A stretch of 46,644 bases of DNA from Clostridia bacterium (GTDB lineage Bacteria; Bacillota; Clostridia; Clostridiales; Clostridiaceae). Under the pieces are notes generated by a model. That model was not told the origin of the DNA. It ran no database searches and worked only from the letters and a program-made list of their open reading frames with translations. Shown piece by piece: positions 1 to 46,644 of the stretch; the first letter of the stretch is position 1; every line of letters begins with the position of its first letter. The position numbers and the translations under genes are program-made. The stretch lies in contig JAAYTB010000038.1 of the NCBI GenBank assembly GCA_012523855.1, positions 1 through 46,644 of the forward strand, written 5' to 3'.

Positions 1-109
1 ATGTTAGACAACCTTTAGCGATGAAAGAATGTTAAATTTATGCTATAATATTTATATAAAGAAGATACGCTCCAAAACATAAAATTTTTATTTAAATGGA
101 GGTGCAATT

Positions 110-724
110 ATGAAGATTCACACACTTATAACAAAACATAAATATTTAAGTACAGTTTCCAGCCAGGACAGCTTACAAACTGCCCTAGAAAAAATGCGTG
201 AAACTGATATAAAATCTATGCCTGTTGTAGACAACAAAAAGTTTTTAGGCATAATTTTCAAAGATAAAATATTAGAATTATTCCTTACTGATTCAGATTC
301 AGAGAAAAGATTAAGAGAAGCAAAGGTTGAATCTTTAATAGAAGAAATTCCTATCTTAAGGGAAGACAGTAGCTTCGAACACATAGTAAATACACTAAGA
401 CAAAACGATGCGGTATTTGTGGCCTTAGTAAATAAAGAAGATAAATTTTTAGGAATTATACCACACAAGGCAATCTTTGATGAGATGGTAAACATAACAG
501 GTTTAAATAACGGACGTAAACTTACTATATATTTACATGACATACCTGGCCAACTGGCTAAGATAGGACAAATCCTTGCTAAAAATAAGGCTAATGTCCA
601 AAATCTTTCTGTTAGAAATCCAAAGACCAAATTGGATATTAGACAAATGCTCTTAAGAGTTGATGAGTCTGTTGTAGATCAAGTAAAGAAGGATCTTGAA
701 CGAGCAGGCTACCGAGTGGACTAG
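110..724 (+). CDS. CBS-domain pair plus ACT-like domain protein (AcuB-like)
   Basis: Protein has CBS-like repeats (MPVVDNKKFLGIIFKDKILELF; FLGIIPHKAIFDEM) followed by an ACT-like segment (LTIYLHDIPGQLAKIGQILAKNKANVQNLSV); preceded by GGAGGTGCAATT-ATG. Confidence 0.75.
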   Translation: MKIHTLITKHKYLSTVSSQDSLQTALEKMRETDIKSMPVVDNKKFLGIIFKDKILELFLTDSDSEKRLREAKVESLIEEIPILREDSSFEHIVNTLRQNDAVFVALVNKEDKFLGIIPHKAIFDEMVNITGLNNGRKLTIYLHDIPGQLAKIGQILAKNKANVQNLSVRNPKTKLDIRQMLLRVDESVVDQVKKDLERAGYRVD

Positions 725-780
725 CTTCATGGTTATGGCCTACTTGCAGATAATCAGCTAATATAATTTTGGATATTAAA

Positions 781-816
781 AGGGAGTTCACTAAATCTTT
801 AGCGAACTCCTTTCTT
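781..816. terminator. Intrinsic terminator between convergent genes (CBS-ACT gene and gpmI)
   Basis: GGAGTTC-A-CTAAA-TC-TTTAG-C-GAACTCC stem-loop flanked by T-rich/A-rich tracts. Confidence 0.7.
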
Positions 817-832
817 CAATGAAAAATTCCCT

Positions 833-2362
833 TTACTTTATAAGAGATTTTCCTGTCATTTCAGCAGGTACTTCTAAATTCATTGCTTGTAGCATTGTTG
901 GAGCTATATCTGCTAAAACGCCCCCTTCTCTCATTTCCTTTGCATCTTTAGCTATATAGATGAAAGGTACTGGGCCAGTAGTATGGGCGGTCATTGCTGA
1001 ACCTGTAGAATAATCAATCATTTGCTCAGCATTTCCATGGTCTGCTGTTAAAAATACTGTTCCATCTTTCTCAAGAACCTTGTCCACAACCTTGCCAACA
1101 CATGTATCTACTGCTTCAACAGCTGCTTTTGCCGCTTCAAATACACCAGTATGGCCAACCATATCAGGATTAGCGAAGTTTAATATAATCATATCATACT
1201 GATCTGAATCTATTCTTTTAACTACTTCATCTGTTACTTCATATGCGCTCATTTCAGGTTTTAAATCGTAGGTAGCAACCTTTGGTGAATTAATAAGAGC
1301 TCTATCTTCTCCTGGATTTGGAGCTTCAACTCCTCCATTAAAGAAGAAGGTTACATGGGCATACTTTTCTGTTTCTGCAATTCTCAATTGTTTCTTTCCT
1401 AATTTGCTGACATACTCACCTAAAGTATTTGTATAGGATTGAGGCTTATAGGCTATGTGTACATTTTCCATTGTCTTATCATATTGAGTCATGCATACGA
1501 AAAATAAGTCTAAGCTTTCTCTTTCAAAACCATCAAATTCCTTATCATTGATAGCTCTAGTAATTTCTCTAGCTCTATCTGGTCTGAAATTAAAGAAGAT
1601 TACAGAATCTCCATTGTTTATAGTTGCTAGAGGCTTGCCCTCTTCTAAAATAACTGTAGGAAGAACAAATTCATCAGTTTTGTTGTCATTGTAGGACTTT
1701 TCCATAGCTTCTACAGCACTAGCTGCTGTTTCACCTTTTCCATTAACCATAGCGTCATAAGCTAGCTGTACTCTTTCCCATCTGTTATCTCTGTCCATAG
1801 CGTAATATCTTCCAGATACTGTAGCAATCTTACCGTTTGCAAGTTCCTTTAAGTAATTTTCTACATCGATTATATAATCCTTTCCGGAAGATGGTGGTGT
1901 GTCTCTTCCATCCATGAAGGCATGTAAATATACCTTGGAAAGTCCCTTATCCTTAGCTAATTTAAAAATAGCTTTTAAATGGTCAATATGGGAATGAACA
2001 CCTCCGTCAGAAACAAGTCCCATTACATGAAGGGCCCCATTATTTTCAATAGCCTTGTCTATAGCAGCATTTAAAACTTCATTTTTAAAGAAATCGCCAT
2101 CTTCTATAGCCTTTGTTATTCTTGTAAGCTCTTGATATACAATTCTACCAGCTCCAATATTTAAGTGGCCAACTTCAGAGTTACCCATTTGTCCATCTGG
2201 CAAACCAACATTGAGACCACTAGCTCCTAATTGGACATGAGGATATTGTTCAAATAACTTGTCTATATTAGGTTTGTGTGCTGCTCTAATTGCATTTCCA
2301 TCTTCTTTATCACTAATTCCAAAACCATCTAAAATCATCAACATTACAGGTTTCTTAGTCAT
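833..2362 (-). CDS. gpmI: 2,3-bisphosphoglycerate-independent phosphoglycerate mutase
   Basis: MLMILDGFGISD, GNSEVGHLNIGAGRIVYQ, HSHIDHLKAI, FLTADHGNAEQM: classic iPGM metal-binding and active-site motifs; 509 aa. Confidence 0.97.
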   Translation of the reverse strand: MTKKPVMLMILDGFGISDKEDGNAIRAAHKPNIDKLFEQYPHVQLGASGLNVGLPDGQMGNSEVGHLNIGAGRIVYQELTRITKAIEDGDFFKNEVLNAAIDKAIENNGALHVMGLVSDGGVHSHIDHLKAIFKLAKDKGLSKVYLHAFMDGRDTPPSSGKDYIIDVENYLKELANGKIATVSGRYYAMDRDNRWERVQLAYDAMVNGKGETAASAVEAMEKSYNDNKTDEFVLPTVILEEGKPLATINNGDSVIFFNFRPDRAREITRAINDKEFDGFERESLDLFFVCMTQYDKTMENVHIAYKPQSYTNTLGEYVSKLGKKQLRIAETEKYAHVTFFFNGGVEAPNPGEDRALINSPKVATYDLKPEMSAYEVTDEVVKRIDSDQYDMIILNFANPDMVGHTGVFEAAKAAVEAVDTCVGKVVDKVLEKDGTVFLTADHGNAEQMIDYSTGSAMTAHTTGPVPFIYIAKDAKEMREGGVLADIAPTMLQAMNLEVPAEMTGKSLIK

Positions 2363-2433
2363 TATTTACCTCCCATTTTAATAATAAATTTTGTAGAACA
2401 ATCTTTGTTAGAATAATTCAAGAATTACGAAAG

Positions 2434-2457
2434 AAATTCAGCTAAAAAGCTGAATTT
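2434..2457 (-). other. Hairpin in tpiA-gpmI intergenic region
   Basis: AAATTCAGCT-4 nt loop-AGCTGAATTT perfect inverted repeat. Confidence 0.7.
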
Positions 2458-2495
2458 CCCCCATAAATGGCAAGACCTTTGTCAATAGTCACAAA

Positions 2496-3242
2496 CTAAA
2501 AGTTCACAATAGCTGCAAAGTCTTCTGGAACTAAGCTAGCACCGCCAACTAAAGCTCCATCAATATCAGACATAGCCATTTGCTCCTTAATAGTTGCAGG
2601 TTTTACAGATCCACCGTACTGTATTCTGATAGCATCTGCAACTTCCTGTCCATAAAGGTTCTTTACACAGCCTCTAATGAAAGCTATAGTTTCGTTTGCC
2701 TGCTCAGAAGTAGCAGTTTTTCCAGTTCCAATTGCCCAGATTGGTTCATAAGCAATTACTAGTTCCTTAACCTGATCAGCAGTTAAGCCTCCTAAATCAA
2801 GCTTAACCTGTCTTCCTATCACTTCTTCGGTTATGTTAGTTTCTCTTTCTTCTAAAGATTCCCCAACACAAAGGATTGGAGTTAAATTATGGGCAAAGCA
2901 AGCCTTTAACTTTTTATTAACAGTTTCATCAGTTTCGTTGAAATACTGTCTTCTTTCACTGTGTCCTATGATAACATAGTCTATCTTCATTGCTTCTAAC
3001 ATTCCTGGCGCAACTTCTCCTGTGAAAGCTCCCTTTTCTTCAAAGTGAACATTCTGTGCACCAACCTTTATGTTTGTACCTTCTACAGCTTTTTTTACAG
3101 CATCTAAGCAAACAAAAGTTGGGCATACTACTACTTCGGATTTTGCATCCTTAACTAAAGGCTTTAATGCTTCTATAGTTTTCACAGCCTCTTCTACAGT
3201 ATAATGCATCTTCCAGTTTCCCGCAATAATTGGTGTTCTCAT
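2496..3242 (-). CDS. tpiA: Triosephosphate isomerase (start moved to 3242; ORF track gives 3266)
   Basis: [66 protein letters not shown] puts the SD before MRTPI. Confidence 0.97.
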
Positions 3243-3286
3243 TTTAAAATCCTCCTCTATTTCCAAATATGACTATTACTTAGGAA

Positions 3287-3314
3287 AGGGCTTAGAGCAC
3301 TTGCCCCAAGCCCT
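3287..3314 (-). other. Hairpin in pgk-tpiA intergenic region
   Basis: AGGGCTT...AAGCCCT inverted repeat. Confidence 0.6.
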
Positions 3315-3320
3315 ATCACC

Positions 3321-3387
3321 CTAATTTCAGCTTCCACTATCTAGCCTCAATTTTCCATCTTCAAATTTCTATCTTCTAACTTCTAAA
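3321..3387 (-). repeat. Degenerate 7-bp tandem repeat (consensus about GAAnnTn, minus strand) in pgk-tpiA intergenic region
   Basis: Minus strand reads GAAGTTA GAAGATA GAAATTT GAAGATG GAAAATT GAGGCTA GATAGTG GAAGCTG AAATTAG. Confidence 0.55.
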
Positions 3388-3390
3388 CAA

Positions 3391-4584
3391 CTATTTATCG
3401 TTTAGCGCAGCTATTCCTGGTAATTCTTTACCTTCTAAGAATTCAAGAGAAGCTCCACCACCAGTGGATATATGAGTCATCTTGTCACCAAAGCCAAGAT
3501 TGTTAACAGCAGCAGCACTGTCTCCTCCACCGATTACAGTAGTAGCATCGGAATCTGCCATAGCCTTAGCAACAGCAACAGTTCCAGCTGCAAAGTTTTT
3601 AAATTCTGCAACTCCCATTGGTCCGTTCCAAACTACAGTCTTAGCTTCTTTTACTGCATCAGCAAATATTTTTTCTGATTTAGGTCCAATATCAAGGGCC
3701 ATGTATCCTTCTGGAACATTTTGATCTTCAGTGATAACAGCTTCTGCGTTAGCATCAAACTTATCTGCCACTCTGTTATCAACTGGAAGTAAGAACTTAA
3801 CGCCCTTTTCTTCAGCCTTTTTAACCATTTCTAAGGAATAGTCAAGTCTATCAGCTTCTACTAAAGAATTTCCTATAGAATATCCTTGAGCCTTTAAGAA
3901 TGTGTAGGCCATTCCTCCACCAATGATTATTGTATTAACCTTATCAAGTAAGTTATTGATTACATTGATTTTATCTGAAACCTTTGCTCCACCTAATATA
4001 GCAACGAAAGGTCTTTCTGGATTGTTAACAGCCTCTCCTAGGAACTTTAATTCCTTTTGAATTAAGTAACCACATACTGCAGTGTCAACGAATTTAGTTA
4101 CACCTACTGTAGAACAGTGTGCTCTGTGAGCTGTTCCAAAAGCATCGTTAACATATACATCTGCTAAGGAAGCTAAGTCCTTTGAAAAACTATCTTCATT
4201 CTTTCCTTCTTCTGGTCTGAATCTAGTATTTTCAAGAAGAACTACATCTCCTTCTTTCATTGCTGCTACAGCTGCCTTGGCATTGTCACCAACTACAGTG
4301 TCATCAGCAGCAAAAACTACTTCCTTGTCAAGTAGTTCGGAAAGTCTCTTAGCAACTGATGCAAGAGTTAAGCTTGGGTCTGGTCCCTTAGCCTTTCCTA
4401 AGTGTGAGCAAAGAATAACCTTAGCTCCCTTTTCTATTAAATATTTTATTGTTGGAAGAGCTCCAACTAATCTATTTTCATCTGTTATAGCGCCATCCTT
4501 TAGAGGAACATTAAAGTCACATCTAACAAGTACTCTTTTACCTTTAACTTCGATGTCTTCAATAGTCTTTTTATTAAAACTCAT
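3391..4584 (-). CDS. pgk: Phosphoglycerate kinase
   Basis: [67 protein letters not shown]. Confidence 0.98.
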
Positions 4585-4611
4585 TTAATTCACCTCTTGC
4601 CTTTATTAAAA

Positions 4612-4688
4612 AAGCCTGGCCTCATAGCCACCTGTAGATGCCAGGGGCTCAATTAGGAGCCCCGCATCAACACTACAAAACCAGACCT
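4612..4688 (-). promoter_or_regulatory. Large structured element with terminator-like 3' end between gap and pgk
   Basis: Minus strand: AGGTCTGG...TGTA...GATGC-GGGGCTC-CTAATT-GAGCCCC-TG-GCATC-TACA...CCAGGCTTTTTT; nested inverted repeats ending in a T-tract. Confidence 0.65.
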
Positions 4689-4732
4689 TTAATTCATTAT
4701 TTAAATTATAAAATTATAGTAGCTTTTGCTAA

Positions 4733-5746
<1,014 letters not shown>

Positions 5747-5822
5747 TTAAAGTACCTCCTTTAAAAATAAAATATATATTTAAATAAATATATTTTAAAC
5801 AAAATTAAATAAAATCATAAGA

Positions 5823-6854
5823 TTAATTTTCTTTTATTAATCTTATTATCTCTCTAGCAGCACCTTCATCAGTGATAAGTACACCCTTTTTATTATTTAT
5901 CTCCGTAGCCAGTATAGCTTCTGCTTTACTTTCTCCTCCTGCTACCGCTATAGGGTGATCAATTTTTTTAATATCACTACTATTTATTCCAACAGTGGGT
6001 GTAGAATATACTACCTTTCCACTTTTATTAAAATAACATCCAAATGCCTCGCCTACTGTTCCCATTTTTATCAGCCCATGGATCTTTTCTTGTGGCACTC
6101 CTCTACGACGAGCCATTTCATCCGCTCGTCCTATACCGTAAATGAGTACATTTGTATTCTTTATGTAGCATATAGTATCTTTTATGTCTCTCTCATTTAA
6201 CATGGCATCTAGAGCCTTATCACTAATATTATCTGGTATGTGTAAAAGTTTATAACTTCCAGAAACTTTATTTGCCAGATTACCAGCTAAAGTATTAGCC
6301 TGAGTCTCAACTTGTTTACCCATTCCACCTCTGGCGGGAACCACTAATATATTATGTAAATTTTGAAGTTTAGGCATATTGTCTATTACTTCTTTAATTG
6401 TGCTGCCACCAGTAAGAGCAATAATATCGTCATTTTTTATTATTCCTTTTATATATGTTGCAGCAGCTCTACCTAATTCCTTCATTACCGTGCTGTCTTC
6501 TTCTATACTTCCAGGAACTATAATGACATCTTTGATATTAAGCTTTTTTCTTAATGCATCTTCAATTTCTGATATCCCCTTAATTTCATGGATAAAACCT
6601 TTTAGCTTATTAAGGACCTCTTCTCCTTCCGATGTAACAATCATACCAGGAGTATTAACTTCTATTAAGTTAGCAGATTTTAAGAAACTTATTTCTGTCC
6701 TAACTATTCGTTCGCCCAAATTTAGATTGTTGGCCAGAATTCTTCTTCCTACTGGTTGATTATAATATATTGTTCTTAATATATTATATCTCTTTTCTAG
6801 CAATTCAATGAGTTCAGGCACAATCTTCTCCTGCAGTTTCAAAATTTCTTTCAA
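5823..6854 (-). CDS. cggR: SorC-family central glycolytic gene regulator CggR (start revised to TTG at 6854)
   Basis: SorC-type sugar-binding fold (GSIEEDSTVMKELGRAAATYI, ALTGGSTIKEVIDNM, GRADEMARRRG), N-terminal HTH, position upstream of gap. AGAGGTG-TTGTCT-TTG gives an SD-spaced start; the ORF-track GTG at 6875 lies next to operator DNA and lacks an SD. Confidence 0.9.
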   Translation of the reverse strand: MKEILKLQEKIVPELIELLEKRYNILRTIYYNQPVGRRILANNLNLGERIVRTEISFLKSANLIEVNTPGMIVTSEGEEVLNKLKGFIHEIKGISEIEDALRKKLNIKDVIIVPGSIEEDSTVMKELGRAAATYIKGIIKNDDIIALTGGSTIKEVIDNMPKLQNLHNILVVPARGGMGKQVETQANTLAGNLANKVSGSYKLLHIPDNISDKALDAMLNERDIKDTICYIKNTNVLIYGIGRADEMARRRGVPQEKIHGLIKMGTVGEAFGCYFNKSGKVVYSTPTVGINSSDIKKIDHPIAVAGGESKAEAILATEINNKKGVLITDEGAAREIIRLIKEN

Positions 6855-6879
6855 AGACAACACCTCTTTGGCCACTTAA

Positions 6880-6905
6880 CGTCCCAGTGTACTTTTTTTC
6901 GTCCC
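6880..6905 (-). promoter_or_regulatory. CggR operator: tandem GGGACG repeats, 20-bp period
   Basis: Minus strand GGGACGAAAAAAAGTACACTGGGACG; lies just downstream of a -10 TATAAT; matches the period of the known Bacillus CggR operator as I recall it (CGGGACN6TGTCN4CGGGAC). Confidence 0.8.
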
Positions 6906-6912
6906 ACTATCT

Positions 6913-6941
6913 ATTATAAAGTACTTCTACTAATTTTTAAA
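6913..6941 (-). promoter_or_regulatory. cggR promoter, -35 TTTAAA / 17 bp / -10 TATAAT
   Basis: TTTAAA (6936-6941), 17-bp spacer, TATAAT (6913-6918) on minus strand. Confidence 0.6.
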
Positions 6942-7181
6942 TAGTTTTTTCAATTTTTTTTAAACTTTATTTTTTTATATAACTCTCTAACTTAAAGCTA
7001 CATATAAATAGGTCTTTTAACTGTAAAAATCTTAAATCTATTTAATTTAGGACATGAAGTGACAAGTTTCTGTAGAATTAACTAAATTTATACTTTAAAT
7101 TTAGTGATTTTTATCATATAATATAATTAATAAATAAAACGTTTACACTCCTGTATAATTAAGAAAGGGTGGGATACATCC

Positions 7182-7643
7182 ATGAGTGCTAATGTGAAAA
7201 TTAATAAAAGAAAATTTTTTAGAGTTAAACATGACCTTCCTCTTTGTGCCTCTATGAGTCTTTACTCAGTAAATGGAAGGATGGTAATGTCACGAGGAAC
7301 TTTTGTTTGTATAAAGAACATAGGCCCTGGAGGACTTTGCTTCTTGTCTAATTTATCATTTCCAGCCATAAATACAGCAATTTTTAGTTTTAAACTTCTC
7401 CTTTTAGGAAGTAATTTTACCTTCTACGGTTACATAGTAAGAAGCAAACCTGTTAACGACCAAATAAAAGAGTACGGTGTTAAGTTCACTGAAACCCTCA
7501 ATAATTCCATGGAAGTGGCCAAAATCATGAATCAATGGTCCATTGCTATAAACAAGAAAAAACTATCTGACTTAAAGAACAATTGTAGCCTATGTACAAA
7601 AAAATCTATGGAAGATTGCTTTGCAAACCGAAAATCTAAATAA
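7182..7643 (+). CDS. PilZ-domain protein (putative c-di-GMP binding)
   Basis: KRKFFRVKHDLPLCASMSLYSV...IKNIGPGGLCFLSNLSFP: RxxxR plus (D/N)xSxxG-like region; 153 aa. Confidence 0.65.
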   Translation: MSANVKINKRKFFRVKHDLPLCASMSLYSVNGRMVMSRGTFVCIKNIGPGGLCFLSNLSFPAINTAIFSFKLLLLGSNFTFYGYIVRSKPVNDQIKEYGVKFTETLNNSMEVAKIMNQWSIAINKKKLSDLKNNCSLCTKKSMEDCFANRKSK

Positions 7644-7653
7644 AGGTCCATTA

Positions 7654-7698
7654 AAAAAGGTTGTATAAAAGTTCTAGACTCTTATACAACCTTTTTAT
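7654..7698. terminator. Bidirectional intrinsic terminator
   Basis: AAAAAGGTTGTATAA...TTATACAACCTTTTT between convergent genes. Confidence 0.85.
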
Positions 7699-7734
7699 TT
7701 AATAAATATTATAATAGCGTATTATTCCTTAAAG

Positions 7735-8616
7735 TTATTTTGCCTCTCTAAGATCTCCTACAAAAGCTGCAGCTATCATATTAGGTCCAACATGAGAAGC
7801 TATAGTTGCCGATAATTGAGATATAATTACCTTTTTCGGTGTAGATTCCTCAAGTATATATTCTTTTAACATTTCTGCATCTTCTAAGCAATCGCCATGT
7901 CCAATAATTAAGGTTGTTTTTTCTTCATCTACCATGTGTTCATGAACTTTATCTGCTAAGAATTTTAAAGATTTCTTTCTTCCTCTGACATTGCTGTATG
8001 GTCCTAGTTTCCCATCATTGTCTACTGTTAATATAGGTTTTATGTTTAAGGCTGTCCCTACTACAGCTGTGGTAGCAGAAATTCTTCCACCTTTTTTCAA
8101 ATAGTTTAAGTCATCTACAGCGAACCAATGGTTGGATTTTAACTTATGTGTCTCTAACCAATCCACAATTTCTTCTTTAGTTTTGCCCTGTCTTAGCAAA
8201 TCAACAGCCTCTACTACTAGTACCCCTTGGCCAATAGATGCAGACAGTGAATCTATAACAGTGATATCCGCATCGGGATACTCCTCTAAGATTTCTTGAC
8301 GGGCAAGTAAAGAGTTAATATAGGTTCCACTCATTCCAGAAGAAAAGCCTATGTATATTATAGACTTACCGGCTTTGTAATGCTTTTTAAACATTTCCTT
8401 GAACCTAAACATATTGATTTGTGCAGTTGAAGGCATAATACCTGATCTTAGTTTAGAATAAAATTCTTCATGTGGTAGACTTTTACCAAAGTCATCCAGA
8501 TACTCGTAACCATCTATATTAACAGGCATACCCAAGGTATCAAGAAGATCAGCATTTTCTTGAACATACTCTAGTGTAAGGTCACAAGTTGAATCTGTAA
8601 TAATAATACTGGCCAT
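7735..8616 (-). CDS. DegV family fatty-acid-binding protein
   Basis: IITDSTCDLTLEYVQEN, STAQINMFRFKEMFKK, FSSGMSGTYNS-like, DSLSASIGQG, KKGGRISA. Confidence 0.92.
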   Translation of the reverse strand: MASIIITDSTCDLTLEYVQENADLLDTLGMPVNIDGYEYLDDFGKSLPHEEFYSKLRSGIMPSTAQINMFRFKEMFKKHYKAGKSIIYIGFSSGMSGTYINSLLARQEILEEYPDADITVIDSLSASIGQGVLVVEAVDLLRQGKTKEEIVDWLETHKLKSNHWFAVDDLNYLKKGGRISATTAVVGTALNIKPILTVDNDGKLGPYSNVRGRKKSLKFLADKVHEHMVDEEKTTLIIGHGDCLEDAEMLKEYILEESTPKKVIISQLSATIASHVGPNMIAAAFVGDLREAK

Positions 8617-8626
8617 TTGTTCCCCC

Positions 8627-9094
8627 CTATTTCATATTTGGAAAATCCATTTGTCTCAGCGCCTCATAAACCATGATTGCTACTGAGTTTGATAAATTTA
8701 AAGAACGTGTGCTACTCTCAAGCATAGGTAGTCTAATGAGATTTTCCTTGTTTTCTTCACGGATATAATCTGGTAAACCAGAAGATTCTCTTCCAAAAAC
8801 AATAAAATCTCCTTCTTTATAAGCTACATCGCTATATTTTTTAGTTGCTTTAGTTGTTGAAAAATAAAAAGTAGAGTCCGGATATTTTTGTCTCAACTCT
8901 TCATAGGACTCATGGACTTCTAATTTAAGATAGGTCCAGTAATCTAGGCCTGACCTTTTTAATTGTTTGTCATCAATGCTAAAACCTAAAGGTTTAATCA
9001 AATGAAGAGTAGCATCTGTTAAAACACAAGTTCTACCAATATTTCCAGTGTTTTGCGGTATTTCAGGCTGAAATAGAACTATGTTTAAATTCAA
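8627..9094 (-). CDS. trmL: tRNA (cytidine(34)-2'-O)-methyltransferase, SPOUT family (start moved to TTG at 9094)
   Basis: NIVLFQPEIPQNTGNIGRTC, HLIKPLGFSI, FGRESSGLP, IRLPMLESSTRSLNLSNSVAI; AAGGAGGTGTTTGG-TTG. Confidence 0.92.
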   Translation of the reverse strand: MNLNIVLFQPEIPQNTGNIGRTCVLTDATLHLIKPLGFSIDDKQLKRSGLDYWTYLKLEVHESYEELRQKYPDSTFYFSTTKATKKYSDVAYKEGDFIVFGRESSGLPDYIREENKENLIRLPMLESSTRSLNLSNSVAIMVYEALRQMDFPNMK

Positions 9095-9253
9095 CCAAAC
9101 ACCTCCTTGTCGATTTTTTACATTATAAAACAATTATTATTCCTCTTCATATATTACCTCATAAGTACTAATTAGTAAAGGAATGATTTTTTCATAAATT
9201 TTTTCTCTTAAAATAGTATTTGACTAATCCTGAATTTTTACCTTTTATGAATT

Positions 9254-9279
9254 AAAGCCGCCCTTAAAAGGCGGCTTTT
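9254..9279 (-). terminator. Intrinsic terminator downstream of amidase gene
   Basis: AAAGCCGCC-CTTAAAA-GGCGGCTTTT. Confidence 0.8.
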
Positions 9280-9284
9280 GTATA

Positions 9285-10343
9285 TTATTTTCCATCTAAA
9301 TATGCAATTATTCCTGCTGATATGTTTTTTGCAAGATTATTTAATACATTATTGTCATTTAGCCTTTTAACATCTTCTGGATTGCTAGCAAAGCCACATT
9401 CAACTAAGACTGCTGGCATTTGTGCCAATCTTATTACCTTAAAATCCTCAAATTTTATTCCCCTATCATTCCAATTATCAGAAGTTAAAATCTTTTCTTG
9501 AATTTTTAGAGCCATAGCCTCACTTTCCTCAGGTACAGAATTAGACTGGGCATAATAAACGCTAATACCATTGTAAATGTTGCTTTTATCATAAGCGTCA
9601 ATATGGACTGAAACAAAGGCATCTCCCTGGTTCTCGTTAGCAATGTCTACAATTCTTTGACGCTCTAAATATTCATCGCTCTCCAAATCCTTATCCCTGG
9701 TCATTACCACCTTTTTACCATAGAAAATTAGTTCCGGCCTCATTTCTAATGCTATTTTTAAAGTTACCTCTTTTTCAAAAAAACTTTTATCGTAAGCTTC
9801 TGTTCCTGGATCTCCTCCACCATGACCTGGATCTACTACAACTGTATGGGTAAAAGGTTCTTCTTTCTTGCTTATTAAAACCATTAAATAATTTGTCAAC
9901 TCATTAAGAAAAACAAAATTATTCTGAGTAAATTCTTTCTTAATGGTCATGGTAGTTTTACCATCTATTTTTGATAAAAATATTTTTTCATCATCTTCTT
10001 TAAAGCTATTAGAGTTTAACTTATGTTTATCTACAGCTTTTAAATCTAAATATATATAATCATCATCTTCCTTGTAACCTGAGTATTGTTTCTTGTCCAC
10101 TAATTTGATTATGTATTTTTTAAAATACTCACTTTGGTCAAAGGTAATGGTTCCCTCTTTACTTATACTAATAGGAGTCCCCTGAAACTTGTTTTCCTTA
10201 GTAGAATTACTACTTTTATTACCTATAGCATCAGATGTTAAAACTTTATTTAAAAGGTTTTTACCGTTAAAAGCCATTGCAATTATTATTAATATTGATA
10301 ATGATAAAAAAAATCTTCTTTTGCTCTTAATTTTCATCTTCAC
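9285..10343 (-). CDS. N-acetylmuramoyl-L-alanine amidase (Amidase_3)
   Basis: VVVDPGHGGGDPGTEAYD, MTRDKDLESDEYLERQRI, FVSVHIDAYDKS, PAVLVECGFASNPEDVK; N-terminal hydrophobic signal/anchor. Confidence 0.92.
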   Translation of the reverse strand: MKMKIKSKRRFFLSLSILIIIAMAFNGKNLLNKVLTSDAIGNKSSNSTKENKFQGTPISISKEGTITFDQSEYFKKYIIKLVDKKQYSGYKEDDDYIYLDLKAVDKHKLNSNSFKEDDEKIFLSKIDGKTTMTIKKEFTQNNFVFLNELTNYLMVLISKKEEPFTHTVVVDPGHGGGDPGTEAYDKSFFEKEVTLKIALEMRPELIFYGKKVVMTRDKDLESDEYLERQRIVDIANENQGDAFVSVHIDAYDKSNIYNGISVYYAQSNSVPEESEAMALKIQEKILTSDNWNDRGIKFEDFKVIRLAQMPAVLVECGFASNPEDVKRLNDNNVLNNLAKNISAGIIAYLDGK

Positions 10344-10564
10344 GTTAGTAACACATCCTTATATTTGTTTAGCATACCAAATTTTAAACATAAACAAGAA
10401 CTGTAAACAGTCATAGTTATTTATATTTTAACATATAGTTTCTATCTTTGGATAGTATTTTTTTATTAAATCTTTATTGCTTTCTAACTTTTTAAAGCAA
10501 AAATAAGGCTTTCAACAAAGATTGCTGAAAACCTTATTTTTAATTGAGACAATAGTAAATGAAT

Positions 10565-12767
10565 CTAAAACCATTTTTTTAAATAATATTTAAATTTATT
10601 CTCTTTTTTCTTTAAATATTCTTCAAAGTTATAGTAGATAGTATTTTTTTCAAAGCCCTTCTTCTTTACACCGCCATAGAATTCATCATAAACCTCTTCA
10701 GTCAAGGGTAATAAAATTTCTTTCAATTGTCCATCTTGACTTTCAGCAAACTCTCTTTCCGTTACAGATGGATCCTTCTTAATTTTATACCTTTTTAATC
10801 TTTTTAAAATATAGCTGTATAAAGGAATTAAGCTTTCGCTATTTAGGATTTTTCTTTTTCTTCTCGCTGCAAGTGTTATCCATATTAATATAGCCATTAA
10901 GACTATAGCTGTAAGGGCAATATATAAATGCTTTGAACTTAGCTTTAATTTAATAGGATTGTTTTTTTCTTCTTTATTATTGTTACCCTTGCTAGTACTT
11001 GGACTTTCCTTCTCTTCTTTTTTTTTCTTCCTTAGGTTCTGCTGAAGGTTTTTCCTCTTCCTCTTTCTTTTCTTCCTCTAAACGTAAGTTTTCTTCAAAG
11101 GCTGTAGGGGCACAATCACTTATAGCCCATATATTGTCTCTTACGAGATACTCTACCCAGGCATGGGCAGTATCGTTGGTAACATTATATAAGCCTTCCT
11201 TCATTGATGCATCATTCATCTTATAACCTTCTACGTACCTTGCAGGTATACCTGCTATTCTATACATAACTGTTAAGGCAGTGGCAAAATGAACGCAATA
11301 GCCCTTTGGATCTTCAAATAAGAAATAGTCAACAAAGTCCTTCCCTTCTGGCAGTACTGATGCATCTAAGGTGTATGTGTAGTTATCAGATAAATAGTCT
11401 CTTATTATCTCAACTTTTTCCCCAGTAGTAGTAGCATCCTTGACCAAGTCATATACTAAATCTACTGTTCTTTCAGTAACTCCTGGAGGTAGTTGCAAGT
11501 ACTTATTATAGTTTTCATTCTGTAAATGATATACCCCGTAAGAGTCCTCACCTTGATCTGAATAGTCCACATCATAGAATTCTACAGTATATTCTTTCTC
11601 AATGATAGATTTCCACATAAATATGGCCCTATCTTCACCAACAATTATGTCTTCCTCATAATTGTTAATATTATTTGTATACATAGGTACCATGAAAGAG
11701 CTGGTTTTTAAGCTTACTGGATAAATTGTTATCTCCTTTAGGCTACTAGCAGGAAAAAGATCCACTGTAGCATAGTTTCTCCAAACTCTTTCTGCTTCAG
11801 GGCTAATGCCTGATTTAAAGCTTTTTAAGTCTTCAACTGTGTTTCTCCAGGAGTAACCAGTATACTGATCCTTAACGGACCCTTTCAAATAGTAGCTCTT
11901 ATCGCTCCTTACCTTAAAGGCTAAAGCGTTATTTAATTTGATAGGCCCCCCTAACATTTTTTCCGTATTTGAATAGCCTGTTTGACTTAGATGAAAAGCT
12001 TCTTTAGTAGCAAGTTCTATAGTAGTTTTCCCAAAGGATTTTTTTCCCTTGCCATTTAAACTTTCAAATATAGATAACTTATCTTTTCCTTCAAAATCTT
12101 GAGGTAAAGGTAAGGATATAAGTCCAGCAATAATACTAAATATTAATATATTTGCAAAGATTTTTCTGCCACTAATAGAAGCGTATATTCCCTTCTTGTG
12201 AAATTGCATCATGGTCTTTTTGTAATTGTTAAGCATATAAGTCATTACGGAAATAATAGCAAAAGGTAGCAAGAGCCTTACTACTCCCTCTTCATACTCC
12301 AAGTACCAAAAGAAGGCCATTTCTAATAGAGATAAGAAAAGGATTCCCTCAGTAATTTTACTATTATAGAGGGTGAATAAAATTATCAAAATTAGAGGTA
12401 AGGCAAGGGTTATTATAGGTTTATACTGATAAAAGTAGGTAAGCTCTCCATTATATAGCTGACTATTAATACTTGTAATGTTTAAAACTATTTCTTCATA
12501 AAAAAAGTCTAGTATGGAATCTTTAAAAATAAAGCTAAAAAAAACTAAGGTTGCCAATGCTATCAATAAAAAGACAAATTTCTTAAAGCCAGTGTTTAGA
12601 ACTCCAGTGTAAAATAGGTAAAATATAATAAACAGTAAATATATCAAGGTTATATATAAATAATTAAAATCTTCTATTTGATAGCAAATAGCCATAAGTG
12701 CAAACATAAAAATTATATTTATATAGTGTACAAATACACCAACTATATGTTGTCTAAACCACTCCAT
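10565..12767 (-). pseudogene. TgpA-type transglutaminase-like membrane protein, split by a frameshift at an A9 run (11018-11026); parts = 10992..12767 and 10565..10897
   Basis: N-terminal TM helices and transglutaminase core (DPKGYCVHFATALTVMYRIAGIPARYVEGY, TAHAWVEYLV). With one fewer A the frame stays open through KEEKKEEKESPSTSKGNNNKEEKNNPIKLKLSSKHLYIALTAIVLMAILIWITLAARRKRK into the downstream ORF, whose only ATG lies inside that TM helix without an SD. Labelled pseudogene only because the frame is broken; it may be functional. Confidence 0.8.
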
Positions 12768-12843
12768 TTAATCACATCCTTTTAATAGATATCCCTAAAA
12801 GATATTAATTCTAGTATAGAAATTATAAATTGTATCTGGATAT

Positions 12844-13995
12844 CTATATAAATTTAGAAATGTTAACTACTTTAACCCCTAAATTCATTAGTTTATCAAT
12901 ATTTTCTTTATCCTCCTTATGAACCTTATTATAGAAAACAAACAAATTCTTTTTTCTTGATTCTAGGTCTAGAATAAATTCATAAAATTCCTGATCTACC
13001 CTTGAAGTTATAAAGGCTACATTGTTCATTGTAATAATTGTGTCCATAAAGGCTTTTAAATACCTGGTAAAACTTTCCTTGCCATCGCTCTTTGTCCTCA
13101 TTAAATAATCCATTAATTGAGCAAATTCTCTCTTTTCTCTCACATGAAAAACTCTAGAATTTGCAGCATTAATATATAGCTTAGAAACTATGGCTTTTCT
13201 AGTTAAAGAGTGTATTACAGAAGCAGAAAAATCTATTAACTGCTCCTCACTAATTCCATTTATGTCGTATTGATAATTACCACTGTTCATATCTAGAAAA
13301 AAGTTAAATTCTTCCCCAATAAACACTTCATGGTTCTTTACATATAGTTCGTTGTATTTAGCGCTAACCTTCCAGTTGATTCTATTAAGATTATCTCCTG
13401 CTTTGTACTTCCTGTTATCCTTTATAGCATAAGGATCTTCTATACCAGAACTGCTTAATTTATAGTCATTAAATAGATTGATTCCATTAAATAAGTTTGG
13501 AGGAATATCTATAATCTTGGGATACACTTGAATAAATACTTTGTTTTTACAAACTTTATGACTTTTAATTATTGAAGCAGTATCTCTAAACCATAGGTCC
13601 GTATGGCTGAAATCATATGTTCCTCTAATTCTGAACCGAACTTGATATTCTAAGCTCTTGGATTTCTTACTTCCAATATAAACTGCATCTCCATTGTATC
13701 TGGAGCTAAGCTTTTTAAAGGCAGAATTGTTCACCAGCAAATAAGAAACAGGAATCCAACCCTTGTTTTTCAAAACTATTTTAAAGCTACCTAGATCTCC
13801 AGCACTATATCTACTTCTTTCAAATAATATATCCAAATTCAAGTTTTTTCGGTTACTTATTATAACTACAATAGAAATTAGCAATATTGCTACCACTGAA
13901 TAAAAGACCCTGTAGAAGAGTGGTCCCCCTTCTATATAAGCTAATACAAAAAACAAGATAAGGAGAATTAGAAACCTTATATTAATACGAAACAT
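12844..13995 (-). CDS. DUF58 domain protein
   Basis: N-terminal TM pair; GIEDPYAIKDNRKYKAGDNLNRINWKVSAKYNELYVKNHE matches the DUF58 signature; sits between moxR and transglutaminase. Confidence 0.9.
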   Translation of the reverse strand: MFRINIRFLILLILFFVLAYIEGGPLFYRVFYSVVAILLISIVVIISNRKNLNLDILFERSRYSAGDLGSFKIVLKNKGWIPVSYLLVNNSAFKKLSSRYNGDAVYIGSKKSKSLEYQVRFRIRGTYDFSHTDLWFRDTASIIKSHKVCKNKVFIQVYPKIIDIPPNLFNGINLFNDYKLSSSGIEDPYAIKDNRKYKAGDNLNRINWKVSAKYNELYVKNHEVFIGEEFNFFLDMNSGNYQYDINGISEEQLIDFSASVIHSLTRKAIVSKLYINAANSRVFHVREKREFAQLMDYLMRTKSDGKESFTRYLKAFMDTIITMNNVAFITSRVDQEFYEFILDLESRKKNLFVFYNKVHKEDKENIDKLMNLGVKVVNISKFI

Positions 13996-13996
13996 A

Positions 13997-14938
13997 CTAG
14001 TTCACCTTTGGTACAGGAACCTGTTGAAGTAGGTTAGCTATTACTTTTTCGCTAGTATAATTATTTGCTCTGGCTGCTGAAGAAAGGGTTAGCCTATGTG
14101 CAAGGACCAGGAGGACATTGTTTTTTACATCTTCTGGAATGACGTAATTTCTTCCACAGATTAAAGCTGATGCCTGAGCAATTCTTTGAAGAGATAAGGC
14201 TGCTCTAGTACTCATTCCTAAGTTTAGCAGTGCGGAAGTTCTTGTAACTTCTGCTATATTAACTATATATTGATTAATCTCCTCAGCCACTGTTACCTCT
14301 TTACAAATCTTTTGTAAAGCAATAATATCCTCAGCTGTTGCAACAGGCTCTAGTTCTTCCAAAGGCTTTCTATTTTTATACAAGGCCAAGACCTGACCCT
14401 CTGAAACTTTATCCGGGTAACCTATTGTTATCTTAATCATAAATCGGTCTAGCTGAGCCTCTGGTAAAGTGTAGGTTCCTTCGTATTCTATTGGATTTTG
14501 AGTTGCTAAAACAAAAAAAGGCTGCTCCAATTCAAAGGTATTGACACTTTCTGAAACTTGATTTTCTTCCATAACTTCCAGCAAGGCTGATTGTGTTTTA
14601 GGAGAAGTTCTATTTATCTCATCTGCCAATACTATGTTGGCAAAAATAGGTCCTTTTCTAAACTCAAATTGCATCTCCTTCTGATTAAATATAGATATAC
14701 CTGTTATATCTGAAGGTAGCAAATCTGGTGTAAATTGTATTCTGCTGTATGACAAATTAATAGATTTAGCTAGTGCCTTTACCAAGGTTGTCTTTCCAAC
14801 TCCTGGTACGTCCTCTATTAATATATGGCCTCCAGCAATAATCCCTTTAATAATATTAATAATTGACTCCCTCTTACCGATTATAACTTTCTCAACATTA
14901 GATAATATTTCTTCTATTTTTACATTTCCTTCTCTCAT
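13997..14938 (-). CDS. MoxR family AAA+ ATPase
   Basis: GHILIEDVPGVGKTTLVKALAKS, LADEINRTSPKTQSALLEVMEE, FVLATQNPIEYEGTYTLPEAQLDRFM. Confidence 0.96.
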   Translation of the reverse strand: MREGNVKIEEILSNVEKVIIGKRESIINIIKGIIAGGHILIEDVPGVGKTTLVKALAKSINLSYSRIQFTPDLLPSDITGISIFNQKEMQFEFRKGPIFANIVLADEINRTSPKTQSALLEVMEENQVSESVNTFELEQPFFVLATQNPIEYEGTYTLPEAQLDRFMIKITIGYPDKVSEGQVLALYKNRKPLEELEPVATAEDIIALQKICKEVTVAEEINQYIVNIAEVTRTSALLNLGMSTRAALSLQRIAQASALICGRNYVIPEDVKNNVLLVLAHRLTLSSAARANNYTSEKVIANLLQQVPVPKVN

Positions 14939-15112
14939 ATAGCTCTCTCCTTTGACCTATAATTCCATAAAGATATCTTCCATTATAACATATAATCATT
15001 TTTCCTTATAACATTTTATCATATTATGTATTTTAGACCATAATACTTACACTTTAGTCATATTTTACATAAAAACACAAAACAGACAGTCAGCAGGACT
15101 GCCTGTCTATTT

Positions 15113-16486
15113 CTAATTAATCTTTTTTGTACCAACCTTTACAATGCCTTGAATAGGTCTATAATAATCGTCTGATATAAGCTCTTGTTTTATCAACTTA
15201 TTGTTTTCATCATATGTATTTAGATAAACTTTCACCTTATATCCTGTTTGGGCTTTTTGTACAATCTTTTTTGATCCTTCAGGCATGCTAGAATCCTTAA
15301 TGGTTTTAGTGGTAGACTTTTCTGTTTTATAGACATCATTAACTATATCGTATCTTCTATTAGTCAGGGACTTATTAGAATACACATTAAAGTATAGGAC
15401 TTTATTTTTAGTATAGCCTTCAATATATATTGGATAATCTAAAGTGTTAGTAAATTTATAATCTATATTTCCCCAATCCACTGTAGCATCCCTTCCTAAG
15501 TCTACATAAGCCGACGGAAGGGTATGAGGGAATCTTTCCGTAGAATTAATATTGGATTTTATAATAGCATTATATAGTGTTGAAGATACTTGGCAGATAC
15601 CTCCCCCTATCCCTGATTCTATCTTATTATTTATTATTACACCAGCTTCTTGATAACCTCTAGCTTTGGTCCTCTCTCCAACAACTTCATTAAAACTAAA
15701 AGTATCTCCTGGCATTAATAGAATGCCATTTATAGCTTTTGTAGATAATTCAATATTATTTACTCTACCTGGAGCTGAGGTAGTAAAGCTAGTAGAATAT
15801 GAAGCTATTAAAGAATTAACTTTAGCTAATTCTTCTTCTGTTTTCCTTGCGGAAATTGTTTCAACAGGAGCATTTATCGTTACATCTACATCAAGCTTAT
15901 CATTAATATTATTAACAATACTGTTTTTTAACTGTTCAGCTTGGAGCTTGTACCCTTTTTTATCAGGTATAATATTAAACTTTCCACTAGAAACCATTTC
16001 AAGCTTACCATCCACAGGATCCTTGTTGATATCCTTCTCCATTAATCCTATAACTTCTGAGATATACTCATCATCATAATCAAATTCTAGTTGCAGATTA
16101 AAGCCTGACCCATTCATAACCAGCTTTTTTTTCTTAAAAATAGAAAAACCCTTGCCATAGCTAAAAGCTTCATTAATAACTTTATCTATATTGTAGCGGG
16201 CATTTAATTTACTGTATTCTATAGCATAGGTTTTGTCCTCATAAGTTATCTTTATTATTTTCTCACTAACCTTATCTTGGAACTTTTCCTTTAGTAATGC
16301 CCTAGCTTCCTCTTCTGTTTTACCACCAATATTTACATCCATAACCTTAATATTGGGATAAATAAGTTTGTCCCAATCACTAGCTATCCTGTATACATAT
16401 CCTGCATATGCGGCACTTCCAGCCATAATAAGCACCGCAAATACAGATAGTATTATAATAAGATTAATAGTTTTCTTTTTCCCCAT
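15113..16486 (-). CDS. VanW family protein with N-terminal PG-binding-4-like domain
   Basis: GRVNNIELSTKAINGILLMPGDTFSFNEVVGERTKARGYQEAGVIINNKIESGIGGGICQVSSTLYNAI: VanW signature. Confidence 0.92.
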   Translation of the reverse strand: MGKKKTINLIIILSVFAVLIMAGSAAYAGYVYRIASDWDKLIYPNIKVMDVNIGGKTEEEARALLKEKFQDKVSEKIIKITYEDKTYAIEYSKLNARYNIDKVINEAFSYGKGFSIFKKKKLVMNGSGFNLQLEFDYDDEYISEVIGLMEKDINKDPVDGKLEMVSSGKFNIIPDKKGYKLQAEQLKNSIVNNINDKLDVDVTINAPVETISARKTEEELAKVNSLIASYSTSFTTSAPGRVNNIELSTKAINGILLMPGDTFSFNEVVGERTKARGYQEAGVIINNKIESGIGGGICQVSSTLYNAIIKSNINSTERFPHTLPSAYVDLGRDATVDWGNIDYKFTNTLDYPIYIEGYTKNKVLYFNVYSNKSLTNRRYDIVNDVYKTEKSTTKTIKDSSMPEGSKKIVQKAQTGYKVKVYLNTYDENNKLIKQELISDDYYRPIQGIVKVGTKKIN

Positions 16487-16561
16487 ATACCTTCTCCTCT
16501 CTACCCGCCTCCTAATTATACTACAACTATATACGATTTAAAATAAGATTCGTCCAATAAT

Positions 16562-17893
16562 TTACAAACCAATATTATAAATTCCGTCAACCTTTTGATA
16601 GTAATCATTAGATATCAACTCTCGCGTGATTTCCTTGCCATTTTTGTAGCCTATAAGATATACTTTTACCTTATATCCCTTTACAGGAGCTTGAACTTTC
16701 TTTATAGTTCCACTAGGTAGAGAATCTACGGTATTGTAATATATTTGGGGTTCTTCAACATTTAATATTTCTGTAAAAAGTTTATATTTTATTTCTGTAA
16801 GAGAGGAATGGGAATATACGTTAAAAGTTATTTTACCCTTATTTGTTATACACTCAATATATAAGGGATACTTTGTAGTATTTTTAAATTTATAGTCTAT
16901 ACTTTCAGATACTGTAGCATCAAAGCCCGGTTCAATGTACGCAGGTGCTAAGGAATGGTTTCTCCTCATTTGAGATTTAATACCTAACTTAATAATTGCA
17001 TTGTATAAAGTAGTAGAAACCTGACAAACTCCTCCAGCAATGCCATCTACTAGCCTGCTATTCACTATAACCGGTGCCCCCTTAAATCCATTAGCTAAGG
17101 TTCTTTCTCCAGTTTCCTTGTTAAAACTAAATTCCTCACCTGGCATTAAGATTTTACCGTTTAACTTACTTGCTGCCAAAGCAATATTGTCGGCTCTTCC
17201 TTTGGTGGCAGTAGAAAAATAGGTAGTAGCAGTTGAAACTTTGTAGTTCACATCCTTTAAATCTTCAGCTTTTATTGTGGCTTCTTTTTCTATGATATTG
17301 ATAGGGACTTTGTCGTCTTCAATACCATATTTATATATCTTGCTAATAATATTATTGTATAATTGCTCTCCATCTAAGGTCCTTCCTACTTGCTCCTTTA
17401 CAATTACAGGTTTATCATCTATAATCTCTAGCCCTGCATTTTGAGGAGGCCTATCCACAGATTTTTTTACTTCATTTACAAAGTCCCTTACCGCTCTTTC
17501 ATCAAATGTAAACTCTAAATTATATTGCTTTTTCTTTTTACTCCTTAGCTCTATGTACTTATTGAAAAAACCTTTATCTTTTCCAAACTTTAAAGCCTTC
17601 TCCAAGGTCCTCTTTGGATCTATCTCCATTTTTATGTCCTTAAGACTAAGGGGATATTCTTGATTTTCATATACCGCAGTAATTTTCTCCGAGGATAAAT
17701 CATTATATTTCTTTAATATTAAGTTCTGGCCTTCATCTAGTGACAATCCTGAAACATCAATATTATTCACATAACTGTTAGGATATATTTTATTATCCCA
17801 ACCTTTTACATAATAATATATATACCCTAAAGTTAATACTACAAGAATAATAAATAGTGCTGAAAATTTCACCAACAACCTTCTATTTTTCAT
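16562..17893 (-). CDS. VanW family protein (paralogue of neighbour)
   Basis: GRADNIALAASKLNGKILMPGEEFSFNKETGERTLANGFKGAPVIVNSRLVDGIAGGVCQVSTTLYNAI. Confidence 0.92.
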   Translation of the reverse strand: MKNRRLLVKFSALFIILVVLTLGYIYYYVKGWDNKIYPNSYVNNIDVSGLSLDEGQNLILKKYNDLSSEKITAVYENQEYPLSLKDIKMEIDPKRTLEKALKFGKDKGFFNKYIELRSKKKKQYNLEFTFDERAVRDFVNEVKKSVDRPPQNAGLEIIDDKPVIVKEQVGRTLDGEQLYNNIISKIYKYGIEDDKVPINIIEKEATIKAEDLKDVNYKVSTATTYFSTATKGRADNIALAASKLNGKILMPGEEFSFNKETGERTLANGFKGAPVIVNSRLVDGIAGGVCQVSTTLYNAIIKLGIKSQMRRNHSLAPAYIEPGFDATVSESIDYKFKNTTKYPLYIECITNKGKITFNVYSHSSLTEIKYKLFTEILNVEEPQIYYNTVDSLPSGTIKKVQAPVKGYKVKVYLIGYKNGKEITRELISNDYYQKVDGIYNIGL

Positions 17894-18073
17894 TTTGTCA
17901 CCACCTATATAGTAGTTTTATAATTTTATACAGGTATTATAGCAAAAGTTCTGATATACCACCTTATGATAGAATTGAATTTATTTATACTTGTTTATAT
18001 TATCCGTAATTTCCCTCTGCTTTATAACATAAAATAAAAAACTGATGGCTTAAATCCATCAGTTTTTACTTTC

Positions 18074-18817
18074 TCATTTTCTTCTCTTTCTTAACTTTTT
18101 AATATCCTCTTTTTCCTCTAAGGATACTCTCAAAGATTCCACAATCTTTTGTATAGATTTATTAATACACCAATCATCCATTTGACCTGACTTAATGAAA
18201 ATCTTAGTTTTTTCTCTATTAATCAAATAGCAAGTGCTTATAAGCCAGGCCACCGCCATATTAACATAATAATCATTATTTTCCAAGCTCCTAATAGAAT
18301 CAAATATAAGATCTAAATAGGCTTCCTCTGTATAATAATTATTTAAGGTTACTAAAGCAAATCTCGCAGACCATGGCTCAGAACTACTTATATATTTTGG
18401 AATCACAGAAAGAAATTCTTCTTTATTTTCTTTGACTAACTTTTTAATATTAGACACAAAACTATCACAAAGAGCCCAATTATTAATTTTCTTTATATAG
18501 TAATCTATAGTAGACATCATGTCAGAAAAGCTTTTAAACTTCATCTTGCCTATTAAGATACCTTGAAGAAGCTTTTCTTCATAAGAACTGCCTGCAGAAA
18601 TAAAATTATAAAAACTTTCCATATCCTTATTCTTTTCCACAGCCTTAGCAATATTTCTAAGCTGAGGCATTCTTACATAATAACTAAAACCTAAGTTTGG
18701 TATAATCTTAGAATTAAATTTCCCATAGGCCTCATCTGAAAGGGACTGTAGTAACTCGGTGAAAGATCTATATGTTTCAGCGTTCCACTCTATAAGCTCA
18801 AGTTCTTCCATTTTCAT
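18074..18817 (-). CDS. DNA alkylation repair (AlkD-like HEAT-repeat) protein
   Basis: HEAT-like protein; NWALCDSFVSNIKKLVKEN, PWSARFALVTLNNYY, YYVNMAVAWLISTCYL typical of the AlkD family. Confidence 0.85.
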   Translation of the reverse strand: MKMEELELIEWNAETYRSFTELLQSLSDEAYGKFNSKIIPNLGFSYYVRMPQLRNIAKAVEKNKDMESFYNFISAGSSYEEKLLQGILIGKMKFKSFSDMMSTIDYYIKKINNWALCDSFVSNIKKLVKENKEEFLSVIPKYISSSEPWSARFALVTLNNYYTEEAYLDLIFDSIRSLENNDYYVNMAVAWLISTCYLINREKTKIFIKSGQMDDWCINKSIQKIVESLRVSLEEKEDIKKLRKRRK

Positions 18818-18842
18818 AGCTTCACCACTTTTGTTCTAAATT

Positions 18843-19748
18843 TTAAAAACGTCTCTCCTTTAATGAAAGTTCTATTATCTTATCTAATAATTCTGCAAAA
18901 GTAATGCCTGCTGCCGCTGCACTCTTGGGGAATAAACTGTTTTTTGTCATTCCTGGAAGGGTATTTGCCTCTAAAACATAAGGAACCCCTTCCTTAATCA
19001 GCATATCTATTCTAGAATAAACACTACACTTCAAACTTCTCCAACAGTCAAGAGCCATTTGATTTACCTTTTTCTGTAGATCAGGTTCTAGTTGAACTAC
19101 AACTTCCTCTGCACCACCATCAGTATATTTGGATGCAAAATCAAAAAAATGATTTTTCGGCTTGATAACTATGGTAGGTAGGACCTGGCCATCCAATATA
19201 CAACAGGTTATTTCATCACCTTTAATATATTCTTCAACCATTACTTCATTATCATACTTTACAGCCTCATTAATAAGATTAGTTAATTCTTCCCTATCCC
19301 TTACAATACCAGTTGCCACTGAAGAACCTCCACTGTTAGGCTTTACTACTAAAGGATATCCTATACTTTCTATGGCCTGAAAATCTATCTCTTCACCTTT
19401 GTTAACCATTACCCATTTTGCAGTATTGATTCCTGATGCCTTTAAGGCCTTTTTGGTCATATCTTTATCCATACAAACAGCACTGCTCAAAGGACCGCAG
19501 CCAGAATAAGGAATGTTCATAGTTTGAAGAACTGCCTGAACAGTACCATCTTCTCCAAACTTTCCATGTAAGGCTAGCAGGGCGAAGTCTAAATCTTTTG
19601 CCTTTGAAAAAACATCTTCCTTCTTATCAATTACAATTGGCACCACTTGATACTTTTCCTTATTTAAGTTAGCTATTATTTCCTTTCCAGTGTTTAGGGA
19701 AATATCCCTTTCTGAAGATATTCCTCCCATTATTACCCCAATTTTCAT
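18843..19748 (-). CDS. ddl: D-alanine--D-alanine ligase
   Basis: [73 protein letters not shown]. Confidence 0.96.
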
Positions 19749-19791
19749 TATTTACCCTCCAATTATATTTCTCTTTTTCAGTATAAGATAA

Positions 19792-21423
19792 TTATTTTAA
19801 TAAGTGAATATGGTCAAGAATTATTTGTTTACTTCTTAAAATAGAAGCGGGATTCATAGAAAATTCATCTAAGCCGTATTCCAACAAAATAGGAATAGCT
19901 CTTTGGTCTGCCGCCATCTCACCACACATACCGCAGGATTTTCCTTCTTTATGGGCTGCATCTATAGTAAACTTTATTAATCTTAATACTGCAGGATCCA
20001 TAGTGTTATATAGGTGAGAAATCTTTTCATTAGTTCTATCAACTGCTAATGTATATTGGATTAAATCATTGGTTCCTATACTGAAAAAGTCTACCATTTT
20101 TGCAAACTCATCTGCTCGTATAGCAGCAGAAGGTACTTCTATCATTATTCCTAGAGGGACTTTTTCATTAAATTCAATTCCCTGCTCCCTTAAGTCCTCC
20201 ATACATTCTGTTAATACTTCCTTAGCTTTTACAAACTCCTCAGGAGTGGTAATCATAGGAAACATAATTTTCAACTTCCCATAAACAGATGCTCTTAAAA
20301 GGGCCTTAAGCTGAGTCTTAAAAAGCTCTTTACGATCTAAACATAATCTTATAGCCCTATATCCTAGGAAAGGATTCATCTCTTTAGGAGTTTTCAAGTA
20401 AGGCAAACTCTTATCTCCACCTATATCTAAGGTTCTTATTACTACCGGTTTTCCTTCCATTTTTATAAGGACCTTTTTATAAGCTTCCAACTGCTCTTCT
20501 TCGCTAGGCATAGCCTCCCTATCCATATAAAGAAATTCTGTTCTGAATAGGCCTATTCCATCAGCTCCATATTCAATAACCTTTTCCATTTCTTCTGTTG
20601 ACCCAATATTGGCAGAGATCTCAATAGTTTTTCCCTGTAAATTTGTAATAGTTCTATTTTTTAATTCCTTAAGCTTTATTTTTCCTGTTTCAAACTCTCT
20701 GATCTTTTCTCTGTAGCTTTCAATAGCTTCTTCCTCAGGATTCACTATAACTAGACCATCAACACCATCCACAATAACCTTATCACCGTTTCGCAGTTTA
20801 TAAGTAATATCATCAAGTCCTACCACCGCTGGTATTTCCATAGACCTAGCCATTATAGCAGTATGAGAAGTAAGTCCGCCCACTTCCGTTAAGAATGCTA
20901 TGACTTTTTCCTTATCAAGCTGGACAGTATCAGAAGGAGTCAAGTCACGTGCCACTAGCACGGTATTTTCTTTTATGTTGGCAAAAGTTTTGGACTTGTT
21001 ACCAGTAATATTCATTATAAGCCTACTGCCTACATCTTTAATGTCCGCTACTCTTTCTTTTATATATTGATCTTCAATATTTAACATCATATCTATATAT
21101 GTATTGATGACATCATTTACAGCATTACCAGCAGATTTCCCCTTGTCTCTGATTTCCTTTTCCACAGCAGAAAGGAATTCTGGGTCCTCCAATAAGACAT
21201 AATGACTATCGAAAACTCCTGCTTCCTCTTCTCCTATTTCCTTTGCTACCTTGTCTCTTAATTTACTAATCTGCTTTTTAGATATTTCTATAGCATTAAA
21301 AAGCCTTTCTTTTTCATAATCAAGATTTAATGCATACTTATCACCTAAATTTAACTTTGGTTCTTCCTTTATTAATACAGTACCTATGGCATATCCCCAG
21401 GAGGCTGATATTCCTTTTATCAT
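19792..21423 (-). CDS. ptsI: Phosphoenolpyruvate-protein phosphotransferase (PTS enzyme I)
   Basis: GGLTSHTAIMARSMEIPAVVG (phospho-His site), GIGLFRTEFLYMDR, FSIGTNDLIQYTLAVDR, CGMCGEMAAD. Confidence 0.97.
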   Translation of the reverse strand: MIKGISASWGYAIGTVLIKEEPKLNLGDKYALNLDYEKERLFNAIEISKKQISKLRDKVAKEIGEEEAGVFDSHYVLLEDPEFLSAVEKEIRDKGKSAGNAVNDVINTYIDMMLNIEDQYIKERVADIKDVGSRLIMNITGNKSKTFANIKENTVLVARDLTPSDTVQLDKEKVIAFLTEVGGLTSHTAIMARSMEIPAVVGLDDITYKLRNGDKVIVDGVDGLVIVNPEEEAIESYREKIREFETGKIKLKELKNRTITNLQGKTIEISANIGSTEEMEKVIEYGADGIGLFRTEFLYMDREAMPSEEEQLEAYKKVLIKMEGKPVVIRTLDIGGDKSLPYLKTPKEMNPFLGYRAIRLCLDRKELFKTQLKALLRASVYGKLKIMFPMITTPEEFVKAKEVLTECMEDLREQGIEFNEKVPLGIMIEVPSAAIRADEFAKMVDFFSIGTNDLIQYTLAVDRTNEKISHLYNTMDPAVLRLIKFTIDAAHKEGKSCGMCGEMAADQRAIPILLEYGLDEFSMNPASILRSKQIILDHIHLLK

Positions 21424-21524
21424 AACGCACCTCTCAACTCATTGAATTTAAAAAGTATAATTATATCATATGATAACTGCAATAGAATTACAATATTCCA
21501 TTCTTTAATAAGAAATATAGCTCC

Positions 21525-22169
21525 TTACTTTTTCCTGTTTCTTTCCATATAATCTTTGCACTTTGAAGCCAGAGCACATTCTCCACAATTAGGTCTCTGA
21601 GCCTTGCAAATTCTTCTACCATGGAAAATAAGAGTATGGTGAGCTATTATCCATTCGTCCTTTGGTATAGCTTTAGTAAGCTGCTTTTCTGTTTCTTCCA
21701 CCTTAGAAGCAGTAGCCAGCCCAAGCCTATTAGACACCCTAAAAACATGGGTATCTACTGCAAGAGCAGGTATTCCATAAGCATTACTTAAAACAACATT
21801 GGCTGTTTTTCTCCCTACTCCTGGTAAAGTCATTAAATCCTCATGACTTCTAGGCACTTCTCCATTAAAATTTTCAAGCAATGATCTGCTTAAATTTATT
21901 ATATTTTTAGCCTTATTTCTATACAGCCCTATTTCTTTAATTTCCTGTTCCAATTCCCCGTAATCTAAGGTTGCAAAATCTTGGGGGCTTTTATATATCT
22001 TAAATAATTTCCTAGTTACCTCATTAACCTTTTTATCTGTAGTCTGAGCAGACAGCACCGTAGCCACTAGTAGCTGAAAAGGATTCTCATGTTCTAGTTC
22101 ACAATGGGCGTCAGGATGTATTTCATAAAGGATATCCAGGATTTCTCTAGTTGTTTTTTTAATTCTCAT
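21525..22169 (-). CDS. nth: Endonuclease III
   Basis: LLVATVLSAQTTDKKVNEVT, MTLPGVGRKTANVVLSNAYGIPALAVDTHVFRVSNRLGL, C-terminal CX6CX2CX5C Fe-S motif. Confidence 0.97.
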   Translation of the reverse strand: MRIKKTTREILDILYEIHPDAHCELEHENPFQLLVATVLSAQTTDKKVNEVTRKLFKIYKSPQDFATLDYGELEQEIKEIGLYRNKAKNIINLSRSLLENFNGEVPRSHEDLMTLPGVGRKTANVVLSNAYGIPALAVDTHVFRVSNRLGLATASKVEETEKQLTKAIPKDEWIIAHHTLIFHGRRICKAQRPNCGECALASKCKDYMERNRKK

Positions 22170-22317
22170 ATTTCCTCCTAATGTTTTATAATATTTTCCC
22201 CACTATTTTCTACTATTATAGAGGAGAAACAATCTGTTTTAAAGGACTGTACCCTAGTGTTTTTACACTAAAGAACAGTCCTATTTTGTCTTTTGAAATG
22301 GCATAAATAGTAGAACA

Positions 22318-23028
22318 CTAATTATCCTCTCCATAGACTCCTCTATATTCCTCTGGCAAGAGCTTAGCAATACTTTTCATAAAATACTCCAAGACCCTAT
22401 CATTATATTGATATTTATCTTCATCCCGATCTTTTTTAGGAACACTTATAGGCTTTCCAAAGGAAACATGAACATCTGCATGATAAAATTTTTCCGCTCC
22501 CATATCTCCTTCCTTGTTTACAGGCATTAATTTTTCCGTTCCCCATAAAGCAACAGGAATAACTGGCACCTTTGTAACTTTAGATATAAGTATTACACCC
22601 TTTTTACCTTCTATCATCTTTCCAGTTCGACTTCTGGTGCCCTCAGGAAAAATAAATATACTTTCACCAGCTTTTACAGCTTTGATTATAGCACTAATAG
22701 CGTCCTTATCTGCTGAGTTAGGCTTTATGCTTATGCTTTTAACTATGCTCATACCTAAATTAGTTAGGGGATTATTGGATAATTTCATTCCAGCTACAAA
22801 AGTTACATTCTTATCTCTAAGAACCTTTTCCAATACTAAGCCATCAGAATTACTAAGATGATTACATATATATATAACCGGTCCATTAATATTTTCTATA
22901 TTTTCTTTGCCTAAGACCTTAATGTTGGCGTACTTCTTTAAGTACATATCCACAATTTTTTTAGATACATACCTTAGCATCCCCTTTGGCAAGTAACCTA
23001 TCAATTTTGCAGTTCTAGAGGAAATCAT
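22318..23028 (-). CDS. plsC: 1-acyl-sn-glycerol-3-phosphate acyltransferase
   Basis: VIYICNHLSNSDGLVL (NHxxxxD variant), IFIFPEGTRSRTGKMIEGKKGVILIS. Confidence 0.9.
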   Translation of the reverse strand: MISSRTAKLIGYLPKGMLRYVSKKIVDMYLKKYANIKVLGKENIENINGPVIYICNHLSNSDGLVLEKVLRDKNVTFVAGMKLSNNPLTNLGMSIVKSISIKPNSADKDAISAIIKAVKAGESIFIFPEGTRSRTGKMIEGKKGVILISKVTKVPVIPVALWGTEKLMPVNKEGDMGAEKFYHADVHVSFGKPISVPKKDRDEDKYQYNDRVLEYFMKSIAKLLPEEYRGVYGEDN

Positions 23029-23165
23029 GGTTATTCCACCTTTCAGTTGTAATTCTATAATCTATTATAATTATTTATTTATAAAAAGTCCATGAAAACA
23101 GATGGCAGGTATAGGAGAAGAGCTGTCAGATATTTTTAGAAAGAAATATAGAAGGGTGGCCCCTT

Positions 23166-23750
23166 CTATATTATCATCTCGTTATAGATTGTTCTTATTT
23201 TTCCTTGGTAATGGCTTATTTCGATAATGTTCTCTGGTCTTGTCATGATTATTCTAGCAGGTATTCCTACTGCTGTGGCCTTTGATGGTACTTCTTTAAG
23301 AACTACTGCATTTGCTCCTATTTTTGCTCCATCCCCTATTTTTATTGGGCCTAAAATCTTTGCTCCAGCACCAATAACTACATTGTTTCCTACAGTAGGG
23401 TGTCTTTTTCCCTTATCTTTTCCTGTACCTCCTAAAGTTACACCGTGAAAGATAGTAACATTGTCTCCAATTTCTGCAGTTTCACCAATTACTACTCCCA
23501 TACCATGGTCTATAAATAATCCCTTACCTATTTTAGCTCCCGGATGAATTTCTATTCCCGTTATAAATCTACTTATCTGAGAAATCAGCCTAGCTAAAAA
23601 GAATAAATGTCTTTTGTATAAAAAATGAGCCATTCTATGAAAGATAAGAGCATGTATTGATGGGTAAAGCATTATGATTTCAAAACTATTTCTAGCTGCA
23701 GGATCATTCTGCTTTACAGCCTGTATATCGTACTTTAAATTTTTAAACAT
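23166..23750 (-). CDS. cysE: Serine O-acetyltransferase (start moved to 23750)
   Basis: [44 protein letters not shown]: hexapeptide repeat SAT signature; AAGGGGTGATCTT-ATG. ORF-track start (23792) lies in the T-box terminator. Confidence 0.96.
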
Positions 23751-23779
23751 AAGATCACCCCTTATTTTTCCAACAAAAA

Positions 23780-24046
23780 AACTTCGCCTCATTGCTAGAG
23801 ACGAAGTTATATACTCCGCGGTTCCACCCTAATTAGATATAGAATCCCTCTCATTCAAGCACAAGTTACTAAGTAACACTATGCTCTATCGCTATAACGG
23901 GCGCCACCGGTGTTCCCTACTTAATTCAGTCCACTACTCCGAAGGGCACTTCACATATTCGAACAATAGGAATATTCCAGCAAACTATTCCCTCTCTGTA
24001 AAGTCTCCTATGCTACTTTCCTTCTTCAATGTATTTCCGAGCATTT
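23780..24046 (-). promoter_or_regulatory. T-box leader upstream of cysE (putative Cys-responsive)
   Basis: Minus strand T-box AGGGTGGAACCGCGG (23816-23830), terminator ACTTCGTCTCTAGCAATGAGGCGAAGTTTTTTT, stem-I-like AGAGGG...GCTGGAA, putative specifier TGC (23946-23948). Confidence 0.88.
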
Positions 24047-24138
24047 TACTGTGATTTATAATTTTATTATATGCTTTTTAATCTATTTGTCAACATTTTA
24101 TTGTAAGATTTTTTATTAAACTTCTTTCCATCTCAAGC

Positions 24139-24846
24139 TTATGAACAAAATCTATGTTTACCTATAATTTTTATAAGAGGCCTAGACCAAATCCACTTAT
24201 TTGTTGTCTTAGCAGGGTTAAAGTAAAAAACTGCTCCACCGCTAGGATCCCAACCGTTTAGGGCATCTCTAGCAGCATTAATAGAACTTTGCTGCAATTC
24301 TGCGTGGATTTGACCATCTACTATGGCTGTAAAGGCACCTGGCTGGTATATAACTCCAGCTATAGTATTAGGAAACCTTGGGTCCCTTGTGCGGTTTAAG
24401 ACTACAGCTCCAACAGCCACCTGCCCTTCATAAGGCTCTCCTCGTGCCTCTCCATTTATTAATCTAGCCAGTAGTAAAACATTTTGATTGTTTGTGTTAC
24501 TAGTGGCTGCAGTAGATTTAGATACAGATCCTTTATTTATTCCTAAGGCCGCTAAGGTTTTATTACCAACTATGCCGTCTACTTGTAGTCTATTCTTTTC
24601 TTGAAAATACTTTACTGCAGCAAGGGTTTTGTAGCCATATATACCGTCTACACTTCCTTTATAGTAGCCCCAACGTTTTAATCTTGTTTGAATTTCTCTA
24701 ACTACGCTACCTCTAGACCCATAGGTATAGGTAGCTGCAACAACTTCCATATGACTAGAAGTAAAAAACATCGTATTACATATGTATGTTACCAGTATTA
24801 TTACTGCTAAAAAAACTAGTCTTTTTCTTTCAAATAGTCTGAACAT
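24139..24846 (-). CDS. sleB: Spore cortex-lytic enzyme SleB-like (PG-binding domain + Hydrolase_2)
   Basis: YGSRGSVVREIQTRLKRWGYYKGSVDGIYGYKTLAAVKYFQ (PG-binding); LLARLINGEARGEPYEGQVAVGAVVLNRTRDPRFPNTIAGVIYQPGAFTAI. AGGAGGCTTAATTTA-ATG supports MFRLF start. Confidence 0.93.
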   Translation of the reverse strand: MFRLFERKRLVFLAVIILVTYICNTMFFTSSHMEVVAATYTYGSRGSVVREIQTRLKRWGYYKGSVDGIYGYKTLAAVKYFQEKNRLQVDGIVGNKTLAALGINKGSVSKSTAATSNTNNQNVLLLARLINGEARGEPYEGQVAVGAVVLNRTRDPRFPNTIAGVIYQPGAFTAIVDGQIHAELQQSSINAARDALNGWDPSGGAVFYFNPAKTTNKWIWSRPLIKIIGKHRFCS

Positions 24847-24947
24847 TAAATTAAGCCTCCTTTCTATTTTCAAATTTATTTTGTGCTATAAGCGAAAAAA
24901 AATGCATAATAAAAGAGATGGCTCAAACCATCTCCCATTTAAATATC

Positions 24948-26201
24948 TTATCTACTTTTCCTTTTCTTATGATATATATATTCATCTATAATATCATGTA
25001 TTATTGCGATACCACAAAGTTTGTCTTCTTCATCTAAAACTGGTATGGCAATCAAATCATACTTTATGGCCATTTCTATAGTATACTCTATACTGTCCTT
25101 TACATTAACATGAACAATATTAGTCTTCATAATGTCTTTTATATTGCTATCTGGATTAGCTAAAATAAGATCCATTAAAGACAAGACACCTTCTAATTTA
25201 TTTTCTTCATTAGTTATATATATATAATTTGAAACTTCATGATCTGGCTTTAAATCCCTAATTACTTCTAAGGTTTCACCAATGCTTATATTGATATGAA
25301 AGGATATAAAGTCAGGGTTCATTATACTTCCTACTGTTTCTTCCTCATAACCCATAAGCTCTCTTACTTCATCGGCATCATCCTTCTCCAAGTTTGCCAA
25401 TAGTTTTTCAGCTATTTCTTCATCTACCTCATCTAACATATCTGCAATCTCATCGTTAGGCATAGCTTCTAATACTTCAGCCACTTTGACTTCATTCATA
25501 TTTTGTATTATATCTGCCTGAATATTTGGTTCTATTTCTTCTAAAGTATCTGCCGCCAAAGTTTCATCTAGATTTTCTAAAACCTTAGTTCTATGCTCAG
25601 AATCCATTTCTTCCAAAATGTCTGCTAAGTCCGCTGGATGAAGCTTTGATAGCTTTTTATAGGGGACAGAAATCTGCAAATTATCGTTAATAATCTCCAA
25701 AGACTCTACGTCATCCCACATTATAAGACTATCTGAAGGGGGCTTTTTCATAATTTTATATATGGTCTTTGTAAGTCCTACTACCCCATATCTTCTAGCC
25801 AGGGCCATTATTCCCGAGTCAACAGCTACCACTCTCAACTCACCTGCTAAATACGCTAATTGCAGATCATTAACACGAACCACCTTTTTACCGTTAACAT
25901 CTACGATTTGTTTGCCCAGAAGATTCTTGGACAATAGATAGGAATAGGTTCTTGGAATAATTTCCTTTACACCTTTTACATTGACTAGTACCTTACCATT
26001 AGCACCTTCAAATAAAGCAATACTTCTAAATTCGTAATTAAATATTTCACCATCTTTTTTAATCATATAACCAATTACTCTAGGATAACCTTCCTCTGCA
26101 GTTACATAAATATCGATAAGCTTACCGATATTGTCATCAAACTCATCATATACCTTTGTTTGAAGGATGGAGCTTAAAAATACGTTAGTTAGTCTTTTCA
26201 T
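24948..26201 (-). CDS. PRC-barrel + MgtE N-terminal + CBS-pair protein without the MgtE transmembrane domain
   Basis: LHPADLADILEEMDSEHRTKVLENLDETLAADTLEEIEPNIQADIIQNM (MgtE_N), YEEETVGSIMNPDFISFHINISIGETLEVIRD and CBS motifs; ends IIDEYIYHKKRKSR with no TM segment. Confidence 0.85.
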   Translation of the reverse strand: MKRLTNVFLSSILQTKVYDEFDDNIGKLIDIYVTAEEGYPRVIGYMIKKDGEIFNYEFRSIALFEGANGKVLVNVKGVKEIIPRTYSYLLSKNLLGKQIVDVNGKKVVRVNDLQLAYLAGELRVVAVDSGIMALARRYGVVGLTKTIYKIMKKPPSDSLIMWDDVESLEIINDNLQISVPYKKLSKLHPADLADILEEMDSEHRTKVLENLDETLAADTLEEIEPNIQADIIQNMNEVKVAEVLEAMPNDEIADMLDEVDEEIAEKLLANLEKDDADEVRELMGYEEETVGSIMNPDFISFHINISIGETLEVIRDLKPDHEVSNYIYITNEENKLEGVLSLMDLILANPDSNIKDIMKTNIVHVNVKDSIEYTIEMAIKYDLIAIPVLDEEDKLCGIAIIHDIIDEYIYHKKRKSR

Positions 26202-26400
26202 TAAATATTCCTCCTTCTGATCCAGAAAGAATATTTAAGTTGAAAAGCTATGTAATAAATGCTAGTTACTCTCATTTATAGCTTTAACTAAAAACCCTTA
26301 ATTCTTCCTGAATCAATATTCTATTTTAGTTAACCTATGACACTGAGGCCCAGCATCCATTAAAAGCACACCACCTTTATATACTAAGACTTATTCCTAT
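26202..26400 (-). promoter_or_regulatory. Structured 5' leader of MgtE_N/CBS gene (candidate cis-regulatory RNA)
   Basis: Three inverted repeats: 26337-26360, 26284-26293/26324-26333 (TTAACTAAAA/TTTTAGTTAA), 26244-26251/26278-26285 (AAAGCTAT/ATAGCTTT); the last two overlap by 2 nt. Confidence 0.45.
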
Positions 26401-26596
26401 ATTTATTCCTACTAACTATTATATTACAAAAGCTCTTAAATGCAACGATAAGTTACAGTTAATAAATATTTTTCTCTTCCCCTACCACTTTAAATTATGG
26501 GTCAATTGATATATAATAACTTGTAATTTATAATCAAAGGTATATACTGTTCTTTACTAGCTTTGCAAGGAAAAATATTTAGATGGAGATTTTACA

Positions 26597-28417
26597 ATGA
26601 GATTAACTAATACTTTTTTACCAGTAAACAAAGAAGATTTAGCCGCTAGAAATATTGATAGATTAGATTTTATTGTAGTTAGTGGTGATGGCTATGTAGA
26701 CCACCCTTCCTTTGGCGCTGCTATTATTGGAAGGGTTTTAGAGGCTCAAGGATTTACCGTTGGAATCATTGCCCAACCAGATTGGAGGAGCCTAGATGAC
26801 TTTAAAAAACTAGGCAAGCCCAAGAAAGCCTTTCTAGTTACCTCCGGCAATATAGATTCCATGGTCAATCACTATACTGCCGCTAAGCGTAAAAGAAGAG
26901 ATGACATATATTCACCAGGTGGAAAATCTGGTTTTAGACCTGATAGGGCCCTGATTGTATATTGTAATAAGATCCGTGAAGCATATAAGGAAGCACCTAT
27001 AATAGTTGGTGGTATAGAAGCCAGCCTAAGACGATTTGCCCATTATGATTATTGGGACGATAAGGTTCGTAGGAGCATTCTCATAGATTCTAGGGCAGAC
27101 TTATTAGTTTATGGCATGGGTGAAAGAACTATAGTACAAATTGGAGATATGTTTAGGTATGGCAGTGATGTAAAAAATCTTACCAATATAAAAGGTACTA
27201 TGTATATTACTAAGGACATCCAACAGCTATCAAATTATATAACTGTTCCTTCCTTTGAGGAAGTATCCAAGGATAAAAAGGCCTATGCAGAAGCTTTCAA
27301 ATTAGAATCCCTGGAACAAGATGATATCAGGGGGAAAACTATTGTCCAAAAACATGGCCATGAGTATATAGTGCAAAACCCTCCCCAAAGTCCTCTTTCT
27401 GTTGAAGAGATGGATTTCTTCTATAATATACCCTATACAAGAGAATATCATCCTATGTATGAAGAAGCTGGAGGGATTCCTGCATTAAAGGAAGTAAAGT
27501 TTTCAATAACCAGCCACCGTGGTTGTTATGGTTCCTGTTCCTTTTGTGCCCTAACCTTTCACCAGGGAAGAGTAATTCAAAATAGAAGCGCCGACTCTAT
27601 TGTAGATGAAGCTAAGCTTATCACAAGCTTAAAAGACTTTAAGGGATACATTCATGATATAGGTGGTCCCACTGCTAACTTTAGACAGAGAGCTTGTAAG
27701 TTTCAAATTGAAAGAGGTACTTGCAAGAACAGGCAATGCCTTTTCCCTAACCCTTGTAAAAGTCTTATTATAGACCACAAGGAGTATTTAAATTTACTTA
27801 GAAGAGTTCGTAAGCTTCAGGGGATTAAAAAAGTTTTTATCCGTTCTGGTATAAGATATGATTATCTAATCTATGATAAAAACGATGAATTCTTTCAAGA
27901 ATTATGTCGGCATCATATAAGTGGTCAATTGAAAGTTGCCCCAGAACATGTTAGCGACAAGGTCCTAAAACAAATGGGTAAGCCCTCCCGTCATATTTAT
28001 GATAAGTTTGTAGATAAATACTTTCATATTAATAAAAAACTAAATAAAAAGCAGTTTCTAGTGCCTTATTTAATGTCCAGCCACCCTGGCTCAGACCTTA
28101 ATGCAGCTATAGAACTAGCTCTTTATATAAAGGATATGGGCTATACTCCTGAGCAGGTTCAAGACTTTTACCCCACACCAGGTAGTCTGTCTACCACCAT
28201 GTATTACACTGGTTTTAATCCTATGACAAATGAAAAAGTCTATGTTCCTAAGAGCCAAGAAGAAAAAGATATGCAAAGAGCCTTACTACAATTTAAACTT
28301 GCTAAAAACTACAATTTAGTTAAGAAGGCCTTAATTAAGGCAGGTAGGGAAGACTTAATTGGCAATCATAAAGATTGTCTTATACCTAATAAGGCTCCTA
28401 AATTTAAACTTCGATAA
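26597..28417 (+). CDS. YgiQ family radical SAM protein
   Basis: [23 protein letters not shown] (CxxxCxxC), [58 protein letters not shown]. Confidence 0.95.
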
Positions 28418-28421
28418 TTAT

Positions 28422-28452
28422 AAAAGGCTTCAGCCAAGCTGAAGCCTTTTAA
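28422..28452 (+). terminator. Intrinsic terminator downstream of ygiQ-type gene
   Basis: AAAAGGCTTCAGC-CAA-GCTGAAGCCTTTT. Confidence 0.85.
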
Positions 28453-28472
28453 TTTAAAATTCCAAGATTCCT

Positions 28473-29129
28473 CTAACCTTTATTTTTCTTAATAACATTA
28501 ATAGCATACACTAATGCTAAAACCCATACTATATCACTAATAACTAGGCTTGGCATTACTTGAATTCCTAAAAGCTTTAATACTATCTCTATTATAGTTA
28601 CAGAAGAGGCAGTTATTATTAAAGCTACTCCTCCGCTATTAACCAATTTTTCTCCTACAATTATGAGACCACAAACCATTATTATAGAAACAATTACAAT
28701 AACGGAAAAATCAATGAACAACCAATTTTCAAAAGATATGATATAGCCGAAACTTTCAGTTCTTTTTAAATTGTAGTCCATTTTAAAGATAATAAGGGTA
28801 TATGCCATTAATACTATAGCACTGATTACCATTAAATAATCAGCCTTAATTTCATTGTTTCTATAAAAGATATACAAGGACAAAAGTGCTGTTATCGGTA
28901 TAGTTGCTATATTTATTAGAGAAAAAAATTTAAGTATGTACAGAAATATAATATTTCTTGATAGAAATAAAAATATGTTTGCGGTGAATCTTAACAACCA
29001 TAAAATTATGATAAAGATTGATAAAACTTTTATCTTATCTGGAGCATAATTTTTTGCTGTTTTTGCCCCAATTATAACCATTAAAATTAGCAGCATTTCA
29101 ATAAATATATAAGTGTAAGAAACAGGCAT
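28473..29129 (-). CDS. Hypothetical multi-pass membrane protein
   Basis: About 7 hydrophobic segments; no motif recognised. Confidence 0.6.
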   Translation of the reverse strand: MPVSYTYIFIEMLLILMVIIGAKTAKNYAPDKIKVLSIFIIILWLLRFTANIFLFLSRNIIFLYILKFFSLINIATIPITALLSLYIFYRNNEIKADYLMVISAIVLMAYTLIIFKMDYNLKRTESFGYIISFENWLFIDFSVIVIVSIIMVCGLIIVGEKLVNSGGVALIITASSVTIIEIVLKLLGIQVMPSLVISDIVWVLALVYAINVIKKNKG

Positions 29130-29198
29130 AATTCTCTCCTCATAAATTACTCTATAAATATATCTATTATAGACACTGCTAAAATATTCTTTATTATG

Positions 29199-30083
29199 TT
29201 AATCTTCAATTCCAAGAACTTCTATATCACCTTTTAGGCACTCAATGGTTAGAGGAAAATCCGGTCCCCTTTCCCCATCTATGTCTGTTACAATATCCTC
29301 ATCACATTCTATCTGGATCTTCTTTGATTTAAAATAAACGATAGCATCATTTCCTTCCAGATGTTCACCTTTAGCCATCTTTATTAATAATGACACAATG
29401 TTTTTTATTGGTGCAGGTTTCACTATAATTACATCTAATAAGCCATCCTCTAAAGAAGCCTTATATGCTAATTTTAAATTTCCAGCTGTTTGTCCATTGA
29501 AAACTAACATTAGGTACATATCTCCTACATAGTTCATTTCCTCAGCGAAAACTTTTATCTTTAGGCTTCTAAAGTTAGGTAACTGCTCTATTCCTTTGAT
29601 ATAATAGGCTAGTTTTCCCATGGTGTTTTTCATATTAATATCTGTTTTTTGAGAAACATCTGTAAATAAACCTGTACTAGCTACATTTACAAAGTGCTTA
29701 TCATTGATCTTACCAATATCTAATTTTCTTGCCTTACTATTTAATATTTTTTCACAAGCTACTTCTACATCTTGAGGCATACCTATGTACTTTGCAAAGT
29801 CATTAGCAGTACCTACTGGCAAAATACCTATAGGTAGCTTTATATCTAATTCCTTCATATTATTTACAACACTATCAACGGTACCATCCCCACCAGCGAT
29901 TAATATGTACTTATATTCATCGTCCATATCCTGCAGGGCTTCCTTTAAATTACATCCTAGATTAATTCTATATGGTATTACTGTGTAACCATGCTTTTGG
30001 TGAACAGCTATGACCTTATCAATATCAGTTATAATGGCATTTTCCCCTGAATAAGGATTATAAATAAACTTTACTTTCTTCAT
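29199..30083 (-). CDS. Diacylglycerol kinase-like lipid kinase (YegS/DgkB type)
   Basis: FIYNPYSGENAI, YILIAGGDGTVDSVVNNM, LPIGILPVGTANDFAKYIGMP. Confidence 0.94.
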   Translation of the reverse strand: MKKVKFIYNPYSGENAIITDIDKVIAVHQKHGYTVIPYRINLGCNLKEALQDMDDEYKYILIAGGDGTVDSVVNNMKELDIKLPIGILPVGTANDFAKYIGMPQDVEVACEKILNSKARKLDIGKINDKHFVNVASTGLFTDVSQKTDINMKNTMGKLAYYIKGIEQLPNFRSLKIKVFAEEMNYVGDMYLMLVFNGQTAGNLKLAYKASLEDGLLDVIIVKPAPIKNIVSLLIKMAKGEHLEGNDAIVYFKSKKIQIECDEDIVTDIDGERGPDFPLTIECLKGDIEVLGIED

Positions 30084-30198
30084 ATTTATCTCCCTAAATT
30101 TTCTTTATAGTATATATTTATATTATTCTATATAAATTATACCATTAAATCAAATAAATCCACAAGTCAATAGACTGTGGATTTACATTATACTTTAT

Positions 30199-30627
30199 TT
30201 ACATAGTTGGACTACAAGGTTCCGATATGCTTTTTAAAGCCTCTTCGGCATTATCCTTTAAGGTAGGCTCCACTGCCAGATCTCCTAAGGCTACCATTCC
30301 TACTAAGCTTCCATTTTCCACTATAGGCAGTCTTCTTATTTGCCTTTCACTCATAATTCTGGCCACCTCATGGACATCTTCATCTGGAGAAGCACAGACA
30401 GGATTAGAAGACATAATTCCCCTAACTGTTTGACTACAGCTTTCTGCCCCCTTGGCCACAGACCTTAAAGTTATATCTCTATCTGTAACTATTCCAATAA
30501 CTTTCCCATTGTCGCATACTGGAACAGATCCTACATTATAGTCCTCCATTAATTGAGCAGCTCTTTCTACATTGTCATTAGCATTTACATAGGCTATATC
30601 CTTTGTCATAACATCTTTAATTTTCAT
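30199..30627 (-). CDS. CBS-domain pair protein
   Basis: VKDVMT-like start, GSVPVCDNGKVIGIVTDRDITLRSVAKG, RRLPIVENGSLVGMVALGDLAV. Confidence 0.9.
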   Translation of the reverse strand: MKIKDVMTKDIAYVNANDNVERAAQLMEDYNVGSVPVCDNGKVIGIVTDRDITLRSVAKGAESCSQTVRGIMSSNPVCASPDEDVHEVARIMSERQIRRLPIVENGSLVGMVALGDLAVEPTLKDNAEEALKSISEPCSPTM

Positions 30628-30806
30628 ACTATCACCTCACTAAAATACTTTCCATAGATAGTATGCTCAAAGATTAGATTTCTTATTATTTTTCCATATA
30701 TATTCATTACCACTTAATTATTTGTCAGATTTAGTGTATAATATAGGGTGAATTAAAGAAGGTTATTTTTTAGGACTTATCTATTTATTTTTGGGGTGAT
30801 TTAATA

Positions 30807-31322
30807 ATGCACAAAAACGCAATACCAAATTTTTTTACTATAGGAAATTTATCCTGTGGTATACTATCTATTTTAGTGACCTTCCAAAACGGCAACTTCC
30901 AATTAGCCTGTTTATTTATTCTGATAGCAGGCCTTATGGACAGATACGATGGAAGGATTGCTAGATTGTTAAATGTATCAAGCGATCTTGGAAAGGAGCT
31001 AGATTCCTTAGCAGACTTAGTCTCTTTTGGTTTAGCGCCATCTATGCTGGTATTTGCTATGTATGAATTTTATAGTTTAGGCGTAGCAGGCTACCTCCTG
31101 GTTTTGGCATTTCCAGTAGCTGGTGCATACAGGCTGGCAAGATATAATTGTACTAGCTTCGAGGGGGTCTTTATAGGAATACCTATAACTCTGGCAGGTT
31201 CAATAATGACTTTATTTTCACTATTAACTATGAACAAAACCACTAATATTATCTTACCAGTAATTTTTCTCTTATCTTTATCCTATTTAATGGTAAGTAA
31301 GCTAAAAATAAAAAAGGTGTAA
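30807..31322 (+). CDS. pssA: CDP-diacylglycerol--serine O-phosphatidyltransferase
   Basis: IPNFFTIGNLSCGILSI; AGLMDRYDGRIARLLNVSSDLGKELDSLADLVSFGLAPS: CDP-alcohol phosphatidyltransferase motif (DG..AR...G..D). Confidence 0.94.
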   Translation: MHKNAIPNFFTIGNLSCGILSILVTFQNGNFQLACLFILIAGLMDRYDGRIARLLNVSSDLGKELDSLADLVSFGLAPSMLVFAMYEFYSLGVAGYLLVLAFPVAGAYRLARYNCTSFEGVFIGIPITLAGSIMTLFSLLTMNKTTNIILPVIFLLSLSYLMVSKLKIKKV

Positions 31323-31336
31323 CACCTTTTTTATTT

Positions 31337-31669
31337 TTATAGCTTTAATTCATTATCTATCTCATCTTTAATATAGTCTAATTGCAGATGTTCTTTCATC
31401 ACTGCTGTTTTTAACTTACAGTAACTTATATAACCATAATCTGTATCCTTTAGAGCTTCTACCAAATGGTCGATAACTTTGCCAAGGTCATCTGCCCTAT
31501 CTAAAGCATCTTTAACATCTCTTCTATGAGCTAAAGAGATACTGTTCAACTCATGGGCTCCTGCTATTAGTAATCTATAAGAATTTACTAGTTTTGTAAG
31601 TAAGTCTGCCAAGTTATTAATATCTGCGTAATAATTTTCTATTACATTCCTTTGGCTCAAATCTATCAC
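31337..31669 (-). CDS. Hypothetical helical protein
   Basis: 110-aa ORF with no recognised motif; plausible coding composition. Confidence 0.5.
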   Translation of the reverse strand: MIDLSQRNVIENYYADINNLADLLTKLVNSYRLLIAGAHELNSISLAHRRDVKDALDRADDLGKVIDHLVEALKDTDYGYISYCKLKTAVMKEHLQLDYIKDEIDNELKL

Positions 31670-31754
31670 CGCATAAAAATTTCTATCATAACAATATATT
31701 AATTACCGTCAATATTTATTCTTATAGATTGTTCTGGTAGTCTAGTCCTTTCTC

Positions 31755-31853
31755 TTAAAAAGAAGAAGTATCCTCCTCTATTTGCTCTAACTTTTCTTCA
31801 TCTTGCTCCTCTAAAAGTTCCAAAAGAAAATAGTCTGGATAATTTAAAAACAT
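31755..31853 (-). CDS. Small acidic ORF, 32 aa (MFLNYPDYFLLELLEEQDEEKLEQIEEDTSSF)
   Basis: Read directly on the minus strand: AAAGGTGGAGGTAGTT-ATG (strong SD) followed by a 32-codon ORF and TAA; not in the supplied ORF track. Confidence 0.5.
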   Translation of the reverse strand: MFLNYPDYFLLELLEEQDEEKLEQIEEDTSSF

Positions 31854-31915
31854 AACTACCTCCACCTTTAAAATTCTACCTTAATAGAATACTCAAAAGT
31901 GTATAAAAGTGTTCA

Positions 31916-33574
31916 TTAATACTTATAGAAACAGCTACCTCCTATGAATTCACGCAAAATGGAATTCTCAGTTACCAAGGACATATCAATTTCCTTAAAG
32001 AAACTTAAAAAGGTTTTTAATTGCTTAGCTTCATAATACACTGGACTATCAGGCTGTATTTTTGACAGCTCCTCCAAAGCAAACTTTTTTAATACACATA
32101 ATTCGTATACTATAGTTGAGTTAAACATAATATCTGCTTCTTCTTGGAATACAAATATATTTCTTTCCTCTCCCCTTCTTATTGAAGGCCACATCATCAA
32201 AGTTTGTTCTCCTCCATAGTCCCTTGATAAAAAGTCCCTAACAATTCTTCTGATTTTTCTTACATCAGTAGTAGCTATTCTGTTATGGTCATCTAAATTA
32301 AGTTGGGTAAGAGCACTAATATATACTTTAAATTTATTTTCTGCTGGAATGGTGGAAGTTAATTGGTCGTTCAAACCATGGATACCTTCTATAAGGATTA
32401 TTCCTTTTTTAGGTATAGATAATTTTTCTCCCTTTTCCTCTCTTGTGCCAGTCCTAAAATTAAACTTTGGCACTTCTACTTCCTTTCCTTGAAGCAAATC
32501 ATTTAAATGCTTATTAAACAAGTCCAAATCTAAAGCGTAAAGGGATTCAAAGTCTGGCTTACCATACTCATCTAATGGAGTTTTATCCCTATCTACAAAA
32601 TAATCATCTAATGAGATAGGCACTGGTATATAACCATTAACCCTGAGCTGAATACCTAACCTCTTAGAAAAAGTAGTTTTCCCAGAAGAAGATGGACCAG
32701 CTATTAATACTACTTTAACTTCCTGTCTATCATGAATCATATCTGCAATATAAGCTATCTTTTTTTCATGCAAGGCTTCAGATACTCTAATGATATCAAT
32801 TATCTCTTTATTATCAACCTTATCGTTTAGGGAGCCTACATCTCCTACTCCTAGTATATTTCCCCATTGCTCAGTTTCATAAAAAATCTTTGCTAGCTTT
32901 TTTCGATCAACAAAGGTTGGAATTTCCTTAGGATTCTGCTCTGTAGGATATCTTAATAAAAAGCCAGGTTCATAGTAGATCAGATCAAAAACTTTAATAC
33001 TGCCTGTCGAATTAGCCATTGGCCCATAAAAATAATCATATCTTCCATTAAGCTCATAAAGGCTTATTCTTGTTAAATCCTGATGTTTTAGCAGACGTAT
33101 CTTATCTTCTAGGCCATATCCTTCAAATATTTTAATAGCCTCTTCCTTAGTTTTAGAAACTTTGTTAATATGATAGTCTCTTTCAATTATTTCTTCCATT
33201 TTCTTTTTTATTATAATTAGCTCTTCACTATCTAAAGGAGTTTCTTTATGAATTTCTCCAAATAAACCTTTACTTAAAGAATGTTGCAAACTAATTTTTG
33301 CATTAGGAAATAAATCGTATACCGCTCTTATTAAGATAAATTGCAAGGTTCTAATATAAGTTTTCATACCTATTTGCTGGGTTATATCAATTACTTCAAA
33401 GCTACCTTCCTCTGTTAAGGGACTAGATAACTCTAAATAGTTATTGTTTAATTTTCCAAGAATGGGATCATTGTCTCCCTTTAAATTAAATTCATTTATA
33501 AGATCAATAACTGATGTTCCTTCCTTTACTTCAATACTCTTTCCATCTAAAAGTTTTAATTTCAAAGTATTCAT
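31916..33574 (-). CDS. Uridine kinase-like nucleoside kinase with N-terminal TGS/ThrRS-like domain
   Basis: TGS-like N-term (LKLLDGKSIEVKEGTSVIDLI), then VVLIAGPSSSGKTTFSKRLGIQL, SLDDYFVDRDKTPLDEYGKPDFESLYALDLDLFN, LIEGIHGLN. Confidence 0.9.
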   Translation of the reverse strand: MNTLKLKLLDGKSIEVKEGTSVIDLINEFNLKGDNDPILGKLNNNYLELSSPLTEEGSFEVIDITQQIGMKTYIRTLQFILIRAVYDLFPNAKISLQHSLSKGLFGEIHKETPLDSEELIIIKKKMEEIIERDYHINKVSKTKEEAIKIFEGYGLEDKIRLLKHQDLTRISLYELNGRYDYFYGPMANSTGSIKVFDLIYYEPGFLLRYPTEQNPKEIPTFVDRKKLAKIFYETEQWGNILGVGDVGSLNDKVDNKEIIDIIRVSEALHEKKIAYIADMIHDRQEVKVVLIAGPSSSGKTTFSKRLGIQLRVNGYIPVPISLDDYFVDRDKTPLDEYGKPDFESLYALDLDLFNKHLNDLLQGKEVEVPKFNFRTGTREEKGEKLSIPKKGIILIEGIHGLNDQLTSTIPAENKFKVYISALTQLNLDDHNRIATTDVRKIRRIVRDFLSRDYGGEQTLMMWPSIRRGEERNIFVFQEEADIMFNSTIVYELCVLKKFALEELSKIQPDSPVYYEAKQLKTFLSFFKEIDMSLVTENSILREFIGGSCFYKY

Positions 33575-33810
33575 ATTTAATCCCCGCCCTTCTTCATGCT
33601 TGCTAAATAAAAAAATTTGAAAGAATTATTTCACTTTCACTTCTTTTTTATATTCTGAAAATTCAAAACTATATTTCTATTATACAATAAAAACGGAATT
33701 ATTCCATACTTTACAGCTAATAATATAAAGGAGACTCATAATTTTTCACTATTATGAAAAACTATTCTTAGCCTTAGATAAAGCTAATTTAAAGGAGCAT
33801 AGGTGATATT

Positions 33811-34524
33811 ATGTTTATTGTTTTAATACGAACAGTAATACTTTTTGCTATGGTTACATTTTCTATAAGAATTATGGGTAAACGTCAAATAGGCCAATTA
33901 CAACCTTACGAGTTGGTAGTGGCTATCATGATATCGGAACTTGCTTCTCTACCCATGCAAGATACTCGTATTCCATTAATTCACGGTATAATTCCAATAG
34001 TTACTCTATTTATAATTCAAATAGTAATATCCTTATTAGAATTAAAGTCTGACAAGGTCAGAGTCTTTATAGATGGTAAACCCAGCATAGTGATAAAAAA
34101 CGGAAAGATTCTTATTTCTGAACTGAAAAATCAAGTTTTTACTGTTAACGATCTTATACAGGAGCTAAGAATGAAGGGTTACTTTAACATCGAAGAGGTA
34201 GAATACGCCATTTTAGAAACCAATGGTCAAATATCTGTTATTCCTAAGGATAATAGTCAACCTGTTTCTAAAAGTGATCTGAATATAGATACTAAGGCCA
34301 AAACCATGCCTCTTATATTGATAAGCCAGGGAATTATAAATCATGATAACTTAAAACTAGTTAACAAAGATGAAGAGTGGCTACTAAAACAAGTTAAAGC
34401 TGCTAATCTAAAAAGCCCAAAAGATGTCTTTATTGCTATCATGTCTACAGAAGGAGAACTCTTTATACAAGATTTTTCATCTTACAATAAGGATAGTAAC
34501 AAGAGCCAGGAGGTTGAACTTTGA
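33811..34524 (+). CDS. DUF421 membrane protein (YetF-like)
   Basis: FSIRIMGKRQIGQLQPYELVVAIMISELASLPMQD; NGKILISELKNQVFTVNDLIQELRMKGYFNIEEVEYAILETNGQISVIPK. Confidence 0.93.
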   Translation: MFIVLIRTVILFAMVTFSIRIMGKRQIGQLQPYELVVAIMISELASLPMQDTRIPLIHGIIPIVTLFIIQIVISLLELKSDKVRVFIDGKPSIVIKNGKILISELKNQVFTVNDLIQELRMKGYFNIEEVEYAILETNGQISVIPKDNSQPVSKSDLNIDTKAKTMPLILISQGIINHDNLKLVNKDEEWLLKQVKAANLKSPKDVFIAIMSTEGELFIQDFSSYNKDSNKSQEVEL

Positions 34525-34901
34525 AAAACATTTGGATTTCCTTAGGAATCTTTACATTAATGATAATAGCCATGTTTTTATCTTTAGATTACTTAGATAA
34601 GGTATGTACTCTTGTTGAAAACAACAGTGCTGAACTGGAAACTTTAATTAATGAGGAAAAATGGCTGGAAGCCGATAAACTTTCCAACCAACTATATTAT
34701 AGCTGGATAAAAGAGGCTAAAGTTATGTCTATTTTCGTCAATCACGCAGAAATAGATATGATGAATAACGAAATACTCAAACTTACCCAATACGTAAAAT
34801 GTAAAAGTAAAGATGAGGCTCTAGCCAGTAGCCATGTTATTAAATTTTACTCTAAAAGTATAGTAGACTTACAGAAAGTTAATATTTCCAATATATTCTA
34901 A
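34521..34901 (+). CDS. DUF4363-like protein; TTG start overlaps the stop of the upstream gene
   Basis: Signal-anchor-like N-terminus (ISLGIFTLMIIAMFLSLDYLDKVCTLVE...); AGGAGGTTGAACT-TTGA overlap. Confidence 0.7.
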   Translation: MKNIWISLGIFTLMIIAMFLSLDYLDKVCTLVENNSAELETLINEEKWLEADKLSNQLYYSWIKEAKVMSIFVNHAEIDMMNNEILKLTQYVKCKSKDEALASSHVIKFYSKSIVDLQKVNISNIF

Positions 34902-34958
34902 TTACACTACCAGAAAAAAACTACTAGTAAAATAATTATAAAAAATCCATAATAAATA

Positions 34959-34987
34959 TAGAAAAATAAATCTCTATGCCTTATAAT
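34959..34987 (+). promoter_or_regulatory. Putative fba promoter
   Basis: TAGAAA-17 bp-TATAAT (34982-34987), just upstream of the GTCCC tandem element. Confidence 0.5.
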
Positions 34988-35003
34988 GAAATTGTACATA
35001 ACA

Positions 35004-35028
35004 GTCCCAGTGGGTCTTTTTATGTCCC
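35004..35028 (+). promoter_or_regulatory. Putative CggR operator upstream of fba: tandem GTCCC, 20-bp period
   Basis: GTCCCAGTGGGTCTTTTTATGTCCC; 19/25 identical to GTCCCAGTGTACTTTTTTTCGTCCC at 6881-6905. Confidence 0.75.
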
Positions 35029-35063
35029 AAAACCGGTATTTATTTAAGAAAGGTGGAGTAAAA

Positions 35064-35993
35064 ATGGCATTAGTTACGACTAAAGAAATGTTTAAAAAAG
35101 CCTATGAAGGCGGCTATGCTATCGGAGCATTCAATATCAATAATATGGAGATACTTCAAGGTGTTGTTAATGGAGCAAAGGCTAAGAATTCTGCTGTAAT
35201 TCTTCAATGTTCAACAGGCGCTTTAAAATATGCAGGTCCTAAATATCTAAAAGCTATGGTAGATGCTGCTATAGAAGAAACTGGAATGGATGTTGCTTTA
35301 CATTTAGACCACGGTCCAGACCTTGATGCTGTTAAACTAGCTATAGATGCAGGCTTTACTTCCGTTATGTTTGACGGATCACATTTTGAATATGAGGAAA
35401 ATGTAAGAAAGACTAAGGAAGTTGTTGAATACGCTCATGCAAGAGGAGTTGTTGTAGAAGCTGAACTTGGAGTTCTTGCTGGAGTAGAAGACGATGTAAA
35501 GAGCGACCACCATGTATTTACAGATCCAGACCAAGCTGTAGATTTTGTTAACAGAACTGGTGTTGATTCCTTAGCTATAGCTATAGGAACAAGCCACGGA
35601 GCTTTCAAATTTGCTGGCGAAGCTAAATTAAGATTTGATATACTTGAAGATATACAAGCTAAGTTACCAGGTTTCCCAATAGTACTTCATGGTGCATCAG
35701 CAGTTGATCAAGAAGCTGTAGAAACTTGCAACAAGTACGGTGGAAATATTGCTGGAGCTAAAGGTATTCCAGTTGACATGTTAAGAAAAGCTTCCTCTAT
35801 GGCAGTTTGCAAAATCAACATGGATACAGACCTTAGACTATCTATGACAGCTGCAATAAGAAAAGTATTTGGAGAAACTCCTCAAGAGTTCGACCCAAGA
35901 AAGTACTTAGGAGCTGGAAGAGAAGCTATTCAAAAGGTTGTTGAAGACAAAATTGAAAATGTACTTGGTTCAGTTGACTCAATGAACAAATAA
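35064..35993 (+). CDS. fba: Class II fructose-1,6-bisphosphate aldolase (start moved to 35064)
   Basis: YAIGAFNINNMEILQGVVNGA, LHLDHGPDLDAVKLAIDAGFTSVMFDGSH, VVEAELGVLAGVEDDV, AIGTSHGAFKF, KINMDTDLRLSMTAAIRK; AAGAAAGGTGGAGTAAAA-ATG. Confidence 0.97.
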   Translation: MALVTTKEMFKKAYEGGYAIGAFNINNMEILQGVVNGAKAKNSAVILQCSTGALKYAGPKYLKAMVDAAIEETGMDVALHLDHGPDLDAVKLAIDAGFTSVMFDGSHFEYEENVRKTKEVVEYAHARGVVVEAELGVLAGVEDDVKSDHHVFTDPDQAVDFVNRTGVDSLAIAIGTSHGAFKFAGEAKLRFDILEDIQAKLPGFPIVLHGASAVDQEAVETCNKYGGNIAGAKGIPVDMLRKASSMAVCKINMDTDLRLSMTAAIRKVFGETPQEFDPRKYLGAGREAIQKVVEDKIENVLGSVDSMNK

Positions 35994-36002
35994 TAATAAT
36001 AA

Positions 36003-36031
36003 TAAAAGCGGCTTTTTAAAGCCGCTTTTTC
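36003..36031 (+). terminator. fba terminator
   Basis: AAAAGCGGCTTTTTAAAGCCGCTTTTT. Confidence 0.85.
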
Positions 36032-36076
36032 ATATTATAGCTTATAAGTTAGGCATTTAGAATAATGATGCCCAAC

Positions 36077-36607
36077 TTATCTTATGTCCTTTACACACCA
36101 CTTATCCTTAATTCTTCCTATTACTAATACTTCCTCTGTACTGCCACTAGGTCCAGCAGAAGTTTCCCAATAATATTTAATTTTTACTTCATAATTATTT
36201 TTATCTATCTTTTTCTTACTAAGGACCTCATATTTATCAAGCCATGGACTGGACCCTCCTATTATCCAATAACTTTCTTCAGCCTTACCCCATTTCTTAA
36301 TAATCTGCCCTTTTAGTTCCTCACAAGCTACTGAGTATTTGAAAACTCCATTTCGCATTTTATCTCCCTTAGTCCACAAGTCTATAACTTGCTCTAAACT
36401 AGAAGGGCTAAACTCATCTAATACTTGCTGAAAAAAAGCTACTTGAGCCTTGGATTGCTGATGGGTTACAGGCTCATTTCCTATACTCTTATCTACTATA
36501 TTTCCCCCTGGTGAAATACTTACTCCTAGTTCCCCCTTAGAAAAAGAACTTGTGCTTATTAAAGTTACAGCGAATATTGTTAATATTAGTCCTTGAAGCT
36601 TTTTCAC
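36077..36607 (-). CDS. Hypothetical secreted protein
   Basis: N-terminal signal peptide (MKKLQGLILTIFAVTLISTSSFS); no recognised domain. Confidence 0.6.
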   Translation of the reverse strand: MKKLQGLILTIFAVTLISTSSFSKGELGVSISPGGNIVDKSIGNEPVTHQQSKAQVAFFQQVLDEFSPSSLEQVIDLWTKGDKMRNGVFKYSVACEELKGQIIKKWGKAEESYWIIGGSSPWLDKYEVLSKKKIDKNNYEVKIKYYWETSAGPSGSTEEVLVIGRIKDKWCVKDIR

Positions 36608-36706
36608 AGTACCACTTCCTTATATCCATCTTTATAGATAGGTTCTCTCAAATTCGCAAAAAATATAAATAAAAATCCACGGGAGGTTTTTACCTTCCAT
36701 GGATTT

Positions 36707-37738
36707 TTATTTCTCAATATAATTCATTACTCTTTTTATGATCATGTTAATACTGCCGTCACCATTTCTAACAATCTCAAATTTACTGTCATCATGGTAA
36801 ACTGATGAGTCTATGTACAAATCTATTTCCTTATCTATTTTAAGTCTCACCCTCTTAAGCTTCTTCTCCACCCATTGCTTATCTACAGGGAGCCTTTCCT
36901 CTATCCCCTGGGCTGCTACAAAATCAACAAAGGACTGCTTTTCAGATTCATTTTCAAAGATATTGTTAGATAACTCCTTTATATCTACACTATCTTCTTC
37001 CATTAAAGTTTTCTTTATGGTAGATCTTATTTCTTCAGCTTTAGAGGCATCGTTTACTGCATTTGCTCTGGTCCATGTTTCTGTAGCCTTTAGAAATCTT
37101 TTAGTAAGATCTCTGCTGCTATTTATAATGGTACAGTTTAAAAAATCACCACTGAAAAATTTTGACCCACTTTCCTCTGCTGCTTTTTTACCCTGCTTAT
37201 CCATTACTAGAAGATCATAATCCATATTCTCAGTCCAAGCCTTTATAAAGGCACACTTCTTAATCTTTTGAGAACCCGCTGGCAGGCCTGTTGTTTGGGG
37301 TATAATCTTTATACTCATTTTATTATCCACAAATTCTATCTTATGGGTATAGTTTTTAACATAATCCATTTTAAACAAGGCTACCATTGGACCAAATTCA
37401 GTAGACAGGGAAACCACCATAAAGTCACAGGATTGCATACCTTCATTGGCCTTCATAATGGCAAATAGTAATCTTGCTAATTCTTGAGAAGCTTCTATTA
37501 AGGTAGCTTGACCATCCAAAAAACCTTCTACAAGGTCCTTAACTACTCCACCATCAGAATTAAAAAGGGCCAACTGAAGTTCTTCATCTTTTAGAGCTCT
37601 TTCCACATGCTTTAAGATAAATTTATAAAGGTCATCATTTAACTCTAAAGGAAATTCATTTAAAATTGCTTCTTCAGAATTAAGGTCCAATACATGAACT
37701 ACAGCTTCCATAATGCTTATATCCTTTATGTAATTCAT
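36707..37738 (-). CDS. 37-kDa nucleoid-associated protein (NdpA-like)
   Basis: MNYIKDISIMEAVVHVLDLNSEEAILNEFPLELN... resembles Gram-positive NA37 proteins; GAGGTGACTGTT-ATG supports start at 37738. Confidence 0.8.
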   Translation of the reverse strand: MNYIKDISIMEAVVHVLDLNSEEAILNEFPLELNDDLYKFILKHVERALKDEELQLALFNSDGGVVKDLVEGFLDGQATLIEASQELARLLFAIMKANEGMQSCDFMVVSLSTEFGPMVALFKMDYVKNYTHKIEFVDNKMSIKIIPQTTGLPAGSQKIKKCAFIKAWTENMDYDLLVMDKQGKKAAEESGSKFFSGDFLNCTIINSSRDLTKRFLKATETWTRANAVNDASKAEEIRSTIKKTLMEEDSVDIKELSNNIFENESEKQSFVDFVAAQGIEERLPVDKQWVEKKLKRVRLKIDKEIDLYIDSSVYHDDSKFEIVRNGDGSINMIIKRVMNYIEK

Positions 37739-37819
37739 AACAGTCACCTCGAAAATCAATATTGTAAATATCCAATTTTAGTTTTATATTTAATATCTAA
37801 ACTTAGAAATTGGAGTTTT

Positions 37820-38320
37820 TTACTGAGCCCTTTTTACTGCTCTTGGATTGTATTTGAAACAAAGTCCAATAAACTTTTCATTAGGGACAAATAAGACCTT
37901 TGACTTTTTGCCTCCCTTATTTACCATAGCAACATAAATCTTTTCCTGAGATGTTGAAGGATAGAATTTATAGACCTTACCCTTTCTAGTTGAAAACTGT
38001 CTAGCTTCATCACTATCAGCTAATGCTAGTAATTCTACTTCCTTAACATCAAAGTTATAAACTCTTTTTCTTTTGTTCTGATCATAGATAATGTCAACAT
38101 CTATGTCGCCGTTATTAAAAGTATACTCATACTCAACATAGGAAGTTTTTTTAACAAATAATAAAATTAGTGCTGTAACTGCAAAAATAATAAAAAATAA
38201 AGCCTGAGATATTAACAAGTAAAAAGCAGCGGTTATGGCTGAAATAATCATGCCTAGCCTGGAAATAATATATTTCGGTGTTTCTCTGGAAGTTACCAAT
38301 TGCTCATAATAATTATCCAT
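37820..38320 (-). CDS. Hypothetical membrane protein (DUF6106-like)
   Basis: Two N-terminal TM segments followed by EYEYTFNNGDIDVDIIYDQNKRKRV. Confidence 0.6.
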   Translation of the reverse strand: MDNYYEQLVTSRETPKYIISRLGMIISAITAAFYLLISQALFFIIFAVTALILLFVKKTSYVEYEYTFNNGDIDVDIIYDQNKRKRVYNFDVKEVELLALADSDEARQFSTRKGKVYKFYPSTSQEKIYVAMVNKGGKKSKVLFVPNEKFIGLCFKYNPRAVKRAQ

Positions 38321-38460
38321 CTTTCACAACCCTTTCTAAAGTTGAACTTTTATATAATTTTATTGTCATTAGGTACATATTGCTATATCATTATAACAGA
38401 ACTTATCTTTTCTAGTCAAAGTTTTAACCTACAATAAATAATCTTAAGAGGAGTAAAAAA

Positions 38461-39009
38461 ATGAAGGAAATAGAAACTAGAATCTTAGATATCGATGTGG
38501 ATTTTATAAGAAAAACTATATTGCAAGCTGGTGGCCAAAAGGTGAAAGAAGAAAATCAAGTAAATAAAATATTTGATTACCCTGACAGGCGACTTTTAAG
38601 GAAAAAAGGTTATGCACGAATACGTATAGTAGAAGACCTGCTCAATAAGAAGGAATTTTGTTATATGACTACAAAAAAGATGATTAGCCAAGAAAAGTAT
38701 AAAATTATGGAAGAAAATGAAGTTTTAGTAGATAATGGCCCTATGGCTGAAAATATATTCTATTCTCTTGGCTTAGAACTTGTTCAAACAATAGAGAAAT
38801 ATCGTGAAAGCTATAAGTATAAAAATTCTTTAGTAGAAATCGATATAAACGATAAGAATTTTTGCCCCTTCCCCTATATAGAAATTGAAACGGAAAAGGA
38901 AGATGAGCTAATAGAAATTGTTAAATTGCTAGGCTATAAAATGTCAGACACTAGCTCTAAGTCCATATTTCAAATATTAAAAGAGAGAGGCATTACTCCT
39001 AAGCTATAG
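38461..39009 (+). CDS. CYTH-domain protein (class IV adenylate cyclase / triphosphatase-like)
   Basis: KEIETRILDIDVDFIRKTILQAGGQ...LRKKGYARIRIVED...LVEIDINDKNFCPFPYIEIETE. Confidence 0.82.
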   Translation: MKEIETRILDIDVDFIRKTILQAGGQKVKEENQVNKIFDYPDRRLLRKKGYARIRIVEDLLNKKEFCYMTTKKMISQEKYKIMEENEVLVDNGPMAENIFYSLGLELVQTIEKYRESYKYKNSLVEIDINDKNFCPFPYIEIETEKEDELIEIVKLLGYKMSDTSSKSIFQILKERGITPKL

Positions 39010-39094
39010 TTGTTTCAATGGTTTTCTTTATATTTTCTTAGAACCTTCCATTTATAGACAAATTCTAAGATAAGAAAAAAGTTTTAAAAAGTTA

Positions 39095-39122
39095 TTGACT
39101 CTTAATCTAAAAGTGATATAAT
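39095..39122 (+). promoter_or_regulatory. tRNA-Gln promoter
   Basis: TTGACT-16 bp-TATAAT, about 15 bp before the tRNA. Confidence 0.65.
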
Positions 39123-39137
39123 ACTTATTGTCGGCGA

Positions 39138-39213
39138 TGCCCAGTAGCCAAAGGGTAAGGCACCTGCCTCTGGAGCAGGCACTGTGTTGGTTCGAATCCA
39201 GCCTGGGCAGCCA
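39138..39213 (+). tRNA. tRNA-Gln (anticodon CTG), CCA encoded
   Basis: Acceptor TGCCCAG/CTGGGCA + G + CCA; anticodon stem CCTGC-CTCTGGA-GCAGG; T arm GTTGG-TTCGAAT-CCAGC. Confidence 0.93.
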
Positions 39214-39324
39214 AAAAGAGATTTGAGCAATCAAATCTTTTTTTATTTCTCTATAGTAATTCAGTTGACGCAACCTATTCTTTAACATATAATAGAATCA
39301 AATTCCATAATTTAAATGCTTTGA

Positions 39325-39556
39325 TAAGGAGTAGTAGTGTAATGGCTACTTTAGAGAGCTGTCGGTTGGTGAAAGGCAGTGTAGCACTTATATGAACTCG
39401 CCTTGGAGTATTGATTGATGAACCTTCCCTTTTACTAGGTAGAATTAGTCAATCACGGGTAAGCCCGTTATTAGCGCAGAGTGAGGCTTTAAGCCTAATT
39501 AGAGTGGTACCGCGGAAGTGTCTTTCGTCTCTTATGAGACGAAGGGCTTTTTTTTA
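39325..39556 (+). promoter_or_regulatory. T-box leader upstream of leuS (Leu)
   Basis: T-box AGAGTGGTACCGCGG (39501-39515), terminator CTTTCGTCTCTTATGAGACGAAGGGCTTTTTTTT, putative specifier CTC (39397-39399) after TGAA. Confidence 0.93.
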
Positions 39557-39627
39557 TTTATATCTCTTTCAAACTTCTGCAAAAAATAAATTTAATTATT
39601 AAATAAATTATCTAAGGAGGATAAAAA

Positions 39628-42078
39628 ATGGCCAGATATAGCACAAGTATCGATAAGAAATGGCAAAACAAATGGGATGAAACAAAAATTTATAATTTTG
39701 ATCCCAATAAGGATGGAGAAAAACTTTATGTTTTGGAGATGTTTTCTTACCCTTCTGGCAGCAATCTTCACGCAGGTCATTGGTTCAATTACGGTCCTGT
39801 AGACTCTTGGGCACGAATGAAGAGAATGCAAGGCTATAATGTTTTCCAACCTATGGGTTTTGATGCCTTTGGTTTACCAGCAGAAAATTATGCCATCAAA
39901 ACAGGAATTCATCCAAAGGATTCTACTTTTAAAAACATTGAAACTATGGAAAAACAACTTAAGGCTATGGGTGCTATGTTTAATTGGGAAAACGAACTAG
40001 TTACCTGTGCTCCTGATTATTATAAATGGACACAATGGCTTTTCTTAAAACTTTACGAAAAGGGCTTAGCCTATAGAAAAAAAGCTCCTGTTAACTGGTG
40101 TCCTAGTTGTAATACAGTTTTAGCCAACGAACAGGTAGTTGAGGAAGCTTGTGAAAGATGTGGCACTAACGTAACAAAGAAGGATCTTACACAATGGTTC
40201 TTAAAGATTACTGATTATGCTGATGAGCTCTTGGAAATGTTAGATGACCTTGATTGGCCAGAAAAAACCAAGTCCATGCAAAAGCACTGGATTGGAAAGT
40301 CCGTTGGTTCAGAAGTAACCTTTAAGGTTGCTGATAAAGATTTAAACTTTAATGTCTTCACCACAAGAGTAGATACCCTTTTCGGTGTTACCTACGTTGT
40401 ATTGGCACCTGAAAATCCTTTAGTGGATGAAATTACAACTAAGGACTACAAAGAGCAAGTTGAGGCTTATAAGGAAGCTGCTAAAAAACAAACAGATATA
40501 GAAAGACAGTCCCTCACTAGGGAAAAGACTGGAGTTTTCACTGGCTCCTATGCTATAAACCCTATTAACGGTAAAGAGGTTCCTATTTGGGTGGCCGACT
40601 ATGTTTTAGCTACTTACGGTACAGGAGCAGTAATGGCAGTTCCTGCCCACGATGAAAGAGACCATGCTTTCGCTGAAAAATTCAATTTACCTATTGAAAA
40701 AGTTATAGACGGAGGAAGTGAAGAACTGTTCACCGATGATGGAACCTTAGTTAACAGCGGTGAATTTAACGGTCTATCCTCAGCAGAAGCTAGAGAAGCC
40801 ATAGTGGCAAAACTTGAGAAAATGAATTTAGGAACTAAGAAAGTTAATTATCGTTTAAGAGACTGGCTGGTATCTAGACAAAGATATTGGGGAGCTCCTA
40901 TTCCAATAGTTCATTGTGAGAAATGTGGTACCGTAGCAGTACCTGAAGAACAATTACCTGTAGAACTTCCTTATGACGTTGAATTTGCACCAGATGGTAA
41001 ATCTCCTTTAGCTAAATGTGATGAATTTATCCATACCACTTGTCCTAAATGCGGCGGAGAGGCCTTAAGGGACCCAGATACTCTTGACACCTTCGTATGT
41101 TCATCCTGGTACTATTTAAGATATCCTGATAATAGAAATAGGGAAAAAGCTTTTGATTCAGACCTAATTAATAAGATACTACCAGTAGATAAATATGTTG
41201 GAGGCCCAGAGCATGCCTGCATGCATCTCCTTTACGCAAGATTCATCACTAAAGCTTTAAGAGACATGGGATATTTAAACTTTGATGAACCTTTCCTTTC
41301 ATTAACTCATCAAGGCTTGATCTTAGGACCTGATGGACATAAAATGAGTAAATCAAAAGGAAATACTATATCACCTGATGACTATATATCCCAGTACGGC
41401 TCTGACGTTTTCAGACTGTATTTAATGTTTGGTTTTGCCTACGAAGAAGGAGGAGCTTGGAGTGATGACGGTATTAAGTCCATATCCAGATTCGTAGACA
41501 GGGCAGAAAGAGTTTTAGATAACTCCATTGAAGCTGTTAAGGCTGGTGGTTCAAAAACTACTATAGATAAGGCTGAAAAGGAATTAAACTACTGGAGGCA
41601 CAATGCCATAAAGGGAGTAACAGAAGATGCAGAAAAGCTACAATTTAATACTGCTATTGCTAGAATGATGGAATTCACCAATGCCCTTTCTAAATATCTA
41701 GCTATAGCTGATAAAAATACTAGTTTCCTAAAGGAAGCTATAGAAGATTATATTAAGCTACTAGCTCCTTTTGCTCCACACTTCGCTGAAGAAATGTGGA
41801 ATACTCTAAATCCAAGTGAAGATGATAGTGATTATTCTGTATTCAACAAAAAATGGCCTCTTTTCGATCCTTCTGCCTTAATTAAGGACGAAGTAGAAAT
41901 TGCTGTACAGGTAAACGGCAAAATTAAAAATAGGATTATGATTGCTGCAGACCTAAGTGAAGAAGACATAAAAACAGCTGCAGTAGAAGACCCTAGTATA
42001 AAAGCTGCTATAGAAGGCAAAACTATAATTAAGGTTATAGTAATCAAAGGCCGACTTGTTAATATAGTTGTAAAATAA
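39628..42078 (+). CDS. leuS: Leucyl-tRNA synthetase
   Basis: [59 protein letters not shown], 816 aa. Confidence 0.98.
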
Positions 42079-42104
42079 AAAAAGCACCGCAAGGTGCTTT
42101 TTTT
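42078..42104 (+). terminator. leuS terminator
   Basis: AAAAAGCACC-GCAA-GGTGCTTTTTTT. Confidence 0.9.
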
Positions 42105-42191
42105 AATAAAACTATTGCAAAATACCCCGATAAGGTATATAACTATAGTATAGCATTTTTAATTAATAATTATTTTCAATGAGGTGATTTA

Positions 42192-42521
42192 ATGAAACTT
42201 ATAGATATTAGCCAAGAAGCCTACAAGGAATTTAAGGGCTTTTTAGACGAAAATAACATCGAGGAGTATAACATAAGAATTAACTTTGCTGGCAATGGTT
42301 GCGGCGGACCAGTTTTTAATATCAGCATAGATAGTCCTAAAGAAGGAGATCTTGTTGAAAAAGTTAATGACATAACCTTCATCTGTAATAAGGAGATCCA
42401 AGAAGAATTTGCTGGTTTTGTAATACTATCTTCAGAAGAAAATAACCATAGAGGTCTTACTTTAAGACCATTACTAGGAGCTGACGATGGAGGCTGTGGC
42501 ACTTGCTCTGGCTGCCATTAA
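42192..42521 (+). CDS. HesB/IscA-like iron-sulfur protein
   Basis: INFAGNGCGGPVFNISIDSPKEGD..., C-terminal CGTCSGCH; GAGGTGATTTA-ATG. Confidence 0.8.
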   Translation: MKLIDISQEAYKEFKGFLDENNIEEYNIRINFAGNGCGGPVFNISIDSPKEGDLVEKVNDITFICNKEIQEEFAGFVILSSEENNHRGLTLRPLLGADDGGCGTCSGCH

Positions 42522-42528
42522 AAACAAA

Positions 42529-42556
42529 AAAGTGGTTTTTAATCACTTTTTTGTTT
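42529..42556. terminator. Intrinsic terminator between convergent genes
   Basis: AAAAAGTG-GTTTTTAAT-CACTTTTTT. Confidence 0.75.
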
Positions 42557-42565
42557 TCAAATATT

Positions 42566-43360
42566 TTAGTTGTCTTTGAATTTTTCTATACTTTTCTGTG
42601 TAGCATCTAGTAGATTATTTAATTCTGATACTTCCCCTTCTTCAATTAGTCTATTCAAGGTATTTTGATACCTTGAATATTCTCCTATTTTTCCCATAGA
42701 AGACAGGGTTAGTATATTATTCATTATATCGGAAATCAAATCAGATTTTATCTCAAAGAGCTTTTGGGCATCTTTAATTTCATCCTTAATTTCAAGCATT
42801 TGTTCATCCAATAAAAAGGCGGAATCTGCTGCTAATTTCAATTTGAGACGTATATCCTCTGGAATATTATGCTTATACTTATAATTTAGGGAATGTTCTG
42901 TGGTAGCCCAAAAATTCATTCCTAAAGTTCTTATTTGAAATTCAGCAAGGATATCATGGGGACCATCTGACATATTAACTTGATATTTTATTACCATATG
43001 ATAACTTCTGTAGCCACTAGGCTTAACATTAGTAACATAATCCTTTTCGTAAAGCAAGGTCATATCTTTTCTTTTTCTTATAAGCTCCACTACTTTACTT
43101 ATATCATCAACAAATTGACACATGATTCTAATACCAGCTATGTCTTCCATTTCATATTGAATCCTATCTAAAGGTATATTAAATTTATTTGCCTTTTCTA
43201 ATATGGAAGCTACCTCTTTAACTCTTCCAGTGACAAATTCAATAGGTGAATATTCTTTTTTTCTTCTAAACTCTTTTCTTATACTCCTAAACTTAATTTT
43301 CAACTCATCTACTGCTTGTTCATAGGGAGTTAAGAAAACCTTCCATTCTCTAATAGCCAT
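42566..43360 (-). CDS. GTP pyrophosphokinase, small RelA/SpoT-type synthetase (YjbM/YwaC-like)
   Basis: FVTGRVKEVASILEKANKFNI, MEDIAGIRIMCQFVDDI, VKPSGYRSYHMVIKY, EFQIRTLGMNFWATTEHSLNYKYK. Confidence 0.95.
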   Translation of the reverse strand: MAIREWKVFLTPYEQAVDELKIKFRSIRKEFRRKKEYSPIEFVTGRVKEVASILEKANKFNIPLDRIQYEMEDIAGIRIMCQFVDDISKVVELIRKRKDMTLLYEKDYVTNVKPSGYRSYHMVIKYQVNMSDGPHDILAEFQIRTLGMNFWATTEHSLNYKYKHNIPEDIRLKLKLAADSAFLLDEQMLEIKDEIKDAQKLFEIKSDLISDIMNNILTLSSMGKIGEYSRYQNTLNRLIEEGEVSELNNLLDATQKSIEKFKDN

Positions 43361-43537
43361 ATTAACCACCTCTGATGTTACTGCAACATATATTATATCA
43401 AAAAAATATATAAAATCATAATTCTAACATTAAAATTTGATTTTCGACCTATTTATACTTTATAATAAAATCAAATACAATACAACGAAGTATTACTAAT
43501 ATTATAAGTATTTCGTTTAACAGCTAGGAGTGAAAAT

Positions 43538-44437
43538 ATGAGTAATGAATCTAACAACCTTTTTTCTGATATGGAAAAGTTAGGTTTTGGAGACATTAAG
43601 GATATAAATCTTTACGAAGAAGAGCCAAAGCAAGAACAGAAAAAAGAAGATAATGAAGAAAAACAAAAAATTTCTGCCCAAGACCTAATAGATAAGGAAA
43701 TGGAATTATTGTATGACAGGAAAATAAAGTGTCCTGTTTGTGAAGATACTTTTCTAGCAAGGTCAGTAAAAGTTTCTGCACCAAGAATGTTAAAAAAGGA
43801 TTCTGATCTTTTTATAAGATACTCAAATATTAATCCCTACTTCTATGATGTTTGGATTTGTAATATATGTGGATATGCCGCTATGAAAAAGGATTTTCCA
43901 AATATTAAAAACTACCAGATAGAAAGTATAAGAGAAAAAATAAGCCCCCGTTGGCGTGGAAGAATCTACCCACAAGTATATGACGTAGATATAGCCATAG
44001 AACGATACAAATTATCTTTATTGAATTATGTAGCCATGAACTCAAAACATAGCAACAAGGCCATGAATTGCCTAAAAATCGCTTGGATGTACAGACTTAA
44101 AGGGGATGAAAAGAATGAAACCGAGTTCTTAAAGCAAGCTTTAGAAGGCTTAGAATATGCTTACTTAGAGGAAGGTTTCCCCATTTACGGCATGGATAGA
44201 TACACAACTATGTATTTAATAGGAGAACTTAGTAGAAGAGTTGGAGATTTCAGCAAGGCAATGCAATGGTTTAGTAAAGTAATTACAACTCCTTCGGTAT
44301 CCCCTAAGCTCAAGGACTTAGCTAGGGATCAAAAGGATTTAATTAGAGAAAGTAAAAAAGAAGAAGAAGCTTCCGAAGATAATGATAAATCCAATAAAAA
44401 AACTGGTTTTTTCAGATCACTTTTCAGAGGTAAGTAA
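43538..44437 (+). CDS. DUF2225 protein (zinc-ribbon-like + TPR-like)
   Basis: KIKCPVCEDTFLARSVKVSAPRMLKKDSDLFIRYSNINPYFYDVWICNICGYAAMKKDF. Confidence 0.88.
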   Translation: MSNESNNLFSDMEKLGFGDIKDINLYEEEPKQEQKKEDNEEKQKISAQDLIDKEMELLYDRKIKCPVCEDTFLARSVKVSAPRMLKKDSDLFIRYSNINPYFYDVWICNICGYAAMKKDFPNIKNYQIESIREKISPRWRGRIYPQVYDVDIAIERYKLSLLNYVAMNSKHSNKAMNCLKIAWMYRLKGDEKNETEFLKQALEGLEYAYLEEGFPIYGMDRYTTMYLIGELSRRVGDFSKAMQWFSKVITTPSVSPKLKDLARDQKDLIRESKKEEEASEDNDKSNKKTGFFRSLFRGK

Positions 44438-44470
44438 ATCAATTTAATAGGGTGCTACTGATACTTAAAG

Positions 44471-44503
44471 AGGCTTGCCCTTAGGAAAACTAAGGGCAAG
44501 CCT
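44471..44503. terminator. Intrinsic terminator between convergent genes
   Basis: AGGCTTGCCCTTAG-GAAAA-CTAAGGGCAAGCCT. Confidence 0.85.
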
Positions 44504-44515
44504 AAAATTTATAAA

Positions 44516-46177
44516 CTATTTAATTTTATCTTTAACCTCCCCAGTAGAACATGATCTATATCCACCTGTCATATTTTTTACCTTAAATCCATTTTGCTCT
44601 AAGATCCTTGAGGCAATATAGCCTCTTAATCCTACCTGGCAGTAAAGTAATAGCTCTTTATCCTTGTCTAATTCATCTAGCCTATCCCTTAATTCATCTA
44701 CTGGAATAAGGATAGAATTGTCTAGATGTCCATTTTCATATTCTATTTCAGTTCTTACGTCTATTAATTGGGAGTCCTTGTTATTTAACTCACTGTCCAA
44801 GTCTTGCCAACTGAATACTTCCATTCTTCCCTGTAACACATTTTCAGCTACAAAGCCTGCCATATTAGCTGGAGACTTGGCAGAAGAGTATGGTGGTGCA
44901 TAGGCTAACTCTAGCTCAGTTAAATGGTAAATGGTACCCTTAAGCCTCATTACTGTTGCAAAGACATCTATTGTTTTATCTACTCCCTCATAACCTATAA
45001 CTTGAGCTCCTAAAATTCTACCTTCATCATTAAATATTAACTTAATAGACAACTGACTAGCTCCTGGATAATAAGTTGCATGGGAGCTAGGATGAACATA
45101 TATTACCTTATAGGGAATCTTATATTTTCTTAAGGTTCTTTCATTAGCTCCAGTACTGGCTGCTGTCATATCAAAGATTTTTATTATGGAAGTTCCCTGA
45201 CTTCCCTTATAGCTAGAATCAAGGCCACATATGTTGTCTGCTGCTATTCTTCCTTGCCTATTTGCAGGACCAGCTAAAGGTATGGCTGCCTTTTGTTCAG
45301 TAACAAAGTCACTTACCAAAACAGCATCACCAACAGCATAAACTCCCTCAACATTAGTTCGCATATTCTGGTCTGTTATTATATGTCCTCTCTCTCCTAG
45401 CTCAATTCCACTATCCTTTAAGAAGGCAGTATCTGGTGCTACTCCAATAGCTAATATAACCATATCAGCCTCTACCACTGTACCGCTGGCCAATATAACT
45501 TCCAAGGTTTTATCCTTTTCCTCAAAGGCTTTTACTCCATCATTTAGTATTAAATTCACTCCATGGTCCACTAATTCCTTTTCTGCCATGGCTGACATTT
45601 CCCCATCAAAGGGGGCTAGTATATGCTGAGTTGCCTCAACAAGGGTTACTTCTAATCCCCTCTCAACAAGGTTTTCAGCCATTTCAACTCCTATATATCC
45701 ACCGCCGATTACCACTGCTTTTCTTATGTCTTTGCTATCAACAAGTGCCTTTATTTTATCTGTGTCTGCTATATTTCTTAATGTAAATATTTTTTCACTT
45801 TCTATTCCTGGAATCCCTGGTCTTAGAGGCCTTGCTCCTGGAGATAACAAGAGGTAATCATAAGTTTCTTCATACTCTTCTCCCTTTTTGGTCCTTACCT
45901 TTACCTTTTTCTCCTCTGTATTAACAGAAGTGACCTGGCTATTAATTCTAACATCAATTCTAAATCTTCTTCTCATTGCTTCCGGAGTCTGTACTAGTAA
46001 CTTTTCCCTATCTTTAATACTGCCACCGATATAATAGGGTAAGCCACAATTAGCAAAGGATATATATTCATCCCTTTCAAAGATAACAATTTCCGCTTCT
46101 TCATCCAGTCTTCTAATTCTAGCGGCAGCAGAAGCTCCTCCAGCCACTCCGCCCACTATTAAAACTTTTTTACCCAT
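44516..46177 (-). CDS. CoA-disulfide/CoA-persulfide reductase-like flavoprotein with C-terminal rhodanese domain
   Basis: VGGVAGGASAAARIRRLDEEAEIVIFERDEYISFANCGLPYYIGG (active-site Cys), NAD motif AVVIGGGYIGVEMAENL, C-terminal LIDVRTEIEYENGHLDNSILIPVDELR...LLYCQVGLRGYIASRIL. Confidence 0.94.
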   Translation of the reverse strand: MGKKVLIVGGVAGGASAAARIRRLDEEAEIVIFERDEYISFANCGLPYYIGGSIKDREKLLVQTPEAMRRRFRIDVRINSQVTSVNTEEKKVKVRTKKGEEYEETYDYLLLSPGARPLRPGIPGIESEKIFTLRNIADTDKIKALVDSKDIRKAVVIGGGYIGVEMAENLVERGLEVTLVEATQHILAPFDGEMSAMAEKELVDHGVNLILNDGVKAFEEKDKTLEVILASGTVVEADMVILAIGVAPDTAFLKDSGIELGERGHIITDQNMRTNVEGVYAVGDAVLVSDFVTEQKAAIPLAGPANRQGRIAADNICGLDSSYKGSQGTSIIKIFDMTAASTGANERTLRKYKIPYKVIYVHPSSHATYYPGASQLSIKLIFNDEGRILGAQVIGYEGVDKTIDVFATVMRLKGTIYHLTELELAYAPPYSSAKSPANMAGFVAENVLQGRMEVFSWQDLDSELNNKDSQLIDVRTEIEYENGHLDNSILIPVDELRDRLDELDKDKELLLYCQVGLRGYIASRILEQNGFKVKNMTGGYRSCSTGEVKDKIK

Positions 46178-46207
46178 TTTAAAACCTCCAAAACATTAAT
46201 TAAGTTA

Positions 46208-46495
46208 TTATTCTTCACTTATTAAAAGCTCAATAATTTTAGCCACTCTTTCATCTACCAACCTATAAATTATTTCTAGGCCTTTTCTTTCCCCTTTAAT
46301 AAGCCCGGCAGTCTTTAATTTTTGCAAATGCTGAGATACAGTAGACTGTGGTAGATCAAGGCAGTGTTGCATATGACTAACATTACATTCCCCTTTTTTT
46401 AAGAGTCCATTTACTATACAGAGCCTAACAGGATGAGCTAGGACCTTTAACAATTCACTAACTTCTTCTAATTTTTCAAAATTAACTTCCATCAA
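46208..46495 (-). CDS. ArsR family transcriptional regulator
   Basis: LKVLAHPVRLCIVNGLLKKGECNVSHMQHCLDLPQSTVSQHLQKLKTAGLIKGERKGLEIIYRLVD. Confidence 0.94.
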   Translation of the reverse strand: MMEVNFEKLEEVSELLKVLAHPVRLCIVNGLLKKGECNVSHMQHCLDLPQSTVSQHLQKLKTAGLIKGERKGLEIIYRLVDERVAKIIELLISEE

Positions 46496-46524
46496 CTATC
46501 CCTCTTCTTGAAATTTTTTCTATT

Positions 46525-46564
46525 TATATATTCATATATTACGTTATAGTAATTATATTGTCAA
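46525..46564 (-). promoter_or_regulatory. arsR promoter with AT palindrome over the -10
   Basis: TTGACA (46559-46564)-17 bp-TAATAT (46536-46541) overlapped by ATATATTCATATAT. Confidence 0.6.
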
Positions 46565-46644
46565 ATATTTAACTTATAGTCTATATATAGGGAATATCTA
46601 TAGTATTTCACTATTAAATAATAATAAACAAAAAGTGGCATAAA

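Follow-up and report, generated by a model that had tools for sequence, protein, structure and literature searches.

The element at positions 35004–35028, in front of the fructose-1,6-bisphosphate aldolase gene fba, is very probably an operator for the repressor CggR lying in the transcribed fba leader, and CggR probably regulates the enzymes producing as well as those consuming its own signal, fructose-1,6-bisphosphate (FBP). The DNA analysed, hereafter the window, is a contig of 46,644 nucleotides from a Clostridia bacterium. Two GTCCC boxes (35004–35008 and 35024–35028) form a direct repeat, GTCCC-N15-GTCCC, with a period of 20 bp. In the fba leader, a gap of 16 bp separates this core from a TATAAT box, and the SD and the ATG follow; the element thus sits at or past the promoter driving a glycolytic transcription unit, with the position and spacing given in the preliminary description. 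The view, also expressed there, that the ORF-track start of fba (ATG 34986) is wrong was borne out: this ATG falls within the −10 box, and alignments with fba homologues begin at the MALV start, 35064, where an ATG follows the SD AAGGTGG (35050–35056).

A second copy of the two-box element, previously noted at the cggR promoter, was confirmed at 6881–6905, with 19 of 25 positions identical to the fba copy. The cggR gene lies ∼28 kb from fba and heads a gap-pgk-tpi-gpmI operon, of the gap-pgk-tpi-pgm type. The GTG listed as the cggR start (6875) is part of the operator sequence; following an SD, a TTG at 6860 or 6854 is the likelier start (window 6854–6875, minus strand).

Table 1. Features of the fba and cggR loci in the window, with boxes given in the direction of transcription.
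Feature	Position	Strand	Details and basis
fba operator core	35004..35028	+	Box 2 GTCCC 35004–35008, box 3 GGGTC 35012–35016, box 4 GTCCC 35024–35028; sequence; GTCCC-N3-GGGAC-N7-GTCCC kept in relatives; best profile match in genome, E=1.4e-4
fba four-box frame, 37 bp	34992..35028	+	B. subtilis 45-bp operator frame (PMC11229326) placed on the sequence
fba promoter −10 box TATAAT	34982..34987	+	Sequence; TATAAT ∼15–25 bp 5′ of the operator in relatives
fba, class II fructose-1,6-bisphosphate aldolase	35064..35993	+	TIGR01859, 354 bits vs cutoff 343; Pfam F_bP_aldolase
cggR operator	6869..6905	−	Sequence; GGGAC-N7-GTCCC-like half kept within 2 mismatches in 27/30 relatives
cggR operator boxes		−	Box 1 GGGAC 6905–6901; box 2 position AGTAC 6893–6889, degenerate; box 3 GGGAC 6885–6881; box 4 GGCCA 6873–6869
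cggR operon −10 box TATAAT	6913..6918	−	Sequence; 7 bp 5′ of the operator
cggR, SorC/CggR-family repressor	5823..6860	−	Pfam CggR_N and Sugar-bind; B. subtilis CggR 8r3g match, E=2e-82
gap (GAPDH)	4733..5746	−	NCBIfam TIGR01534; first enzyme gene of the cggR operon
pgk (3391–4584), tpi (2496–3266), gpmI (833–2362)	833..4584	−	NCBIfam; remaining cggR operon in the window

The CggR operator of the B. subtilis cggR-gapA operon was reportedly described by Doan and Aymerich in 2003. Its sequence, TGACGGGACGTTTTTTGTCATAGCGGGACATATAATGTCCAGCAA, has the form GGGAC-N7-GTC..-N3-GGGAC-N7-GTCC, and the CggR tetramer that binds it shows two-fold symmetry overall (PMC11229326). The known layout, GGGAC-N7-GTCCC-N3-GGGAC-N7-GTCCC, therefore comprises four boxes and is pseudo-symmetric. 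The fba site, read in reverse complement, carries GGGAC boxes with the 20-bp period and fits this frame. In the direction of transcription, boxes 1, 3 and 4 are kept at cggR and boxes 2, 3 and 4 at fba, with one palindromic half at a further site, ahead of pfkA. The box 1 position of fba (34992–34996) reads TTGTA, is degenerate and is counted as absent, and its box 3, GGGTC, differs by one base from GGGAC; both points count against the operator reading. Box 4 of clostridial cggR leaders is mostly GACCA. In Thermobrachium, Caloramator, Romboutsia and C. difficile, the spacer separating boxes 1 and 3 of the cggR leader is N14, not N15, and box 4 is a full GTCCC or GACCC. One genus has an extra exact operator between cggR and gap plus that ahead of cggR (5554616 and 5555883 on the first contig of one genome, G107; also seen in a second genome, G094, contig C115).

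Once placed on the four-box frame, the fba and cggR sites no longer appear to be in opposite orientation, as had been proposed from the two-box element: in both, the better palindromic half (boxes 3–4) is promoter-distal, and the 37-bp frame begins 4 bp (fba) or 7 bp (cggR) past the −10 box. The apparent inversion arose because only two of the four boxes had been read. The roadblock argument built on orientation falls with it, since a pseudo-symmetric four-box operator implies nothing special in this respect.

The window CggR contains the CggR_N winged helix (PF21715) and the sugar-binding domain (PF04198), both past cutoff, and matches B. subtilis CggR over its full length (8r3g). R37, R38, R49 and R52, the residues of CggR that contact DNA bases (PMC11229326), are all kept in the alignment with 8r3g. 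Another SorC-family regulator might use the fba operator, as many genomes encode further SorC-type proteins with 24–33% identity. However, a homologue search of the own genome gave no second CggR match besides the window CggR, the SorC-type paralogues align only from about residue 80–100 onwards, outside the CggR_N DNA-binding domain, and a single box code is common to the fba and cggR sites; we consider a regulator other than CggR very unlikely.

Conservation was examined in two samples. Among the leaders of 80 fba relatives, the element was present within at most two mismatches in 21, with Clostridium, Caloramator, Thermobrachium and Haloimpatiens among them; the strand was constant, and a TATAAT lay ∼15–25 bp upstream. 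The control pattern matched none of these 80 leaders. The second sample drew on roughly one genome for each genus in the family and comprised 30 fba, 30 cggR and 30 pfkA loci. Exact sites were found at 14/30 fba loci (16/30 within one mismatch), in every case on one and the same strand, and at 25/30 cggR loci, and the half-operator within one mismatch at 13/30 fba and 24/30 pfkA loci, compared with approximately none in shuffled sequences. No recognisable site was detected at 13 of the 30 sampled fba loci, though nearly all these genomes have cggR, indicating that the CggR–fba link is lineage-variable. Two family genomes with a good fba and no cggR lacked the fba site, which is consistent, if a small sample. 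In one genus (three genomes), fba encodes a different class II aldolase, 40–45% identical, and is preceded by this operator in an unchanged orientation; the element therefore follows function rather than gene lineage. The absence of the element upstream of orthologous fba genes, which would have counted against the proposal, is thus not the pattern among cggR-bearing relatives, many of which conserve it.

At least one exact site occurs in 170 of 196 family genomes. The surroundings of about 70 exact sites were read: those at fba, cggR, gap and pfkA lie in leaders, and nearly all others are in coding sequence or intergenic repeats. The exception may be one site that lies ahead of an ATPase gene.

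Repeats in a 5′ leader could also act in the RNA, as an attenuator or stability element, and the fba boxes can indeed pair in two mutually exclusive ways (a GUCCC-N3-GGGAC hairpin or, alternatively, GGGAC-N7-GUCCC); terminator-like hairpins with similar palindromes occur near rplS in relatives. Across 27 fba sites, however, substitutions in box 3 disrupt pairing and none is compensated, no T-run follows the fba boxes, and the conserved boxes 1 and 3 of cggR are direct repeats, unable to pair with each other. The RNA-hairpin reading was dropped after the test on the 27 sites and appears highly improbable. The rplS hairpins (GGGACTNNNNNAGTCCC followed by T-rich sequence, four loci) mimic the CggR half-operator in scans and account for several relatives' profile matches. 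For this reason, and because the own genome at one mismatch gave 7/7 against 15/15 for the control, GGGAC-N7-GTCCC was rejected as a stand-alone marker.

Frequent random occurrences of GGGAC-N15-GGGAC, a second outcome that would have weakened the case, were not seen: the whole 2.4-Mb assembly holds two exact matches, the fba and cggR sites. The reversed control pattern matched once in the same genome, so that the bare two-box pattern is only modestly above chance; with two mismatches it gave 7 matches in the window against 7.8 expected, which is chance level. The two-box pattern was accordingly rejected as sole evidence, and significance rests on placement, conservation and profile scans. A sequence-only profile built from 50 fba, cggR and pfkA sites, all outside the own genus, was run over the own genome. 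It ranked fba first (E=1.4e-4) and the pfkA-pyk leader second (E=0.05); the next ranks (fba on the other strand, a site near ppdK and a partial cggR site; E 0.6–5) would not stand alone. With a matrix derived from fba sites alone, the window fba site scored 39 bits, and the remaining top matches were all at fba or cggR sites. Two short direct repeats arising by chance can be dismissed: the single control match apart, the element is kept in many genera at a constant position relative to the promoter, also before non-orthologous aldolases.

The third CggR-type site of the genome, GGGACTAAAAAAGACCCAAGGGGAA (contig C21, 11266–11297), lies ∼40 bp 5′ of the start of pfkA, which is followed by pyk. 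With this shorter operator, CggR probably controls the FBP-making enzyme as well. The proposed extension of the CggR regulon to fba is thus supported by conservation and profile rank, and is to be widened to pfkA. Further operator-like sequences were observed elsewhere. The ppdK leaders of five genera contain CTAACC-GGGAC-N7-GTCCC-GTTAG or a near form, and the own-genome ppdK leader has a site at 11261–11324 of contig C46; the ppdK element may be a CggR half-operator, or else the adjacent CcpN-like regulator may bind there. In several genera, GACCC-N3-GGGAC-N7 occurs upstream of an operon encoding a NifU-like and a GGGtGRT protein; at this locus in the own genome it is not clearly present.

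Aldolase splits FBP into DHAP and glyceraldehyde-3-phosphate, and FBP itself is the product of PfkA. From the sequence, we infer that CggR probably binds the fba operator as a dimer of dimers, the first dimer occupying the strong palindromic half (boxes 3–4) and the other the weaker half (box 2). At low glycolytic flux, CggR positioned just over and downstream of the start site would block fba transcription. As FBP (and DHAP) rise, CggR would be released and aldolase induced together with the lower-glycolysis operon; in B. subtilis, CggR is released by FBP and DHAP alike (PMC11229326). The feedback loop through aldolase put forward earlier is retained insofar as fba belongs to the regulon, but it is incomplete, since pfkA-pyk also has a site and the circuit is therefore not merely a negative loop. 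We propose that, with CggR over both pfkA and fba, synthesis and removal of the inducer would rise together. Tentatively, and at somewhat less than even chances, clostridial CggR may be a pathway-wide FBP/DHAP sensor over pfkA-pyk, fba and lower glycolysis, and in places ppdK and the NifU-like/GGGtGRT operon, with subsets of the four boxes setting promoter-specific strengths.

CggR is a textbook flux sensor with one described target in Bacillus. If the proposal is correct, the sensor would exert both positive and negative feedback on its own signal, and the control of glycolytic flux in clostridia that produce acids and solvents would have to be modelled and engineered differently. The differences in box subset also offer naturally varied operators for studying how SorC tetramers recognise DNA. 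This kind of system is known; the new part is the fba and pfkA targets, since in the literature searched no paper places CggR at either gene in clostridia, although RegPrecise, outside the search, may list such sites.

Among known systems, C. difficile fba is induced by glucose and activated by CcpA (PMC3510511). The likeness is that a clostridium possessing cggR induces fba on glucose, and the difference is CcpA as activator; a leader search of the C. difficile fba upstream region gave no CggR-type element. Both findings count against the proposed CggR–fba link. The Caldicellulosiruptor CggR regulon motif, GGGAC-(27)-GTCCC, is the outer box pair of the same 37-bp frame and is likewise placed in leaders (PMC8579813). 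The B. subtilis operator was described as a single target at +32 to +77, whereas fba and pfkA also carry operators here, and the window frames cover approximately the predicted start site to +35; interference with initiation or early elongation is therefore likelier than a distant roadblock. The B. subtilis cggR-gapA operator and those of the window share the four-box geometry, the location downstream of the promoter and a better half-operator that is promoter-distal, and the repressors themselves are homologous, with the contact arginines kept.
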